DNA of 64,000 nucleotides from Arthrobacter sp. UNC362MFTsu5.1 (GTDB lineage: Bacteria > Actinomycetota > Actinomycetes > Actinomycetales > Micrococcaceae): the NCBI RefSeq assembly GCF_000685965.1, contig NZ_JMLE01000012.1, positions 1 through 64,000 on the forward strand, in the 5' to 3' direction. Each line of letters starts with the position of its first letter. The stretch's first letter is position 1. The notes beneath the pieces are model-generated. The model did not search any database, was not told the origin of the DNA, and saw nothing but the letters and a program-made list of their open reading frames with translations. The position numbers were made by a program, and so were the translations under genes. Of the stretch, positions 1-64,000 are shown piece by piece.

Positions 1-1005
1 GAAGCCGGCGCCGTCGCAGCCTTCACCGCCGCCGGCACCGCCTACGCCACCCACGGCGTGCCGCTGATCCCGGTCTACGTGTTCTACTCCATGTTCGGCT
101 TCCAGCGCACCGGCGACGCCTTCTGGGCAGCCGCGGACCAAATGACCCGCGGCTTCATCATCGGCGCCACCGCAGGACGGACCACCCTCACCGGCGAAGG
201 CCTCCAGCACGCCGACGGCCACTCCCCCATCCTCGCCGCCACCAACCCGGCAGTGGTCACCTACGACCCCGCCTACGGCTACGAAATGGGCCACATCGTC
301 CGCGACGGCATCGAACGCATGTACGGACCGGCTTCCGAAGGAAACAACGGAACCGGTTCAGCTGCTGACCGCAACCTGATGTACTACATCACCGTCTACA
401 ACGAACCCATCACCCAGCCCAACGAACCGGAGAACCTCGACGTCACCGGCGTCCTGAAAGGCATTTACCGGGTGTCGGCGTCGGACGCTGAGGGTCCGAG
501 GAGCCAGATCCTGGCGTCAGGCGTTTCGGTCCCGTGGGCGCTGGAAGCCCAGCGGATCCTGGCCGAGGACTGGGGCGTCTCCGCCGACGTCTGGTCCGTC
601 ACGTCCTGGAACGAGCTCCGCCGTGACGGCCTGGCGGCCGAGGAGGAGGCCTTCCTGAACCCCGGCGAACCGGCCCGGATCCCCTTTGTAGCCCAGCAGC
701 TGGCCGATGCGCAGGGCCCCGTGGTGGCGGTCTCGGACTACATGAAGGCCGTCCCGGACCAGATCCGGCAATTCCTGCCGCATCAGTTCGCCTCGCTCGG
801 CGCGGACGGCTTCGGCTTCTCCGACACCCGCGCCGCGGCCCGCCGCTTCTTCAAGAACGACACCCACTCCATCGTGGTGAAGACGCTGCAAATGCTCGCG
901 GCGAGGGGCGACGTGGAGGAGGGCGCGCCGTCGTACGCCATGGACCGCTACAAGCTCCTGGACGTCAACGCCGGGACCACCGGCGGAGCGGGCGGCGACG
1001 CCTGA
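1..1005 (+). CDS. aceE: Pyruvate dehydrogenase E1 component, homodimeric type (3' part)
   Basis: The visible 334 residues are the C-terminal part of the AceE-type E1 subunit, which decarboxylates pyruvate with thiamine diphosphate and hands the acetyl group to the lipoyl domain of E2. The frame is open from base 1, so the gene starts upstream of the window; the family is about 900 residues long, so roughly two thirds are missing. Visible signatures are [15 protein letters not shown] and the loop GLQHADGHS, whose histidine is catalytic in the E. coli enzyme, followed by the transketolase-type C-terminal domain up to TGA at 1003-1005. A long hairpin follows the stop. Its product would meet the pyruvate made by the malic enzyme at 20896, but the genes are far apart and the link is metabolic inference only. 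Confidence 0.96.
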
Positions 1006-1017
1006 CCTGCGAATCCA

Positions 1018-1068
1018 CATGACAGATGACGGCAGTGTTCCCGCGGCACACTGCCGTCACCTGTCATG
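1018..1068 (+). terminator. Hairpin terminator after aceE
   Basis: Inverted repeat with arms CATGACAG and GACGGCAGTGT, separated by a two-base mismatch, around a 9-base loop. It begins 13 bases after the aceE stop. There is no T-tract, as is common for high-GC actinobacterial terminators. Confidence 0.75.
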
Positions 1069-1088
1069 TCGCTGGATAGGCTGGGGCG

Positions 1089-1700
1089 ATGGCTGACTCA
1101 CTGGAACCGCGCACGACGGCGGTGCTGCTCGCCGCCGGGGCGGGCACCCGTTTGGGACGGGGACCCAAGGCCCTGCTGCCGTTCCGCGGCGGCACCCTGG
1201 TGGAAGTGCTCGCCGGGGTTCTGCTCGACGGCGGCTGCCGCGAGGTCGTGATCGTCCTCGGCGCCGACGGGGCGGGAGTCGCAGAAACCGCGGATCTGGG
1301 CCGTTATACCGTCGTCGAAAACCCCGATTGGGAGTCCGGGATGGGCGGTTCGTTCCGCGTAGGTGTGGGGGCTGCGCCAGCCGGGGACCACGTGCTGATC
1401 GCGCTTGTCGACCAGCCCGGCCTGACTCCGGAAACGGTGTCCCGGCTCTTGGCAGCGCACCGGCCGGGCCGGGTGACTGCCGCCGCCTACCGCGCGCCGG
1501 ACGGGTCCCTGGAACGGGGTCATCCGCTGCTGCTGGACGCCGCCTTGCGTACCGAAGCGGCGGAATCAGCAAGGGGCGACGCCGGCGCACGGTTCTTCCT
1601 CAAGGCGCACCCGGAACTTATCGACCTGGTGGACTGCAGCGACCAGTCCGGCGGCGACGACCTGGACTCAACGGACCAGCTGGGGCTGCTCGGCCAATAG
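1089..1700 (+). CDS. MobA/MocA-like molybdenum cofactor nucleotidyltransferase family protein
   Basis: A 203-residue NTP transferase (NTP_transf_3 type). The N-terminal nucleotide-binding signature is LAAGAGTRLGRGPKALLPF (residues about 13-31), and LVDQPGL near residue 105 matches the metal-binding aspartate motif of MobA/MocA proteins. MocA attaches CMP to molybdopterin to make the dinucleotide cofactor used by xanthine dehydrogenase-family enzymes. A xanthine dehydrogenase and its XdhC maturation factor lie at 3470-8696 on the other strand, which supports a cofactor role, though the gene is not in that operon. MobA (GMP transfer) or an unrelated sugar-nucleotide role cannot be excluded by reading alone. 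Confidence 0.8.
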   Translation: MADSLEPRTTAVLLAAGAGTRLGRGPKALLPFRGGTLVEVLAGVLLDGGCREVVIVLGADGAGVAETADLGRYTVVENPDWESGMGGSFRVGVGAAPAGDHVLIALVDQPGLTPETVSRLLAAHRPGRVTAAAYRAPDGSLERGHPLLLDAALRTEAAESARGDAGARFFLKAHPELIDLVDCSDQSGGDDLDSTDQLGLLGQ

Positions 1701-1732
1701 CCCCGGCCGGCAATCCCCAAACCCGCATTCAC

Positions 1733-2383
1733 TCAGGCCCGCACCCCGGCCGCGAGCAGCTCCTCCAATCCGCGCTTGAACCCGGACCGGCCGCCGTGTG
1801 CGGGATGCCTGATCTTCGGCACGTCCAGTCCGGACCGTTGCAGGCTGCGGTGCGCCACGTTGCCCACTGCCACCACGGTTTCAATGGGAAACAGCTCCGT
1901 CAGCGCCTGCCAAAACGGAGTCCCCAGGATTGCCTCGGCGGCCGTGGGCGTCCGGTTGGACAGGGGACGCCCGGGTACGTGGGTGTGCCACGGGCAGGCG
2001 CTCCACAGCACGGGCAGGAAATCCAGCTCGGCCAGCACCTCCCACATCACCGTGGCCGTGGGCTCCGCAGGAATCCCCGCGGCATCCGGCGGCAGCACGT
2101 AGCCCTTCCCCGGACCGAACAACCCGAAGCTGTTGGCCGGGCCCTCGAACATGGTGCGGCTGGTGAAGGGAACACCGGTGATCCGCATGCCCCTGAAACC
2201 GGGAGCCTCACCCACCAGCAGCACCCTCGGACGCCGCTCCAGCATTTCGCCCAGATACAGCTCCAGGTTGCGTCGGCGCTGCGCATTTTCCGGTACGGCG
2301 TGATCGAAGAAATTGTTGCACCCCGGGCCTGTGGCCACGGCTGCGAGCCGCTCAATGAACGCCTCAACGGACCGCGTGCTCAC
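1733..2383 (-). CDS. Uracil-DNA glycosylase superfamily protein
   Basis: A 216-residue protein starting at GTG 2383, preceded by GGGGG six bases upstream; the next internal Met is too far in to be the start. The motif VLLVGEAPGFRG (about residues 54-65) corresponds to the GEAPG motif of family 4/5 uracil-DNA glycosylases, and HPAHGG near residue 195 occupies the position of the second active-site loop. The four cysteines that bind the iron-sulfur cluster in family 4/5 enzymes are not visible as a set (cysteines occur only near residues 22 and 129). The reaction would be base excision of uracil or a related base, but the substrate is uncertain. It is convergent with the MobA-like gene (33 bases between stops). 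Confidence 0.78.
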   Translation of the reverse strand: MSTRSVEAFIERLAAVATGPGCNNFFDHAVPENAQRRRNLELYLGEMLERRPRVLLVGEAPGFRGMRITGVPFTSRTMFEGPANSFGLFGPGKGYVLPPDAAGIPAEPTATVMWEVLAELDFLPVLWSACPWHTHVPGRPLSNRTPTAAEAILGTPFWQALTELFPIETVVAVGNVAHRSLQRSGLDVPKIRHPAHGGRSGFKRGLEELLAAGVRA

Positions 2384-2398
2384 ACTAGCCCCCGCCCA

Positions 2399-2463
2399 AG
2401 CGCGAACGGGCAGATAATGCCCGCAAACCGCCGGTTTGGGGTCATTATCTGCCCGTTCGCGCT
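2399..2463. repeat. Palindromic repeat, AGCGCGAACGG family (copy 1)
   Basis: Perfect 21-base inverted repeat: the left arm begins AGCGCGAACGGGCAGATAAT and the right arm is its exact complement ending CCGTTCGCGCT. The inner bases form a second small stem, CAAACCG/CGGTTTG. Two further intergenic elements (17159 and 19803) have the same outer arm with different inner arms. It sits between the aldo/keto reductase stop and the UDG gene start, so it may also end transcription. Confidence 0.85.
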
Positions 2464-2478
2464 CAAGTGAGTGACCGG

Positions 2479-3462
2479 CTACCAGCGCGGGTGGATCGAC
2501 TCGCGGAAGTAGCGGTCGTAGATTTCGTGGACGCCGACGTCGAACGTTGCGTCAATGCCGCTGACGGCCGCGGCGGCGGCATTGGAGCGGGCCTGTTCCA
2601 CGTTGCGCGCGCCGGGGATCACCGTGCTGACGCCGTCCTGCGCAGCGATCCAGGCGATCGCCGCCTGGGCGGTGCTGACGCCGTCGGGTACCAGTTCCTC
2701 GAACTCGGCCACCGCCTTGAGTCCCTGCCCGAAGTCGACGCCGGAGAAGGTCTCCCCGACGTCGAACGCGGAGCCGGTGCGGTTGTAGTTCCGGTGGTCG
2801 TCCGCCGCGAAGGACGTGTCCGCGGTGTACTTGCCGGAGAGCAGGCCCGAGGCGAGCGGGACCCGGGCAATGATGCCCACCCCGGCTGCCTCGGCCGCGG
2901 GCAGCACTTCGTCCAGCGGCTTGAGCCGGAAGGCGTTGAGGATGATCTGCACGGTGGCCGTGCCGTCGTGGCGCATGGCCTCGAGGGCTTCCTCGGTCCG
3001 CTCCACGCTGACGCCGTAGTTCCGGATGGCACCTTCGGCCACGAGCGTGTCCAGTGCGTCATAGACCTCGGCGTTGCTGTACACGGCGGTGGGCGGGCAG
3101 TGCAGCTGGACCAGGTCCAACTGCTCGACGCCCAGGTTGCGCCGGGACCGGTCGGTCCACTCGCGGAAGTTGGCGAGGTTGTAGTTCTCCGGCTGCTGCT
3201 CCATCCGGCGGCCCATCTTGGTGGCCACCGTGATGTCCAGGCCGGGGTTGTCCGCCAGGAACGCGCCGACGGCCTGCTCGCTGCGGCCGTCGCCATAGAC
3301 GTCCGCCGTGTCGAAGAACGTAACGCCCTCTTCCACGGAGGCGGCCAGGATGGCCTGCGCCTGTGCGGGGTCCACGTTGCCCCAGTCCGCCCCGAGCTGC
3401 CAGGTCCCCAGTCCAACGATGGAGACGTTCCGTCCGGTCTTGCCCAACAATCGCTTTTCCAT
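2479..3462 (-). CDS. Aldo/keto reductase
   Basis: A 327-residue NADP-dependent TIM-barrel oxidoreductase. The catalytic tetrad is visible: Asp and Tyr in FFDTADVYG, Lys in VATKMGRR and His in LVQLHCPP. The cofactor-binding segment near the C-terminus reads VSTVIPGARNVEQARSN. Start chosen at ATG 3462 (a second ATG is at 3465); longer starts would run into the xanthine dehydrogenase stop at 3470. It is the last gene of the minus-strand xanthine dehydrogenase group and is followed by a palindromic repeat. Substrate unknown; linkage to purine catabolism may be positional only. Confidence 0.92.
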   Translation of the reverse strand: MEKRLLGKTGRNVSIVGLGTWQLGADWGNVDPAQAQAILAASVEEGVTFFDTADVYGDGRSEQAVGAFLADNPGLDITVATKMGRRMEQQPENYNLANFREWTDRSRRNLGVEQLDLVQLHCPPTAVYSNAEVYDALDTLVAEGAIRNYGVSVERTEEALEAMRHDGTATVQIILNAFRLKPLDEVLPAAEAAGVGIIARVPLASGLLSGKYTADTSFAADDHRNYNRTGSAFDVGETFSGVDFGQGLKAVAEFEELVPDGVSTAQAAIAWIAAQDGVSTVIPGARNVEQARSNAAAAAVSGIDATFDVGVHEIYDRYFRESIHPRW

Positions 3463-3469
3463 CATCCGA

Positions 3470-6322
3470 CTATAGGCCGTTAGCGCTCTCAAGGCGCGGA
3501 GTCAGTCCCGCTTCCTTCAGCCCCAGGTAGATCTTGTCCCGTGCGATGGGGAGCTCGGCAAACCTCACCCCCGTGGCGTTCCGGATAGCGTTGGCGAGCG
3601 CCGGGGCCACGGGATTGAACGGGCTCTCGCTCATCGATTTCGCCCCGAGCGGGCCCAGTTTGTCGCTGGTCTCGGCGAAATAGACCTCGCTGCGGGGCAC
3701 GTCCGCGAAGGTGGGGATGTGGTACTGCCGCAGGATGTCCGTGGTGACCTTCCCGCCGTCGTCCACTTTCACTTCCTCGTACAGCGCCGCGCCGAGGGCC
3801 TGCGCGATCCCGCCTTCGATCTGGCCGCGGCACTGCCGCGGGTTGACCACCACGCCGGCGTCGGCGGCCTGCACGCTCTGCAGGATCTTCAGTTCGCCGG
3901 TGCCGGTGTTGACTGCCACCCGGAAACCCTGGACGTTGAACGCCACCGATCGCGGTGTCCCGCCCCAGTGCCCCTCGGTGGCGAGCTCGACGCCGGCGGC
4001 TTCGGCGGCGTCGAAAATATCCGTCAGCGGCACCCGGGCTCCTTCGCACACCACGGCGTCCTCCTCCAGCACGACGCCGGAGGCCTGCACCTGGCGGATG
4101 CCCGCGGCGAACGCCCGGATCCGGATGGCGAGTTCTTCCGCCGCAGCCAGCGTGGCCTTGCCGGCCACCACGGTTCCGGCGGAGCCGAAGGCGCCAGTAT
4201 CGTGCTGCACCAGGTCGGTGTCCGACTGCCGCACCGTGATCCGCCCCGCTGTCGTGGACAGCGCGGTGGCCGCGAGCTGCGCGTGCACGGTGGTGGTGCC
4301 GTTGCCGAATTCGGCGGTCCCGACGTCGGCGGCGTACGTTCCGTCTTTGAGGAGCCGGAGCCTGGAGTGGGCAAAGTGGCCGCGCGGCGGGACCGTGTCG
4401 ATCATGGACAGCGCAGTCCCCTCCCCCGTGACCCAGTCCGGGCCCAGGTCATCGAGGCCGGCGGCCCGGTACCGCTCGAGTCCGCGGGCTAGGGCGTCCT
4501 GGACCAGGCTGGTGCACTGGTCCAGGCCGTAGCTGCCGTAGTGCACGTCCTCTTCCGGTTCGGAGTGCGTGGAGAGCATGTCGTCGCCTTCGAGGACCAT
4601 GTTGCGGCGGCGGAACTCCAGCGGATCCATCCCGATTCCGGTGGCGAGCTCGTCGATGCCGGACTCGATGGCGAAGATCATCTGGCTCAGCCCGTAGCCG
4701 CGGAACGCCCCGGACGGCACCGTGTTGGTGTACACCGCGTGGGCGTCCACCTTCTTGTTCGCGCACTTGTACACGCCCAGGGATTCGCCGCAGCCGTGGA
4801 ACATCACGCCCGGGGCGTGGTTGCCGTAGGCGCCGGTGTTGGTGAGCACGTCCAGCTGCAGCGCGGTGAGCCTGCCGTCCCTGCTGGCACCGGCTTTGAG
4901 GTGGATGGTGAACGGGTGCCGGGTGGTGGCGGCCGTGAACTGTTCGGTCCGGGTGAATTCGAGCTGCACCGGTCGCTTCAGTTTCAGCGCGGCAAGGGCC
5001 ACGACGTCCTCGGTGAGCACCTCCTGCTTGCCGCCGAAGCCGCCGCCCACCCGGCCGGCCACCACGCGGATCTGCTCCTCCGGCAGGCCAAAGACCCGGG
5101 ACAGCGTGCGCCGGACCAGGAACGGGACCTGGCTGGAGGTACGGACCTGGAGCCGCCCGTCGTGGTCCACGGAGGCGATCGCGGCATGCGTTTCCAGCGC
5201 AGTATGCTGCACGCGGTGGGTCCGGTAAGTCTGTTCATGGATGAAGTCGGCCTCGGCAAACCCGGCGGCAACGCTGCCCAGTTCCGAGTGCAGCTCCGCC
5301 ACGACGTTCTGTTCGGGCCGGCTGATGCGCGCCGCGGCCGCGTCCTTTTCGCCGTGGACCGCCGGGGCTCCGGGGCGCATGGCTTCCTCCGGCGTGAAGA
5401 CCGCGTCCAGCACCTCGTACTCGACGTCGAGGGCGCGCACGCCGGCTTCCGCCGCCGCCACGGAATCGGCGACGACGGCGGCAACCTTCTGCCCGATGAA
5501 CCGGACGACGTCGTCCAGGACGCGCGTATCGTCCGGATCGTCGGTGTACAGCTCGTGCTGGGCCGTGGAGAACAACTGCGCCGGCGCGTCCTCATGGGTG
5601 AAGACGGCCACCACTCCCGGGATCTCCAGTGCGGCAGTTGAGTCGATGGACAGCACCCGGGCATGGGCGTGCGGCGACCGCGCGAGTTTCAGGTGCAGCA
5701 GCCCGGGCAGTTCCTCGGCGGGGACGTCCAGGGTGTAGCGGGCCTTTCCTGTCACGACGGCGAGGCTCGCCGGGGCGGGAACGTCGTCACCCAGCTGGCC
5801 CGGCTTGGGCTCCGGCTGCCCTTCGCCGGCGATCCCCGAACCGGGGCCCTTGGGGTCCGGGTGTCCTTCACGGCCGCAGACGGCGTCCTCGATGGCCCGG
5901 TATCCGGTGCAGCGGCAGAGGTTGCCCTTGAGGTTCCGGGCCAGGTTCTCCGTCTGCTCCTCGTCGAAGGTCGCGGCCGTCATCACCATGCCGGCGGTAC
6001 AGAATCCGCACTGGAATCCCTGGCGCTCCAGGAACTGCTGCTGCATCGGGTGGAGCTCGCCGGCGGTTCCGCAGGTGCCGGCGAGCCCCTCGACAGTAGT
6101 GACGGAGTGCCCCTCAGCCCGGACGGCAGGGTAGATGCAGCTGTGAACGGGAGTGCCGTCCACGTGGACCGTGCAGGCGCCGCAGTCGCCGCCGTCGCAG
6201 CCTTTCTTGACGCCGAAGTTGCCCTGCTCTCGCAGGAAGGTGCGCAGGCACTGGCCGGGACGCGGCTCGGCGTCGGCCGGGACGCCGTTGATTTCAATGG
6301 CGCGGGTGGTCTGGTTGGCCAT
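3470..6322 (-). CDS. Xanthine dehydrogenase, fused [2Fe-2S] and molybdopterin subunits
   Basis: A 950-residue protein joining two parts that are separate in many bacteria. Residues 1-150 carry both [2Fe-2S] clusters: Cys42, Cys47, Cys50 and Cys62 (plant-ferredoxin type), and Cys105, Cys108, Cys136 and Cys138. Residues from about 180 form the molybdopterin-binding domains, with GGGFGGK at 426-432. The C-terminal active-site segment reads [17 protein letters not shown]; its Glu899 aligns with the catalytic base, in a Ser-Glu rather than the usual Gly-Glu context. Expected reaction: hypoxanthine to xanthine to urate, with electrons passed to the FAD subunit encoded just upstream. The start is 2 bases after the FAD-subunit stop, indicating coupled translation. 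Purine specificity is inferred from guanine deaminase, XdhC and purine transporters alongside. Confidence 0.9.
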
Positions 6323-6324
6323 GC

Positions 6325-7395
6325 TCAGGCCCCTTCCTGCTGTGGCGAAGCCTGCGGTGAAGACGTTTGTTGTGGTGAACCGTGCCGGGGCGAAGCGATT
6401 TGCTGGGGCGACTTGCGCTGGGGCGGTTGTGGCTGCGGCGGCCAGAAGTCCCCGGAGACCCGGACCGGCGGAACCCCCGCAGGGGCTGCCAGTTCCGCCC
6501 TGATTTCCTCCGCGAGACGGTAGGTCATGTCCTTCCGCCAGGCGGGCAGGCCGTGGATGTCGTCGTGGTACAGCTCCGCCGGAATGGCGGCGTCGAGCGC
6601 GTCGACGAGCGCGGCCGCGGAAACCGCCGCAGAGGCCTGATCCCGCGTCGGGACACCGGCCCGCGTCGCGGCGGGAAAGCGCAGCTGCACGGGCCGCTTG
6701 GTGGCGGCGGTGACGGTGAGGACCAGGGTGCCGTCGGCGTCGAGCCTTCCGATCAGCAGCACCCCGGACCGTCCCAGGTTGCTCAGCGACAGGCGCCGGA
6801 ATGCCACCCGGGACGCCAGCGCCGACGCCGGGAGGCGGATGCTGCGCAGGAGCTCACCGGGTGCCAGGCAGTTTTTGCCGTCCCCGGTGACGAAGGCGGC
6901 CACAGGAACCGTGCGGCTGGCACCGCCCGGGCCCAGAACCGTGGCCTGGCCGTCGAGGGCGGCGCACATCGAGATCATCGGCCCGGCCGGCAACGAAGTG
7001 CAGAGGTTGCCGCCCACCGTGGACATGTTCCACACCTTGAAGGAGGCCACGAAGGAGTCGCAGCACGGCCGGATGAGGTCCAGGGCGGGCCAGGAGGCTG
7101 CCTTGTCACGGCTGGCGGAGGCGGACCCGGCGGCGGTCGCCACGGCCTCGGACTCCGGCAGGGCATAGAGTTCGGCCACCGTGCAGGTTGCCGCAAGCTC
7201 GATGCCGGCGTCCGTCACCGTGACGGCGGGCCAGCCGGCGTCGCCAAGGTCCAGCAGCCGCCGGAGCGGCTCCTTGCCGAAGGCGAGGCTCCCGTAGGAG
7301 AAGAGGACTGTCCCGCCGGCGAGCCAGGCATCGCCGTCGCGCCATTCTGCCGGGTCCTGGGTGCGGACCACGGCCTCGATGGTGTTCATGTCCAT
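6325..7395 (-). CDS. Xanthine dehydrogenase FAD-binding subunit
   Basis: A 356-residue protein of the CoxM/XdhB type. The FAD site is visible as WLAGGT near residue 25 and [13 protein letters not shown] near residue 125, followed by the CO dehydrogenase flavoprotein C-terminal domain. It takes electrons from the iron-sulfur clusters of the subunit encoded downstream and passes them to an acceptor. ATG 7395 has AGGAG five bases upstream; an alternative ATG at 7389 overlaps the xdhC stop as ATGA. The last 30 or so residues are an unusual low-complexity tail rich in Pro, Gln and Ser with repeated SPQQ units, apparently grown from short DNA repeats, and are not part of the normal fold. Confidence 0.9.
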
Positions 7396-8696
7396 GGGGT
7401 CTCCTGGTGTTGCGGGGTGTTGAGGTTCTGAGTTGTGACGGCCTGAAGGGGTCCGGTGTGATGAGACCCGGCGTGGATCGGGCCGGTGCCGTCCTTCAGC
7501 GATGAAGCCTGGACGGATGCACCGGCGGAGCGGCTGCGGCTGGCCACGAGTTCGGCGGTGATGGACACCGCCACTTCGGCCGGGGTGACCGCGCCGAGGT
7601 CCAGTCCGATGGGCGAATGCAGCCGGGAGAGGTCTTCGGTGCTGACTCCGGCGGCAAGCAGTGAGTCGACGCGCTGGCGGTGGCTGCGGCGCGATCCCAT
7701 GGCGCCCACGTAGGCCAGGTCCAGGCCCAGCGCTGTGCGGAGCAGCGGAATGTCAAACTTGGGATCATGGGTCAGGACGCACGCCACGGTCCGGGCGTCG
7801 ATCCGTCCGGCCGCTGCTTCCTCGGCCAGGTACCGGTGCGGCCAGGCGGTGACCACCTGCTCCGCACCGGCGAACCGTGCCTGGCTTGCGAAAGCCGGCC
7901 GGGCGTCGCACAGGGTCACGTGGTAGCCGAGCAACTGTGCGGCGGGCAGCAGGGCGGCACCGAAGTCGTTGGCGCCGAAGATCAGCAGCCGGGCGGGTGG
8001 CAGCCGGCTCTCCACCAGCAGGGTGATCGGTTCCGGGCCGGTGGCCGGGCCGGTCCCTGCTTTTTGTGGCACGGTTGTGCCGGAAAGGCACCCCTCCGGC
8101 GGGGCAAGCCGCACCAGGCCGGTGCGCCCGCCGCGCAGTAGCGGTTCCAGCTGGGCAGCAGCAGCCCGTGCCAGGCGTCCGGCCTCCGGCGCACCGGTGG
8201 AGGCCAGCCCCAGCAACGCTGCAAGTTCGGCCGAAGAATCCGCCCGGAAGCTTGCCGGATCCGGGATCACGACGGCGCCGCCCCCGTTGGCGTCCACCCG
8301 CCGGATCAGCGCGAGGGCGCTCGCGGGTCCGGGACCGGCCAGGGTCCGCAGGTTCTCCAGCCGGAGCCCGCCGGGCGCCGAGCCCAGCGGCTCGATATGG
8401 ATCTCCAGCTCACCGCCGCAGGTCAGCCCGACGGCGAACGCGTCCTCGGCGCTGTAGCCGAAAAACTCACGGCGCGTGCCGCCGTCGTGCATTGCCTGCA
8501 AAGCCGCCTCCACCACGGCGCCTTCAACGCAGCCGCCGGACAGGCTGCCCAGCACGTCGCCGGCCTCGGACACGAGCATGGACGTGCCCAGCGGCCTCGG
8601 CACGGATCCGCCGGCGCCCACCACGGTGGCCACTGCGCAGCGCTGGCCGGTAACGGCCGGCTGCCACTCCCTGAGTGAGGGCATCAGATCCAACAT
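7386..8696 (-). CDS. xdhC: XdhC/CoxI family molybdenum cofactor insertion protein
   Basis: A 436-residue protein of the XdhC family, which binds the molybdenum cofactor, helps sulfurate it and delivers it to xanthine dehydrogenase. The N-terminal XdhC/CoxI domain has VVGAGGSVPRPLG (about 25-37) and the conserved cysteine segment LSGGCVEGAV; a second cysteine lies in GLTCGGELEI. The C-terminal Rossmann domain has FGANDFGAAL and the motif YVGAMGSRRSHRQR. ATG 8696 has GGGAG eight bases upstream. It leads the XdhC, FAD subunit, Fe-S/Mo subunit operon and overlaps the next gene by 10 bases. The C-terminal tail after about residue 395 is low-complexity. Confidence 0.92.
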   Translation of the reverse strand: MLDLMPSLREWQPAVTGQRCAVATVVGAGGSVPRPLGTSMLVSEAGDVLGSLSGGCVEGAVVEAALQAMHDGGTRREFFGYSAEDAFAVGLTCGGELEIHIEPLGSAPGGLRLENLRTLAGPGPASALALIRRVDANGGGAVVIPDPASFRADSSAELAALLGLASTGAPEAGRLARAAAAQLEPLLRGGRTGLVRLAPPEGCLSGTTVPQKAGTGPATGPEPITLLVESRLPPARLLIFGANDFGAALLPAAQLLGYHVTLCDARPAFASQARFAGAEQVVTAWPHRYLAEEAAAGRIDARTVACVLTHDPKFDIPLLRTALGLDLAYVGAMGSRRSHRQRVDSLLAAGVSTEDLSRLHSPIGLDLGAVTPAEVAVSITAELVASRSRSAGASVQASSLKDGTGPIHAGSHHTGPLQAVTTQNLNTPQHQETPWT

Positions 8697-8914
8697 TGCT
8701 GCACTCCCTTTTCCTGTGCGGCGATGGTGTCCATATTCTCGTTCCTATCCTGCGCCGGGGGAAGCACCGGCAGTTGTTGCGCCTGCGTCAGTTTCGTTGC
8801 AGTTTTCGCTGCGGTTTGGTGGACCGGCATTTTGGTGGACCGGGGCCGGCCCCATCTGCCTGCCCCGGTCCGGTCTAAGGGTGTTCCTACGCGCGGGTTC
8901 CTGCGCCCGGAGTG

Positions 8915-10426
8915 CTACGCACCCAGCAGGGCGTTGATGGGACCGCGGGCGAAGTACACCAGGAAGCCGGCGGTGACCACCCACATCAGCGGGTGCACCT
9001 TCCGGATCTTCCCCGAGCAGGCGCTGATGACCGCCCAGGAGATGAAGCCGACGCCGATGCCGTTCGCGATGGAGTAGCTCAGCGGCATCGTGACAATGGT
9101 CAGGAACGCCGGCAGCGCCACGGAGAACTTGCTGAACTTGATCTCGCGGATCTGGGCCATCATCATCGCGCCCACCACCACCAGGGCGGCGGCAGCAACT
9201 TCCAGCGGCACCACGGAGGTGAGCGGGGTCAGGAACATCGAGCCCAGGAACAGCACGCCCGTCACCACGGAGGCCAGCCCGGTGCGGGCGCCCTCCCCGA
9301 TGCCCGCCGCGGAATCGATGTACACGGTGTTGGACGAACCGGACGTCGCGCCGCCGGCGACGGCTCCCAGGCCTTCGACAATAAAGGCCGACTTCAGCCG
9401 CGGGAACGTGCCGTCCTTGTGCGCCACGCCGGCGCTCTTGGCCAGGCCGGTCATGGTGCCCATGGCGTCGAAGAAGTTGGTGAACACCAGCGTGAACACC
9501 AGCATGGTCGCGGCGAGCCCGCCGATCCGGCCGAAGGCGCCGAACAGGTCGAACTGGCCCACCAGGGACAGGTCCGGGGCGGACACCAGGTGGCCGGAGA
9601 GGACAGGGGTGTTCAGGTGCCAGCCGCCGGGGTTGCCCGCGCTGCCGGGGCCGATCTTCATCACGGCCTCAACCACGGCCGCCAGTGCGGTGGTGGCCAC
9701 GATGCCGATCAGCAGGCCTCCCTGCACCTTCCGGGCCACGAGGACTCCCATGACCAGCAGGCCCACAATGAACACCAGGGTGGGAACCGAGGTGATGGAT
9801 CCGTTGTCGCCCAGCTGGACCGGAGGACCGGCCGTGGTGGCCCGGACAAAGCCGGAATCCACGAATCCGATGAAGGCGATGAACAGGCCGATGCCCACCG
9901 TGATGGCGGCCTTCAGTTCCTTGGGGACTGCCCGGAAGATGGCCGTCCGGGCGCCGGTGACACCGAACAGGACGATCAGGATGCCGTTGATGACCACCAG
10001 GCCCATGGCCTCGGCCCAGGTAACCTCCTGGATCACGGCCACGGCCAGGAAGGAGTTGATGCCCAGCCCGGCCGCGAGCCCGAAGGGCAGGTTGGCGATC
10101 AGCCCGAACAGGATGGTCATAACGCCGGCGGTGAGGCCGGTGACGGCACCCACCTGTGCTGCGGACAGCCAGCCGCCGGCAACATCGGTGGGGGCGTTGT
10201 CCGCGCTGAAGCCGCCAAGGATCAGCGGGTTCAGGATGACGATGTAGGCCATGGTGAAGAACGTGACCAGGCCGCCGCGCACCTCGCGGGCCACAGTGGA
10301 ACCGCGCTTGGTGATGTCGAAGAAACGGTCCAGGAAAGCGTTCGTCGGCTGCGGGCGCTTGGGGGCGGCAGGCTGTTGCCCGTTGCCTTGCGGATGTCCG
10401 CCCGTGGTGGTGTCCAGGATTGTCAT
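8915..10426 (-). CDS. NCS2/AzgA-type purine permease
   Basis: A 503-residue multi-pass membrane protein (about 12-14 hydrophobic segments) of the AzgA-like branch of nucleobase permeases, which import adenine, guanine and hypoxanthine with protons. Family signatures are FFTMAYIVILNPLIL near the first membrane segment, GLAAGLGINSFLA, and TSGSSNTVYIDSAAGIGEGARTG in the middle of the protein. Start ATG 10426 with GGTGG upstream; a GTG at 10435 in frame is possible. It follows guanine deaminase at very short distance, so import of guanine and its deamination are probably co-expressed. A gap of 218 bases without visible genes separates it from xdhC. Confidence 0.9.
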   Translation of the reverse strand: MTILDTTTGGHPQGNGQQPAAPKRPQPTNAFLDRFFDITKRGSTVAREVRGGLVTFFTMAYIVILNPLILGGFSADNAPTDVAGGWLSAAQVGAVTGLTAGVMTILFGLIANLPFGLAAGLGINSFLAVAVIQEVTWAEAMGLVVINGILIVLFGVTGARTAIFRAVPKELKAAITVGIGLFIAFIGFVDSGFVRATTAGPPVQLGDNGSITSVPTLVFIVGLLVMGVLVARKVQGGLLIGIVATTALAAVVEAVMKIGPGSAGNPGGWHLNTPVLSGHLVSAPDLSLVGQFDLFGAFGRIGGLAATMLVFTLVFTNFFDAMGTMTGLAKSAGVAHKDGTFPRLKSAFIVEGLGAVAGGATSGSSNTVYIDSAAGIGEGARTGLASVVTGVLFLGSMFLTPLTSVVPLEVAAAALVVVGAMMMAQIREIKFSKFSVALPAFLTIVTMPLSYSIANGIGVGFISWAVISACSGKIRKVHPLMWVVTAGFLVYFARGPINALLGA

Positions 10427-10440
10427 CTCAGCCACCGGCC

Positions 10441-10935
10441 CTAGTAGTCAATCCTGGAGTCGAGCGTATTCCAGGTGTTGAAGGGTTCGAGGATCGGCGG
10501 TGCCTGCGGGTCGTCGAGTTCCAGCTTGGCCACCGGCATGAGCGCGTCGCGCCCGCCGTTTTCGAAGTACTCGTAGAACACGGCGTCGTCGAAACCCACG
10601 GACGCGGCGTCGTGCCGGTCCGCCGCAAACACCACCCGCTCCACCCTGGCCCACAGCGCTGACGCCAGGCACATGGGGCACGGCTCGCAGCTGGTGTAGA
10701 GGGTTGCGCCGGTGAGGTCGAACGTGCCCAGCTCGCTGCAGGCGCGGCGGATGGCCGTGACTTCGGCGTGGGCTGTGGGGTCATTCGTGGCGGTGACGCG
10801 GTTGACGCCGCCGAACGTTTTTCCGTCTGCCGTGACGATGACGGCGCCGAACGGGCCGCCGCTGTTCAGGACGTTGGCCGTGGCCAACCTGATTGATTTG
10901 GCCAGGTAATCCTGGGCCGTGACGGTGGTACTCAT
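10441..10935 (-). CDS. guaD: Guanine deaminase, cytidine-deaminase fold
   Basis: A 164-residue zinc deaminase that converts guanine to xanthine. The zinc-binding motifs are THAEVTAIR (His and catalytic Glu) and SCEPCPMC. The order of segments, including NDPTAHAEVTAIR, LYTSCEPCPMC and GFDDAVFY, closely follows Bacillus subtilis GuaD as I remember it, which argues against a tRNA adenosine deaminase. Start ATG 10935 has GGGAG seven bases upstream; the long upstream open frame has no support. First gene of the minus-strand purine operon, divergent from 8-oxoguanine deaminase across a 408-base control region. Confidence 0.9.
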   Translation of the reverse strand: MSTTVTAQDYLAKSIRLATANVLNSGGPFGAVIVTADGKTFGGVNRVTATNDPTAHAEVTAIRRACSELGTFDLTGATLYTSCEPCPMCLASALWARVERVVFAADRHDAASVGFDDAVFYEYFENGGRDALMPVAKLELDDPQAPPILEPFNTWNTLDSRIDY

Positions 10936-11343
10936 GATGCGACTCCCTTTGCTGGGAAGCCGGTACGCCGAGGTGGGACGAAATGGCCAGATGCGACGGT
11001 TACCAGGCTTCAGCATGTGCTTTTGAAGGTTAAGTTGCGCCTGGTAGATAGCTTCCCCGGAGTCCGGGGGCCCGCCTTTGGCAAAATCGAGATTAGCACC
11101 GGAACGTGAGCTGCGCCATAGGTTTTGGAAAGTTAATTTCGTGATGTGAAATTGCGTCGGCCTGGCGGGGCCCCGGAAGGGGCCGCAGGCTGTCACAATC
11201 CAGTGCGTTGACGCGGCGCTTCCCGCCGTCCTACGCTGATGCCCAACCGGCGCCCGCTTTAGCCTGCGCCGGGAGCCTGGATCAGCAGACAGGCCCTCAC
11301 TGAGCTGGCATTTCATCCGCACGCTCAGACAGGAATCCCGTTT
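10936..11343. promoter_or_regulatory. Divergent control region, guaD / 8-oxoguanine deaminase
   Basis: 408 bases with no credible gene. They hold two related sequences, TTTTGAAGGTTAAG at 11021-11034 and TTTTGGAAAGTTAAT at 11123-11137, and an inverted repeat AATTTC-N7-GAAATT at 11135-11153. The reverse complement of the second contains GAAATTAACTTT, close to GAAAATAACTTT in the element at 14238. These are candidate operators for a purine-responsive regulator; the regulator is not identified. Confidence 0.5.
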
Positions 11344-12708
11344 ATGGCTACCCAACCCTCCGCACACCGGCTCTGGATCCGGAATCCGCTCGCGGCCTTT
11401 ACCGCCAACACCCTGGACGCCTCCGGCGGCATCGTGGTGAGCGGCGGAGTCATCACGGAAGTGCTTGCCGCCGGCCAGCTACCGTCCGCGCCCTGCCAGG
11501 AAACGTTCGACGCCGGCAGCCACGTCCTGCTGCCCGGCCTGATCAACACGCACCACCACTTTTACCAAACGCTTACGCGTGCCTGGGGTCCGGTGGCCAA
11601 CGCCCCGCTGTTCCCGTGGTTGCAGAACCTGTACCCGGTCTGGGCGCGGCTGACGCCGCGGGACCTGGAACTGGCCACCACTGTTGCGCTCGCGGAGCTG
11701 CTGCTCTCCGGCTGCACCACCGCAGCGGACCACCACTACCTTTTCCCGGACGGCATGGAGGACGCCATCGACATCGAGGTCCGCGCGGTGCGGGAGCTGG
11801 GCATGCGGGCCACGCTCACCCGCGGCTCCATGACGCTCGGGGAGGACGACGGCGGGCTGCCGCCGCAGTCCACCGTCCAGGCGCCGGAGGTCATCCTGGC
11901 CGACAGCGAGCGGCTGATCCGCGAGTACCACGAGCGCGGCGACGGCGCCGTGATCCAGATTGCCCTGGCCCCGTGTTCACCGTTTTCCGTGACGAAAGAG
12001 ATCATGGCCGAGAGCGCCTTGCTCGCCGAGCGGCACGACGTCCGGCTGCACACGCACCTGGCCGAAACCCTGGACGAGGAGGACTTCTGCCGGGAGATGT
12101 TCGGCCTGCGCACGGTGGAGTACCTGGAGAGCGTGGGCTGGCTGACGGACCGGACCTGGCTGGGCCACGGCATTCATTTCAGCGACGCGGAAATCGCCGC
12201 GCTGGGAGCCGCGGGCACCGCCGTCGCGCATTGCCCCACCTCCAACATGCGGCTGGCCTCAGGCACGGCGCGTGTGCTGGAACTGGAGGACGCTGGAGTC
12301 CCGGTGGGGCTGGGAGTGGACGGATCGGCGTCGAACGATGCCTCCAACATGATCCTGGAGGCGCGGCAGGCGCTGTACCTGCAGCGGCTGCGCTACGGCG
12401 CGCAGGTGCCGGTGGAGCGTGCGCTGGGCTGGGCGACGCGGGGCTCGGCGGCGGTACTGGGCCGCGGTGATCTGGGGCAGCTGGCGCCGGGGATGCAGGC
12501 GGACCTGGCCCTGTTCAGACTCGACGAGCTGCGGTTCTCCGGCAGCCACGATCCGGTGGCCGCGCTCCTGCTGTGCGCGGCAGACCGGGCAGACCGGGTG
12601 ATGGTGGGCGGCCAGTGGCGGGTGGTGGACGGGCAGATTCCGGGACTGGATCTTTCTTCGTTGATTGCGAAGCACTCGGCTGCGGCGCGGAAGCTGGTGA
12701 ACGGGTAG
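11344..12708 (+). CDS. 8-oxoguanine deaminase (amidohydrolase superfamily)
   Basis: A 454-residue metal-dependent amidohydrolase of the TrzN/AtzB-like group to which bacterial 8-oxoguanine deaminases belong; the reaction yields urate and ammonia. Metal ligands are visible: His70 and His72 in NTHHHFYQ, a histidine in LHTHLAE, the catalytic His in WLGHGIHF and the Asp in GVDGSASND. Start ATG 11344 is preceded by AGGAA. Because its product is urate, it joins the xanthine dehydrogenase branch immediately before uricase. Annotations as hydroxydechloroatrazine ethylaminohydrolase or guanine deaminase are the main alternatives; guanine is already covered by the guaD gene opposite. Confidence 0.83.
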   Translation: MATQPSAHRLWIRNPLAAFTANTLDASGGIVVSGGVITEVLAAGQLPSAPCQETFDAGSHVLLPGLINTHHHFYQTLTRAWGPVANAPLFPWLQNLYPVWARLTPRDLELATTVALAELLLSGCTTAADHHYLFPDGMEDAIDIEVRAVRELGMRATLTRGSMTLGEDDGGLPPQSTVQAPEVILADSERLIREYHERGDGAVIQIALAPCSPFSVTKEIMAESALLAERHDVRLHTHLAETLDEEDFCREMFGLRTVEYLESVGWLTDRTWLGHGIHFSDAEIAALGAAGTAVAHCPTSNMRLASGTARVLELEDAGVPVGLGVDGSASNDASNMILEARQALYLQRLRYGAQVPVERALGWATRGSAAVLGRGDLGQLAPGMQADLALFRLDELRFSGSHDPVAALLLCAADRADRVMVGGQWRVVDGQIPGLDLSSLIAKHSAAARKLVNG

Positions 12709-12750
12709 GGGCCCTATGCCCGGGCATCCGTTCGTTGCTAGCGTGACGGA

Positions 12751-13995
12751 ATGAACCCGTCGAAGACTCCGGCCGAGATCCTGGCGATTGACGGCACCGA
12801 GGTTCGCATCTCGAGCCCCGACAAGGTGGTGTTCCCCGAGCCGGGGCTGACGAAGCTCGACCTGGTGCGCTACTACCTCGCGGTCGCGGATGGTGCACTG
12901 CGCGGCGCGGGCGGCCGGCCCATGGTGCTCAAGCGCTTCCCGAAGGGCATCGACGCCGAGCCGTTCTTCCAGAAGCGCGTGCCGGAAAACCATCCCGGTT
13001 TCATCGAGACGGCAACACTGCACTATGCGTCCGGGACATCGGCCGAAGAGGCCGTCATCCGGGATGCCGCAGGCCTTGCCTGGGTGGTGAACCTTGGCTG
13101 CCTCGACCTCAATCCGCATCCCGTGCGCGCCGAGGACCTCGAACATCCCGACGAGCTCCGGGTGGACCTCGATCCGATGCCCGGGGTCGGCTGGTCGCAA
13201 CTGGTCGACGTCGCCTATGTGGCGCGTGAGGTGCTCGACGACGCGGGGCTGGTCGGGTGGCCGAAGACGAGCGGGTCGCGCGGGCTCCACATCCTGGTGC
13301 GCATCGCACCGCAGTGGTCATACCGCGACGTGCGGCTCGCCGCAGAGACGCTCGCCCGCGAGGTGGAGAACCGCGCTCCCGGACTCGCCACCGCGCGGTG
13401 GTGGAAGGAGGAGCGCGGCGAGAGCGTGTTTGTCGATTTCAACCAGAACGCCAAGGACCGCACAGTGGCATCGGCGTACTCGGTCCGGCCGCTGCCCGAT
13501 GCCCGGGTTTCGACGCCGCTCACCTGGGACGAGGTCCGCACCACGCGGCCGGAACAGTTCACGGTGCTCACCGTGCCGGAGCGGTTCGCAGCGGTGGGCG
13601 ACCCGCACGCCGGGATCGACGACGCGGCGGGTTCACTCGACGGGCTTCTGGCGCTGGCAGCACAGCTCGGCCCGGCCGAGAAAGCGCCGCGCAGCGGAGA
13701 CGCCGCAGGCCGCCGGCAGTCGGTGATGCCGCTGATCGAGGTGGCCCGGACCAGGACCAAGTCCGAGGCGCTTGCCGCGCTGGACGAGTGGAAGGCCCGG
13801 CATGCGGACGTTGTCCCGGACCTGCATCCGGCCGACGTACTGGTCGATGGAATGCGCGGCTCAAGCTCGCTCTGGTACCGGGTGCGGGTGAATCTTCAGC
13901 ACGTTCCGGAGGCGGAGCGTCCGCCGCAGGAGGAACTCATCGCCGACTACGACCCCTGGGCGGGCAAGGTGTGGCCGGGGCGTACCGAGTCCTGA
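12751..13995 (+). CDS. ligD: Stand-alone LigD-type polymerase/primase domain protein
   Basis: A 414-residue protein matching the polymerase (PolDom) part of LigD, which fills gaps during non-homologous end joining. The metal-binding pair is in RVDLDPMPG (Asp139, Asp141), and the nucleotide-binding segment TSGSRGLHI is at 173-181; WWKEERGESVFVDFNQNAKDRT is also typical. No ligase or nuclease domain is attached and no Ku gene is in the window. The C-terminal 100 residues beyond the core include EALAALDEWKARH and are of unclear role. It interrupts an otherwise purine-related gene run, which suggests insertion. Symbol given by domain homology only. Confidence 0.88.
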   Translation: MNPSKTPAEILAIDGTEVRISSPDKVVFPEPGLTKLDLVRYYLAVADGALRGAGGRPMVLKRFPKGIDAEPFFQKRVPENHPGFIETATLHYASGTSAEEAVIRDAAGLAWVVNLGCLDLNPHPVRAEDLEHPDELRVDLDPMPGVGWSQLVDVAYVAREVLDDAGLVGWPKTSGSRGLHILVRIAPQWSYRDVRLAAETLAREVENRAPGLATARWWKEERGESVFVDFNQNAKDRTVASAYSVRPLPDARVSTPLTWDEVRTTRPEQFTVLTVPERFAAVGDPHAGIDDAAGSLDGLLALAAQLGPAEKAPRSGDAAGRRQSVMPLIEVARTRTKSEALAALDEWKARHADVVPDLHPADVLVDGMRGSSSLWYRVRVNLQHVPEAERPPQEELIADYDPWAGKVWPGRTES

Positions 13996-14004
13996 GGTCC
14001 GCCG

Positions 14005-14199
14005 CTATGGCCGGCGACGCGGGCCGCCGAAGCCCGGCAGGCCGTGGACCCAGCGCGAGAACCGGCCCGGGACGTGCTCCCGGTCTGCGGGCAGGTAGAA
14101 GTCCGGATCCGTTCCGCCTCCGAGGGGGAGGTAGAACTCCTGGACTGAGGGTGCCGCCGTCTGTGCCGGTGCAACCGGCGTCGTGTCCTGCTGGTACAT
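14005..14199 (-). CDS. Small hypothetical protein
   Basis: A 64-residue protein starting at ATG 14199, directly behind a strong GGAGGAGG ribosome-binding site; the longer upstream start lacks one. It contains two similar short segments, EFYLPLGGG and DFYLPADRE, is Pro/Gly/Arg-rich at the C-terminus and has no signal peptide or membrane segment. I do not recognise the family. Its promoter region carries an element (14238-14277) shared with the IclR/malic-enzyme intergenic region, so it may belong to the purine/glyoxylate regulon. Confidence 0.6.
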   Translation of the reverse strand: MYQQDTTPVAPAQTAAPSVQEFYLPLGGGTDPDFYLPADREHVPGRFSRWVHGLPGFGGPRRRP

Positions 14200-14237
14200 C
14201 TGATCCTCCTCCAAGGTGGTTGATAGCGTTCTTCGAA

Positions 14238-14277
14238 TTTCCACAAAATGGAAAATAACTTTTGCTATGCGAAATAG
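14238..14277. promoter_or_regulatory. Candidate IclR-type operator (copy 1)
   Basis: Begins TTTCCACAAAATGGAAAAT, containing the inverted repeat TTTCCA-N5-TGGAAA, and ends ATGCGAAATAG, which is part of a second repeat GCTAT-N5-ATAGC. Aligned without gaps to 20795-20831 it shares TTTCCACAAA at one end and AT(A/G)CGAAA at the other. It lies 39 bases upstream of the start of the 64-residue protein and 285 bases from uricase. Confidence 0.5.
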
Positions 14278-14372
14278 CGTAGAACGCCCCCTGGCCGTTC
14301 GTCAATGGTTCCGGGCATCGTCGGTCACAATCGGATTTTTCAAGGAGTGATGTACACCACGGCAAAGCTCGG

Positions 14373-14468
14373 CTACGCTTTAAGTCAACTCGTGGCGTAG
14401 GTCACGTAACCTGGGAGCAGCAGGCAGGGTCGTAATGAGCTGGCGTCATTGGATGCCGGCTCTTTTTT
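14373..14468 (+). other. Structured segment ending in an intrinsic terminator, upstream of uricase
   Basis: On the plus strand there is a stem CTACGC/GCGTAG (14373-14400), then AGGT-N6-ACCT (14400-14413), then a GC-rich hairpin 14437-14462 (GAGC..GGC..TC pairing with GA..GCC..GCTC) followed directly by six T. The terminator ends 93 bases before the uricase start codon. It could be the end of a small RNA, a leader/attenuator for uricase, or simply a stop for readthrough from the ligD-like gene. No known riboswitch class was recognised. A CRP/GlxR-like sequence of weak quality is at 14346-14361. Confidence 0.5.
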
Positions 14469-14521
14469 GTTGGGTCGGCTCCATCAGAAACGCGTGCGAA
14501 ACACGCGCTTAATTTCAATGA

Positions 14522-14537
14522 TGGAACCTAGGTTCCA
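14522..14537. promoter_or_regulatory. Perfect palindromic operator candidate before uricase
   Basis: TGGAACCTAGGTTCCA, a perfect 16-base palindrome, ends 24 bases before the uricase start codon. A 13-of-16 match, TGAAACATTGGTTCCA, lies in front of the NCS1 permease at 18119-18134. The TGGAA/TTCCA half-sites fit an IclR-family operator, but the RpiR protein encoded at 17243 is an equal candidate. Confidence 0.55.
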
Positions 14538-14561
14538 CATCACGGAAGTTGGGAACAGACC

Positions 14562-15470
14562 ATGAGCAGCAAAATCATCCTCGGCCAGAACCAGTACGGC
14601 AAGGCCGAAGTCCGGGTTGTAAAAATCACTCGCGACACCGACCGCCACGAGATCGAAGACCTGAACGTCACCTCGCAGCTGCGCGGGGACTTCGCCGCCG
14701 CCCACCTCGAAGGCGACAACAGCCACGTCGTTGCCACGGACACGCAGAAGAACACCATCTACGCGTTTGCCCGTGAAGGCGTCGGCTCACCGGAGGCCTT
14801 CCTCCTGCGGCTGGGCGAGCACTTCACGTCCAGCTTCGACTGGGTCACCGGCGGCCGCTGGGAAGCCGAGTCCTACAGCTGGGAGCGGATCCAGGCCCAC
14901 GGTGCCGAGCACGACCACTCCTTCGTGCGGAAGGGCCAGGAAGTCCGCACGGCCGTCCTGGTCCGCGACGGCGCGGCAGCACACCTCATCTCGGGCCTGA
15001 AGGACCTCACCGTCCTCAAATCCACCCAGTCCGGCTTCGTCGGCTACCCGCGGGACAAGTACACCACCCTGCCGGAAACCACGGACCGCATCCTGGCCAC
15101 GGATGTTTCCGCCCGCTGGCGCTTCAACGCCAACACCGACTACAGCTCGCTCGACTTCAACAAGAGCTACGAAGACGTCAAGAGCCTGCTGCTGGAAGGC
15201 TTCACCGAGAAGTACTCCCACGCCCTTCAGCAGACCCTGTTCGATATGGGCGCCAAGGTCCTGGAAGCACACAGCGAGATCGACGAAATCAAGTTCTCGA
15301 TGCCCAACAAGCACCACTTCCTGGTGGACCTCTCGCCGTTCGGCCTCGACAACCCCAACGAGGTCTTCTTTGCCGCCGACCGCCCGTACGGCCTGATCGA
15401 GGCCACCGTCCAGCGCGAGGACGCCGCCCCGGCGGACATCGCCTGGTCCGGTATCGCCGGCTTCTGCTAA
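14562..15470 (+). CDS. Urate oxidase (uricase)
   Basis: A 302-residue cofactor-free urate oxidase, the usual length for Arthrobacter uricases. It oxidises urate to 5-hydroxyisourate with release of hydrogen peroxide. The catalytic Lys14 in QYGKAEVRV and Thr59-Asp60 in VVATDTQKNTIY match the Lys/Thr/Asp set of characterised uricases, and VLKSTQSGF carries the substrate-binding Gln. Tandem T-fold domains extend to the end; no peroxisomal-type tail is expected. ATG 14562 has GGGAAC upstream. HIU hydrolase and OHCU decarboxylase, often adjacent to uricase, are not next to it or elsewhere in the window. Confidence 0.97.
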   Translation: MSSKIILGQNQYGKAEVRVVKITRDTDRHEIEDLNVTSQLRGDFAAAHLEGDNSHVVATDTQKNTIYAFAREGVGSPEAFLLRLGEHFTSSFDWVTGGRWEAESYSWERIQAHGAEHDHSFVRKGQEVRTAVLVRDGAAAHLISGLKDLTVLKSTQSGFVGYPRDKYTTLPETTDRILATDVSARWRFNANTDYSSLDFNKSYEDVKSLLLEGFTEKYSHALQQTLFDMGAKVLEAHSEIDEIKFSMPNKHHFLVDLSPFGLDNPNEVFFAADRPYGLIEATVQREDAAPADIAWSGIAGFC

Positions 15471-15479
15471 GCCGCACCT

Positions 15480-15528
15480 CGGTGGTTGAGCCTGTCGGGA
15501 CCCCCGGTTTCGACAGGCTCAACCACCG
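15480..15528. repeat. REP-like palindrome, GGTGGTTGAGCCTGTCG type
   Basis: Perfect 18-base inverted repeat: arm CGGTGGTTGAGCCTGTCG, 13-base loop, then the exact complement ending CTCAACCACCG. A decayed further copy (GTTGAGTGAGCCCGTCGAAA) follows at 15536-15555. From memory, this sequence family is dispersed between genes in many actinobacterial genomes. It lies nine bases past the uricase stop and may act as a terminator. Confidence 0.8.
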
Positions 15529-15633
15529 GGCATTCGTTGAGTGAGCCCGTCGAAACCCACCAACGATCCACAACTGTTAGCCAGACACCGTTAGCCAGAC
15601 AAAGACGTCTGCCATGAACCAAGAAAGTCTGCC

Positions 15634-17139
15634 ATGAACACCAAGAAGAAATCCGGCGCTGCAACGGCCGCCACCGGCCGCAAGCAGTCCGACCGCCCCG
15701 AAGACCAGCGGCTGCCCCTCGGAAGCACGTTCGCCTACGGCTTCCAGCACGTGCTCACCATGTACGGCGGCATCATCGCCCCGCCGCTGATCATCGGCGC
15801 AGCCGCCGGCATGTCGTCCCAGGACATCGGCCTGCTGATCGCCGCCTGCCTTTTCGTCGGCGGCCTGGCCACCATTCTCCAGACGGTCGGCATCAGGTTC
15901 TTCGGATCCCAGCTGCCCCTGGTCCAGGGCGTGTCCTTCGCCGGTGTTTCCACGATGGTGGCGATCGTCCACGGCGGCGGCGGGATCCAGGCGGTGTTTG
16001 GCTCGGTGATTGCGGCTTCGCTGATCGGCCTGCTCATCACCCCCCTGTTTTCGAAGATCATCCGCTTCTTCCCGCCGGTGGTCACGGGCACCGTCATCAC
16101 CACCATCGGCCTGACGCTGATGCCGGTCGCGGCCAACTGGGCCATGGGCGGCAACAACAAGGCGCCGAACTACGGCAGCATGGCCAACATCGGCCTTGCC
16201 GCAGCCACCATGGCGATTGTGCTGCTGCTGAGCAAAGTGGGCAACGCCGCCATCTCCCGGCTTTCCATCCTGCTGGCCATGGTGCTCGGCACGGGGATTG
16301 CGTTCGTCTTTGGCATGGCCGATTTCTCCAAGGTGGGCCAGGGCGAAATCGTCGCGTTCCCCACCCCGTTCGCGTTCGGCCCGCCCACGTTCGAAATCGC
16401 CGCGATCATCTCCATGCTGATCGTCATCCTGGTGACGCTCACCGAGACCTCTGCGGACATCATCGCCGTGGGCGAGATCGTGGGCACCAAGGTTGACTCC
16501 AAGCGCATCGGCGACGGCCTGCGGGCGGACATGCTCTCCAGCGCCATCTCCCCGCTGTTCAACTCCTTCACCCAGAGCGCCTTCGCCCAGAACGTGGGCC
16601 TCGTTGCCATCACGGGCGTCAAGAGCCGCTTCGTGGTCAGCGCCGGCGGCCTGATCCTGGTGATCCTGGGCCTCCTGCCGGTTCTTGGCCGGGTGGTCGC
16701 AGCGGTGCCGACGCCCGTCCTGGGCGGCGCCGGCGTCGTACTCTTTGGAACTGTTGCCGCCAGCGGCATCCGGACCCTTGCCAAAGTGGAGTACCGGAAC
16801 AACATGAACCTGATCATCGTGGCGGCGTCCGTGGGCTTCGGCATGATCCCGATCGCTGCGCCGGCGTTCTACGACAAGTTCCCGTCCTGGTTCGGCACCA
16901 TCTTCCACTCGGGCATCAGCTCGGCCGCGGTCATGGCCATCCTGCTGAACCTGCTCTTCAACCACCTCAAGGCCGGCAATTCCGAGAACCAGTCCGTCTT
17001 CGTGGCCGGCACCGGCCGCGTGGTCCGCGAAGAGGACCTCAAGTGCCTGGCCGACGGCGACCGTTACGAGGGCGGCAAGCTGATCGACTGCGACGGCAAG
17101 GAAGTCCCGGTGGAGTCGGCGTCGAAATCTGACCACTAA
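15634..17139 (+). CDS. NCS2 family urate/xanthine permease
   Basis: A 501-residue membrane protein with about 12-14 hydrophobic segments, of the uracil-xanthine permease family (PucJ/UacT-like). Signatures are QLPLVQGVSFAGVS near residue 90, the substrate/proton segment TLTETSADIIAVGEI near residue 270, and FAQNVGLVAITGVKSRFV near residue 325. It would import xanthine or urate for the neighbouring uricase. Start ATG 15634 lacks a clear ribosome-binding site; a 7-codon open frame starting at ATG 15614 ends in TGA overlapping this ATG, which could provide translational coupling. The C-terminal 60 residues are hydrophilic and cytoplasmic. Confidence 0.9.
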   Translation: MNTKKKSGAATAATGRKQSDRPEDQRLPLGSTFAYGFQHVLTMYGGIIAPPLIIGAAAGMSSQDIGLLIAACLFVGGLATILQTVGIRFFGSQLPLVQGVSFAGVSTMVAIVHGGGGIQAVFGSVIAASLIGLLITPLFSKIIRFFPPVVTGTVITTIGLTLMPVAANWAMGGNNKAPNYGSMANIGLAAATMAIVLLLSKVGNAAISRLSILLAMVLGTGIAFVFGMADFSKVGQGEIVAFPTPFAFGPPTFEIAAIISMLIVILVTLTETSADIIAVGEIVGTKVDSKRIGDGLRADMLSSAISPLFNSFTQSAFAQNVGLVAITGVKSRFVVSAGGLILVILGLLPVLGRVVAAVPTPVLGGAGVVLFGTVAASGIRTLAKVEYRNNMNLIIVAASVGFGMIPIAAPAFYDKFPSWFGTIFHSGISSAAVMAILLNLLFNHLKAGNSENQSVFVAGTGRVVREEDLKCLADGDRYEGGKLIDCDGKEVPVESASKSDH

Positions 17140-17158
17140 GCCCGCAGGCGACCCAAGA

Positions 17159-17215
17159 AGCGCGAGCGGACAGTTGCGGCCCCTTTCCGAAGGGCCGCAA
17201 CTGTCCGTTCGCGCT
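17159..17215. repeat. Palindromic repeat, AGCGCGAACGG family (copy 2)
   Basis: A 24-base arm starting AGCGCGAGCGGACAGTTGCG pairs with GGGCCGCAACTGTCCGTTCG plus CGCT, with one mismatch (GAGCGG against CCGTTC). Lies 20 bases past the permease stop and 28 bases before the RpiR gene. Shares its outer arm with the elements at 2399 and 19803. Confidence 0.85.
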
Positions 17216-17242
17216 TTGCCTGTCCTGTGAGACGGTTGTTTC

Positions 17243-18067
17243 ATGAGGATCGATGAACGGATCGAACGGCACTATGCAGAGCTGAGCCCCCAGGAGCAGA
17301 AGGCGGCGGACACGCTCCTGGACCGCCTCGGCGACCTCGCCGTCTACAACGCCGCGGAACTTGCACGCCTCAGCGGGGTCTCCAAGGCAACCATGAGCCG
17401 GCTGTTCCGGCGGCTCGGCTTTGAGGATTTCAACGAGGTCAAGGAACACACCCGGTCCATCCGTTCCAGCGGCATGCCGTTGGGTCCGCAGTCGTCCGAC
17501 GGCGGCCTGGCCGCCCATTTCGGGCAGGAACAGGAAAACCTGCGCCGCCTGGCCGAATCACTTGACGAGGACAAACTCTCGGAGGCCAGCGGCAAGCTCG
17601 CCGGCGCCGGAACCGTGCTGCTGCTCGGCTTCCGCAACAGTTTTCCCGTGGCGCTGCACTTCCGGCAGCAGCTCCTCCAGTGCCGCCCGGCCGTGGCCGT
17701 GGCGCCGCAGCCCGGGCAGAGCATCGGCGAAGAGCTCGCCGGCCTGGGCGCGGGGGACGCGGTGGTGCTGTTCGGCTTCCGACGGCGGCCTGCCGGGTTC
17801 AGTAAAGTCCTCCAGGCAGCGTCCGCCACCGGGGCAACCACGGTTCTGATCGGGGACCCGAGCGCGCGCCGGCTGGCCGCGGACGCCACGCTGTGGCTCG
17901 AGTGCCCGGTGGACGGCGCGCAGGCCTTTGACAGCTACGCCGCTGCCATGAGCCTGGTCAGCGTCCTCGCGAACGGCGTCCTCATAGCCTCGGGACGTCC
18001 CGGCCGCGAGCGCGTCCGCGAGGTCACGGCCCAGTTCGACGCCCTGGGCGAGATCGAAGCGAAGTAG
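17243..18067 (+). CDS. RpiR-family transcriptional regulator (HTH and SIS domains)
   Basis: A 274-residue regulator. The N-terminal RpiR helix-turn-helix (about 1-77) includes YNAAELARLSGVSKATMSRLFRRLGF; the C-terminal SIS domain (about 105-250) contains GAGTVLLLGFRNSFPVALHF and GAGDAVVLFGF. SIS domains in this family usually bind phosphosugars, but RpiR proteins beside purine permeases may respond to a ureide or purine intermediate. It lies between two nucleobase/ureide permeases on the same strand and probably controls one or both. The Arg-Arg-Arg stretch FRRRPAG where many SIS domains carry SxSGxT suggests an altered ligand. No strong ribosome-binding site precedes ATG 17243. Confidence 0.88.
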   Translation: MRIDERIERHYAELSPQEQKAADTLLDRLGDLAVYNAAELARLSGVSKATMSRLFRRLGFEDFNEVKEHTRSIRSSGMPLGPQSSDGGLAAHFGQEQENLRRLAESLDEDKLSEASGKLAGAGTVLLLGFRNSFPVALHFRQQLLQCRPAVAVAPQPGQSIGEELAGLGAGDAVVLFGFRRRPAGFSKVLQAASATGATTVLIGDPSARRLAADATLWLECPVDGAQAFDSYAAAMSLVSVLANGVLIASGRPGRERVREVTAQFDALGEIEAK

Positions 18068-18118
18068 GTCGAGGCCAAGAGGCGACGTAAACAGGAATTG
18101 TTGCACCAGAAACAGCAC

Positions 18119-18134
18119 TGAAACATTGGTTCCA
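18119..18134. promoter_or_regulatory. Operator candidate before the NCS1 permease
   Basis: TGAAACATTGGTTCCA matches the perfect palindrome before uricase (14522) at 13 of 16 bases. It is followed by two more TGAAA-type half-sites, TTGAAAGCGTGAAAC at 18141-18155, and lies 59 bases upstream of the permease start. Confidence 0.45.
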
Positions 18135-18193
18135 TCTAATTGAAAGCGTGAAACGGCCGGATCGGCGGCTGTCCCAATCTTTCAGAGGAAACC

Positions 18194-19756
18194 ATGACAG
18201 ACTCCGCGATGGCCGCACCCCGGGTTGAAGCGCCCGCCCGCACCGGCCAGCTCCCCGACTACGATCCCCGGCTCAGCAACGAGGACCTGGTCCCGCTGAA
18301 GAACCAGCGCTGGACCAGCTACAACCTGTTCGCGTTCTGGATGTCAGACGTCCACAGCATCGGCGGCTACGTCACGGCAGGCAGCCTCTTCGCCCTGGGC
18401 CTGGCCAGCTGGCAGGTCCTCGTGGCACTGCTGGCGGGCATTGTGATCGTCAACATCTTCTGCAACCTCGTGGCCAAGCCCAGCCAGCTGACCGGCGTCC
18501 CGTACCCGGTCATCAACCGGGCCGTCTTCGGCGTCAAGGGCGCCAACATCCCGGCCATCATCCGGGGACTGATCGCGGTTGCCTGGTACGGCGTCCAGAC
18601 GTTCCTTGCCTCCGAGGCCCTGGTGATTGTCTTCCTCAAGTTCTTCCCCGGCATGGCACCGCTGTACGACGTCGAACAGAACGGCTTCCTGGGACTCTCC
18701 GCCCTGGGCTGGATCTGCTACGGCATCCTCTGGGTGGCCCAGGCTGCGCTGTTCTGGAACGGCATGGAAAGCATCCGCAAATTCATCGACTTCGCCGGTC
18801 CCGCCGTCTACGTGGTGATGCTGGTCCTGGCCATCTACCTGGTGTCCAAGGCCGGCATCGGCAACATCAGCCTGAATCTTTCCAGCGGTCCGCCCCTGGA
18901 CTTTGCCGCCTCCATCCCCGTGATGATCTCCGCGATCGCCCTGGTGGTCTCCTACTTCTCCGGCCCGATGCTCAACTTCGGCGACTTCGCCCGCTACGGC
19001 AAGAGCTACAAGGCGGTCAAAAAGGGCAACCTCCTGGGGCTGCCGGTGAACTTCCTGTTCTTCTCGCTCCTGACCGTCATCACGGCGTCGGCCACCATCC
19101 CGGTGTTCGGGCGCCTCATCACGGACCCGGTCAAGACGGTCCAGGAAATCGACACCGTCTTCGCGGTGCTGCTGGGCGGACTGACCTTCGTCATCGCCAC
19201 CGTGGGCATCAACATCGTGGCCAACTTCATCTCGCCCGCGTTCGACTTCTCCAACGTCAGCCCGCAGAAAATCAGCTGGCGCGCAGGCGGCATGATTGCC
19301 GCCGTCGGCTCCGTCATCCTGACCCCGTGGAACTGGTACTCCAACAACGACGCCATCCACTACACCCTCGGCGTCCTGGGCGCCCTGATCGGCCCGCTCT
19401 TCGGCATCCTGATCGCCGGGTACTACGTGGTGAGCCGGCAGAAGGTCTGGGTGGACGACATGTACACGCTGAAGACCACCGGCCGGTACTGGTTCCGGAA
19501 CGGCTACAACCCGAACGCGGTCAAGGCGGTGGCCATCAGCGGCGCCATCTCCATCGCGTCCGTGGTGATCCCCAAGATCCTGCTCGACACCGGTGCCACC
19601 GCAGTGAACGCGACCTGGATCGGCAACTACAGCTGGTTCCTCGGCTGCGCGCTCGGCTTCCTCGTCTTCAGGGCGCTGGAGCGCAAGTCCCCGATGATCT
19701 CGCTCGAGCCCGCCGGCGTGGACAGCGGCGCGGTCAGCGACGGCACGCTGGCTTAG
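18194..19756 (+). CDS. NCS1 family permease, probably allantoin/purine/hydantoin
   Basis: A 520-residue membrane protein with about 12 hydrophobic segments, of the nucleobase-cation-symport-1 family that includes Mhp1 and allantoin permease PucI. The family opening is visible as LSNEDLVPLKNQRWTSYNLFAFWMSDVHS (residues about 28-56; quoted here in parts as LVPLKNQRWTSYNLFAFWM and DVHSIGGY), followed by QLTGVPYPVINRAVFG and RGLIAVAWYGVQT. Context (uricase, ureidoglycine aminohydrolase) favours allantoin as substrate, but the sequence cannot separate allantoin, uracil, cytosine and hydantoin. ATG 18194 has AGAGGAAACC upstream. A palindromic repeat follows the stop. Confidence 0.88.
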   Translation: MTDSAMAAPRVEAPARTGQLPDYDPRLSNEDLVPLKNQRWTSYNLFAFWMSDVHSIGGYVTAGSLFALGLASWQVLVALLAGIVIVNIFCNLVAKPSQLTGVPYPVINRAVFGVKGANIPAIIRGLIAVAWYGVQTFLASEALVIVFLKFFPGMAPLYDVEQNGFLGLSALGWICYGILWVAQAALFWNGMESIRKFIDFAGPAVYVVMLVLAIYLVSKAGIGNISLNLSSGPPLDFAASIPVMISAIALVVSYFSGPMLNFGDFARYGKSYKAVKKGNLLGLPVNFLFFSLLTVITASATIPVFGRLITDPVKTVQEIDTVFAVLLGGLTFVIATVGINIVANFISPAFDFSNVSPQKISWRAGGMIAAVGSVILTPWNWYSNNDAIHYTLGVLGALIGPLFGILIAGYYVVSRQKVWVDDMYTLKTTGRYWFRNGYNPNAVKAVAISGAISIASVVIPKILLDTGATAVNATWIGNYSWFLGCALGFLVFRALERKSPMISLEPAGVDSGAVSDGTLA

Positions 19757-19802
19757 CACCCGCCGCCGTCGAACCCCGAATCCTGAACCCTCACGTTGTC
19801 CA

Positions 19803-19899
19803 AGCGCGAACGGACACTTGCGGCCCCCTTCCGTCAGGAAGACGGGCCGCAAGTGTCCGTTCGCGCTGGGAGGAGGGGGCTTAAGTGTCCGTTCGCGCT
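19803..19899. repeat. Palindromic repeat, AGCGCGAACGG family (copy 3, with extra half)
   Basis: Left arm AGCGCGAACGGACACTTGCG plus GCCC pairs exactly with GGGCCGCAAGTGTCCGTTCG plus CGCT, ending at 19867. An additional right arm AAGTGTCCGTTCGCGCT stands alone at 19883-19899, as if a second copy had lost its left half. It lies between the convergent NCS1 permease and IclR gene. Confidence 0.85.
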
Positions 19900-19918
19900 G
19901 GAAGTACGACGGCGGGGG

Positions 19919-20674
19919 TCAGTTTTGGTTGAGCTCGTCCGAGATCGCCTGGGCTGCTTCGCGCAGCAGCGGCACGGCGCGTTCGGCGAAGGACTGGTCC
20001 ACGCGGGACACCGGCCCGGACACGGAAATGGCCGTGGGCGTCGGCGCGTTGGGGACTGCCATCGCAAAGCAGCGGACGCCGATCTCCTGCTCCTCCTCAT
20101 CGATGGAGTAGCCGCGTTCACGGATGAGCTTCAGGTCCAGGAGCAGGGAGTCGATGTCGCCGATGCTCTTGGGGGTGGGCGTCGGCATGCCGCTGCGCTG
20201 GACGATCCCGCGGACGGTCTCGTCATCCAGCTGGGCCAGGATCGCCTTGCCCACGCCGGTGGCGTGGGTGTGGGCGCGGCGGCCCACCTCGGTGAACATG
20301 CGCATGGAGTGCAGGGACGGCACCTGGGCCACGTATATGACCATGTCCGAGTCCAGCACCGCCATGTTGGACGTCTCCCCCAGCCGGTCCACGAGGGACT
20401 TGAGCTGCGGACGGGCGAGTGCGCCGAGCTGCTTGTTGGCGCCTTCGCCGAGCCGGATGAGCCGCGGGCCGAGGGCGTAGCGGCGGTTGGGCAGCTGGCG
20501 GATGTAGCCCAGGGTGACCAGCGTGCGCAGCAGGCGGTGGATGGTGGGAAGCGGCAGGTCAGTGGAGGACGAGAGCTCGCTGAGCGTGACGTCTCCGCCG
20601 GCATCAGTGATCAGTTCCAAAAGTTCGAAGACGCGCTCAACGGACTGCACGCCTCCCGGGGCTTTTTCAGCCAT
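19919..20674 (-). CDS. IclR-family transcriptional regulator
   Basis: A 251-residue regulator with an N-terminal winged helix (SVERVFELLELI, then TLSELSSSTDLPLPTIHRLLRTL at about 28-50) and the C-terminal IclR effector domain (HTHATGVGKAILA near residue 145, EEQEIGVRCFAMAVPN near 205). ATG 20674 has AGGAG eight bases upstream; an in-frame TTG at 20707 is less likely. It is divergent from the malic enzyme-malate synthase-AllE operon, the arrangement expected for an AllR/IclR-like regulator responding to glyoxylate or a ureide. The candidate operator at 20795 is between the two. Function as allantoin regulator is inference. Confidence 0.9.
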   Translation of the reverse strand: MAEKAPGGVQSVERVFELLELITDAGGDVTLSELSSSTDLPLPTIHRLLRTLVTLGYIRQLPNRRYALGPRLIRLGEGANKQLGALARPQLKSLVDRLGETSNMAVLDSDMVIYVAQVPSLHSMRMFTEVGRRAHTHATGVGKAILAQLDDETVRGIVQRSGMPTPTPKSIGDIDSLLLDLKLIRERGYSIDEEEQEIGVRCFAMAVPNAPTPTAISVSGPVSRVDQSFAERAVPLLREAAQAISDELNQN

Positions 20675-20794
20675 AACCGTGGTCTCCTGCGGTATCGGTT
20701 CCGACAACTCTTATCCACATCGTGAAAAAAATTGCTTAGAAGACCCAAGATACAGCACGCGCAAGGCTCCGTCGATGCACCTTCAGGGCTTGTG

Positions 20795-20831
20795 TTTCCA
20801 CAAAGTAGATAATAATATCCATAATACGAAA
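20795..20831. promoter_or_regulatory. Candidate IclR-type operator (copy 2)
   Basis: Starts TTTCCACAAAGTAGATAATA and ends ATACGAAA. It aligns without gaps to the element at 14238, sharing TTTCCACAAA and AT(A/G)CGAAA with GA.AATAA inside. Lies in the divergent IclR/malic enzyme region, in an AT-rich patch that is unusual for this genome. Confidence 0.55.
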
Positions 20832-20895
20832 ACATCTGATTGAGCAGTACGCCCGGAGGCACTCAGCGTCCGGGCCCGACGAGGAGGAACATTCA

Positions 20896-22338
<1,443 letters not shown>

Positions 22339-22364
22339 TTCGCAGCCCAGAAAGGACCCGGACA

Positions 22365-23963
22365 ATGGCTCTCTCAGTCACAGACCCGCAGCCGATTGCA
22401 CGAGCAGAGGAAATCCTCACCCCGAAGGCCCTGGCCTTCGTCGAGGAGCTCCACAAGCGGTTTGCGGGCACCCGCGCCGAACTCCTCAAAGCCCGCGTGG
22501 CCAAGCGCGAGCAGGTGGCCCGGACCGGAAAGCTTGATTTCCTGCCCGAAACCAAGGATGTCCGCGCGGGCGACTGGAAGGTGGCGCCGGCACCGGCCGC
22601 GCTGCAGGACCGCCGCGTGGAAATGACCGGCCCTGCCTCGCCGGCCAAGATGGCCATCAACGCCCTCAACTCCGGTGCCAAGGTGTGGCTGGCCGACCTC
22701 GAGGACGCCAGCACCCCCACCTGGGCCAACGTCATCGACGCGATCCTGAACCTCCGCGATGCCGCCGCGGGGACCCTGAGCTACACCTCCCCCGAGGGCA
22801 AGGAATACCGGCTCCGCACCGACGCGCCGCTCGCCGTCGTGGTGGCCCGTCCCCGCGGCTGGCACATGGATGAGCGCCACCTCCTGCTCGACGGCGAACA
22901 CACCGTGGGTGCGCTGGTGGACTTCGGCCTGCACTTCTTCCACACCGCCAAGCAGCTCCTCCTCAACGGCCAGGGCCCGTACTACTACCTGCCGAAGATG
23001 GAGAGCCACCTCGAGGCCAGGCTCTGGAACGAGGTGTTCGTCTTCGCGCAGGACTTCCTGGGCATCCCGCAGGGCACCATCAAGGCCACCGTGCTGATTG
23101 AGACCATCCCGGCAGCTTTCGAGATGGACGAGATCCTGTACGAGCTCCGCGACCACGCCGCAGGGCTTAACGCCGGCCGCTGGGACTACCTGTTCAGCAT
23201 CATCAAGTACTTCCGCGACGCCGGCGCCAGCTTTGTGCTGCCGGACCGCGCCACCGTGGCCATGACGGCACCGTTCATGCGCGCCTACACGGAGCTGCTG
23301 GTCAAGACGTGCCACCACCGCGGCGCCTTTGCCATGGGCGGCATGGCGGCCGTCATCCCCAACCGCAAGCAGCCCGAGGTCACCGCCCAGGCGTTCGAGA
23401 AGGTCCGTGCGGACAAGACGCGCGAGGCCAACGACGGCTTCGACGGCTCCTGGGTGGCCCACCCGGACCTGGTGCCGGTCTGCCAGGAAGTGTTCGATTC
23501 CGTCCTGGGCGAGCGGCCCAACCAGCTGGACAAGCAGCGCCCGGAGGTCAGCGTCACGGCGGACCAGCTCCTGGACATCGCCTCGGCCGACGGCAAGGTC
23601 ACCGAGGCCGGGCTTCGCCTGAACCTCTACGTCGCGGTCGCATACACGGCCGTGTGGATCTCCGGCAACGGCGCGGTGGCCATCCACAACCTGATGGAGG
23701 ACGCCGCCACGGCCGAAATCTCCCGTTCGCAGGTCTGGCAGCAGATCCGCAACAGCGTGGTCCTGGCCGATACCGGAAACGCGGTCACACGTGAACTGGT
23801 CAGCACCATCCTGGCCGAGGAGACCGAAAAGCTCCGCGGCGAAGTGGGCGAGGAGTCATTCGTCAAGTACTACAAGCCGGCCAGCGACCTGATCGGGGAC
23901 ATCTGCCTGTCCGAGGATTACACCGACTTCCTCACCACTCCGGCCTACGAACTGGTGGGCTGA
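22365..23963 (+). CDS. aceB: Malate synthase A
   Basis: A 532-residue malate synthase (isoform A length) that condenses glyoxylate with acetyl-CoA. Visible family segments include VWLADLEDASTPTWANV (metal-binding region, about 106-122), RPRGWHMDERH, IETIPAAFEMDEILYELR (about 246-263), and GAFAMGGMAAVIPNR. It starts 26 bases after the malic enzyme stop with AAAGGA upstream of ATG 22365. No isocitrate lyase is in the window, so here the glyoxylate probably comes from ureide breakdown rather than from the glyoxylate shunt. Confidence 0.96.
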   Translation: MALSVTDPQPIARAEEILTPKALAFVEELHKRFAGTRAELLKARVAKREQVARTGKLDFLPETKDVRAGDWKVAPAPAALQDRRVEMTGPASPAKMAINALNSGAKVWLADLEDASTPTWANVIDAILNLRDAAAGTLSYTSPEGKEYRLRTDAPLAVVVARPRGWHMDERHLLLDGEHTVGALVDFGLHFFHTAKQLLLNGQGPYYYLPKMESHLEARLWNEVFVFAQDFLGIPQGTIKATVLIETIPAAFEMDEILYELRDHAAGLNAGRWDYLFSIIKYFRDAGASFVLPDRATVAMTAPFMRAYTELLVKTCHHRGAFAMGGMAAVIPNRKQPEVTAQAFEKVRADKTREANDGFDGSWVAHPDLVPVCQEVFDSVLGERPNQLDKQRPEVSVTADQLLDIASADGKVTEAGLRLNLYVAVAYTAVWISGNGAVAIHNLMEDAATAEISRSQVWQQIRNSVVLADTGNAVTRELVSTILAEETEKLRGEVGEESFVKYYKPASDLIGDICLSEDYTDFLTTPAYELVG

Positions 23964-23966
23964 GGC

Positions 23967-25241
23967 ATGGCGGTACCCTCCGGCTCCCTCAGCGCGCACG
24001 ATCTCGCGCAGATCGACGCACAGCTGGCCGACACCGACCGGCTGCTGGAGCGCAACTACCCGGGCGACGACGGCACCCGCCAGCCGGTACATACCGTGTA
24101 TGTACCGGCGGACCGTTTCACGCCGTCGTTCTCCGCTGAGTGGGGGGCTACGGCACTGGCCGCGGCGGAAGCCCACGGCGGCCTGGCCCGTCTGGGCCAC
24201 CTGCTCGGCCAGGACGCCGAACTTGCCGAAGCCGTGGCCGCGCGAGTCCAGGCGAAACTGGAAAGCGAACCGGTTGAGGACCTGCGCCTGGACTTCGAAG
24301 ACGGTTTCGGGGAGAGGGGCGACGACGCCGAGGACGCGGCCGCTGTTGCGGCGGCTTCCGCCGTGGCCGCGGCAGTCGCGGCCGGCTCAGCGCCCCCGTT
24401 CATCGGCATCCGGTTCAAGTGCTTCGAGGCGGCCACCCGTGCCCGCGGCCTGCGCACCCTGGACCTGTTCGTCTCCGGACTGGCCGCAGCGGGCGAGCTG
24501 CCGCAGGGCCTGATCCTCACCCTTCCCAAAGTCACCACCGTGGCGCAGGTGAAGGCCATGGACTTCGCCGTGTCCCGGCTGGAGGAAGCGCACTCGCTGC
24601 CCGCCGGCCGGCTGCGGTTCGAGGTGCAGGTGGAAACGCCGCAGCTCATCCTCGGCCCGGAAGGAACATCGCCGGTGGCGCAGCTGCCGCACGCGGTCCC
24701 GGGACGGATCAGCGGCCTGCACTACGGCACGTACGACTACTCCGCCTCGTTGCAGATCTCCGCGGAATACCAGTCCATGGAACATCCGGTGGCGGACTTC
24801 GCCAAGGAAGTCATGCAGCTGGCGGTGGCCGGGACGGGCATCCGCTTGTCGGACGGCTCCACCAACATCATCCCCGTGGGCGACAACGTCGAAAACGCGT
24901 GGCAGCTGCACGGCCGGCTGGTGCGGCGCTCCCTGGAGCGCGGCTACTACCAGGGCTGGGACCTGCACCCGGCCCAGCTGCCCAGCCGCTTCGCGGCCAC
25001 CTATGCTTTCTACCGCCAGGGCCTGCCCGCCGCGGCGGCACGGCTGCGCAACTACGTGGACCGGACCGAGGGCGGGGTCATGGACGAACCCGCCACCGCC
25101 CGCGCGCTGGCCGCGTTCGTGCTGCGCGGCGTCCAGTGCGGAGCCGTCGGCGCCGAAGACGTCCAGGCGCTTGCCGGCGTCGGAATCCCCCAGTTGACCG
25201 GCCTTGCGCACCCGCGGCTGGCCCACTCCACTTCGAAGTAA
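23967..25241 (+). CDS. DUF6986 family aldolase/citrate lyase-like protein
   Basis: A 424-residue protein of the HpcH/HpaI-like TIM-barrel group, the type recently named DUF6986 and earlier mislabelled phosphoenolpyruvate kinase. Visible features are EDLRLDFEDGFGERGDDAE (about 95-113; acidic metal-site region), IRFKCFE, LILTLPKV, FEVQVETPQLILGPEG (about 212-227) and HYGTYDYSASLQISAEYQ. The reaction is unknown. It starts three bases after the malate synthase stop and ends seven bases before ureidoglycine aminohydrolase, so it is co-translated with glyoxylate and ureide enzymes. A C-C lyase or lyase of a glyoxylate-yielding substrate is plausible but unproven. Confidence 0.85.
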   Translation: MAVPSGSLSAHDLAQIDAQLADTDRLLERNYPGDDGTRQPVHTVYVPADRFTPSFSAEWGATALAAAEAHGGLARLGHLLGQDAELAEAVAARVQAKLESEPVEDLRLDFEDGFGERGDDAEDAAAVAAASAVAAAVAAGSAPPFIGIRFKCFEAATRARGLRTLDLFVSGLAAAGELPQGLILTLPKVTTVAQVKAMDFAVSRLEEAHSLPAGRLRFEVQVETPQLILGPEGTSPVAQLPHAVPGRISGLHYGTYDYSASLQISAEYQSMEHPVADFAKEVMQLAVAGTGIRLSDGSTNIIPVGDNVENAWQLHGRLVRRSLERGYYQGWDLHPAQLPSRFAATYAFYRQGLPAAAARLRNYVDRTEGGVMDEPATARALAAFVLRGVQCGAVGAEDVQALAGVGIPQLTGLAHPRLAHSTSK

Positions 25242-25248
25242 GGATCCA

Positions 25249-26064
25249 ATGATGGGAAAGTATTACTACCCCCAGGGCGGCCTGCCGCCGCAGACCCACC
25301 TCACCACGGAACGGGCCATCGTCACGGAGGCCTACACGGTCATCCCCAAGGGCGTCATGACCGACATCGTGACCAGCACCCTGCCGGGGTTCTCCAACAC
25401 GCGCTCCTGGATCCTGGCCCGCCCGATTGCCGGGTTTGCCACCACGTTCTCGCAGCTCATCGTGGAGATCGGCCCCGGCGGCGGCGCTCCCAAGGCCGAG
25501 TTTGAGCCCGGCGTCGAAGGCGTCGTTTTCGTCACCAAGGGCAAGGTCAACCTGACCCTCGACGGCGAACTCCACCAGCTTGAGGAAGGCGGCTACGCCT
25601 ACCTGGCCGCCGGATCCGCCTGGGGCCTGGAGAACGTCTCGGATGACATTGTCTCCTTCCAGTGGATCCGCAAGGCCTACGAGCGCCTTGAGGGCTACGA
25701 GGCAAAGTCCTTCGTCACCAGTGACGCCGAAGTGGAACCCACCGCCATGCCGGATACCAACGGCGCCTGGAAGACCACCCGCTTCACGGATTCCAGCGAC
25801 CTGGCCCACGACATGCAGGTGAACATCGTGACGTTCCAGCCGGGCGGGGTCATCCCGTTCCCGGAGACCCACGTCATGGAGCACGGCCTGTATGTCCTCG
25901 AAGGCAAGGCCATGTATCTGCTCAACAACGACTGGGTTGAGGTGGAGGCCGGCGACTTCATGTGGCTGCGCGCCTTCTGCCCGCAGGCCTGCTACGCCGG
26001 CGGCCCGGGCGAGTTCCGCTACCTGCTGTACAAGGACATGAACCGCCAGATCCGCCTGACCTGA
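25249..26064 (+). CDS. allE: (S)-ureidoglycine aminohydrolase
   Basis: A 271-residue bicupin. It releases ammonia from ureidoglycine, the product of allantoate amidohydrolase, giving ureidoglycolate. The start YYYPQGGLPPQTHLTTERAI and the length fit the AllE family; the C-terminal cupin holds the manganese-binding set in FPETHVMEHGLYVLEG (Glu and two His). ATG 25249 has AAGGA upstream; the next codon but one is another ATG. Last gene of the malic enzyme operon. Allantoinase, allantoate amidohydrolase and the ureidoglycolate-cleaving enzyme that would flank this step are not in the window. Confidence 0.92.
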   Translation: MMGKYYYPQGGLPPQTHLTTERAIVTEAYTVIPKGVMTDIVTSTLPGFSNTRSWILARPIAGFATTFSQLIVEIGPGGGAPKAEFEPGVEGVVFVTKGKVNLTLDGELHQLEEGGYAYLAAGSAWGLENVSDDIVSFQWIRKAYERLEGYEAKSFVTSDAEVEPTAMPDTNGAWKTTRFTDSSDLAHDMQVNIVTFQPGGVIPFPETHVMEHGLYVLEGKAMYLLNNDWVEVEAGDFMWLRAFCPQACYAGGPGEFRYLLYKDMNRQIRLT

Positions 26065-26119
26065 CCGGCTTCGCGGCCGCGGCCGACGGCTATTGACGCG
26101 TCTGAAAGCCCTGAGGAAC

Positions 26120-27283
26120 ATGAGTTCCGTGGCACGGATTCGCGCACTGCCGTTCCGGACCGCGGCCGCGGCGACCGTCGCCGTGCTGGTCGCCGCACTG
26201 GGCGGCTGCACTGCGGCTCCGGAACCGCCGGAGCAGCCCTCGTCGCTGGCACGGCTGGCGGCAGCGCTGGAAGAGTTTGGCAACGAAATGCTCGACGACG
26301 GCGCCCCCGCCGTCCTGATGCAGGCCAAAGTGCGGGGTGAAGAATGGTCACGCGCTTCCGGGGTGAGAAGCCTCGAAGGCAGGGAACCGCTGGAGGTTGA
26401 CGATCCCGTGCCCGTCGGACGGGTCACCGAGTCCTTCATTGCAGTGTCCGTGCTCAAACTCGCGGTTGAAGGCAGGCTGGGCCTTGAGGACCCTGTCAGC
26501 CGGCATTTGCCGGACTTCGAGAGCATCATGCACCCGCCGGGGCCGGTCACGGTTCGGCGGCTCCTGCAGCACGAGTCCGGGATGCCGGACTACCTCGTCC
26601 CGCTGCTTCAGCAGGGTAGCCTGGGCGAGGTGCTGGCCGCCGGCCGCAGCCACCGGGAGCTCCTCACCCTGGCCGCGACCCGCAAGTGGGAGCCGCGGCT
26701 GGCGCAGGGTTACGAGTACTCGGGTTCGGACTACGTCGTGCTGGGCATGATCGTGGAACGGCTTCGAGGGTTGCCGATTAGCGACGTCCTGCGATCCGAC
26801 GTGACGGAACCGCTCGGCCTCACCGCCACGCGGATGACCGAACGCGGCCCCGCACCTCCCGCACTGGTCCACGGCTACGTCACCAGTTCCGGCGAGCGCC
26901 TCGATGTCAGCTACCCCGCAGTCCGCGCAGGCGACCCTGCCGTGGGCCTGGTGTCCACAGTCGCCGACCTGAACACCTTCTACGCCGCGCTGCTCGAGGG
27001 CCGCCTGATCCCGCGGTCCATGGTCACGGACATGCAGACCCCGCCTTACGCCCGGTACGGGATGGGGATCCAGCGCTGGAACGACACCTGCACCAACAAC
27101 TTTTACTACGGCCGCGCCGGTGATTCAGCCGGCTACGGCACTATTTCGATGTCCAGCGCCGACGGAACCCGGCAGGCATCGGTCTCCCTGGCTGCCCCGC
27201 CGCAGCCCTTCAGCCTAAAAGGCAACGGATTGGCGGAGGACCTCGTCGACGTCCTGGAGGAAGCCCTCAACTCAAGCTGTTAG
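26120..27283 (+). CDS. Beta-lactamase-fold (class C/serine hydrolase-like) lipoprotein lacking catalytic motifs
   Basis: A 387-residue secreted lipoprotein: hydrophobic signal and lipobox ALGGC with Cys30. The rest matches the beta-lactamase/DD-peptidase-like fold (PF00144 type), including VLKLAVEGRLGLEDPVSRHLP and LLQHESGMPDY. The catalytic motifs are degenerate: the SxxK position reads R101-V-T-E104, the YxN motif reads YSG, and the HxG motif reads GRAGDSAGYG. Hydrolase activity therefore seems unlikely; a binding role at the cell surface is possible. Start ATG 26120 follows GAGGA closely; TTG 26093 is an alternative. It is 55 bases past allE and may be unrelated to it. Confidence 0.85.
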   Translation: MSSVARIRALPFRTAAAATVAVLVAALGGCTAAPEPPEQPSSLARLAAALEEFGNEMLDDGAPAVLMQAKVRGEEWSRASGVRSLEGREPLEVDDPVPVGRVTESFIAVSVLKLAVEGRLGLEDPVSRHLPDFESIMHPPGPVTVRRLLQHESGMPDYLVPLLQQGSLGEVLAAGRSHRELLTLAATRKWEPRLAQGYEYSGSDYVVLGMIVERLRGLPISDVLRSDVTEPLGLTATRMTERGPAPPALVHGYVTSSGERLDVSYPAVRAGDPAVGLVSTVADLNTFYAALLEGRLIPRSMVTDMQTPPYARYGMGIQRWNDTCTNNFYYGRAGDSAGYGTISMSSADGTRQASVSLAAPPQPFSLKGNGLAEDLVDVLEEALNSSC

Positions 27284-27417
27284 GACTCGCTCCGTGGGAC
27301 CGGCGCCGCCAGCACGGCGAGGGCGGCGACAAGCTAAGCACACTGAGCAATTCCCTTGCATGCTGACGCCGCGGACCCTAGCGTTGAAGAATCCGAGCAT
27401 CGAGGAAAGGCAACGAA

Positions 27418-27636
27418 ATGACGCTGTATCAACCAGAGCCGGTGGAGATTTCAACGCGCATGCGTCCCGGCGAGTGGACGGAATCCAGCCTTGAAGAACT
27501 GGTCACGTCGTACCGCGCCAAGCTGATGGAAATGGGGGCAGGGCCCGCCGATGTCATCACCGAAGTTGAACGGGACGACGACGGTTCGGTCAGCGTCGCG
27601 GTCTCCTGGAACAAGGGCGCCATCGCAGATGCCTAA
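27418..27636 (+). CDS. Small hypothetical protein, 72 residues
   Basis: An acidic 72-residue soluble protein starting at ATG 27418 with AAAGG seven bases upstream. A helix SLEELVTSYRAKLMEM (about 24-39) is followed by two predicted strands, DVITEVERDDDG and SVSVAVSWN. I do not recognise the family. It is not co-directional with the next gene. Confidence 0.6.
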   Translation: MTLYQPEPVEISTRMRPGEWTESSLEELVTSYRAKLMEMGAGPADVITEVERDDDGSVSVAVSWNKGAIADA

Positions 27637-27668
27637 GGCCTCCCGTCGCTAAGGGGCTTCCCTGATCG

Positions 27669-28367
27669 TTAGGAGCTCCTGGCGAGCCTGCCAATAGCGC
27701 TGTCGCGCAGGTTCGCCAGGAGATCCCGTGGATTCTCGTATGTTTCCACGGCGCCGGCCTCCAGCAGTTCGGCGGCAGAGGTTCCGCCGCACGTGAGCCC
27801 GATGGTGGGAATGCCAAGCCGGCCGGCGGCGTAGACGTCCCAGACGGCATCTCCCACGTAGACCACGTCACCTGCCTGCAGGCCCACCGCATCCAGGGCT
27901 GCCTGGAGGATGTCCGGAGCGGGTTTCCCGGCCTTGGCATCGTTGGCACAGGTCGCGGCGTGCAGATAGGAATCGGCCCGCAATGTTGACCGCAGGGCGT
28001 CAAGGTCCTGCTTCCGCGCGGAGGACGCCAGCGCCACGGCGAATCCGCTCTCATAGCACTGGGCCAGGAGGTCCCGCGCCCCGTCCAGCGGACGGAGCGC
28101 GGGCCAGAAGGTGGCGAAAATCGCGCCGTGGGAGGACTTGATGGAGGCGTCGCCCGATTTGTCGCGGCCTGCCGGCAGGAGGTGGTCCAGCAGTTCCGCA
28201 CCACCCATGCCTACGGAGCGGTGGATGGCCGACATCGGGACGTCTAGCCCCGCCTCCCGGAACGCCTGCCACCAGGCGAACGTATGCAGGTAGCAGGAAT
28301 CAACCAGGGTCCCGTCGACGTCGAACAGAACGCCGTGCTTCCGGCCGCCCGGCCCGCTAGGCGTCAT
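27669..28367 (-). CDS. HAD family hydrolase, phosphoglycolate phosphatase-like
   Basis: A 232-residue HAD phosphatase of the beta-phosphoglucomutase/Gph type. Motif I is GVLFDVDGTLVDS with nucleophile Asp16 and Asp18; a helical cap follows; motif II is VALASSARK (the Ser-Ser-Ala variant), motif III the Lys in AKAGKPAPD, and motif IV VYVGDAVWD. ATG 28367. Substrate unknown; phosphoglycolate, sugar phosphates and similar compounds are possible. Convergent with the 72-residue protein. Confidence 0.9.
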   Translation of the reverse strand: MTPSGPGGRKHGVLFDVDGTLVDSCYLHTFAWWQAFREAGLDVPMSAIHRSVGMGGAELLDHLLPAGRDKSGDASIKSSHGAIFATFWPALRPLDGARDLLAQCYESGFAVALASSARKQDLDALRSTLRADSYLHAATCANDAKAGKPAPDILQAALDAVGLQAGDVVYVGDAVWDVYAAGRLGIPTIGLTCGGTSAAELLEAGAVETYENPRDLLANLRDSAIGRLARSS

Positions 28368-28412
28368 AGCCGTTAGGCGACATACGTGTTGGGTGACATG
28401 GCCTGCCCTGTT

Positions 28413-28724
28413 TCAGTAGTGCGTGCGGGCACGTTTGATACCCGTGGCCCCCGTTGGCCTGCCGGACCCCAGCACGCCGATGTTCTTCGGCGCCTTGACG
28501 TGCTGCCGCACAGGCGGTTGCTTCAACGGTTCGGAGTCCTGGCTCTCGCTGAGGTCCCGGATCAGCCCGGTGCCTGCGATTTCGCGGGCCTTGGCCACGC
28601 CGGCCGCTGCGGCACGCTTGGTGGGGAAGGTCACTGAGATCGCCATCAGCGTTCCGTTTCCGTCAATGAGCTTGACGCGGTATCCGCCGTCGGGCGCATC
28701 AACCAGTTCGAAATGTCCAGCCAT
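28413..28724 (-). CDS. YegP/DUF1508-like small protein
   Basis: A 103-residue protein. Residues 3-55 (GHFELVDAPDGGYRVKLIDG and the following TKRAAAAGVAKAREI) resemble one YegP/DUF1508 repeat, a small beta-beta-beta-alpha unit of unknown function. The C-terminal half is a basic, low-complexity tail rich in Pro, Lys and Arg. ATG 28724 has GGAGGAA upstream. Single-copy repeat rather than the tandem repeat of E. coli YegP. Confidence 0.7.
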   Translation of the reverse strand: MAGHFELVDAPDGGYRVKLIDGNGTLMAISVTFPTKRAAAAGVAKAREIAGTGLIRDLSESQDSEPLKQPPVRQHVKAPKNIGVLGSGRPTGATGIKRARTHY

Positions 28725-28822
28725 TGCAGTTCCTCCGCTTCAACCCCAACCTGAGGTATTAGTAAGTATACTTACCTCCGCGGGTAACGGAAGACCTGCT
28801 GTCCTGTTCAGGCACGGCCTGG

Positions 28823-29200
28823 TCAGGCGCTGACCACCGAGAGCACGTTGCCGGCCGGGTCCTTGAACCACGCAATCGCCATCCCGCCCTCCTTCATGAT
28901 CCCCTTGGCATCAGTGGGCATGGCAGGGTCATCGTAGATTTTGGTTTGGACGCCCAGGCCGTTCAACTCGTCCACGGCCTGTTCCACATCCTCGGCGACA
29001 AGGTTCAGCACCGTGAAGGTCGCGGCCTCGTGGTTGTCCTTCGGGTAGATCATGACCCGGGAACCCGACGGGAGCTGCACCTGGAGGGTTCCCATCCCGC
29101 CGTCGGAGACGTCCAGTCCCAGTGTCTCGCCGTAAAACGTCCTGGCCTTTTCCAGATCATCAACGCTGAAGCTGGAAAAGGCGTCCTTTGGCTTGAACAT
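28823..29200 (-). CDS. VOC (glyoxalase/bleomycin resistance) family protein
   Basis: A 125-residue vicinal-oxygen-chelate protein with two beta-alpha-beta-beta-beta modules: FSVDDLEKARTFYGETLGLDV (about 11-31, first 20 quoted as FSVDDLEKARTFYGETLGLD) and LVAEDVEQAVDELNGLGV (about 72-89), ending AWFKDPAGNVLSVVS. ATG 29200 has GGAGA upstream; the much longer open frame upstream has no coding character. Enzyme activity cannot be assigned; the first metal ligand position is not clear, so it may be a binding protein. Confidence 0.87.
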   Translation of the reverse strand: MFKPKDAFSSFSVDDLEKARTFYGETLGLDVSDGGMGTLQVQLPSGSRVMIYPKDNHEAATFTVLNLVAEDVEQAVDELNGLGVQTKIYDDPAMPTDAKGIMKEGGMAIAWFKDPAGNVLSVVSA

Positions 29201-29286
29201 GGCACTCTCCTCGGGCCCGGAATCTGTTGGATACGGCCCAGCGTGCCACAAGCCGGCGCCCTTGGCGAGGGGTTCCGGCTTGGCCG

Positions 29287-30159
29287 TCAGACGGCCGGGG
29301 TCCGGCGAAGAACCTGGCGCTGGCGGCCCAGTCCCTCGACTTCGAGTTCCAGGACGTCGCCGTCTTGCAGGTAGGGGAAGCGCCCGGAGAGGGCCACTCC
29401 CTCGGGGGTGCCGGTCAGGATGACATCGCCGGCCTCCAGCACCATGAACTGGCTCAGGTGGTGCACCACGGCCGGGACGTCGAAGATCAGGTCCGCCGTG
29501 GACGAGTCCTGGCGCACTTCGCCATTCACCCAGGTCTGCAGCCGCAGCGCCGATGCATCCAGGGCGCCGGCCGGTACAAACCACGGGCCCAGCGGAGTGG
29601 AGCCGGGGAGCGACTTTCCCTTCACCCACTGTCCTGCGGCGCCGGGCAGCTGGTATTCCCGCTCCGACAGGTCGTTGGCGACCACGTAACCCGCCACACA
29701 TTCCGCGGCTTCGTCCGTCGAGGCCAGGTAGGAGGCCCGGCGCCCGATCACAACAGCCAACTCCACTTCCCAGTCGTACTTGCGGGACAGCGGCGGGATG
29801 GGGGCGTCGTCGAACGGACCGGCCACGGTGTTGCTGGGCTTCAGGAACACCACCGGAACCTCCGGGACGGCCGCCGCGGACTCCGCGGCATGACCGGCGT
29901 AGTTCAGGCCGATCCCCACGACGGCCCCCGGCCGGGCCAGCGGTGCGCCGAAGCGCAGCGTACCGGCGTCGGGGATTTCAGCCAGGCTCCCGGCCGCAAG
30001 GGCATCGCGGACCCGGGCGACGCCTCCGGCTTCCAGGAACGCACCGTCGATGTCAGCGGCAACGCCGGCGAGCGAATACCACTTTCCGTTGGATTCAGGG
30101 CCCTCCGGCTGAACGGCCGGCTGTTCCCTGCCCGGATCTCCGAGACGCGCAAATTTCAC
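29287..30159 (-). CDS. Fumarylacetoacetate hydrolase family protein
   Basis: A 290-residue FAH-family hydrolase/isomerase. The metal-binding acidic residues are visible in the segment RKYDWEVELAVVIGR (Glu-x-Glu) and the downstream NDLSEREYQ; VVGIGLNYAGHAAE near residue 80 contains the catalytic His region, and VILTGTPEGVA is near the C-terminus. GTG 30159 chosen, with AAGGAG upstream. Likely acts on a beta-diketone or acylpyruvate from aromatic catabolism; 2-hydroxyhepta-2,4-diene-1,7-dioate isomerase and acylpyruvase are the usual alternatives. The residues between the start and about 75 are less conserved. Confidence 0.9.
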   Translation of the reverse strand: MKFARLGDPGREQPAVQPEGPESNGKWYSLAGVAADIDGAFLEAGGVARVRDALAAGSLAEIPDAGTLRFGAPLARPGAVVGIGLNYAGHAAESAAAVPEVPVVFLKPSNTVAGPFDDAPIPPLSRKYDWEVELAVVIGRRASYLASTDEAAECVAGYVVANDLSEREYQLPGAAGQWVKGKSLPGSTPLGPWFVPAGALDASALRLQTWVNGEVRQDSSTADLIFDVPAVVHHLSQFMVLEAGDVILTGTPEGVALSGRFPYLQDGDVLELEVEGLGRQRQVLRRTPAV

Positions 30160-30265
30160 CGGTCCACACTCCTTCGTGCCTGTTCCAATAGGTTCCGTGA
30201 CCATGGAACCATGCAGCCGGCAGCTGCCCCCAGCTGAACCAAATGTGACCGGCCGGGGGCGGAGG

Positions 30266-32059
30266 TCAGTGCCCGTGCACGGGGGCGTCGCTGCGCTGGA
30301 CACTGTCCTCGTAGAGCTCCATGGCGCTCATAACCAGCGCGAAGTGACTGAATGCCTGCGGCGTGTTCCCCAGCTGTCGGCCCGACTCCACGCCCCACTC
30401 CTCGCTCAGGAGGCCCACATCGTTGCGCAGTGCCAGGAGCCGTTCAAAAAGCTCCTTGGCTTCGCGGCGCCGGCCCACGCCGATGAGTGCTTCCACCAGC
30501 CAGAAGGAACAGGCCAGGAAGACGCCTTCGTCACCGGGCAGCCCGTCGTCCGCTTCTTCCGGGCGGTACCGCAGCACGAAGCCGTCGTGGGTGAGTTCGC
30601 GCTGCACCGCCTCGACGGTGCCCAGCACCCTGGGGTCATCCGGCGGCAGGAAGCCGACGCGCGGAATCAGCAGCAGGCTCGCGTCCAGCTCCGGGCGCCC
30701 ATAGGACTGGACAAAGGTGTTGCGCTCCGCGTCGAAGCCGTTCGCCATGACGTCGGCATGGATCCTGTCGCGCAGGGCTTCCCAGCGGTCCGCGGGCCCC
30801 ACCAGGCCGAAGTCCCGCACGCCCTTGACCATCCGGTCCGCGGCGACCCAGGCCATCACCTTGGAGTGCGTGAAATGGCGCCGCGGGCCACGCATTTCCC
30901 ACAAGCCGTTGTCCGGCTGCTGCCAGGCACCTTCGAGGTGTTCCATGAGGGCAACCTGGACGTCCCAGGCTTCGTCGCTGTGCTTCAGCAGCGAGTGCCG
31001 GGTCAGGGCCAGGCAGTCCAGCACCTCGCCCCAGACGTCCAGCTGGAGCTGGCGCGCGGCTCCGTTGCCGATCCGGACGGGTGCTGATTTTTCATATCCC
31101 TCGAGCCACGGCAGCTCCATCTCCGGCAGCCGCCGCTCGCCGTGGATGCCGTACATGATCTGCAGGTCCGCCGGGTCCCCGGCCACTGCCCGCAGCAGCC
31201 AGTCCCGCCAGGAGGCGGCTTCGTCGGTGTAGCCGGCGGCCAGCAGCGCCTGCAGCGTCAGCGTGGCGTCCCGCAGCCAGCAGTAGCGGTAATCCCAGTT
31301 GCGCGGGCCGCCCAGCTGTTCGGGCAGGGACGTGGTCACCGCCGCCACAATGCCTCCGGTCGGGGCGTAGGTCAGGGCTTTCAGGGTGATCAGCGAGCGC
31401 TGGATGGCCTCCCGGTACGGTCCGGTGATCTTGCACTTGGCGGACCATTCGCGCCAGAAGGACTCCGTTGAGTCCAGGTATGCCTCCGGGTCGATGGACC
31501 GGGGCCGGGGCAGGTGGCTCGGGGTCCAGGTCAGTACGAAAGGAATCCGCTCGCCTGCGTGGACCGTGAAGTCGCTGACAGTGTGCATGCGTTCGCCCCG
31601 CAGCGGGGCTTCGGTGACCAGGTAGGCTGCATCCGGGCCGGCGATGGCGTGGATGCCGTGGTTGTCGTGCCGGACCCACGGCACGATGTGGCCGTAGTCG
31701 AACCGCAGCGTGAGTTCGCCGCGCATCCGCACCGAACCGCGGACGCCGACGACGATCCGCACAATGTCCGCCACACTGTCGCGCGGCGGCATGAAGTCGA
31801 TGACCTTGACCTTGCCACCGGGAGTTTCCCACTCCGTTTCCAGGATGAGGGTCCCCTTTCGGTAGTGGCGGCGGGTGCATTCCCCGCCGTCGGCAGGCGC
31901 CAACAGCCACCGCCCGGCCCTCGGCGTGTCCAGCAGGGCGTTGAAGCAGGCCGGCGAATCAAACCTCGGCAGGCACAGCCAGTCGATGGAGCCCCCGGTG
32001 CTGATCAGGGCAGCCGTGTGCAGATCGCCCACCACGGCGTAGTCCTCTATGCGTGCCAT
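30266..32059 (-). CDS. Glycoside hydrolase family 15 protein (glucoamylase/trehalase type)
   Basis: A 597-residue cytoplasmic GH15 enzyme. The N-terminal beta-sandwich domain begins IEDYAVVGDLHTAALISTGG and contains SIDWLCLPRFDSPACF; the alpha/alpha barrel contains RNWDYRYCWLRDATLTLQAL (about 262-281) and the C-terminal active-site region LLSEEWG. Actinobacterial members include the mycobacterial trehalase, so trehalose or alpha-glucans are the likely substrate. No signal peptide. ATG 32059. Divergent from the DUF72 gene across 152 bases. Confidence 0.92.
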   Translation of the reverse strand: MARIEDYAVVGDLHTAALISTGGSIDWLCLPRFDSPACFNALLDTPRAGRWLLAPADGGECTRRHYRKGTLILETEWETPGGKVKVIDFMPPRDSVADIVRIVVGVRGSVRMRGELTLRFDYGHIVPWVRHDNHGIHAIAGPDAAYLVTEAPLRGERMHTVSDFTVHAGERIPFVLTWTPSHLPRPRSIDPEAYLDSTESFWREWSAKCKITGPYREAIQRSLITLKALTYAPTGGIVAAVTTSLPEQLGGPRNWDYRYCWLRDATLTLQALLAAGYTDEAASWRDWLLRAVAGDPADLQIMYGIHGERRLPEMELPWLEGYEKSAPVRIGNGAARQLQLDVWGEVLDCLALTRHSLLKHSDEAWDVQVALMEHLEGAWQQPDNGLWEMRGPRRHFTHSKVMAWVAADRMVKGVRDFGLVGPADRWEALRDRIHADVMANGFDAERNTFVQSYGRPELDASLLLIPRVGFLPPDDPRVLGTVEAVQRELTHDGFVLRYRPEEADDGLPGDEGVFLACSFWLVEALIGVGRRREAKELFERLLALRNDVGLLSEEWGVESGRQLGNTPQAFSHFALVMSAMELYEDSVQRSDAPVHGH

Positions 32060-32211
32060 GGTCCTTACAGTGCCACAACCGCTCCGGGCCGACTACTATC
32101 CAAGGCATGCTGCAACGGAACTTCGGAAACTCCCGGCGGGTCTGCTCCTGGCAGGGAACGCTCCCGGCGCGGTCCGGGCCCGGCGCGGACTGACTGAGGT
32201 CCAAGGACACC

Positions 32212-32943
32212 ATGGGGATCCATATCGGGACGTCCGGCTGGAGCTACGACCATTGGGAGAACGTGCTCTACCCGCCGGGACTTCCGGCGCGCGACCGGCT
32301 GGCCCACTACGTGGCGCGGTTCGGCACGGTGGAGCTGAACGCAAGCTTCTACCGCTGGCCCCGGGAATCATCCTTCGCCAGCTGGCGCCGGCGCCTTCCG
32401 GAGGGCTTCATGATGTCCGTCAAGGCCCCGCGCGGGCTCACCCATGCGAAGAAGCTCTATGGGCCCGACGCGTGGGTGGAGCGCATCACCAGGTGCTGGC
32501 ATGAGCTGGGCGACAAGCGGGCGGTACTGCTGGTCCAGCTTCCGCCGGGCCTGGGCCGCGACGACGCCCGTCTTGACTACTTCCTGGCGGCCCTGCCGTG
32601 GTGGGTGCGCGTGGCAGTGGAATTCCGCCACACCAGCTGGGACCACCCCGAGGTGTATGCGCTGCTGGAGCGCCACGGAGCCGCCTATTGCATCATGAGC
32701 GGCGCCAACCTGCCCTGCATCCTGCGGGCCACGGCGCCGTTCGTGTACGTCCGCCTGCACGGGCCGGACCACGAGTACCTCTACGGGGGTTCGTATTCGG
32801 AGGAGGACCTCCGATGGTGGGCTGAACGGATCCGGGAGTGGAAAGGCCAGGGCAGGGACGTGTTTGCCTATTTCAATAACGACGGCGGCGGCAACGCCGT
32901 GCGGAACGCCGACACCTTGCGGTGGCTCCTCGGGGAAGGCTGA
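32212..32943 (+). CDS. DUF72 (YecE-like) family protein
   Basis: A 243-residue DUF72 protein with a TIM-barrel-like fold. Visible family motifs: IGTSGWSYDHWENVLYP at the start, VELNASFYRWP, FMMSVKAPRGLTHAKKL and FVYVRLHGP followed by FAYFNNDGGGNAVRNA at the end. Function unknown; some studies place the family in nucleic-acid or iron-sulfur cluster metabolism, without a firm assignment. ATG 32212 has AAGGA upstream. Confidence 0.9.
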   Translation: MGIHIGTSGWSYDHWENVLYPPGLPARDRLAHYVARFGTVELNASFYRWPRESSFASWRRRLPEGFMMSVKAPRGLTHAKKLYGPDAWVERITRCWHELGDKRAVLLVQLPPGLGRDDARLDYFLAALPWWVRVAVEFRHTSWDHPEVYALLERHGAAYCIMSGANLPCILRATAPFVYVRLHGPDHEYLYGGSYSEEDLRWWAERIREWKGQGRDVFAYFNNDGGGNAVRNADTLRWLLGEG

Positions 32944-33039
32944 CGCCCGGTACAGCTTGTACGGTGCGGCTTGTTACGGTGCGGCGCCTTAGTACCAGCA
33001 CGCCGGTGCCGACGGGCGCCGTTGTGGCAGAGTGGAAGC

Positions 33040-34098
33040 ATGGAATTGGCGCCGCAGGAATCATCGTTGCCCGGAACCCACGCGCTCCGGGCGGCCCACA
33101 AGGTCTCGGACACGGTCAACACCGTCCGCATCACGCTGGCCAGGCGCTGGAATTTTGTTCCGCAGACCGTCGCCTACCAAGGGTACGGGTCGACCTCGTG
33201 GGTGCGTGTCCTCGGCCGGGTGGTGCTGACCACCAAGCCCAAGCCGGGAAGCCGCGCCGAGCACGCCGCGAAGAACGGAAACCAGAACATCCGCGGCTGG
33301 CGTGCATTCACCAGCGTCCCGCTGCAGTTCACCGAGGTGGACATCGAAATCGAGGGCGTGACCACCCGCGTCAAGGCGGACCGCGGCGGCCTCGTGGACA
33401 CCGTGGTGGAGGTAGCACTCTCCCCGGGCTGGCACACCGCGACGCTGCGGGCCGTCGGAACCGAGGCCGTGCAGGCGAACATCATCGTGATAGGTCCCGA
33501 CACCAAGTTCGGCATCGTCTCAGACATCGACGACACCGTGATGGTCACTGCACTGCCCAGGCCGTTCCTTGCCCTGTGGAACACCTTCGTGCTCAGTGAG
33601 AGGGCACGCATGGCCACGCCCGGAATGCCGGTGCTCATGGACCGCCTGGTGGTGGAACACCCCGATGCGCCGGTGATCTACCTGTCCACCGGACCCTGGA
33701 ATGCCGCACCCACGCTGGCACGGTTCCTGACCCGCAACATGTACCCCGCCGGTCCCCTCCTGCTGACGGACTGGGGGCTGACCCAGGACCGCTGGTTCCG
33801 CAGCGGCCAGGAGCACAAGAACGGCAACCTGGACCGGCTCGCCAAGGAATTCCCCGATATGCGCTGGCTGCTGATCGGCGACAACGGCCAGCACGACGAG
33901 CAGATCTACTCCAGGTTTGCCCGGGATCACGGCGACCGTGTGGCCGCCATCGCCATCCGCCAGCTGTCGGTGGGCGAGTCTGTCCTGGCCGGCGGCCACT
34001 CGGAGAACGGTGACCACACGGGCTCAAAGGTCCCGTGGATCTACTCCCCCGACGGCGCAGGCATCACCAAGGGCCTCGCCGACCTCAAAATCGTGTAG
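33040..34098 (+). CDS. App1/DUF2183 family phosphatidate phosphatase-like protein
   Basis: A 352-residue protein. The C-terminal App1 catalytic domain has the HAD-like motif SDIDDTVMVT (Asp162, Asp164), VIYLSTGPWN (motif II) and LLIGDNGQHDEQIY (motif III/IV). The N-terminal 150 residues are a beta-rich domain typical of bacterial App1-like proteins. Yeast App1 is a phosphatidate phosphatase at actin patches; the bacterial substrate is unknown. ATG 33040 chosen; the upstream frame back to 32971 has no ribosome-binding site. Confidence 0.86.
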   Translation: MELAPQESSLPGTHALRAAHKVSDTVNTVRITLARRWNFVPQTVAYQGYGSTSWVRVLGRVVLTTKPKPGSRAEHAAKNGNQNIRGWRAFTSVPLQFTEVDIEIEGVTTRVKADRGGLVDTVVEVALSPGWHTATLRAVGTEAVQANIIVIGPDTKFGIVSDIDDTVMVTALPRPFLALWNTFVLSERARMATPGMPVLMDRLVVEHPDAPVIYLSTGPWNAAPTLARFLTRNMYPAGPLLLTDWGLTQDRWFRSGQEHKNGNLDRLAKEFPDMRWLLIGDNGQHDEQIYSRFARDHGDRVAAIAIRQLSVGESVLAGGHSENGDHTGSKVPWIYSPDGAGITKGLADLKIV

Positions 34099-34105
34099 CC
34101 GGCGA

Positions 34106-34136
34106 ACGCGTGGCCGGTCAGTGGCCGGCCACGCGT
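34106..34136. terminator. Bidirectional hairpin terminator
   Basis: ACGCGTGGCCGG and its exact complement around a 7-base loop, located between the convergent App1-like gene and the GH1 gene. Confidence 0.75.
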
Positions 34137-34142
34137 GAGGCG

Positions 34143-35642
34143 TCATGCCACCGGCTCCGGCTCACCGGCCGCACTCGAATCGACTGCGGCGGCGGCTCCG
34201 TTCTTGCGGGCTTCCTGCAGCTCCTGGAGCCAGTAGTAGGAGGCTTTGGGCGTCCTGGTAAGCGTCTCAAAGTCGACATGCAGGAGGCCGAACGGCTGCT
34301 TGTAGCCCGCGGACCACTCGAAGTTGTCCAGCAGGGACCAGACGTAATAGCCGCGCAAGTCAACGGATTCCGCGGGGCCTCCGGGGCTTGTGGCCTCCAC
34401 CGCGCTGGAAATGTGCTCGGCGAGATAGCGCAGGCGGCGCTCGTCCGGAATGATAATCCGGTCCCCGGCCTTGTCCCGCACCACCAGGTCCTCAAAGCTC
34501 GCCCCGCCTTCGGTGATGAAGACCGGCGGCAGGTCCGGATAGCGTTCGGCCATTTCGGCAAGCGCCACCGGCATGTAGTCGGGCCTGATGGGCCACCCGT
34601 ATGCCGTGGTCTCGGCGTCGGGAAACTCGGTGATGTGGAAGGGCGCGCCGGGAGCGCTGCCGCTGAGGTCATCCCCCATGGCCTCCGCCATCCCGGGAGG
34701 AACGGCGCCGTCGCCGGGCCCGGCGGCGACCATCGTAGGCATGTAGTAGTTGAGCCCGTAGAAATCCAACGGCTGCGAGATCAGTTGCAGGTCCTCGTCG
34801 GAGGGGCTGAACGAACTGAAGAACGTGGCGGCCCGAACGACGTCCGGGTACTTCCCGAGCAAGACGGGATCCGCGAACAGCCTGTTCTGGAAAACATCCA
34901 TGAGCGCTGAGCTCAGCTTGTCCAGCGGGTTGATCGAGGCCGGAATCATGGGTGAGTAGACGTTGGTGATCCCGACCTCGCCGGGGACGTTGGCGGCACG
35001 CAGTGCCTGCATGGCCAGGCCGTGGCCGAGGAGCTGGTGGTGCACGGTGGGCAGCGCCTTGAGCAACTGCGCTTCGCCGGGCGCGTGGAGGCCCAGGGCA
35101 TAGCCGTTGGTTGTTACCGTGGCAGGTTCGTTGACGGTACACCACCGGGCTACCCGGTCGCCGAAGGCTGCTGCCGCAATGGAGGCGAACTCGCCGAGCC
35201 GGTAGGCCGTATCGCGGTTCATCCAGCCGCCGGCTTCGTCGAGCGGCAGCGGTGTGTCCCAGTGGTAGAGCGTGACCATCGGGGAAATACCGCTGGCCAG
35301 CAACTGGTCCAGCAGCCGGTCGTAGAAGTCCAGGCCCTTGGGATTGACCGGGCCGCTGCCGCCGGGCTGGATGCGGGACCAGGACAGCGAGAACCGGTAG
35401 GAGTCGATGCCCAGGTCCTTCATCAGCGCGACGTCTTCGGGCATCCGGTGGTAATGGTCACAGGCCGTGACGGGGCTGTGGTCGTCCACGATCGCCCCGG
35501 GTTTCCGCGCAAACACATCCCACCCGGATGGTCCGCGGCCGTCCTCGTCCAAGGCACCCTCGATTTGGAAGGCGGCCGTTGCGACGCCCAGCGTGAAGGA
35601 CGGCGGGATCGTGGCAGCCAGGTCTTTGGCGGAGTAGTTCAT
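34143..35642 (-). CDS. Glycoside hydrolase family 1 beta-glucosidase
   Basis: A 499-residue GH1 enzyme. The acid/base Glu172 lies in WCTVNEPATV and the nucleophile Glu378 in PVFITEGGASFED (Gly instead of the usual Asn after Glu). The N-terminus FTLGVATAAFQIEGA and the C-terminal YYVWSLLDNFEWSAGY are typical. Likely hydrolyses cellobiose and other beta-glucosides inside the cell; galactosidase or phospho-glucosidase activity is less likely. No signal peptide. ATG 35642. No transporter is adjacent. Confidence 0.94.
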   Translation of the reverse strand: MNYSAKDLAATIPPSFTLGVATAAFQIEGALDEDGRGPSGWDVFARKPGAIVDDHSPVTACDHYHRMPEDVALMKDLGIDSYRFSLSWSRIQPGGSGPVNPKGLDFYDRLLDQLLASGISPMVTLYHWDTPLPLDEAGGWMNRDTAYRLGEFASIAAAAFGDRVARWCTVNEPATVTTNGYALGLHAPGEAQLLKALPTVHHQLLGHGLAMQALRAANVPGEVGITNVYSPMIPASINPLDKLSSALMDVFQNRLFADPVLLGKYPDVVRAATFFSSFSPSDEDLQLISQPLDFYGLNYYMPTMVAAGPGDGAVPPGMAEAMGDDLSGSAPGAPFHITEFPDAETTAYGWPIRPDYMPVALAEMAERYPDLPPVFITEGGASFEDLVVRDKAGDRIIIPDERRLRYLAEHISSAVEATSPGGPAESVDLRGYYVWSLLDNFEWSAGYKQPFGLLHVDFETLTRTPKASYYWLQELQEARKNGAAAAVDSSAAGEPEPVA

Positions 35643-35682
35643 CTGCTTGATCCCTTATGTAGTTTCGGGTGGTGGACTGATT

Positions 35683-36072
35683 TTAGTGCACCGCCGCGTC
35701 GGAGCCGAAGAGGAATTCCTTGGCATGCGCCAGCGCTTTTTTGAAAGCATCGTTGCGAAGGGTAATGAGGTGTTCCGTGTCATCGGCTGCCGGTTCGAGG
35801 TAACCGGTGAACCCGGGACGCAGCACCCAGATGTCGCCGCCCGGCGGGAGGTAGAACACCCCGAAGGACCGGTGCTGGCTGTCATCCGGTGTCCAGATGG
35901 GGACCACCGCCAGAGCCGCCCCTGTCTCGGGATGGATCCACTGGGCCCGCGGGAGCGGTTCCTCGTGGGCCTCGGGATCCAGGAACGGGGCTGTGCCCAC
36001 ACCCCAGCGTTGCTCGAAGCGTTCGTGGAACGCCGGAATCAGATGCGAATCAAAACGGCGCCAGGCGCTCAT
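35683..36072 (-). CDS. Hypothetical protein, 129 residues
   Basis: A soluble 129-residue protein starting at ATG 36072 with GAGGAG upstream. It has a beta-rich middle (ALAVVPIWTPDD, SFGVFYLPPGGD, WVLRPGFTGY) and a C-terminal helix LRNDAFKKALAHAKEFLFG. I do not recognise the family. It follows the DnaJ-domain gene by 18 bases on the same strand, so it may be part of the stress-protein group. Confidence 0.72.
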   Translation of the reverse strand: MSAWRRFDSHLIPAFHERFEQRWGVGTAPFLDPEAHEEPLPRAQWIHPETGAALAVVPIWTPDDSQHRSFGVFYLPPGGDIWVLRPGFTGYLEPAADDTEHLITLRNDAFKKALAHAKEFLFGSDAAVH

Positions 36073-36090
36073 GGACTGCTCCTCTTCTAC

Positions 36091-36516
36091 TTATCCGGTG
36101 CCCGGCCAGGGGCCGCGCTCCCAAAGCACTGGTGTGACCCGCAGCAGCGGGGGCTGCGGAGTGTGTACCCGGCGGACCGGCACCTCGCGGGGCCCGCTGC
36201 GGCTAAGATCGCCGGGGTTAAGGTCGCGGGTGATATGCGGAACGGACAGCGCACGGTCGTATTCAGCGCGCGTTTTCGCATCACTCAGCACTGCGAAGGC
36301 TTCCATGATGCCCAGCAGCCCGCTGTTGGATCCGCTGCGCCGGCCGGCCACGGCGGCGCCGGCATCTTCACCGGACCAGTCCGGTTTGCCGGACCCGTCT
36401 TCGAGATCGGGATGATGGAGCCGCATCAGGGCCCGGTAGGCACGCGCAATCTCCTGGCGCGTGGCCGTCCTGGCCACGTTCAGTACGCCGTAGTAGTCAG
36501 GCAACTGGTTGGTCAT
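36091..36516 (-). CDS. J-domain protein (DnaJ-like)
   Basis: A 141-residue protein with an N-terminal J domain (about 7-80): DYYGVLNVARTATRQEIARA, the HPD tripeptide in RLHHPDLED, then an insertion rich in Gly/Ser before FAVLSDAKTRAEYDRAL. There is no zinc-finger or C-terminal substrate domain. It would stimulate a DnaK ATPase. ATG 36516 chosen; GTG 36525 is an alternative. Lies downstream of Hsp20 with a GC-rich hairpin between. Confidence 0.88.
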   Translation of the reverse strand: MTNQLPDYYGVLNVARTATRQEIARAYRALMRLHHPDLEDGSGKPDWSGEDAGAAVAGRRSGSNSGLLGIMEAFAVLSDAKTRAEYDRALSVPHITRDLNPGDLSRSGPREVPVRRVHTPQPPLLRVTPVLWERGPWPGTG

Positions 36517-36559
36517 CGCGTTCACACTGCCTGCCTCGTCGCGGGGCTGCGGCTGCGTG

Positions 36560-36597
36560 CCGGGGCAGCGGCCGGCACCGACCGGCTGCCGCCCCGG
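36560..36597 (-). terminator. Imperfect GC-rich hairpin between hsp20 and dnaJ-like gene
   Basis: CCGGGGCAGCGGCCGG and CCGGCTGCCGCCCCGG pair imperfectly around a 6-base loop, 16 bases past the hsp20 stop. Could reduce, not abolish, readthrough. Confidence 0.45.
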
Positions 36598-36612
36598 ACG
36601 CCCGTTCAGCGG

Positions 36613-37041
36613 CTAGGTGCTGATCTCGTGCATCTTGTCGTGCTTGGTTTCGATTTCGATCTTGCGCGGCTTCGCCTGTTCGGCAACAGGAATGCGGAGG
36701 GTCAGCACGCCGGCGTCGTAGCTGGCCTTGACGTTCTCCGTGTCGAGGGTGTCACCGAGGATCAGTTGGCGGCTGAAGACACCGCGGGGCCGCTCCGAAA
36801 CGACCAATTCCACGTTGGGCTGGGTTTGATCGCGCCGTTCAGCCCGCACAGTCAAAACGTTCCGCTCAACATTGAGGTCCACAGAGTCCACGTCGACTCC
36901 CGGCAGATCGAACGCGACGACGAACTCCCCGTCCTCCTGCCAGGCATCCATCGGCATGGCCGCGGGCCGCGCCGCGGTTCCAAACACCTGCTGGGTAAGC
37001 CTGTCCAGTTCACGGAACGGGTCCGTACGCATCAACATCAT
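36613..37041 (-). CDS. Small heat shock protein, Hsp20/alpha-crystallin family
   Basis: A 142-residue chaperone that holds unfolded proteins. The alpha-crystallin domain spans about 40-130, with [20 protein letters not shown] and the hallmark GVLTLRIPV near the end. ATG 37041 (a doublet of ATG) has AGGAG upstream. It is divergent from a MerR/HspR-like gene, an arrangement that fits repression by that regulator. Confidence 0.93.
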
Positions 37042-37094
37042 TTCCCACTCCTTCACCTTGTGGTTGTTCCATTTCCTTCTAGCTACCCGCCAAT

Positions 37095-37116
37095 ATCTAT
37101 GGTGGCTGGTATAGAT
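37095..37116. promoter_or_regulatory. Inverted repeat operator candidate between hsp20 and merR-like gene
   Basis: ATCTAT-N10-ATAGAT, in an AT-rich stretch 54 bases before hsp20 and 64 bases before the MerR-like gene. It does not resemble the HAIR sequence (CTTGAGT-N7-ACTCAAG) bound by HspR. Confidence 0.5.
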
Positions 37117-37179
37117 TTTTTATAGCACCGGTGAGAAACTGTGGCAAGGGCATCCGGCACGAAAATTCTATGGAGGATC

Positions 37180-37515
37180 ATGGCCGAGCGCAGTGCGGAG
37201 ACAGGCCTGTACGCGATCTCCGTGGTGGCCCACCTGGTGGGAACGGGCCAGCAGAACATCAGGCTTTACGAGCGGAAAGGCCTACTCACCCCGGACCGCA
37301 CCTCCGGCGGGACCCGGCAATACAGCGACGCGGACCTCGCCGTGCTGAAACGCATCGGCGAACTGCTGGACGACGGGCTCAACCTGGCCGGCGTGGCCAA
37401 GGTGCTGGAACTCGAGGCGGCCAACACCAGGCTCAGGGTCGAACTGAAAAGGGCCCGCTCACGCCTGCGCGACCGGTCAACAGGGCTGGCCGGCGGGGCT
37501 GGGCCGCGGGGCTGA
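37180..37515 (+). CDS. MerR-family regulator, HspR-like
   Basis: A 111-residue MerR protein: LYAISVVAHLVGTGQQNIRL and YERKGLLTPDRTSGGTRQYS form the winged helix, followed by LLDDGLNLAGVAKVLELEAAN and a coiled coil. The ISVVAHLVG start and the NLAGV segment are like actinobacterial HspR. ATG 37180 is placed directly behind GGAGG. Divergent from hsp20, so it probably represses the stress genes and itself. No effector-binding domain is attached. Confidence 0.86.
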   Translation: MAERSAETGLYAISVVAHLVGTGQQNIRLYERKGLLTPDRTSGGTRQYSDADLAVLKRIGELLDDGLNLAGVAKVLELEAANTRLRVELKRARSRLRDRSTGLAGGAGPRG

Positions 37516-37574
37516 GCCGCGGCTCAGGGCAGGGAGGATCAGGGCAGCGGGGCTGACCCCCGGGGCAGGGAGGA

Positions 37575-37883
37575 TCAGGGCCGGCCGCCGGCAATCAGGT
37601 AGGACTCCTCGAGAAGCTCAGCCAGCTCCTGCACGTCGATCCGGTCCAGCCGGACCAGCACCAGCTGCGGTGACCGCTCATGGTGCGGGGTCCAGAAATA
37701 CGTGTCCGGGTTAGTTCCGGCCAGCGCTTCCCGCTCACGGGTCTTGACCGTGAGGACGCCGTCCTCCCAGATCCTGGCCATCAGGGTCCGAGCGAACCAC
37801 GCAGGCTGGTTCCAGCTGGGCCGCTCCGTGACGCCGGGCAGCGACAGGCAGATGCGGCGGACGTCCCCTTCGTCGGCGGCCAC
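37575..37883 (-). CDS. MmcQ/YjbR family protein
   Basis: A 102-residue protein of the MmcQ/YjbR (CyaY-like fold) family: VRRICLSLPGVTERPSWNQP at the start, then a beta-sheet with ARIWEDGVLTVKTRE. Members are suspected DNA-binding proteins, with no proven activity. GTG 37883 starts 6 bases after the PAP2 gene stop, so the two genes are translationally close. Confidence 0.82.
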   Translation of the reverse strand: MAADEGDVRRICLSLPGVTERPSWNQPAWFARTLMARIWEDGVLTVKTREREALAGTNPDTYFWTPHHERSPQLVLVRLDRIDVQELAELLEESYLIAGGRP

Positions 37884-37889
37884 CCGTGG

Positions 37890-38672
37890 CTAGCTTTCGG
37901 CCGTATCGGCCTTGGACAGTTCGCCGGTGATTTGTTCTCCCGGGATGCGGGCCGTTCGCCACGTGTCCAGGGCAATGACGGCGCCCAGGACCACGAAGGA
38001 AATGAACAGGGAGGCCAGTGCATCACTGACCCAGTGGTAGCCGAGGTAGAGCCTGCTGATTGAGGCCAGGAAAATCCCGAAGACGGCGGCGGCGAAGCCA
38101 GCCACTGCCGGCCATGTGCTTTGGCGGCGAGAGAAGATCAGGAACGTGGTAACCAGCAGGAAATCGCAGGCACCGAGTACATGCCCCGAGGGGAAGGAGA
38201 ACGTGACGTCGGGGCCGAAAAGCATGAGGTCCAGGGGCGGACGCTGGCGGCCGACCGACCGGCCGATGATTTGTGCGAGCGCCACTCCGGTGAGCATGGC
38301 GCCTGCCAGCAGCAGCGGCCGCCAGGCATGCTTGGCGGCGATGCCCCACACCACGGTGACCACCAGCACGATGATCGGCAGGGCAATGGGCCCGAAGACA
38401 ATCGCGAGGAAAATCATCAAGGCCGTGATCGGCTCCGACCGCTGGGTGACCAGCCAGGACCGCGCGGGTTCATCCAAACCGGTCAGGCCGTCCCGCCCCA
38501 GGACGTCCGTCAAGGTCAACAGGAAGAGTCCGGTACCCAGGATCATCAGGATCACGGCGACGCGGTAGAGGTTCTTACGGGACGCAGCGCTCATGTACCG
38601 TTCTTCGACGACGAATTTGTCATGGAAAACCCGCCACCAGTGAGGCGATTTCCGGGATCGATCTTCAGCCAT
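37890..38672 (-). CDS. PAP2 family phosphatase, membrane protein
   Basis: A 260-residue integral membrane phosphatase (about six hydrophobic segments) of the type-2 phosphatidic acid phosphatase family. The three active-site motifs are visible: GRSVGRQRPPLD (Arg-Pro), FSFPSGHVLGA (catalytic His) and SRLYLGYHWVSD (second His). Likely substrates are undecaprenyl pyrophosphate or lipid phosphates. ATG 38672; a second in-frame ATG at 38594 would remove a hydrophilic 26-residue leader. Confidence 0.9.
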   Translation of the reverse strand: MAEDRSRKSPHWWRVFHDKFVVEERYMSAASRKNLYRVAVILMILGTGLFLLTLTDVLGRDGLTGLDEPARSWLVTQRSEPITALMIFLAIVFGPIALPIIVLVVTVVWGIAAKHAWRPLLLAGAMLTGVALAQIIGRSVGRQRPPLDLMLFGPDVTFSFPSGHVLGACDFLLVTTFLIFSRRQSTWPAVAGFAAAVFGIFLASISRLYLGYHWVSDALASLFISFVVLGAVIALDTWRTARIPGEQITGELSKADTAES

Positions 38673-38818
38673 GTGCCGCTTCCACCTATGCAGTCTTATA
38701 GATTTGTGTCCGCTGAGATTATCCCGGTTCGGCGATTTTGGCTCGCGGAACCGGGAATCGGGTTCCGCTTCCTCCTCGGCGCACCCGGCCTGGACGGCTG
38801 CAACGGTAGCCTGACTGC

Positions 38819-39931
38819 ATGGGTGCCATGAACGAACTTATTGACCAGGCCGCGGTCGGCAGGCTGCTGCGCGTACTCGCGGATGCCGCCCCCGGCACGT
38901 CCTGGCCCAGCGTCGAAGCTGCCGGGGCCTCGCTCGCGGACCTCAGCCTCCGGGAACGGACCGACCACGTGAGCCGGGGGCTGCTCGCGGATTTGGCGGC
39001 CGACGGAAATCCCGGGGACTATCCGACGGCGGCGCACCTCTTCCGCCGCGCCCTCACGGACCCCGACTTCACCGGCTGGACCATCTGGCCGGTGACGGAA
39101 ACAGCAGTAACGCTCGCCCTCGATTCATCCGGATCCGCCGATTTTGAAGACTGCCTTCAGCTTCTCGCCGAGCTGACTCCGCGGCTGACCGGGGAATTCG
39201 CCATCCGGCGGCTGCTGGCCGCCGACCTGGACCGTGCCCTCGCCGTCGTGCTGACCTGGACCGCCCACCCTGACGCGCATGTGCGCCGGCTCGCCAGCGA
39301 GGGGACCCGCCCGTACCTCCCCTGGGCCGTCCGGGTCCCGGGCCTGATCCAGCGCCCTGAGGCCACGATTCCCATCCTCGACGCCCTCTACCGGGATCCG
39401 CACGAATACGTTCGCCGTTCGGTGGCGAACCACCTCAATGACCTGGCGCGCCACTCTCCTGAGGAAGTCGTGGCCGCGGCCGCAGCATGGACAGCAGCAC
39501 CGGATGCCAATACGCCGTGGGTGGTCCGCCACGGACTGCGCACGCTGATCAAGAAGGCCCACCCTGGCGCCCTCGCCCTCCAGGGGTTCGCTCCGGCGTC
39601 GCTCTCGGTGTCCCCGCCCAGGCTGGACCGGGACACCGTGGCGCTGCCTGCGGACCTCGCCTTCGAATTCGAGATCTCCAACACGGGGGCCGCTCCGGCC
39701 AGGCTCGCAGTGGACTACATCGTCCACTACATGAAGGCGAACGGCTCCCAGGCAGAAAAGGTCTTCAAACTGACAGCCCTGACCCTGGACCCCGGCGAAA
39801 CCCGGACGATGTCCAAACGGCACGCCTTCCGCCAGATGACCACCCGCGTGCACCACCCTGGCAGCCACGCCCTGGAACTGCAGATCAACGGCATCCGGTA
39901 CGCCCATACGCAGTTCCTCGTGGAGGTCTGA
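38819..39931 (+). CDS. AlkD-like DNA alkylation repair protein
   Basis: A 370-residue protein built of HEAT-like helical repeats in the first 240 residues, as in AlkD DNA glycosylases; HPDAHVRRLASEGTRPYLPW and DPHEYVRRSVANHLNDLARH are clear examples. The C-terminal 110 residues form a beta-sandwich-like domain (LAFEFEISNTGAAPARLAVD). Its role would be excision of bulky or cationic N-alkyl bases. ATG 38819 (or ATG 38828) has no obvious ribosome-binding site. Confidence 0.85.
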   Translation: MGAMNELIDQAAVGRLLRVLADAAPGTSWPSVEAAGASLADLSLRERTDHVSRGLLADLAADGNPGDYPTAAHLFRRALTDPDFTGWTIWPVTETAVTLALDSSGSADFEDCLQLLAELTPRLTGEFAIRRLLAADLDRALAVVLTWTAHPDAHVRRLASEGTRPYLPWAVRVPGLIQRPEATIPILDALYRDPHEYVRRSVANHLNDLARHSPEEVVAAAAAWTAAPDANTPWVVRHGLRTLIKKAHPGALALQGFAPASLSVSPPRLDRDTVALPADLAFEFEISNTGAAPARLAVDYIVHYMKANGSQAEKVFKLTALTLDPGETRTMSKRHAFRQMTTRVHHPGSHALELQINGIRYAHTQFLVEV

Positions 39932-39990
39932 GCCGCCGCCGGACCGCATCAGGGAATTCAACGGCGCGGGCTGCTCCCCGCTGACAAAAA

Positions 39991-40006
39991 TGTGATTTGA
40001 CTCACA
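39991..40006. promoter_or_regulatory. CRP/GlxR-like site before chvE
   Basis: TGTGATTTGACTCACA fits TGTGA-N6-TCACA exactly. It overlaps the -35 hexamer TTGACT. A near-identical site is at 44445. Confidence 0.7.
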
Positions 40007-40026
40007 GATCCACCGAGAGCTAAGCT
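39997..40026 (+). promoter_or_regulatory. Promoter of the chvE-gguAB operon
   Basis: TTGACT, 18-base spacer, TAAGCT. The -35 is embedded in the CRP/GlxR-like palindrome and the LacI operator starts 4 bases past the -10. Confidence 0.55.
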
Positions 40027-40030
40027 CAAC

Positions 40031-40052
40031 GAGTTGTTAGCGCTAACAACTC
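40031..40052. promoter_or_regulatory. LacI-family operator before chvE
   Basis: A perfect 22-base palindrome, GAGTTGTTAGC followed by its complement, with the core TGTTAGCGCTAACA typical of LacI-family operators. It would cover the transcription start. The cognate LacI gene is not adjacent. Confidence 0.75.
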
Positions 40053-40250
40053 GGTCTATGATTTCGATCATCACCCAGCCGGCGCCGGAGCCTTGCGCTC
40101 CGTCCGGCGAGATTTACTTCCGATGAGCGGGCTCCGGGCCGCCTCGTCAGTCGACCGGATCCTCCCGGCCGGCCCCACAGCCGCAAAGCGCAGATGCTTT
40201 CCGGTTTAGCACCAGTTCGCGGACCGAGCCGTCCGCGGAAGGAGAACATA

Positions 40251-41375
40251 GTGAGAATCAAGAAACTCCTGGGCGCGTTCGCCGTCGTCCTCGCAGTGAC
40301 GGTGGGGGCCACAGGCTGCGGCAGCCGGGGCGGCGCCGCCACCCCGAGCGCCAGCTCGGATAATTCAGGGGCGCTTGTGGGCATCTCCATGCCCACGCAG
40401 ACCTCGGAGCGCTGGATCGCCGATGGCGGAAATGTCGAGAAGTCCCTGAAGGAACTGGGATACAAGACGGACCTGCAGTTCGCCAACGACGACATCCCCA
40501 CCCAGGTTTCGCAGATCGAAAACATGCTCACCAAGGGCGCCAAATCGCTCATCATCGCCGCAATCGACGGCACCACGCTCACGGACGTCCTGGCCAAGGC
40601 CAAGGAGCAGAACGTCAAGGTGATCGCCTACGACCGCCTCATCAACGGCACCCCCAACGTGGACTTCTACACCACGTTCGACAACTACACCGTGGGCGTC
40701 CAGCAGGCCACTTCGCTGCTGACCGGACTGGGCCTGGTGGATGCCAGCGGCAAGAAGGTGGACGGCAAGGGTCCGTTCAATGTCGAACTGTTCGGCGGCA
40801 GCCCCGACGACAACAACGCCAACTTCTTCTGGACCGGGGCCATGGACACCCTCAAGCCGTTCCTGGATGCCGGCACGCTCAAGGTCCCCAGCGGCCAGAC
40901 CAAGTTCGAACAGGCCGCCATCCTCCGCTGGCAGGCGCCCGTTGCCCAGAAGCGCATGGAGGACATCCTCACCGCCGCCTACAGCTCCGGCACCAAGCTG
41001 GACGGTGTGCTGTCCCCCTATGACGGACTGTCCATCGGCATCATCTCCGCGCTGACCAGCACCGGCGGCTACTCCAAGGGAAGCCTGCCTGTCGTCACGG
41101 GCCAGGATGCCGAGAAGGGCTCAGTGAAGTCCATCGTGGCCGGCGAGCAGTATTCCACCATCTTCAAGGACACCCGCCAGCTTGGCGCCCAGGCCGTCAA
41201 GATGGTCGACGCCGTCCTGAAGGGCAAGGAGCCTGAGGTCAACGACACGGAGACCTACAACAACAAGGTCAAGGTTGTCCCGTCCTACCTGCTGGAGTCC
41301 GTGATCATCACCGCGGACAACTACAAGAAGGAGCTCATCGACTCGGGCTACTACACCGACGCCGACGTCAAGTAG
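40251..41375 (+). CDS. chvE: Sugar ABC transporter substrate-binding lipoprotein, ChvE type
   Basis: A 374-residue periplasmic-binding-type lipoprotein: signal peptide and lipobox GATGC (Cys23), then the two-lobe sugar-binding fold with [41 protein letters not shown] and [15 protein letters not shown]. It is typical of the ChvE/multiple-monosaccharide group, which binds arabinose, glucose, galactose and xylose. GTG 40251 is fixed by AAGGAG seven bases upstream; the longer ATG start at 40194 would destroy the signal peptide arrangement. First gene of a three-gene transporter operon. Confidence 0.92.
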
Positions 41376-41482
41376 CCGCGTTGAGGGTTGTGGCCGGGCC
41401 GTCACCGGTCCGGCCACACCCCTCCGGCAGGCCCCTGCAGCCGCAGGAAGGCCCAGGATCGACCAGTCAGTGGGAATTGACG

Positions 41483-43012
41483 ATGAACACACCCATTCTT
41501 CAAATGCGAGGAATCACCAAGACCTTTCCGGGCGTCAAGGCACTCCAGAACGTCACGCTGGATGTGAAGCGCGGCGAGGTGCATGCCATCTGCGGCGAAA
41601 ACGGCGCCGGGAAATCCACCCTCATGAAAGTGCTGTCAGGGGTCTACCCGCACAGCTCATTCGACGGAGACATCCTCTTCGAAAACGAACCGTGCACGTT
41701 CAACAGCATCAGCGACAGCGAGAAGCGCGGCATCGTCATCATCCACCAGGAGCTGGCCCTGAGCCCCTATCTTTCGATTGCCGAAAACATCTTCCTCGGC
41801 AATGAACTGACGAAGAACGGGTGGGTGGACTGGCGCAAAACAAACCTCGAAGCCGCCAAGCTGCTGGCCCGCGTGGGACTCAGCGAAAATCCCGTCACGC
41901 CTGTCCAGCACATCAGCGTCGGGAAGCAGCAGCTCGTCGAAATCGCGAAGGCACTCTCCAAAGAGGTCAAACTCCTCATCCTGGACGAGCCAACGGCCGC
42001 GCTGAACGACGAGGACTCCGGCCACCTGCTGGACCTGATCCTCCACCTGAAAGGCCAGGGCGTCACCAGCATCATCATCAGCCACAAACTCAACGAGATC
42101 CGCAAGGTGGCGGATGCGGTCACCATTATCCGCGACGGCAAGACCATCGAAACCCTGCGTCTGGACGAGGGCCAAATTACCCAGGAGCGGATTATCCGCG
42201 GCATGGTGGGCCGGGACCTGGACAGCCTCTATCCGGACCGCGACCCGAAGATCGGCGAGGAAGTCCTCCGGATCGAGGACTGGTCGGTGCGGCACCCCCA
42301 GGACCACTCCCGGATGGTGGTCACCAACGCGAGCCTCAACGTCCGAAAAGGCGAGGTGGTGGGACTGGCCGGCCTCATGGGCGCCGGCCGGACCGAACTG
42401 GCCATGAGCGTCTTCGGCCGGACATACGGCACCGCCGTGTCAGGAAAGGTCTACAAGCATGGCCGGGAGATCAACACGTCCACCGTCTCGGATGCCATCA
42501 AGCACGGCATCGCCTACGCAACCGAGGACCGCAAGCACTACGGCCTGAACCTCATTGAAGACATCAAGCGGAACATCTCCATGGCAGCCCTGCGGAAACT
42601 GGCCAAGCGCGGCTGGGTGGACAAGAACCAGGAAACCATCGTCGCCAACAGCTACCGGCAAAGCATGAACATCAAGGCACCGTCAGTGGCTGCGATCACC
42701 GGCAAGCTGTCCGGCGGCAACCAGCAGAAGGTCGTGCTGAGCAAGTGGATGTTCTCCGACCCCGACGTGCTGATCCTGGACGAACCCACCCGCGGCATCG
42801 ACGTCGGGGCCAAGTTCGAGATCTACACCATCATCACCAAGCTCGCGGCAGAGGGTAAGGCGGTCATCGTGATCTCCTCCGAACTCCCCGAACTGCTGGG
42901 CATCTGCGACAGGATCTACACGCTGTCAGCAGGCCACATCACCGGCGAAGTGCCCATCGCCGACGCTTCACAGGAGACCCTCATGCACCTTATGACCAAA
43001 GAGAAGGAATAG
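41483..43012 (+). CDS. gguA: Sugar ABC transporter ATP-binding protein, GguA type
   Basis: A 509-residue protein with two fused ATPase domains. The first has Walker [10 protein letters not shown] (about 35-43), signature region [13 protein letters not shown] and Walker [12 protein letters not shown]. The second has GLMGAGRTE in place of a canonical Walker A, signature [14 protein letters not shown] and Walker [13 protein letters not shown]. This asymmetry is normal in the RbsA/XylG/GguA group. ATG 41483. Energises sugar uptake with ChvE and GguB. Confidence 0.95.
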
Positions 43013-43017
43013 CGACC

Positions 43018-44334
43018 ATGTCCGCCCTCCGAGAATCCCTCGGCTTCCTCGCAAGCCGCCTCCGCCAGGTCGGCATCTTCGTCGCCCTGATCCTGATCGT
43101 CCTGCTCTTCCAGGTCCTCACCGACGGCATCCTGCTTCAGCCACAGAACGTCACCAACCTCGTGGTGCAGAACAGCTACATCCTGATCCTGGCCATCGGC
43201 ATGGTGATGGTCATCATCGCCGGCCACATCGACCTGTCCGTAGGCTCCATCGCGGGCTTCATCGGTGCCGTATCCGGCGTGATGATCGTCCACTGGGGCT
43301 GGGCATGGTGGATCGCCATCCCCGCCTGCCTCCTGGTCGGCGCACTCGTCGGTGCCTGGCAGGGATACTGGATCGCCTACGTCGGCATTCCGGCCTTCAT
43401 TGTCACCCTCGCCGGCATGCTGATTTTCCGCGGCCTGACGCTGATCACCCTCAAGAACCAGCAGATCACCCCGTTTCCGGACGAACTCCGCGCCCTCGGC
43501 GGCGGCTTCCTCCCGGACATCAGCGGGGGCACCTCCGTCCTCGAATGGCTCACCGTCATCCTCGGGGTCGGAGGCACCGCGGCCATCCTCTTCCAGGCCA
43601 TCAAGGAGCGCCGCGTCCGCCGGAAGTTCAACCTAGAGAACGAACCCATGGCCTGGTTCGCGGTAAAGACCGCGTTCATTGCCCTGCTGATGCTCATCAT
43701 TACCTTCCTGCTGGCGAGCTACCGGGGAACACCGATCGTCCTGATCGTGCTCGCGGCCCTGGTGATCATCTACTCCGCCCTGATGAACAACAGCATCTTC
43801 GGCCGGCACACCTACGCCATCGGCGGGAACCTGCATGCAGCGGAGCTCTCCGGCATCAAGACCAAGGCCGTCACCTTCCGGCTCTTCGTCAACATGGGCG
43901 TTCTGGCGGCCCTCGCGGGCCTCGTGTTTACGGCCCGCCTGAACTCGGCCCAGCCGGCCGGCGGCACCGGGTTCGAACTGGACTCCATCGCCGCGGCGTT
44001 CATCGGCGGCGCCGCGGTGCAGGGCGGCATTGGCACCGTGGCCGGCGCCATGATCGGCGGGCTGATCATGGGCGTGCTCAACAACGGCATGTCCATCCTG
44101 GGCCTCGGCACCGACTACCAGCAGCTCATCAAGGGCCTGGTCCTTCTCCTCGCTGTCGGCTTCGACATCTTCAACAAGAACCGCAGCGGCCGCGGAGGAG
44201 GAAGCACCCTCGGCACGCGGTTCAAGCTGAAGACCACGCCTCCGGCCGCTGCAGAAAGCACGGAGACCGCCGCGGACCGCCCGGTCGCAGTGGCCGCCAG
44301 CTCCCGGCAGGCAAGCACCGTCCGGAACTCCTGA
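43018..44334 (+). CDS. gguB: Sugar ABC transporter permease, GguB type
   Basis: A 438-residue membrane protein with about ten hydrophobic segments (BPD_transp_2 family). Signatures: ILILAIGMVMVIIAGHIDLS and VGSIAGF near residue 60, GIPAFIVTLAGMLIFRGLT, and GIGTVAGAMIGGLIMGVLNN near the C-terminus, followed by a hydrophilic tail of about 50 residues rich in Ala/Thr. ATG 43018 lies 5 bases after the gguA stop with AAGGAA upstream. A strong hairpin follows the stop. Confidence 0.94.
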   Translation: MSALRESLGFLASRLRQVGIFVALILIVLLFQVLTDGILLQPQNVTNLVVQNSYILILAIGMVMVIIAGHIDLSVGSIAGFIGAVSGVMIVHWGWAWWIAIPACLLVGALVGAWQGYWIAYVGIPAFIVTLAGMLIFRGLTLITLKNQQITPFPDELRALGGGFLPDISGGTSVLEWLTVILGVGGTAAILFQAIKERRVRRKFNLENEPMAWFAVKTAFIALLMLIITFLLASYRGTPIVLIVLAALVIIYSALMNNSIFGRHTYAIGGNLHAAELSGIKTKAVTFRLFVNMGVLAALAGLVFTARLNSAQPAGGTGFELDSIAAAFIGGAAVQGGIGTVAGAMIGGLIMGVLNNGMSILGLGTDYQQLIKGLVLLLAVGFDIFNKNRSGRGGGSTLGTRFKLKTTPPAAAESTETAADRPVAVAASSRQASTVRNS

Positions 44335-44340
44335 CAAAGA

Positions 44341-44378
44341 GAGGCCGACGGCGGCAGGCAACTGCCGCCGTCGGCCTC
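44341..44378 (+). terminator. Hairpin terminator after gguB
   Basis: GAGGCCGACGGCGGCAG and its exact complement around a GCAA tetraloop, 6 bases past the gguB stop. Confidence 0.88.
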
Positions 44379-44444
44379 CGCCGCTTCTTCGGGCCTTGCC
44401 GGCGGCCCTCCGGCTGCCCCCGCGGAGCCCGCCCGCACTGGAAA

Positions 44445-44460
44445 TGTGATTTGCTTCACA
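44445..44460. promoter_or_regulatory. CRP/GlxR-like site before the 71-residue protein
   Basis: TGTGATTTGCTTCACA fits TGTGA-N6-TCACA exactly and differs from the chvE site only inside the spacer. Confidence 0.68.
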
Positions 44461-44479
44461 GTGCCGGCGCGGATAGCAT
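44451..44479 (+). promoter_or_regulatory. Promoter of the 71-residue protein gene
   Basis: TTGCTT, 17-base spacer, TAGCAT; same arrangement as the chvE promoter, with the -35 inside the CRP/GlxR-like palindrome. Confidence 0.5.
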
Positions 44480-44488
44480 TCCATCACT

Positions 44489-44502
44489 GTTAGCGATCAC
44501 AG
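44489..44502. promoter_or_regulatory. LacI-type operator before the 71-residue protein
   Basis: TGTTAGCGATCACA matches the chvE operator core TGTTAGCGCTAACA at 12 of 14 bases. Its centre is 43 bases from the centre of the CRP/GlxR-like site, the same as at chvE. Confidence 0.55.
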
Positions 44503-44515
44503 AGAAGGACCTGGA

Positions 44516-44731
44516 ATGACTGCCTCCCTCCCCGAGCCCGAGACAGCCGACGACTGGCAGCAGCTGATTGGCAGCCGTGTTGAACTGCGGATCGACGGCC
44601 GGATGGTGCGCACCGGCGAGGTGGAGGACGCCACCGATGATTCCGCCGTCATGTGGCTGCGGTTCGACGGCAATCACGGCCGGCAACTGGTGTCCAAGTT
44701 CGACGGCTACCAGGTTGTTCCCGTCAGCTGA
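44516..44731 (+). CDS. Small hypothetical protein, 71 residues
   Basis: An acidic 71-residue soluble protein: a short helix DDWQQLIGSRVELR, then beta strands MVRTGEVEDATDDSAVMWLR and QLVSKFDGYQVVPVS, suggesting a small SH3- or Sm-like barrel. I do not recognise the family. ATG 44516 has GAAGGA upstream. Its promoter copies that of chvE, so it is probably induced with the transporter. The stop overlaps the 3' end of the convergent NYN gene by 8 bases. Confidence 0.75.
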   Translation: MTASLPEPETADDWQQLIGSRVELRIDGRMVRTGEVEDATDDSAVMWLRFDGNHGRQLVSKFDGYQVVPVS

Positions 44732-45545
44732 GGGCTTTGCTTGCCGCCTTGGCAACGGGCGCGGTGGTCACTTTGAGTCCGCACCCCTGCTCGGCAAATG
44801 CCGTCAGCGTCTTGTAGCCGAAGGTCTTGTAGGTGACGTTGGGCCAGCGGTCCCGCAGAAGCTGGCCGAGGCGGGGAGCGTTGACCAGGCCCTTCACCCA
44901 GAGGGTGGGATCGTCCTTGAGGAAAGCGTGGACACTGGCTTTGTAGAGCTCAAGTTCGGTGTGCGGCGCGGTTTTCTTTTTCGCCGGCTTGGCGGGCGCC
45001 GGTGGCTTCTTCACTGCCGGCACCGGCACCACGACGGCGGGCGCCGGGATGTCGATGACATGGAAATGGTCGGCCACCGACTGCAGGACCTTGTTGACGA
45101 CGCCGGCGTTCGGCTGGGAGGTTGTCGCAACCAGTGACCGCTTTCCCAGCGCATGCAGGCGGCGCAGGAGCGGGACGAAGTCACCGTCGCCGCTGACGAT
45201 CACAAAGAGCTCAATCCATGGCATGTCCGCGGCCACTTCGAGGGCGTCGACCACCAACTCGATGTCCGCGGCGTTCTTGCTGGGCTGGTCAAACGAGAAA
45301 ATCTGGACGGGCTTGATGTTGTGGGCCAGCAGCTGGCTCCGGTACCCGGCCATGTCCGGGCGTCCCCAGTTGGCATATGCCCGCGCCAGCGCCGTTCGCC
45401 CGCCAAGGCCCGTGTCCCCCACGACCTTTTCAATGGCGCGGACCACCGTGGCCAGCGGCACGGATGTGACGTCGTTCCCGTACCCGCCGAAGAGATTCTC
45501 CATGTCCAGGAAAATAGCCACGTTCCGCTGCCGCGATCCTGCCAC
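44724..45545 (-). CDS. NYN domain protein with C-terminal OST-HTH/LOTUS-like domain
   Basis: A 273-residue LabA/DUF88-like protein. The NYN (PIN-like) nuclease domain covers about 1-155, with acidic residues in VAIFLDMENL, NAADIELVVDAL and VSGDGDFVPLLRRL positioned as in metal-dependent RNases. An Ala/Pro/Lys linker follows, then a LOTUS-like domain (YKASVHAFLKDDPTLWVKGL and NVTYKTFGYKTLTAFAEQ). The pair suggests an RNA-binding ribonuclease. GTG 45545 has GGAGG upstream. Confidence 0.87.
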   Translation of the reverse strand: MAGSRQRNVAIFLDMENLFGGYGNDVTSVPLATVVRAIEKVVGDTGLGGRTALARAYANWGRPDMAGYRSQLLAHNIKPVQIFSFDQPSKNAADIELVVDALEVAADMPWIELFVIVSGDGDFVPLLRRLHALGKRSLVATTSQPNAGVVNKVLQSVADHFHVIDIPAPAVVVPVPAVKKPPAPAKPAKKKTAPHTELELYKASVHAFLKDDPTLWVKGLVNAPRLGQLLRDRWPNVTYKTFGYKTLTAFAEQGCGLKVTTAPVAKAASKALS

Positions 45546-45590
45546 GTTAACCGTCCTCCCCCAGCGAATAGTAAACAGATCCTATCCCCC

Positions 45591-45620
45591 CGCGGGGCCC
45601 CGAAGCGGCGGGGCCCCGCC
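45591..45620 (-). terminator. GC-rich hairpin after the aldo/keto reductase gene
   Basis: CGCGGGGCCCC pairs with GGGGCCCCGC around a short loop, 8 bases past the stop of the gene at 45629 on the minus strand. Confidence 0.65.
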
Positions 45621-45628
45621 GTCGCCGG

Positions 45629-46660
45629 CTAGCGGCCGCCTTCGATCTTCCGGCTGCGCTGCTCCTGTGCCATCGGACCGTACGGGTACACGCCAACCCG
45701 GGGCTGGCTGGCCTCCGTCAGCCGCCGGGTCTCCTCCTCCGTCAGTTCAAGCTCCGCAGCGGCGAGGTTGTCCGCCAGCTGCTCCGTGGTGCGGGCCCCG
45801 AGGATCACGGACGTCACCGCGGGGCGGTCCGCCAGCCATGCCAGCGCCACCTGCGAGGGACTCACTCCGTGGTCCGCAGCGATCTTCTCCACGGTTCCGA
45901 TGACCTCCCACGTCCGCGGATCGTCATTGCGCGCCTGCCAGGCTTCCATGCCGCGTTTGGGATTCTCGCCCAGCCGGGTGGCCCCCGCCGGTGCCTCGTC
46001 GCGCTTGTACTTCCCGGAGAGCCAGCCGCCGCCCAGCGGGGACCACGGGAGCAGGCCGATCCCCGCGTCCAGCGACGCCGGAACAATCTCCGACTCAATC
46101 TCCCGGACCAGCAGGCTGTACTGCGGCTGCAGCGTCACCGGCGCGCTCCAGCCGTGCGCCTTGGCGACGTGCACAGCCTTGGTCAGCTGCCAGCCCAGGA
46201 AGTTGGAGAAGCCGTAGTACGCGATCTTTCCGCTGCTGACGGAGTCATGCAGGAAGCGCAGCGTCTCCTCCAGCGGCGTAATGGGGTCCCACGCGTGCAT
46301 CTGGTACAGGTCGATCTGTTCGACGCCGAGGCGGCGCAGCGAGTCGTCGAGGGCGCGGGTGAGATGGCGTCGGGAGGTTCCGAGGTCGTTGGGGGCCTGG
46401 CCCATGGGGAAGCGTCCCTTGGTTGCCAGGACAGCGCGGTCCCTGACCTCGGGGCGGGCGGCAAGCCAGCGGCCGATGATCTGTTCGGACACCCCTTGGC
46501 TGTAGACGTCAGCGGTATCGATGAAGTTGCCGCCTGCGGCGAAGTAGTCGTCCAGGATGGCGAAAGACGTCTCCTCGGTGGCTTCAGCGCCGAAGGTCAT
46601 GGTTCCCAGCGCGTAGTTGGAAACGACGGCGCCGCTGTTGCCTAATGTGCGGTACTGCAT
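45629..46660 (-). CDS. Aldo/keto reductase
   Basis: A 343-residue TIM-barrel reductase. The tetrad is visible: Asp and Tyr in NFIDTADVYS, Lys in VLATKGRF, His in LYQMHAWDP. Cofactor segment VTSVILGARTTEQLADNL is near the C-terminus. ATG 46660 has GAGGAG upstream; the longer frame to 46963 overlaps the neighbouring gene and is not real. It follows the epimerase-like gene by 8 bases, so the pair is probably one operon, perhaps for a sugar or sugar lactone. Confidence 0.93.
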   Translation of the reverse strand: MQYRTLGNSGAVVSNYALGTMTFGAEATEETSFAILDDYFAAGGNFIDTADVYSQGVSEQIIGRWLAARPEVRDRAVLATKGRFPMGQAPNDLGTSRRHLTRALDDSLRRLGVEQIDLYQMHAWDPITPLEETLRFLHDSVSSGKIAYYGFSNFLGWQLTKAVHVAKAHGWSAPVTLQPQYSLLVREIESEIVPASLDAGIGLLPWSPLGGGWLSGKYKRDEAPAGATRLGENPKRGMEAWQARNDDPRTWEVIGTVEKIAADHGVSPSQVALAWLADRPAVTSVILGARTTEQLADNLAAAELELTEEETRRLTEASQPRVGVYPYGPMAQEQRSRKIEGGR

Positions 46661-46668
46661 GGTTCTCC

Positions 46669-47541
46669 TCAGTCCTCGGTGGGCGTGGTGCGGTTCGAGT
46701 GGTAGCTGCGCCAGGTGTGCTCCGGAGCGAATCCCAGCAGGCGCTTGGCTTTGTCGATGGACAGCATCGTTTCGTGTTCGCCGAGTTCCTTGACCACCTT
46801 GACGCCGGGGAAGACTTCGGCGGCGAGGCTGGCACTGGACCGGCTCATGACCGTGTCCTCGTTGGCGATAATGAACGCTTCGAATCCGGGCTTGCCGTTC
46901 TCCAGTGCGCGGGCCACCGCCTGCGCACCGTCGCGGCCGTCGATGTAGCCCCAGAGGTTCCACTTCCGCAACGTGGCATCGGCGTCAAAGGAAGGGAAGT
47001 CCTCGTAGTCCTCGGGGTCCATCACATTGGAGAACCGCAGGCCCGTGATGCTCAGGTTTGGATCCCAGCGGGTCAGCTGAATGGCCATCTGCTCCTCCAG
47101 GTGCTTCACCAGGGAGTAGGTGCTTTCCGGGCGGGCCGGATATTCCTCGTCCACCGGGATGTAGGGAGGGTCGACGTCGAACGGCAGTCCCAGCACCGTC
47201 TCGCTGGAGGCGTACACCACCTTCTTGATTCCGGCCCGCCGGGCCGCCTGGAAGACGTTGTAGGTGGCGAGCATGTTGTTCTCGAAGGTGGCCGCATCCG
47301 GCGCATGGCCCGGCGCGGGGATGGCTCCGAGGTGCACGATCGCGTCAAAGCCCCCGTGGCGGTCGTCGAGGCCCAGGATGACGTCCAAAACCTGCCCGTA
47401 GTTGCGCAGGTCCACCTCGGTGAAGCCGCGGCCCCTGGTCCCCGTGCGGTCCAGGTTCAGGACGTCATGGCCGTCCTCGGTTAGCCGGCGCACCACGCTC
47501 CTGCCCAGCTTTCCGCTTCCGCCAGTCACAGCAACTCTCAT
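46669..47541 (-). CDS. NAD-dependent epimerase/dehydratase family protein
   Basis: A 290-residue short-chain (extended) dehydrogenase: MRVAVTGGSGKLGRSVVRR at the start gives the NAD-binding GxxGxxG, VHLGAIPAPG the next strand, and the catalytic YxxxK reads STYSLVKHLEEQ. The size and VVYASSETVLG fit sugar epimerases or uronate dehydrogenase. ATG 47541 has AGGAG upstream. Substrate unknown; uronate is plausible with the aldo/keto reductase downstream. Confidence 0.9.
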   Translation of the reverse strand: MRVAVTGGSGKLGRSVVRRLTEDGHDVLNLDRTGTRGRGFTEVDLRNYGQVLDVILGLDDRHGGFDAIVHLGAIPAPGHAPDAATFENNMLATYNVFQAARRAGIKKVVYASSETVLGLPFDVDPPYIPVDEEYPARPESTYSLVKHLEEQMAIQLTRWDPNLSITGLRFSNVMDPEDYEDFPSFDADATLRKWNLWGYIDGRDGAQAVARALENGKPGFEAFIIANEDTVMSRSSASLAAEVFPGVKVVKELGEHETMLSIDKAKRLLGFAPEHTWRSYHSNRTTPTED

Positions 47542-47693
47542 CAGGAACTCCTCTGGGTAGTTGTCGGCGGCCGGTCGTCCGTAGCTGCCTGCCGCCGTCG
47601 TCATTCCACCCTAGGGGCGCGGCCGCTCGGATGCAGCCCTTCTGGCTGGCCCTCTGAGTCCTAGGAAAGAACGTCCCCCGCCCGCCGGGGGCT

Positions 47694-48071
47694 TCAGCCG
47701 AGCCGGAGCAACAGGGGAAGGGTGTTGGTGATGATGGTGAAGGCGGCCGCAGCGATGCCAATGACTGCCGGGATGATCCCTGACGCCTCGCCGCGGCCAC
47801 GCGCCCTGAACCCGAGGACGGCCGCAGCCAGCTCCGGGGCCAGGATCAGCACCAGGGCGGGTCCCGCAGCGCTCACAATGACGCCCGGCGGTAGCGAATC
47901 CCCGCCGTCGTAGCCCTGCAGGGAGAGCAGCCCTTCACCAATGATCATGCCCGCCACGAACGCGGCAGGAATGGCGGCAACGGCGATCCAGGCCCAGCGC
48001 AGAAGCCGGCGTCCGGGCAGGGATCCGCCGGAATCCGGGGCGGCTGCGGGCACCGGGCTGCGTGATGTCAT
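47694..48071 (-). CDS. Hypothetical membrane protein, 125 residues
   Basis: A small membrane protein with three hydrophobic segments (WAWIAVAAIPAAFVAGMIIG, GVIVSAAGPALVLILAPELA and IIPAVIGIAAAAFTIITNTL). ATG 48071 chosen, because longer frames overlap the DUF3040 gene. Family not recognised. It follows the DUF3040 gene by 13 bases and is probably co-transcribed with it. Confidence 0.72.
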   Translation of the reverse strand: MTSRSPVPAAAPDSGGSLPGRRLLRWAWIAVAAIPAAFVAGMIIGEGLLSLQGYDGGDSLPPGVIVSAAGPALVLILAPELAAAVLGFRARGRGEASGIIPAVIGIAAAAFTIITNTLPLLLRLG

Positions 48072-48084
48072 CGGTGAAGGAGCG

Positions 48085-48402
48085 TCAGATGTGTTGCGAC
48101 TGGCCCGGCAGGCCCATGCTCGGGCGCCCGAACGGAAGCCGGCTCGGACTGAAACCAAGGGATGCGTAATAGCCGCCGGCAACCATCACGGCAAAACCGG
48201 CGACGCCCAGGTACACGAGCTGCACCACAGCGCCCGCAATCACCGCAAGGAACCCGCAGACCACGCACAGGGCACCGAGGACCACCCGCCGCATCAATGA
48301 CCAGGACTGGCCTTCCATGCGCGCGGCGAATTGCGGATCATCCTCGTGAAGCGACTGCTCCATCTGCCTGAGGACGTCCCTTTCATGTTCAGAAAGCGGC
48401 AT
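48085..48402 (-). CDS. DUF3040 domain membrane protein
   Basis: A 105-residue protein with the DUF3040 start PLSEHERDVLRQMEQSLHED and DPQFA, followed by two hydrophobic segments (VVLGALCVVCGFLAVIAGAV and LVYLGVAGFAVMVAGGYYA) and a Gly/Pro tail. ATG 48402 has GGAGG upstream. Function unknown; the family is common in actinobacteria. A DosR-like box lies in its upstream region. Confidence 0.9.
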   Translation of the reverse strand: MPLSEHERDVLRQMEQSLHEDDPQFAARMEGQSWSLMRRVVLGALCVVCGFLAVIAGAVVQLVYLGVAGFAVMVAGGYYASLGFSPSRLPFGRPSMGLPGQSQHI

Positions 48403-48460
48403 CTTTGACCTCCGAACCGGATTGATATTAAGGATCGTTCATGTAGCGGTTAAGTCAATA

Positions 48461-48474
48461 GAGCCAAAAGTCAT
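48461..48474 (-). promoter_or_regulatory. Weak DosR-like box before the DUF3040 gene
   Basis: On the minus strand ATGACTTTTGGCTC, 9 of 14 matches to GGGACTWWAGTCCC and similar to the next box (GTGACTTTGGACCC). It is followed by TTGACT. Confidence 0.35.
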
Positions 48475-48486
48475 GGGCGGATCGCG

Positions 48487-48500
48487 GTGACTTTGGACCC
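48487..48500 (+). promoter_or_regulatory. DosR-like box before the universal stress protein
   Basis: GTGACTTTGGACCC, 11 of 14 matches to the DosR consensus core GGGACTWWAGTCCC, 37 bases before the start codon. Confidence 0.5.
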
Positions 48501-48537
48501 TAGGCAGGGGGTCCCGGGCAGGCGCACGCTGGAACCC

Positions 48538-49017
48538 ATGAACACTGAAGAACGCATTGTGGTGGGCGTGGACGGCTCCGAATTCTCCACAGCTGCGCTG
48601 CAGCTCGCCGGACGCATGGCCGGCAGCCTCAACGCCCCGCTTGAGATCATCACCTGCCTCGGAACCTCCGATTTCTACCTCGCTTCCCACATGCCGCCCG
48701 GGCGCGTGCCCAGCATGGAGGAACTCGAGGAAACAGCGAAGCGCCTGGTGGACCAGGCCATCGGGAGGGCCTTCGGGGCATCTCCGCCGGCCCAGCTGTC
48801 CCGCACGGTGAAGTTCGGGCCGCCGGCAAAGACACTGGTGGATGAAAGCCGCCATGCCCGGCTGCTGGTGGTGGGCCGGCGCGGGGAGGGCGGCTTCCTG
48901 TCGCAGGTCATGGGATCCGTCAGCGGAGCCTGCGCCGCGCATGCGCACTGCCCCGTCCTGGTGGTGGGCCAGGACACCAAAGTGGCCGAACCGGAACCGG
49001 GTCCGACGTCCGGGTGA
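48538..49017 (+). CDS. Universal stress protein (UspA family)
   Basis: A 159-residue single-domain Usp. IVVGVDGSEFSTAALQLAGR opens the fold, and the ATP-binding loop G-R-R-G-E-G-G-F-L-S-Q-V-M-G-S-V-S fits the G2xG9xG(S/T) pattern. The ATG at 48538 is chosen by alignment with the family start; its ribosome-binding site is weak. Several mycobacterial Usp genes belong to the DosR regulon, which is consistent with the box upstream. Confidence 0.92.
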   Translation: MNTEERIVVGVDGSEFSTAALQLAGRMAGSLNAPLEIITCLGTSDFYLASHMPPGRVPSMEELEETAKRLVDQAIGRAFGASPPAQLSRTVKFGPPAKTLVDESRHARLLVVGRRGEGGFLSQVMGSVSGACAAHAHCPVLVVGQDTKVAEPEPGPTSG

Positions 49018-49054
49018 AGACGGGCGCCTCCACCGCGGGACTCCGGGGCGTTCA

Positions 49055-49068
49055 GTGACTTTGTGCCC
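49055..49068 (+). promoter_or_regulatory. DosR-like box before the membrane protein / devR-like operon
   Basis: GTGACTTTGTGCCC, 10 of 14 matches to GGGACTWWAGTCCC; shares GTGACTTTG and CCCTA with the box at 48487. A TAACCT at 49092 could be the -10. Confidence 0.45.
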
Positions 49069-49148
49069 TAATCCCGGTTCTCGTGCAAGCCCTAACCTGA
49101 ATGCATAAGCGCGGCAATCACCGCGTGCCAAGTCCCGGGAGCGTCGTC

Positions 49149-49862
49149 ATGAAAGCAGCAACGGCGAGCATCATCGCAGGCGCAGTCCTCCTGCTTTCCG
49201 GCGTCCTGCTGCTGCTGGACGCCCTGCGTGTCCTGGACACCGCCCTTCTGGTGTGGCCGCTGATCTTCGGCACCTCCGGCGCCGTTTTCCTGGCGGTGTT
49301 TTCCAGGAACCGCGCCAACTGGTGGGCGGCCATCCCGGGGTTTGCCCTCCTGGGGCTGGCCGCGGTGGTCACCACCACTCAGCTGTGGCCCGGTTCAGCG
49401 GGCGACTGGCCGGGCGCATTGTTCTTCTTGTTCCTCTCCGCCGGCTTCGCGGCGGTGTACTTCCGGGAGCCAGCCAACTGGTGGGCCCTGATTCCGTGCG
49501 GGGTCATGCTCACGCTCGCCTTGATGGTGGCATTGCCGCCGGGGCTGGACGGAACGCCGGTGGCCGCCGTGCTGTTCCTGGGGCTCGCCGCAACCTTCGC
49601 CACGGTGTCGCTCACCCCGGAGCGGATGAAATGGCCCCTGATCCCGGCCGCCGTGCTGGCCACCCTGGGGCTTGCCTTTGCCATTCAAGCCACCGTCACC
49701 TTCCGCACCCTGGAGTACCTGACAGCAGTGGTGCCGCTGCTGGCCGGCGCCTACCTGCTCTATTACGCCTTCCACAACCGCCGCAGCGGCCGCGGGCACA
49801 CGGGCGGGGCTATAACCGATCCGATGAAGCAAGGACTGGGTGATGCTCACGGTGGCCACTGA
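49149..49862 (+). CDS. Hypothetical polytopic membrane protein
   Basis: A 237-residue protein with about eight hydrophobic segments in pairs, each pair followed by a similar NWWA motif (RANWWAAIPGFALLG and PANWWALIPCGVMLT), indicating internal duplication. A short basic C-terminal tail follows. ATG 49149 with GGGAG upstream is preferred to ATG 49101. Family not recognised. It overlaps the devR-like gene by 20 bases, so the two are co-translated. Confidence 0.8.
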   Translation: MKAATASIIAGAVLLLSGVLLLLDALRVLDTALLVWPLIFGTSGAVFLAVFSRNRANWWAAIPGFALLGLAAVVTTTQLWPGSAGDWPGALFFLFLSAGFAAVYFREPANWWALIPCGVMLTLALMVALPPGLDGTPVAAVLFLGLAATFATVSLTPERMKWPLIPAAVLATLGLAFAIQATVTFRTLEYLTAVVPLLAGAYLLYYAFHNRRSGRGHTGGAITDPMKQGLGDAHGGH

Positions 49863-50481
49863 CCCAGCAATCGGGAACGACGTTGTTGGGGGGACGCGCG
49901 TATACATCCTGGACAGCCACGCGCTGGTCCGGACGGGGCTCCGCGAGCTGCTCGAAGAGGCGCACTTCGACGTGGTCGGCGAGAGCGGGTCGGCCTCCGA
50001 GGCAAGCCTCCGCATCCCGGCCCTGAGCCCGGACCTGGTGGTGATCGGAGCTCATCTCCCGGACGGCACCGGCATTGAAGTGTGCCGGGAAATCCTCTCC
50101 GACAACCCCGGACTCCGGTGCCTGCTCCTGAGCAGTTACGACGACGACCACGCGCTCAGCAGCGCGGTGCTGGCCGGAGCGGCCGGCTATGTGCTCCGGC
50201 AGCTGCCCGGGACCGCACTCCTGGAGGGCATCCGCCGGGTAGCCACGGGCGAATCGCTGCTGGAGCCCGGCGTCGAACGCAAAGTCATGGAAGGCCTCTA
50301 CAAAACGCAGGTGAGCCGCCGTCACAGCCGGTTGAGCTCACAGGAACTCAGGGTCCTCACCCTCATGAGCCAGGGCATGACCAACCGCGAGATCAGCGAG
50401 GAAACGCGCTTTGCCCGGGCCACGGTGACACTCCAGGTGGCGGGAATCCTCACGAAACTGGGCTTCGAGTTGCGCGGCTGA
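49843..50481 (+). CDS. DevR/NarL-family response regulator with degenerate receiver
   Basis: A 212-residue LuxR/NarL-type protein close to DevR/DosR in layout. The receiver (about 18-130) keeps the fold but has lost key residues: the phospho-acceptor Asp is Gly69 (VVIGAHLPDG where DosR has VLDVRLPDG), the acidic pair is Asp24-Ser25, and the conserved Lys is Arg in GYVLRQLPG. The HTH (about 160-210) reads LSSQELRVLTLMSQGMTNRE and then FARATVTLQVAGILTKLGF; DNA-contact residues known from DosR (Lys/Asn in EKTVKNYV) differ. ATG 49843 follows AAGGA. Probably phosphorylation-independent, or an inactive relative. Confidence 0.9.
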   Translation: MLTVATDPAIGNDVVGGTRVYILDSHALVRTGLRELLEEAHFDVVGESGSASEASLRIPALSPDLVVIGAHLPDGTGIEVCREILSDNPGLRCLLLSSYDDDHALSSAVLAGAAGYVLRQLPGTALLEGIRRVATGESLLEPGVERKVMEGLYKTQVSRRHSRLSSQELRVLTLMSQGMTNREISEETRFARATVTLQVAGILTKLGFELRG

Positions 50482-50523
50482 CACCGTTCGCCCACCGGGC
50501 GCCGGGGTCAGGGCTGCCGGGGG

Positions 50524-52209
50524 TCAGGGCTGCCGGGGACACACGGAAGGGGCGGTCCACGTCAGTTGGGTACCGTGGCCGGGGCTGCTTTCGATGGAGC
50601 ACTCGCCGCCCAGGGCCATGGCCCGGTGCTTCATGTTGTCGATGCCGCTGATGCGGGTCGGGTTTTCAAACCCGCAGCCGTTGTCCGTAATCCTGAGTTC
50701 CACGCCCTCCGGCTGGGCGGTGAGCGAAATGTCGATTTCATCAGCACCTGAGTGCCGCACCGCGTTGCTCAGCCCCTCGGACAGCACCGCCAGCAGCTGC
50801 TCCACGACGGCGTCGGGCACTGCTTCGTCCACCGGTCCCGTCAGCTGGACCTTGGGTGAAAAGTCCGAGTTACGGATCCCCTCGTGGATGGTCCGCATGA
50901 TGAGGCCGGTGAGTGGTTCCTTCGGGCCATGGCCGGTCCGCATCGAGTAGATGGTGTCCCTGAGCTCGTGGATGGTGCCGTCCAGTTCGGCCGTCACTGC
51001 AGAGATCCGCTCCTGGGCCACAGGGTCCGGCACGTACCGGCGCAGGCTCTGCATGCTCAGCCCTGCTCCGAAGAGCCGCTGGATCACCAGGTCGTGCAGG
51101 TCCCGTGCGATCCTGTCCCGGTCCTTGGAGAGCAGCTGCTCTTCCCGCCGCAGCCGGGCCCGGACCAGTCCGAGTGCCAGCCCTACCCGGGACCCGAAAA
51201 CGGCGCTGGACTGCAGGTCGGACTGGATGTACGGCGGTCCGCCGGCGGGGCGCGCCAGGATCAGCAGGCCGCGTTCGCTGCTCTGCCGTCCGAGCGTTGC
51301 CACCAGCAGCGGACCAAGTTTCTCGTCGGCGCCGGGTCCGAAGACCTCGTTGGGGTCCCTGACCAGGGCGGAGCTTCCAGTTTCCAGGACGTCGGCGATG
51401 ACGTCCGACGGCGGCAGCTCCTGGCGGGCCGACAGGGACTGGACGCCCACCATGGTTTGGCAGCGCTGGATGCCTTCGGCATCGGGGTAGGCAATCACGG
51501 CCAGGATGGAGTCCGAGACGGTCAGTGCGCGTTCGGCAACCAGGTCAAGGTTGTCGGTTTCGTCGGGGAACAAGGCCGAACTCAGCTGATCGCTGACTTC
51601 CAGCCCGGCCTCAAGCCAGCGCTGCCGCCGGCGCGTGTCATCGTACAGCCGGGCATTCTCGATGGCGACGCCGGCGGCAGACGCCAGCGCCGAAGCGAGT
51701 TCCTGGTCCTCTTCGGTGAACGGTCCGCCGTCGAGCTTCTCGGTCAGGTAGAGGTTTCCGAAGACGGAACCGCGGACCCTGACGGGAACCCCCAGGAATG
51801 TCTTCATGTCGGGGTGGTTCGGCGGGAACCCGCTGGCCATTTCGTGCCCGCCGAGGTCGTCGAGCCGCAGTGCCTCGGGCCGGCGGATCAAGTGTCCCAG
51901 CACGCCGCGGCCGGTGGGGAGGTCGCCGATCAGCCGGACGCCGTCGTCGTCGATTCCCACAGTAATGAAGTGTCCCAGCTCATGGTCGCCGTCGATCACG
52001 CCAAGCGCGCCATAGCGCGCCCCCACCAGCTCGCAGGCGGACTGCACTACCCGGTCCAGGACAGCTTCAAGGCTGAGGTCTTCGGTGAGCGAAACCACGG
52101 CGCCCAGCAGGCCCTGCATCTGGTCCTGGGCACGCACGAGTTCATCTGCGCGGGCCACGAAGTCGCGCAACAGGTCCTCCGTGCGCCTCCGGATGGGTTC
52201 ACGCCACAT
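50524..52209 (-). CDS. DosS/DosT-like haem sensor histidine kinase
   Basis: A 561-residue kinase with two GAF domains (about 45-200 and 215-365), a HisKA_3 domain with phospho-acceptor His in DRIARDLHDLVIQRLFGAG, and an HATPase domain with SNAVRHSGADEI, NGCGFENP and GHGTQLTW. In GAF-A, GFPPNHPDMKTFLGVPVRV carries His132, and NLYLTEK carries Tyr154; the spacing of 22 residues is the same as between the haem ligand His149 and Tyr171 of M. tuberculosis DosS. It should sense oxygen, NO, CO or redox. Start ATG 52209; GTG 52233 is possible. Convergent with the devR-like gene. Confidence 0.93.
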   Translation of the reverse strand: MWREPIRRRTEDLLRDFVARADELVRAQDQMQGLLGAVVSLTEDLSLEAVLDRVVQSACELVGARYGALGVIDGDHELGHFITVGIDDDGVRLIGDLPTGRGVLGHLIRRPEALRLDDLGGHEMASGFPPNHPDMKTFLGVPVRVRGSVFGNLYLTEKLDGGPFTEEDQELASALASAAGVAIENARLYDDTRRRQRWLEAGLEVSDQLSSALFPDETDNLDLVAERALTVSDSILAVIAYPDAEGIQRCQTMVGVQSLSARQELPPSDVIADVLETGSSALVRDPNEVFGPGADEKLGPLLVATLGRQSSERGLLILARPAGGPPYIQSDLQSSAVFGSRVGLALGLVRARLRREEQLLSKDRDRIARDLHDLVIQRLFGAGLSMQSLRRYVPDPVAQERISAVTAELDGTIHELRDTIYSMRTGHGPKEPLTGLIMRTIHEGIRNSDFSPKVQLTGPVDEAVPDAVVEQLLAVLSEGLSNAVRHSGADEIDISLTAQPEGVELRITDNGCGFENPTRISGIDNMKHRAMALGGECSIESSPGHGTQLTWTAPSVCPRQP

Positions 52210-52262
52210 AGGGCCACCATACGCAAGGTTCACGGCGGACAGGGTTTGAAATTTCGAGGGCT

Positions 52263-52276
52263 GGCACTTTTGGAGC
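52263..52276. promoter_or_regulatory. Weak DosR-like sequence before the sensor kinase gene
   Basis: GGCACTTTTGGAGC, 9 of 14 matches to GGGACTWWAGTCCC, 53 bases upstream of the kinase start. Confidence 0.3.
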
Positions 52277-52474
52277 GGGATCGCCGCTCAGGCGGCCACG
52301 GGCAGGCTCGTGTGATAAACGTTGCTCGAATACCGGAAGGTCCGGGCTCATGCGACTCCCCAAGGCAGCGAGACACAAACGGCGGACTGCTTCACCGAGT
52401 TCCTAATGCATCAACCCCAGACTGATATCAACACAGTACCAAGACGGACACAGTGGCTCAAGGGACAGCGTAAC

Positions 52475-52488
52475 GGGACTAAAGGCAC
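52475..52488 (+). promoter_or_regulatory. DosR-like box before the glycosyltransferase
   Basis: GGGACTAAAGGCAC, 12 of 14 matches to GGGACTWWAGTCCC, 79 bases upstream of the start codon. Confidence 0.55.
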
Positions 52489-52567
52489 TGGGAAACACTT
52501 GCCGCGGCTGGCAGTCTGAACGGGCGGATTAACGCGGCGTCCCCGGGATACGAGGAGATGACCCAAC

Positions 52568-53626
52568 GTGCGAATCGGACTGATCGCTCCGCCCTGGCTG
52601 CACGTGCCCCCGCCCCGCTACGGCGGCACCGAAGTGGTGGTGGACGGGCTGGCCCGCGGCCTCGTTGCTGCGGGTCACGACGTGCTGCTGGCCGCCCCGG
52701 CAGGAAGCACCTGCCCGGTCCCCCTGGTGCCGGACATGCCTCCGCCCAGCGCCGGCTCGGCCGCCACCTGGTCCGCGGGTGCCGAGCTCTACCACGTGGC
52801 CCTTGCCTATGCCGCCCTGGCGGACGTGGACCTGGTCCACGACCACACGGTGGCCGGCCCCTTCTTCCGCTACCGCCCGGCCACGCTGCCGGTGGTCACC
52901 ACCAACCACGGGCCGTTCAGCTCGCAGCTGGGCGACCTCTACCGGCTGATGGGACCGGAGGTGGCGATGGTGGCTATTTCGCATCGCCAGGCCGCGGATG
53001 CCGCCGGCGTGCCGATCGCCCGGGTGATCCACCACGGCATCGACGTTGATGCCGTGCCGGTGGGAGACGGCGCCGGCGGCTACGCGGCATTCCTGGGGCG
53101 GATGAGCCCGGACAAGGGGCCGCGGGAAGCCATCCTGATTGCGCGGCAGGCGGGCGTCAGGCTTCTGATGTCCGCCCGCATCCAGGGTCCGGAAGAACAG
53201 GAGTATTTCGACAGCCAGGTGGCCCCGCTCCTCGGCCCGGAAGTCGAGTTCCTCGGAGAAATCACAGCGGCGGAAAAGTACCAGCTGATGGGCGGCGCCG
53301 TGGCGTTCCTCAACCCGATCCAGTGGCCCGAACCCTTCGGGCTGGTGATGATCGAAGCACTGGCAGCCGGCACCCCCGTGGTGGGCACGGGTTCCGGGGC
53401 GGCACCGGAAATAGTGGACGACGGCGTCACCGGGTACCTGCGGACCGGCATCGATCAGCTGGCCGGGGCCCTGGCGCTGGCCCCCGGACTGGACCGGGCC
53501 GCCTGCCGCCGGGCCGCTGAGCTGCGCTTCAGCGTGGGCCGGATGGTGGCCGATCATGTTTCCCTTTATCAGGAAATATTGGGCACCCTCCCGGATCAGT
53601 CCCCGGCCTCGTCGCCGCCTGCCTGA
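52568..53626 (+). CDS. Glycosyltransferase family 4 protein
   Basis: A 352-residue GT-B glycosyltransferase. The N-terminal domain starts MRIGLIAPPWLHVPPPRYGG and has VDLVHDHTV; the C-terminal donor-binding domain has AAFLGRMSPDKGPREAI and the E-x7-E motif in PEPFGLVMIEALAAGTPVV. Donor and acceptor are unknown. GTG 52568 has GAGGAG upstream. Its 3' end overlaps the convergent fusion gene by 31 bases. Confidence 0.9.
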   Translation: MRIGLIAPPWLHVPPPRYGGTEVVVDGLARGLVAAGHDVLLAAPAGSTCPVPLVPDMPPPSAGSAATWSAGAELYHVALAYAALADVDLVHDHTVAGPFFRYRPATLPVVTTNHGPFSSQLGDLYRLMGPEVAMVAISHRQAADAAGVPIARVIHHGIDVDAVPVGDGAGGYAAFLGRMSPDKGPREAILIARQAGVRLLMSARIQGPEEQEYFDSQVAPLLGPEVEFLGEITAAEKYQLMGGAVAFLNPIQWPEPFGLVMIEALAAGTPVVGTGSGAAPEIVDDGVTGYLRTGIDQLAGALALAPGLDRAACRRAAELRFSVGRMVADHVSLYQEILGTLPDQSPASSPPA

Positions 53627-54951
53627 ACGCCGCCGGCCTGATCGTCGCCTGGCTGAAGGTGGCGGAGGAACCAGTCCCTGGCCAGCGCCGCAGCCTCAGA
53701 CAACGTTCCGGGCTCCTCGAAAAGGTGCGTTGCCCCCGGAACCACGGACAGCTGGCTGGGGCAGCGCAGCAGCGCCTGGGCCCAGCGGTTGAGTTCCAGC
53801 ACCTCACGGTCCGCCCCGCCCACAATCAGGAGCGTGGGGGCTCGGACGGCGGACAACCGCTGGCCGGCAAGGTCCGGACGGCCGCCCCGCGAGACCACGG
53901 CATCAATCCGGGCGCCGGGTTCCGCCGCAGCCCACAAAGCAGCACCGGCTCCCGTGCTGGCACCGAAGTACCCGATGCGGCTCCTGGCCGTGTCCGGCCG
54001 CCCGGCCAGCCATGCCGTCGCGGCAGTTAGCCGGCCGGCAAGCAGCCCGATGTCGAACACGTTGGCGCGGTTGAGTTCCTCGGCCGGTGTGAGCAGGTCC
54101 AGCAGCAGGGTTCCCAGGCCTGCGCGCTGGAGGAAGGACGCCACGAAACGGTTGCGGGGGCTGTGCCTGCTGCTGCCGCTTCCGTGCGCGAACACCACGA
54201 CGGCGGCCCCCGCCGCCGGCAGGAACAGGTGCCCTTGGAGCTGCGCCTCTCCCGCGTCGATCTGGACGTCCTCATCCACGGCCGTGCCGTTGGCAACGGT
54301 CTGGGCACTGTGCAGACGCTTTGCTGCCGCATCGAGCAACAGCACCACTTCGTCGTCGCCGGTGGGCGAAAAGTCACGGTAGTGATAGCCGACGGCGGTG
54401 AACTGGCGGGGCGTGGCCAGGCAGACGATTTCATCCGGTTCCGTGAGGTCCGCGAGGGTGTCAGCCGGGGCCACCGGCACCGCCAGAATCACCTTGGCGG
54501 CGCCGAGCTGGCGGGCGATGCGGCAGGCAACCCGGGCCGTGGACCCGGTGGCGATTCCGTCGTCGACAATCACGGCGGTGCGGCCCGCCAGGTCGGTGCG
54601 GGTCCGCCCTTTCCTGAACCGGGCCACCCGCGACTCGAGCAGGGCGCGCTCCCGTTCCTCCACGGCAGCAAGCTCGGCTTCGGTCACGCGCACATGGGAG
54701 ATGATGTGCTTGTCCAGCACCCGCGCGCCGCCTTCACCGATGGCTCCCATGGCCAGCTCGGGCTGGAACGGCACTCCCAGCTTCCGCACCACGATCACGT
54801 CCAGGGGCGCGTCCAGCGCCGTCGCCACCTCGAACGCCACCGGAACACCGCCCCGGGGCAGCCCAAGGATCACGATGTCCTGCCCGCGAAGGTATCCGAG
54901 GCGCTGCCCCAGCCGCCGTCCCGCCTCAACCCTGTCCTCGAAAATGCTCAT
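53596..54951 (-). CDS. Phosphoribosyltransferase-dienelactone hydrolase fusion
   Basis: A 451-residue two-domain protein. Residues 1-210 are a type I phosphoribosyltransferase domain with the PRPP motif TAVIVDDGIATGSTARVA; residues 230-430 are an alpha/beta hydrolase with nucleophile elbow FGASTGAGAA, an Asp region VSRGGRPDL and the His in VPGATHLFEEPG. In M. tuberculosis, Rv0571c has this combination and belongs to the DosR regulon (from memory). The C-terminal 20 residues are a short Gly/Asp/Gln repeat tail (QAGG..). ATG 54951. Reaction unknown. Confidence 0.9.
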   Translation of the reverse strand: MSIFEDRVEAGRRLGQRLGYLRGQDIVILGLPRGGVPVAFEVATALDAPLDVIVVRKLGVPFQPELAMGAIGEGGARVLDKHIISHVRVTEAELAAVEERERALLESRVARFRKGRTRTDLAGRTAVIVDDGIATGSTARVACRIARQLGAAKVILAVPVAPADTLADLTEPDEIVCLATPRQFTAVGYHYRDFSPTGDDEVVLLLDAAAKRLHSAQTVANGTAVDEDVQIDAGEAQLQGHLFLPAAGAAVVVFAHGSGSSRHSPRNRFVASFLQRAGLGTLLLDLLTPAEELNRANVFDIGLLAGRLTAATAWLAGRPDTARSRIGYFGASTGAGAALWAAAEPGARIDAVVSRGGRPDLAGQRLSAVRAPTLLIVGGADREVLELNRWAQALLRCPSQLSVVPGATHLFEEPGTLSEAAALARDWFLRHLQPGDDQAGGVQAGGDEAGD

Positions 54952-55335
54952 GGCCAGCCGTTCGCCTCGTGGCTAAAGGCCGCCGTGCCGGTCCGGGCAA
55001 TCCAGGGGTTTGCGCCCCGGCATGCGGGATGGGACGTCGGCGGCCGCTCTTCTCCAACTATCCGGCAGGTGGCGGCTCGCTGCGAGGGACTTTCGGCCCG
55101 GATTCCGGGGCGTTGGCAGCCTCCGGCCACTCCGCGCGGGGCAGGCGCGGCCGCGTTGTCACATGCGTCCGCGGCCCGGCAACAGCTGTATATAATTTCC
55201 CGGTACGGTTTAGCAGAGAGCCGTTGGATAGTTCTACGATCCGGCCCTCTGCCTGCCATCTGCGTTGTGACCGACGCGGCCGGCACCTGCGCCGCCGGGT
55301 CGTTTTGACCTGAACGAAACGGCAGCAAGAACATC
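54952..55335. other. Divergent control region, fusion hydrolase / GAF-ANTAR
   Basis: 384 bases with no credible gene. It contains the best DosR-like box of the window (55086). An AT-rich patch TGTATATAATTTCCCGG at 55187-55203 could hold a -10 (TATAAT) for the GAF-ANTAR gene. Confidence 0.55.
55086..55099. promoter_or_regulatory. DosR-like box
   Basis: GGGACTTTCGGCCC, 12 of 14 matches to GGGACTWWAGTCCC. It is 135 bases before the fusion hydrolase gene and 237 bases before the GAF-ANTAR gene; which one it serves is open. Confidence 0.55.
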
Positions 55336-56079
55336 GTGGCCAGCGAGTCGACCGCACACACCGCAACGTCCATCAGCCAGCATCTGCACGAAATGGTGTT
55401 GAACAGCTCGGACGTGGAGCAATTCCTTCACGAACTCGCCCGGGTATCCGCGCGCAGCCTTTCCGAACCGGGGGACGCCGTCCTCTGCGGGATTACGCTG
55501 CTCCGGCACCGGAAGGCCGCCACAGTGGCCAGCAGCAGCCCGGAAGCCCAGGCGATGGACGAAATCCAGTACGACTTTGGCGACGGCCCGTGCATGACCG
55601 CGTCCCGCGACCAGGTGACCGTGCACATCAAGGACCTCCGGGCACATGAACGCTGGCCCAAGTACTCCGACACAGTGCTGGGGCACGGCGTCCGGTCCAT
55701 CCTCGCCGTGCCATTCCGGCTCGACGGCGACACCCGCGCGGCCCTGAACCTCTACTCCCACCGGCCCGGCCGGTTCGAAGGCAAGGTCCTGGAACTCGCC
55801 GAGGACTTCGTCAGCCAGACGTCCCTGGCCCTCCGGCTGGCGGTGCGGTTCGCCCACTACAGTGAGACGGCGGCCAACCTGAAGGCAACCCTGGAGTCCC
55901 GCACCGCGATCGACGTCGCCATCGGCATCATCATGGCCCAGAACCGGTGCAGCCAGGAGGAGGCCTTCGAGCTCCTGAAGGCGGCCTCAAGTACGCGCAA
56001 CGTCAAACTGCACGGCGTGGCCGCGGCGATTGTCGATTCCCTCGGCCAGGGCCCGGCCAGGACCCACTTCGAGCTGTAG
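55336..56079 (+). CDS. GAF and ANTAR domain protein
   Basis: A 247-residue protein: a GAF domain (about 25-165, with DEIQYDFGDGPCMTA and SILAVPFRLDG) followed by an ANTAR RNA-binding domain (about 180-235, with LESRTAIDVAIGIIMAQNRC and SQEEAFELLKAASSTRNVKL). ANTAR proteins usually prevent transcription termination by binding paired hairpins in mRNA leaders. GTG 55336 chosen; no strong ribosome-binding site. The GAF ligand is unknown. Confidence 0.92.
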   Translation: MASESTAHTATSISQHLHEMVLNSSDVEQFLHELARVSARSLSEPGDAVLCGITLLRHRKAATVASSSPEAQAMDEIQYDFGDGPCMTASRDQVTVHIKDLRAHERWPKYSDTVLGHGVRSILAVPFRLDGDTRAALNLYSHRPGRFEGKVLELAEDFVSQTSLALRLAVRFAHYSETAANLKATLESRTAIDVAIGIIMAQNRCSQEEAFELLKAASSTRNVKLHGVAAAIVDSLGQGPARTHFEL

Positions 56080-56105
56080 CCGGCCCCTTACGCCAAAAGT
56101 AGCCA

Positions 56106-56134
56106 TTGCACACGGCTGTGATGCATGCCATACT
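56106..56134 (+). promoter_or_regulatory. Promoter of the lacI-type gene
   Basis: TTGCAC, 17-base spacer, CATACT. The operator at 56141 would cover the start of transcription. Confidence 0.6.
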
Positions 56135-56140
56135 TTTCCT

Positions 56141-56165
56141 CGATACGCATCGACGATGCGTATCG
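56141..56165. promoter_or_regulatory. LacI operator before the lacI-type gene
   Basis: Perfect palindrome: CGATACGCATCG, one A, then CGATGCGTATCG. The sequence TCGATACGCATCGA recurs before the transporter operon at 57305. Confidence 0.8.
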
Positions 56166-56241
56166 ACGGCGGCCCTGAATGGCCCGCAGCCCAGACGGCC
56201 GGGAGTTCGGGGCCACATCGCACAGGAGAGGCGGGAAAGCC

Positions 56242-57264
56242 ATGCCAACCAGCAAAGACGTCGCGGAGGCGGCCGGCGTTGCCCAAAGCACCGTCTCCTA
56301 CGTCCTGAGCGGCAAGCGGCCCATCTCGGAAAAAACCCGTAAGAAGGTCGAGGCTGCAATTGAACAGCTGACCTACCAGCCCAACGCCGGGGCGCGGGCA
56401 CTCGCCAGCCGCAAGACGCGCGTCATCGGCCTGGTCATCCCCTTCATTCCTGAACTCGAGATGGCCTCGATCATGGAATTCGTTTCCGTGATTGCCTCCA
56501 CTGCCCGGCAGTACGACCACGACATCCTTCTGGTTACGGAGGACGAAGGCGCCGCCGGGCTCCGCCGCGTGGTGAGCCAGCAGATCTGCGACGGCCTGAT
56601 CCTCATGCAGGTGGAGGACGAGGACGAACGGCTCCCGGTGGCCCGGACCCTGAACGTCCCGGTGCTGCTGATCGGCATCCCCCGCGATCCGTCCGGACTC
56701 GTCTGCATCGACGCGGACTTCGAAATGGCCGGCGAACACTGCGTCCGGGACCTCGCCGCCGCGGGGCATTCCGTCATCTCGATCATCGACTGGCAGCCAG
56801 CCGTGGTGAACCGCCACGTGAACTACGTGGACCGGTTCATGGGCGGTGCCGACGCGGCCGCCAGCGCTTTGGGAGTGTCTGTGCAGCACCTGCCCGGCGG
56901 CCCGGACCAGGCGACGATTGCTGATTCCGTGGACAAGGCCCTGGCCGCAACCGAGGGCGTACCGGCGTTCATTGCCCCCGACCGCACCATCCAGGACATC
57001 CTCCGCCGCGCGCTGGCTTCCCGAGGCCTCACTCCGGGAGTGAACGTCTCCGTCATCGGCAGCGCCACCCCCACCCTTGCCGACCTCCAGCCCATCCCGC
57101 TCTCCACCATCGACCTGCGCCCGGCGGAAGTTTCCCGCCGAGCAGTAAAAATCATCTGCCAGCTCCTCGAAGCCGATTCCCAGGGACCACACGAATCCCT
57201 GGAGTTGGTACCCACGGTCATCACGCACCGTTCCAGCACGCTCCGTCCACCCCACGGCGCCTAG
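56242..57264 (+). CDS. LacI-family transcriptional regulator
   Basis: A 340-residue repressor: HTH TSKDVAEAAGVAQSTVSYVL with hinge helix YQPNAGARALASRKTR, then the sugar-binding domain. The VIPFIPELEMASIMEFVSVI segment opens the effector domain. ATG 56242; the upstream extension has no support. It lies directly before a sugar ABC operon with matching operators at both promoters, so it very likely represses itself and the operon until an inducing sugar binds. Confidence 0.94.
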   Translation: MPTSKDVAEAAGVAQSTVSYVLSGKRPISEKTRKKVEAAIEQLTYQPNAGARALASRKTRVIGLVIPFIPELEMASIMEFVSVIASTARQYDHDILLVTEDEGAAGLRRVVSQQICDGLILMQVEDEDERLPVARTLNVPVLLIGIPRDPSGLVCIDADFEMAGEHCVRDLAAAGHSVISIIDWQPAVVNRHVNYVDRFMGGADAAASALGVSVQHLPGGPDQATIADSVDKALAATEGVPAFIAPDRTIQDILRRALASRGLTPGVNVSVIGSATPTLADLQPIPLSTIDLRPAEVSRRAVKIICQLLEADSQGPHESLELVPTVITHRSSTLRPPHGA

Positions 57265-57304
57265 CACGACCTTTCCCTGCCAACACCTTTTTATTTCACC
57301 ATCG

Positions 57305-57325
57305 TCGATACGCATCGATGATTCG
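57305..57325. promoter_or_regulatory. LacI operator before the ABC transporter operon
   Basis: TCGATACGCATCGA followed by TGATTCG: one half identical to the lacI-gene operator, the other half degenerate. It is 44 bases upstream of the binding-protein start. Confidence 0.65.
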
Positions 57326-57368
57326 CTTTTCGGACAATTCGCAAACCCAACAACACAAGGAACAGACA

Positions 57369-58604
57369 ATGAAGTCAGCACTCAGGAACAGCCGTCCCCT
57401 GGCCGTGGCCGTGACCGCCCTCGTGGGCCTGCCCATCCTGCTCTCAGGCTGCGGCACCGCCGCGTCGTCCTCCTCGACGGAGTCCGTTTCGGAGATCTCG
57501 GTGATGGACTACTACAACAACGAGCCGGACAAGAGCTTCATCGGCGATGCCCTCACCGCTTGCGGCACCAAGGCCGGTGTCACCATCAAGCGCGAGACGG
57601 TGCCCGGCAAATCCCTGATCTCCAAGGTCCTCCAGCAGTCCTCCTCCAAGACGCTGCCCGACGTCCTGATGCTGGATAACCCGGACCTGCAGCAGATTGC
57701 GGCCACGGGTGCCCTGGCTCCCCTGGCTGATTTCAACATCAGCACGGCCGACTTCGCCCCCGGCGTCCTCAGCGCCGGCACCTACAAGGACAAGGTCTAT
57801 GGGCTGGCACCGACTGTGAACACCATCGCCCTGTTCTACAACAAGGACATCCTGGCCAAGTCCGGCGTCACCCCGCCCAGCACGTGGGACGAACTCAAAG
57901 CCGCGGCCACGAAGCTGACCTCCGGCGACCAGTACGGCCTGGCGTTCAACGCCAACCCCACGTACGAAGGCACGTGGCAGTTCCTCCCCGTCATGTGGTC
58001 CAACGGCGGCAACGAGAAGAACATCGACACCGAGGAAACGGCACAGGCCCTGCAGCTCTGGACGGACCTGGTGAAGGACGGTTCGGTATCCTCCTCGGCC
58101 CTTAACTGGACACAGGCTGACGTCAAGGACCAGTTCCTGGCCGGCAAGGCCACCATGATGGTCAACGGTCCGTGGCAGATCCCCTCACTCGATAAGCAGG
58201 CCTCACTGCAGTACGGCGTGGTGAAGATCCCGGTCCGGGAAGCCGGCCAGACCGCTGTTGCCCCGCTCGGCGGCGAAGTCTGGACCGTTCCACAGACAGG
58301 AAACAAGGCCCGCCAGGCCAAAGCCGCAGAGGTGGTCGCCTGCCTGAACAGCGACGAAAACCAGCTGGCCATGGCCAAGGTCCGGAACACCATTCCGTCC
58401 AAGACCACCCTTGCCGCCAAATTCGCCGACGAGAACCCCAAACTTGCCACCTTCACCGAACTGGTGAAGACGGCCCGCGCCCGCACCGGCCAGCTCGGCG
58501 AGGAATGGCCCGCCCAGGCCACCAAGATCTACACCGCCATCCAGACCGCTCTCACCGGCAAGGCTTCCCCGTCGGACGCCCTGAAGCAAGCGCAGGGACA
58601 GTAG
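57369..58604 (+). CDS. Sugar ABC transporter substrate-binding lipoprotein
   Basis: A 411-residue extracellular solute-binding protein (family 1) with signal peptide and lipobox LLSGC (Cys28). Typical segments are VLMLDNPDLQQIAATGALAP, TVNTIALFYNKDILAKSGVT and FLAGKATMMVNGPWQIPSL. Probably binds a disaccharide or glycoside. ATG 57369 has AAGGAA upstream. First gene of a five-gene operon extending to 62490. Confidence 0.93.
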   Translation: MKSALRNSRPLAVAVTALVGLPILLSGCGTAASSSSTESVSEISVMDYYNNEPDKSFIGDALTACGTKAGVTIKRETVPGKSLISKVLQQSSSKTLPDVLMLDNPDLQQIAATGALAPLADFNISTADFAPGVLSAGTYKDKVYGLAPTVNTIALFYNKDILAKSGVTPPSTWDELKAAATKLTSGDQYGLAFNANPTYEGTWQFLPVMWSNGGNEKNIDTEETAQALQLWTDLVKDGSVSSSALNWTQADVKDQFLAGKATMMVNGPWQIPSLDKQASLQYGVVKIPVREAGQTAVAPLGGEVWTVPQTGNKARQAKAAEVVACLNSDENQLAMAKVRNTIPSKTTLAAKFADENPKLATFTELVKTARARTGQLGEEWPAQATKIYTAIQTALTGKASPSDALKQAQGQ

Positions 58605-58610
58605 GCGGGC

Positions 58611-59639
58611 ATGTCACTGACAACAGATTTGCCGCAATCCACTCCCCCGAACGGGAAGCCTGGACCGGGAAAGGCCGGGGCCAAGCCAGGCCCGGGCCGG
58701 GCCGGCTCCGGGGACGGCGCGGGGGACGCTGTTCCCTCGCCGCGGCGCCGCAGCCGGCAGCGGCGGGAGCGCCTCTTCCAGTGGCTGTTCCTGGTCCCCG
58801 CCGTCGTCTACATGGCATTGTTCTTCGGCTACCCCGTAGTCAAGAACGTCGTCATGAGCTTCCAGGACTACACCACCGCCACGTTCTTCACCGGCGAGGC
58901 CCCGTGGGTGGGGCTGGCCAACTACGTGACGGTCCTGTCGTCGTCGTTGTTCTCCACTTCCCTGCTCAACACCGCGCTGTTCACGGTGGGGTCCATCCTG
59001 GGCCAGTTCGTGATCGGGCTGGCACTGGCCATCTTCTTCCAGCGGAAATTCCCGCTCAACGGGATCCTCCGGAGCCTGCTCCTGCTCCCTTGGCTGTTGC
59101 CGCTGATTGTCTCCAGCGCCGTGTGGCGCTGGATCCTGGACAAGGATAGCGGTGCGCTGAACCGGTTCCTGGGCGACTTCGGCATTGTGGACACCGGGGT
59201 GCCGTGGCTGACCAGCACGTCGCTTGCGCTGATCGCTGTCGTCGGGGTCAACATCTGGATCGGCATTCCGTTCAACCTGACCATCCTTTACGGCGGCCTG
59301 CAGGAGATCCCCGACGAGCTGTATGAGGCGGGCTCCCTGGACGGCGCCACGGGCTGGAAAGCGTTCCGGCACATCACCTGGCCCATGCTCCGGCCGGTGG
59401 TGAGCGTGGTCCTGGTGCTCGGCGTCGTGTACACGCTCAAGGTCCTGGACATCATCCTGGGCCTGACCAACGGCGGCCCCGCAAACTCGACCCAGACCAT
59501 CGCAACGCAGTCCTACGCGCTCTCCTTCCAGGAGTTCAAGTTCGGCGAGGGCGCAGCGCTGGGCAACATCCTGGTGATCATTTCGCTGGTGTTCGCGGTC
59601 CTGTACCTGCGTGCCAGCCGGCGAGCCGTAGATGAGTGA
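58611..59639 (+). CDS. Sugar ABC transporter permease (MalF-like)
   Basis: A 342-residue permease. About 55 hydrophilic residues rich in Pro/Gly/Arg precede the first of six membrane segments. The EAA loop that contacts the ATPase reads ELYEAGSLDGATGWKAFRHI. ATG 58611 lies 6 bases after the binding-protein stop. The ATPase subunit is not in the operon, so a shared MsiK-like ATPase elsewhere is expected. Confidence 0.93.
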   Translation: MSLTTDLPQSTPPNGKPGPGKAGAKPGPGRAGSGDGAGDAVPSPRRRSRQRRERLFQWLFLVPAVVYMALFFGYPVVKNVVMSFQDYTTATFFTGEAPWVGLANYVTVLSSSLFSTSLLNTALFTVGSILGQFVIGLALAIFFQRKFPLNGILRSLLLLPWLLPLIVSSAVWRWILDKDSGALNRFLGDFGIVDTGVPWLTSTSLALIAVVGVNIWIGIPFNLTILYGGLQEIPDELYEAGSLDGATGWKAFRHITWPMLRPVVSVVLVLGVVYTLKVLDIILGLTNGGPANSTQTIATQSYALSFQEFKFGEGAALGNILVIISLVFAVLYLRASRRAVDE

Positions 59640-59646
59640 GGAAACC

Positions 59647-60543
59647 ATGACGACGACCATCACCTCCCGCCGCGGACCCGCCCGCGGTTCGGGCAACGGT
59701 ACCGGGCGCGGTTCGGGACGCGGTACCGGGCCGGCTCCGGATCGAAAGAACTGGGGTTCCACGGCGCTGGCCATCCTTTTCCTGGCCATCATGCTGTTCC
59801 CGGTCTACTGGATGGTGAACGCCTCCCTGCAGCCGAACGGCACCACCCTGGAAACATCCTGGCTGCCGCTGAAACCGGACTTCACCGGTTACGCCACCGC
59901 CATCAGCGAGCAGGGCGGCAACCTGGGCACCAGCCTGGTCATTTCGCTCGGCAGCGTGGCGCTGAGCCTGGCCATCGCCGCTCCGGCTGCGTACGCCCTG
60001 GCCTACTTCAAGGTCCGCGGCGCCAGCATTGTGCTGTTCGCGATCCTGATCAGCCAGATGATCCCCGGCATCGTGGTGGCCAACGCCCTGTACACCGCCT
60101 ACAACGACCTGGGCCTGCTCAACTCCATCCCGGGCCTGATCCTGGCGGACTCCGCGCACGGCATCCCGTTCGCCATCCTGATCATCCGAGCCTTCATGAA
60201 CGGCATGCCGGCGTCGGTGATCGAGGCCGCCCGGGTGGACGGCGCCGGCCACATCCGTGCCTTCTGGTCCATCGTGCTGCCGCTGAGCAGGAACTCGCTC
60301 ATCACCGCCGGGCTGTTCACGTTCCTGTTCGCCTGGAGCGACTTCCTGTTCGCCCTGACCCTGACCACCACCGAGGCCGTCCGGCCGGTGACGCTGGGCA
60401 TCTTCCAGTACATCGGCGCCTACGTGAACGACTGGAGTTCGGTGATGGCGACGGCGGTGCTCGCCTCCATCCCGGCCATCATCCTTCTGGTGGCAGCCCA
60501 GAAATACATCGCGGCGGGCACAACCGGCGGAGCCGTTAAGTAA
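59647..60543 (+). CDS. Sugar ABC transporter permease (MalG-like)
   Basis: A 298-residue permease with six membrane segments and EAA loop VIEAARVDGAGHIRAFWSIV. The first 30 residues hold a Gly/Arg/Thr repeat (GSGNGTGRGSGRGTG). ATG 59647 with GAGGAAACC is preferred; ATG 59632, which overlaps the previous stop, is an alternative. Confidence 0.93.
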   Translation: MTTTITSRRGPARGSGNGTGRGSGRGTGPAPDRKNWGSTALAILFLAIMLFPVYWMVNASLQPNGTTLETSWLPLKPDFTGYATAISEQGGNLGTSLVISLGSVALSLAIAAPAAYALAYFKVRGASIVLFAILISQMIPGIVVANALYTAYNDLGLLNSIPGLILADSAHGIPFAILIIRAFMNGMPASVIEAARVDGAGHIRAFWSIVLPLSRNSLITAGLFTFLFAWSDFLFALTLTTTEAVRPVTLGIFQYIGAYVNDWSSVMATAVLASIPAIILLVAAQKYIAAGTTGGAVK

Positions 60544-60598
60544 CAGCGCCGGCAAGTAACGCACCGGTGCAACCACACCCACAACTTCAAGGAGAATC

Positions 60599-61366
60599 AT
60601 GTCTGAAACCATCCGCGTCACCGTCTGGAGCGAGAACCGGCACGAAAAGCGCGACGAGAACGTCGCACTGCTCTACCCCGACGGAATGCACGGCGCCGTC
60701 AAGTCCGGCATCGAAGAAAACCTCGGCGCCAAGGTAAGCGTCCGCACTGCCACACTGGACGAACCCGAGCACGGCCTCACCGAGGAAGTCCTGGCCAACA
60801 CCGACGTCCTGACCTGGTGGGGGCACATGTCCCACGGCGACGTCGACGACGAAATCGTGGAGCGCGTGCACCGCCATGTCCTCGCCGGCATGGGCCTGAT
60901 CGTGCTGCACTCCGGGCACTGGTCGAAGATCTTCACCAAACTCATGGGCACCTCCTGCACACTGCGCTGGCGCTCCGAACAGGACCGCGAACTGGTCTGG
61001 ACCGTGGACCCCACCCACCCCATCGCCAAAGGCGTGCCGCACCCCATCGTGATCGACCGGCAGGAAATGTACGGCGAATTCTTCGACATCCCCACCCCCG
61101 AGGAACTCGTGTTCATCAGCTCCTTCAGCGGCGGCGAGGTCTTCCGCTCCGGCTGCACCTTCCGCCGCGGCCATGGCAAGATCTTCTTCTTCAGCCCCGG
61201 CGACCAGGACTACCCCGTCTACCACCACAAGGACGTGCGCCGCGTCATCGCCAATGCCGTTGAGTGGGCGGTCACCGACCGGCCAGAGCGTGCCTACCCC
61301 GAACTGCTGCGCTACGACACGAACGATTTCTTCAACGGCAAGAGCTACCAGGGGGCCACCGCGTGA
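60599..61366 (+). CDS. ThuA-like sugar-modifying protein
   Basis: A 255-residue ThuA-family protein with a class-I-glutamine-amidotransferase-like fold: [49 protein letters not shown] and [13 protein letters not shown]. In rhizobia ThuA acts with ThuB in trehalose use via 3-keto intermediates. ATG 60599 has AAGGAG upstream. Its stop overlaps the start of the oxidoreductase gene, implying the two act together. Confidence 0.92.
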
Positions 61367-62490
61367 GCACCCCCTTCGCCACCATCCCCGACGACGGAAC
61401 TCCGCTGCGCGTCGTCGTCGTCGGCGCCGGCGGCATGGGCCGCGCCTGGCTTCGGACCGTGGAAGACTCGCCGCTGGTGGAACTGGCCGGCATCGTGGAC
61501 CTTGACCTTGATGCCGCCCGCGCGGCAGCCGCGGCGGCCGGACGCCCGGACCTTCCGATCGGCACCGGGACCGCCGCACTGGCGTCCGACGTCGGCGCCC
61601 GGGCGGTCATCAACGTCACCGTCCCTGCCGCGCACCATCCGGTGACCACCGAGGCGCTGGCCGCCGGACTGCCAGTCTTGGGCGAAAAGCCTGTGGCCTC
61701 CACGGTGGTGCAGGGCCTGTCCCTTGCCGCCGCCGCGGAACTCTCCGGACAGCTGTTTATGGTCAGCCAGTCCCGGCGCTACAACCGGCACCTGTTCGAG
61801 GCGAAGCGGCTTTCCTCCTCCCTGGGCTCCGTCGGGATCGTGTCGGCAGAGTTTTTCAAGGCCCCGCACTTCGGCGGCTTCCGTGACGCCATGGACCACC
61901 CGCTCCTGTTGGACATGGCCATCCACCAGTTCGATATGGCCCGGTTCCTGCTCGATGCCGACCCGGTTTCAGTGTTCTGCGAGGAGTACAACCCGGCCTG
62001 GAGCTGGTACCGCGGTGACGCCGGGGCCAGTGCCATCTTCGAGATGACGGGCGGCGAGCGCTTCGTATTCACCGGCAGCTGGTGCAGCCCCGGACAAGAG
62101 ACGTCCTGGAACGCTTCGTGGCGGATCAGCGGCGGGAACGGCACCGTGCTGTGGGACGGCGACAACGAGCCCACGATCGAGTCCACCGGGGCGGCAGCCG
62201 GCTCCCCGGCTGGAAGCCCCGATCCCGGGCAGGAAATTGCCGGCTCGCTGCGGGACTTCGTAGCAGCGCTCCGGACCGGCAGCACACCCATGGGGCAGGT
62301 CCACCGGAACATCATGAGCCTGGCGATGGTGGAGGCTGCAGTGCACAGCGCTTCAACCGGTACCCGGGTGGCCGTGGATGCCCTACTGGAGGAGTCCTAC
62401 CGCGAGGCTATCCTTGCCGAGCGCGATCCGGGCGTGCTGGAAGTCCTGAAGTCCTGGCCTTCGGTCCGGGCCGCGTTGTCCGCTCCTTAG
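61363..62490 (+). CDS. Gfo/Idh/MocA family oxidoreductase (ThuB-like)
   Basis: A 375-residue NAD(P)-dependent sugar dehydrogenase. Rossmann motif [17 protein letters not shown], family motif LGEKPVAST (catalytic Lys) and the His-Asp region [15 protein letters not shown] are visible. GTG 61363 overlaps the ThuA stop as GTGA. With ThuA and the transporter it would oxidise an imported glycoside, probably at carbon 3. Substrate not determinable; trehalose is one possibility. Confidence 0.92.
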
Positions 62491-62498
62491 AAAGCGCG

Positions 62499-62924
62499 CT
62501 AGAACATCGGCAGCAGGAAGCCGATAACCAGGGCGGCCGCCCCGATGCCGCTGAGGATCCAGCCCAGGACCCCGGCTGCCTCGCCGCGCACTTCCGGCGC
62601 ACTGGTCCGCCAGCGGGTGGGCGTCTTCACCGCGTAGTGGATGGTGACGGCGTCCCCCGGGGCCATGTGCCTGATGTCATGCGGGGACATGGGCGCATTG
62701 TGAACCTGGTGATGGTGGTCATACCAGCGGAAACCCACGCCGCTCTCATCGGAATATACGACGCCCTCGGACTTGGCCCACTGATCCTCGAACCGCCTCA
62801 TCGTTTCCACGGCCACCAGGAGGATCAGGCCGGCGGGCAGGCAAATCCAGGTCAGCACTTCCAGGATGGGACCTGCAATGTCGAGAACTCCGGGCATGGT
62901 CATGATGGTACCGTTCCCGCGCAT
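62499..62924 (-). CDS. Hypothetical membrane protein (possibly DUF3592-like)
   Basis: A 141-residue protein with two hydrophobic segments (VLTWICLPAGLILLVAVETM near 25-42, and VLGWILSGIGAAALVIGFLL at the C-terminus) enclosing a soluble beta-domain with VGFRWYDHHHQVHNAP and GDAVTIHYAVKTPTRWR. The layout resembles DUF3592 proteins, without certainty. ATG 62924 has GAGGTGG upstream. Convergent with the oxidoreductase gene, 8 bases between stops. Confidence 0.75.
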   Translation of the reverse strand: MRGNGTIMTMPGVLDIAGPILEVLTWICLPAGLILLVAVETMRRFEDQWAKSEGVVYSDESGVGFRWYDHHHQVHNAPMSPHDIRHMAPGDAVTIHYAVKTPTRWRTSAPEVRGEAAGVLGWILSGIGAAALVIGFLLPMF

Positions 62925-63021
62925 TTGCGGGCCACCTCAGCGGGCCGCCCCCAGGGCCAACGGGGAGGCTGACGTGCCACACTAAGGACCAGGAACGGCG
63001 CATGCCCAAGGGGGGCAACAC

Positions 63022-64000
63022 ATGGTGACGCGGCAACGCACGCACTGGCTTGGCAGGGAAAGCTGGCGCGGTAACGGCCTGTCCAGTGAAGACGTCTCCG
63101 AACGTGTCCGGGGCGGGTTGACCAACCTGGTCTCCGACGCATCCAGCCGCAGCCTGTGGGACATCCTCCGCGCCAACGTCCTGACCCTCTTCAATGCCAT
63201 TGTGGCCGGCAGCTTCGTGCTGCTCCTGGCGCTGGGGCAGTGGCAGGATGCCCTCTTTGGCTTCGCCGCCGTCGGCAACGCCGTCATCGGGGTGGTCCAG
63301 GAACACCGGGCCAAGAGATCACTGGACCGTCTTGCGGTGTTGAACTCCCCGCACGCACGGGTTCTGCGGGACGGTGCCATTCAAGACATTCCCACGGGGG
63401 AGGTGGTCCTGGATGACGTCATCCTGCTCTTCGCAGGCGACCAGGTACCCGCGGACGCCGCGGTCTACGACGCCCGCGGGCTGGAAATCGACGAATCCCT
63501 GCTCTCCGGCGAATCGAACCCCGTAGACAAGGCACCGGGATCCGAGGTGCTGGCCGGGTCCACCGTTGTGGGCGGACAGGGCCGGGCCCAGGTCATCCGG
63601 GTAGGGGACGACTCCTTCGCCGGCAAGCTCACAGTGGCGGCCAAGCGTTTTTCCCTGGTCCATTCGGAAATCCGCACCGGCTTGAACAGGGTCCTGCGCT
63701 GGATCACGTGGGGCCTCATCCCCGTCATGGCCATCGTTGTCAACGGCGAGATGCAGGCCCAGGGAGGCTGGGACCAGGCGCTGGCCACGGGCACCTGGAA
63801 GACCGCGGCGGTCGGCGCCGTGGCAAGTGTGATCGCCATGGTTCCGCTGGGCCTGGTGCTCATGGCCAGCGTGGCTTTCGCCCTGGGCGGGCTGCGGCTC
63901 GCCCGGGACAAGGTCCTCATCCAGGAACTCGCCGCTGTGGAAGGGCTGGCCCGGGTGGACATGCTTTGCCTGGACAAGACCGGCACGCTCACTGAAGGAA
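63022..64000 (+). CDS. Cation-translocating P-type ATPase (5' part)
   Basis: The first 326 codons of a P-type ATPase; the gene runs off the window. ATG 63022 follows GGGGGG by eight bases. Visible: a first pair of membrane segments (LWDILRANVLTLFNAIVAGS and the following region), the actuator domain with DESLLSGESNPVDK, a second pair (VASVIAMVPLGLVLMASVAF), and the phosphorylation site CLDKTGTLTEG with Asp318 at the end. No heavy-metal-binding domain precedes it. Transported ion unknown; it resembles the cation (Ca/Mg-like) P-type ATPases common in actinobacteria. Confidence 0.9.
   Translation, partial: MVTRQRTHWLGRESWRGNGLSSEDVSERVRGGLTNLVSDASSRSLWDILRANVLTLFNAIVAGSFVLLLALGQWQDALFGFAAVGNAVIGVVQEHRAKRSLDRLAVLNSPHARVLRDGAIQDIPTGEVVLDDVILLFAGDQVPADAAVYDARGLEIDESLLSGESNPVDKAPGSEVLAGSTVVGGQGRAQVIRVGDDSFAGKLTVAAKRFSLVHSEIRTGLNRVLRWITWGLIPVMAIVVNGEMQAQGGWDQALATGTWKTAAVGAVASVIAMVPLGLVLMASVAFALGGLRLARDKVLIQELAAVEGLARVDMLCLDKTGTLTEG

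Follow-up and report, generated by a model that had tools for sequence, protein, structure and literature searches.

Which enzyme turns ureidoglycolate into glyoxylate in Actinomycetota whose genomes lack the usual candidates? The question is raised by the window, the whole 64-kb stretch of DNA analyzed here, in which a gene labeled DUF6986 stands between one whose product consumes glyoxylate and one whose product makes ureidoglycolate. According to one published report, an Arthrobacter grows on allantoin although the genes that would take allantoate on to glyoxylate and urea "were not obvious" (PMC3534580). The earlier note on this DNA suggested that the DUF6986 protein could be an unrecognized lyase for ureidoglycolate, and the computational analysis described here supports that suggestion. 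We put the probability at roughly 0.83 that, in Actinomycetota, DUF6986 is the (S)-ureidoglycolate lyase that releases urea (EC 4.3.2.3 activity), with no homology to AllA/DAL3. This reading draws on comparative evidence: the phylogenetic profile, gene order, a gene fusion, a shared operator, elimination of the other pathway steps in a compact cluster, and the residues conserved in the superfamily. A full-text search of the open-access literature returned no paper on DUF6986, and none of the titles and abstract openings among the matches listed claims it as a ureidoglycolate lyase.

The DUF6986 gene and its neighborhood

The open reading frame at 23967-25241 (forward strand) encodes 424 amino acids, for which we propose the function of a Mg2+-dependent (S)-ureidoglycolate urea-lyase. 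PF22484, the Pfam family of DUF6986, covers the protein over its full length (612.7 bits against a cut-off of 27, profile positions 1-407 of 408) and is the sole Pfam family listed for it; no NCBIfam model matched at E 0.001. Upstream on the same strand is malate synthase A (22365-23963; TIGR01344, 749.7 bits, over its cut-off), which consumes glyoxylate and ends 3 bases before the DUF6986 gene. Downstream is the (S)-ureidoglycine aminohydrolase (UGlyAH, AllE type; 25249-26064, forward strand; TIGR03214 and NF008376 over their cut-offs), which makes (S)-ureidoglycolate and whose ATG, on inspection of the sequence, lies at 25249, 7 bases past the DUF6986 stop. Coordinates and sequence bear out the close spacing reported earlier. 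The earlier note had concluded from it that the protein must work at the same metabolic junction; spacing alone cannot argue this, but the profile, gene order, fusion, and operator evidence given below does associate DUF6986 with the pathway.

The first gene of the putative operon codes for a malic enzyme (20896-22338, forward strand) and is separated from malate synthase by 26 bases. Divergent from it is an IclR-family regulator (19919-20707, reverse strand), whose NCBIfam matches, BhcR, IclR, and AllR among them, all fall below cut-off. An NCS1 nucleobase/allantoin-type permease (18194-19756, forward strand) is above cut-off for Pfam and below it for the NCBIfam allantoin models. Also on the forward strand are genes for a xanthine permease of the NCS2 type (15634-17139; TIGR03173 over cut-off), a uricase (14562-15470; TIGR03383 over cut-off), and an 8-oxoguanine deaminase-type amidohydrolase (11344-12708; NF006055 over cut-off). 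A LigD-type primase-polymerase gene (12751-13995) is found within this purine-degradation region. Directly after UGlyAH, on the same strand, is a gene for a serine beta-lactamase-fold protein (26093-27283), in whose product an N-terminal lipoprotein-like signal was recognized by eye.

The known enzymes for the step

The earlier note saw no other candidate for the step that makes glyoxylate from ureidoglycolate, and with respect to three known families the same is true of the genome as a whole. A genome-wide profile search found no AllA (PF04115) in the window's genome, and AllD-type proteins (TIGR03175) were not matched genome-wide. Among M20 amidohydrolases of the AAH/UAH type, one protein is above the TIGR01879 cut-off, and NF006770 identifies it as an allantoate amidohydrolase (611 bits against 372); a further, partial match to TIGR01879 stays below the cut-off at 42 bits. 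A canonical ureidoglycolate lyase or amidohydrolase elsewhere in the genome, together with no activity of the protein on ureides, is what the earlier note expected to count against its proposal. Such enzymes, and the dehydrogenase as well, were sought through these three families, and none was found.

As for the other steps, the urease alpha subunit is encoded on contig C8 of the same genome. Allantoinase was not found in the 64-kb window or in C12 from 64 to 124 kb. The UGlyAH at 25249-26064 also scores above the cut-off of NF040771, "bifunctional allantoicase/(S)-ureidoglycine aminohydrolase," and despite that match a separate allantoate amidohydrolase is encoded on C12 at 112 kb.

Distribution across genomes

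The main sample comprised 168 Actinomycetes genomes from 73 genera, with a threshold of E <= 1e-30 for DUF6986, and 14 genomes, E. coli among them, served as controls. DUF6986 is present in 63 of the 168 genomes and in 27 of the 73 genera. The two makers of ureidoglycolate, UGlyAH (14/168) and allantoicase (52/168), occur together in no genome of the 168. One or the other is found in 66 genomes, 62 of which carry DUF6986, and 62 of the 63 DUF6986 genomes carry one of the two. The phi coefficient with UGlyAH/allantoicase is 0.94 for DUF6986, while malate synthase A reaches 0.58 and urease 0.54; the Fisher P values for co-occurrence count genomes as independent despite their relatedness. The known enzymes for ureidoglycolate are rare in the same sample. 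AllA was detected in 3 of the 168 genomes, and two of these matches, both in DUF6986 genomes, are weak while above the Pfam cut-off (G248, E 2e-7; G274, E 4e-6). The ureidoglycolate dehydrogenase AllD is above its cut-off in 0 of the 168, and 32 match below it. In the E. coli control, AllA and UGlyAH are present, and DUF6986 occurs in none of the 14 control genomes, E. coli included.

The same trend is observed at closer range. Among 150 genomes of the window's genus, DUF6986 is present in 142, UGlyAH in 143, and both in 142, with the only mismatch in a genome of 240 contigs that is 94% complete (G359). When the listed members of g5, g137, g165, g167, g168, g172, and g182 were compared by eye, those without DUF6986 were also without both makers.

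The exceptions are few. The sole DUF6986 genome with neither maker, G295, is an 850-contig assembly in which the gene lies near a contig edge. Allantoicase occurs without DUF6986 in three genomes of one genus (G038, G071, and G302) and in G190, suggesting that another enzyme or the known spontaneous decay of ureidoglycolate (PMC3793230) can suffice. Five loci of the exception genus were searched by eye or tblastn for a replacement gene beside allantoicase, and no obvious lyase was seen; the open reading frames there are polysaccharide-deacetylase-like, racemase-like, permease, urease, allantoinase-like, and others. This genus may use an alternative ureidoglycolate route. At L209 and L210-L213 (G071, G038, and G302), allantoicase is accompanied by a racemase-like gene, with no match to DUF6986 or AllA.

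Malate synthase as a neighbor

Of 80 loci from Arthrobacter, Pseudarthrobacter, and close records, 78 show malate synthase, DUF6986, and UGlyAH in this same order, so the arrangement is not due to chance. In one of the two exceptions (L055) the stretch runs off the contig; the other (L080) keeps UGlyAH and DUF6986, with malate synthase absent from its 21 kb. Farther afield the picture is different. In 50 DUF6986-centered loci of the class, malate synthase adjoins DUF6986 only in the window's genus (G008) and in G182, and the DUF6986 loci of L080, G310, G328, and Tsukamurella are without it. The malate synthase neighbor is therefore a minor clue to the function of DUF6986, and it was set aside as such, the profile with UGlyAH and allantoicase being much tighter.

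The malate synthase neighbor is also part of the case for reading DUF6986 as a glyoxylate-using or 2-hydroxyacid C-C lyase or synthase, similar to an aldolase or malate synthase, that disposes of the glyoxylate from the ureide pathway. Such a role would suit the C-C chemistry of the superfamily, as well as the position of the gene beside malate synthase and malic enzyme in the window and beside malate synthase in G182. However, glyoxylate users are already there, with malate synthase A in 57 of the 63 DUF6986 genomes and two copies in the window's genome, the further one on contig C11. DUF6986 also tracks the formation of ureidoglycolate much better than malate synthase A does, it persists in loci that have no malate synthase, and the ureidoglycolate step would be left without an enzyme. 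We consider a C-C enzyme improbable and prefer the ureidoglycolate lyase.

Gene order and fusion

In 36 of the 63 genomes, drawn from 13 of the 15 families that hold DUF6986, no more than 10 kb separates it from UGlyAH or allantoicase, measured between profile matches. In the remaining genomes, the partner is within 25 kb (2), far (9), on another contig (15), or absent (1). Family f65 has no shown linkage to the partner for 9 of its 10 copies (2 far, 7 on another contig), and two of those nine (G266 and G247) adjoin allantoinase. In many families, allantoinase, uricase, xanthine dehydrogenase, and deaminases are among the neighbors. Of 7 full-length copies from other classes of the phylum, 4 have uricase or allantoicase in their 1.5-kb flanks (L095-L098).

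Some loci are especially informative. On a Tsukamurella plasmid, the run is xdh-guaD-DUF6986-UGlyAH, with DUF6986 overlapping the start of UGlyAH and malate synthase not annotated. In L174 (G216), a run on one strand contains xanthine dehydrogenase-type genes, DUF6986, allantoinase, allantoicase, OHCU decarboxylase, HIU hydrolase, uricase, and a deaminase, with the HIU hydrolase and OHCU decarboxylase identified by Pfam. This cluster provides an enzyme for every step that leads from xanthine to ureidoglycolate, with DUF6986 as the one gene left over. In G183, DUF6986 is fused in frame to OHCU decarboxylase in a single open reading frame of 576 amino acids (L179, 9338-11068).

The fusion could also be taken to mean that DUF6986 acts earlier, between urate and allantoin, or as an accessory factor. 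This would account for the uricase that adjoins DUF6986 in several loci, and for the window itself, where neither an HIU hydrolase motif nor one for OHCU decarboxylase was found beside the uricase. Yet both of these enzymes coexist with DUF6986, not only in L174 but in the clusters of L171, L177, L188, and L205, recognized there by HIU-hydrolase-like and OHCU-decarboxylase-like motifs and, for the HIU hydrolase of L171, confirmed by Pfam. Moreover, the Tsukamurella and Gordonia loci pair DUF6986 with UGlyAH or urease, and uricase is not annotated there. An early role is accordingly very hard to credit next to a role in cleaving ureidoglycolate.

Gordonia p174 and G284 each have a divergent DUF6986 copy directly upstream of ureABC, as expected if the product is urea. 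These loci bear on whether DUF6986 might be a ureidoglycolate amidohydrolase, which would hydrolyze its substrate to glyoxylate, 2 NH3, and CO2. Such an enzyme would have the same co-occurrence profile in its favor, along with the 16 of 63 DUF6986 genomes in which urease alpha is missing. Plant UAH, the known enzyme of this kind, belongs to the M20-type amidohydrolases, whereas the DUF6986 protein matches PF22484 only and has no amidohydrolase domain. The site it shares with CitE and malate synthase, described below, is that of a lyase or synthase, and the urease neighbors point to urea. Hydrolysis is quite unlikely on these grounds, and urea release by a lyase is preferred.

Relationships among the copies

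In a tree of 52 rows, the 12 UGlyAH-linked copies form one clade among the allantoicase-linked ones, with a support of 87/93, which is below the 95/80 mark; in the labels, G295 is marked Alc by default, though no allantoicase was found there. The placement of this clade suggests that one family serves both routes. A second copy in the window's genome (G000 C36:6952-8229; L183, L002) is an open reading frame of 425 amino acids with 50% identity to the window protein. It groups with a Paenarthrobacter plasmid copy (100/97), and both adjoin NCS1 permeases. The extra copies may differ in function. On the Paenarthrobacter ureafaciens plasmid pCZY (L114, 8641-12776), which is conjugative, the DUF6986 paralogue is located between a polysaccharide-deacetylase-fold protein and the NCS1 permease. 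In G454 (C1:3122027-3123219), DUF6986 is split over two overlapping frames beside a UGlyAH match, a frameshift or sequencing error.

A shared operator in a Streptomyces-like genus

The Streptomyces-like genus g5 (family f4) provides 13 genomes with DUF6986 and allantoicase, the two being unlinked: 7 copies are more than 1.6 Mb from allantoicase, and 6 are on another contig. A palindrome, TTCAAC-N5-GTTGAA, was derived here as a consensus from the upstream regions of allantoinase, where it is perfect in 12 of 13 genomes. Ahead of malate synthase, 6 of 7 regions match it at 10 of 12 positions. Ahead of the unlinked DUF6986, it reaches at least 11/12 in 4 of 13 genomes and at least 10/12 in 6 of 13, compared to a chance per region of 0.00023 for 11/12 and 0.0046 for 10/12 in random sequences generated from these regions with a first-order model. 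The other 7 of the 13 copies have best scores of 7 to 9 of 12, near chance (one from a shortened region). In 272 kb from 22 g5 loci, there are 24 sites of at least 10/12, located upstream of allantoinase (13), malate synthase (8), and DUF6986 (3). The operator is absent from the gap between the IclR and malic enzyme genes of the window, and scanning the other loci gave no site of at least 10/12 ahead of DUF6986; the motif is therefore not a general one. AllR is reported to control the allantoin genes of S. coelicolor (Navone 2015).

Superfamily and active site

The broad alignment holds 52 DUF6986 rows and leaves out L179, L182, L187, and L206, which have odd open reading frame ends or a stop, as well as several near-duplicates. 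A single-sequence search of the PDB with DUF6986 gave nothing meaningful. The profile of the 52 proteins matched the malyl-CoA lyases 4l9y (E 2e-5, in an alignment of about 90 residues) and 5ugr (E 3e-5), and also 3r4i, a CitE-like protein (E 3e-4 across 244 positions of the profile). Compared to the window's own malate synthase, it gave E 2e-4 and a probability of 46%, with VETP, GTYDY, and GWDLHP aligned.

The residues that these alignments bring together are those of the metal site and the catalytic Arg. D109, F110, E111, and D112 (DFED; codons 24291-24302, forward strand, as for all codons given here) align to DCEDG of 3r4i, and D109, E111, and D112, invariant in the 52 sequences, are the counterparts of Asp42, Glu44, and Asp45 of malyl-CoA lyase; Glu44 and Asp45 hold Mg-bound waters (PMC3832036). 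The equally invariant R149 (24411-24413) aligns to the Arg of VGVRI in 3r4i and is the counterpart of the catalytic Arg76. E223 of VETP (24633-24635) aligns to the Glu of EVIIES in 4l9y, and D257 of GTYDY (24735-24737) to the Asp of GAADFAAS; both are invariant in the 52 and would correspond to the metal ligands Glu141 and Asp168 of the R. sphaeroides enzyme, the numbering being deduced from an offset of 21 relative to the chain index. D373 of MDEPA (25083-25085), also invariant in the 52, is by motif and position the likely counterpart of the lid residue Asp299, which protonates the leaving group. The corresponding residues are described as conserved across the superfamily, with named exceptions (PMC3832036). 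The lyase-type protein with an acidic metal-site motif that the earlier note perceived is supported by these conserved residues. Judged by these alignments, DUF6986 is a remote relative of CitE, malyl-CoA lyase, and malate synthase with a predicted metal site that has been kept, and the conserved residues fit any lyase of the superfamily that would form or use glyoxylate.

The fold can be addressed less closely. The AlphaFold input was a shallow alignment (at least 79% identical; 54 of the 72 usable relatives were included), and the model is poor (pLDDT 61, pTM 0.54), so residue geometry was not used. In Foldseek, malate synthases fill the matches listed for this low-confidence model (best E 9.6e-4, TM about 0.3, rmsd 18-20). 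Malate synthases are also on top in VIA-align, where the same low-confidence model against 3cv2_B has Z 12.2 and rmsd 5.9 with 241 residues aligned. A TIM-barrel fold is weakly backed by the model.

Since the top PDB profile matches are malyl-CoA lyases, and the plasmid copies carry the annotation "aldolase/citrate lyase family protein," one could consider DUF6986 a CoA-dependent malyl-CoA or citramalyl-CoA lyase of the CitE family that is tied to the cluster by history only. The metal-ligand Glu and Asp, the DxED motif, and the Arg of these enzymes (4l9y, 5ugr, and 3r4i) are indeed conserved in DUF6986. The link to malyl-CoA lyases, however, is remote and extends over some 90 residues, and DUF6986 has 424 amino acids compared to a chain of 339. 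PF03328 does not appear among the families of the window protein; of three other DUF6986 proteins scanned, one is above the PF03328 cut-off, one matches below it, and one has no match. The tight co-occurrence with ureide genes over 27 genera and the OHCU decarboxylase fusion also count against this explanation, which is exceedingly unlikely compared to a lyase for ureidoglycolate.

Proposed reaction

From the residues and the pathway, we infer a substrate, products, and a series of catalytic steps. In malyl-CoA lyase, the substrate hydroxyl coordinates Mg2+, the base is probably the Arg, and oxalate or glyoxylate is a ligand of the metal through two oxygens (PMC3832036). With ureidoglycolate, whose head is a 2-hydroxy-carboxylate, such a site could release urea where an enolate would otherwise leave. 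In the proposed reaction, E223 and D257 would hold Mg2+, and E111 and D112 would hold waters. The metal would chelate ureidoglycolate through its carboxylate and 2-hydroxyl, in the way that the hydroxy-acid portion of malyl-CoA is bound, and R149 would take the proton of the hydroxyl. The C-N bond would then break in place of the C-C bond, with the leaving urea protonated by an acid, either D373 or a conserved His. Glyoxylate would remain as a bidentate ligand of Mg and be passed to malate synthase or another glyoxylate user, while the released urea would go to urease.

A wider view follows the same lines, and we think it quite likely. DUF6986 would be a C-N (urea) lyase that has arisen inside a superfamily of C-C lyases and synthases, so that cleavage and the consumption of glyoxylate would be carried out by two remote homologues binding the same Mg-glyoxylate. 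Whether ureidoglycolate is made by allantoicase or by way of AAH and UGlyAH, DUF6986 would be the general lyase for it in Actinomycetota, and it would be an analogue of AllA, a nickel enzyme.

Comparison with known enzymes and significance

The proposed reaction, ureidoglycolate to glyoxylate and urea, is that of AllA/DAL3 (PF04115, EC 4.3.2.3), and both enzymes would be metal dependent. DUF6986 does not match PF04115, however, and AllA is a nickel enzyme (PMC3793230), whereas DUF6986 is proposed to depend on Mg2+. EC 4.3.2.3 has a history of misannotation (PMC3793230). Malate synthases A, G, and H resemble DUF6986 in being the top fold matches of its low-confidence model, but DUF6986 has no malate synthase domain of Pfam or NCBIfam, TIGR01344 included. 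The Burkholderia UGL, filed under EC 4.3.2.3 for the same reaction, belongs to the FAH family.

If the assignment is true, it would fill a gap in the recycling of purine nitrogen in a major soil phylum. A function would replace the label "aldolase/citrate lyase family protein" and the DUF number in many genomes, DUF6986 being present in 63 of the 168 Actinomycetes genomes sampled. EC 4.3.2.3 would have a second solution, probably Mg dependent and unrelated to AllA, and a superfamily known for C-C chemistry would be extended to the cleavage of C-N bonds.
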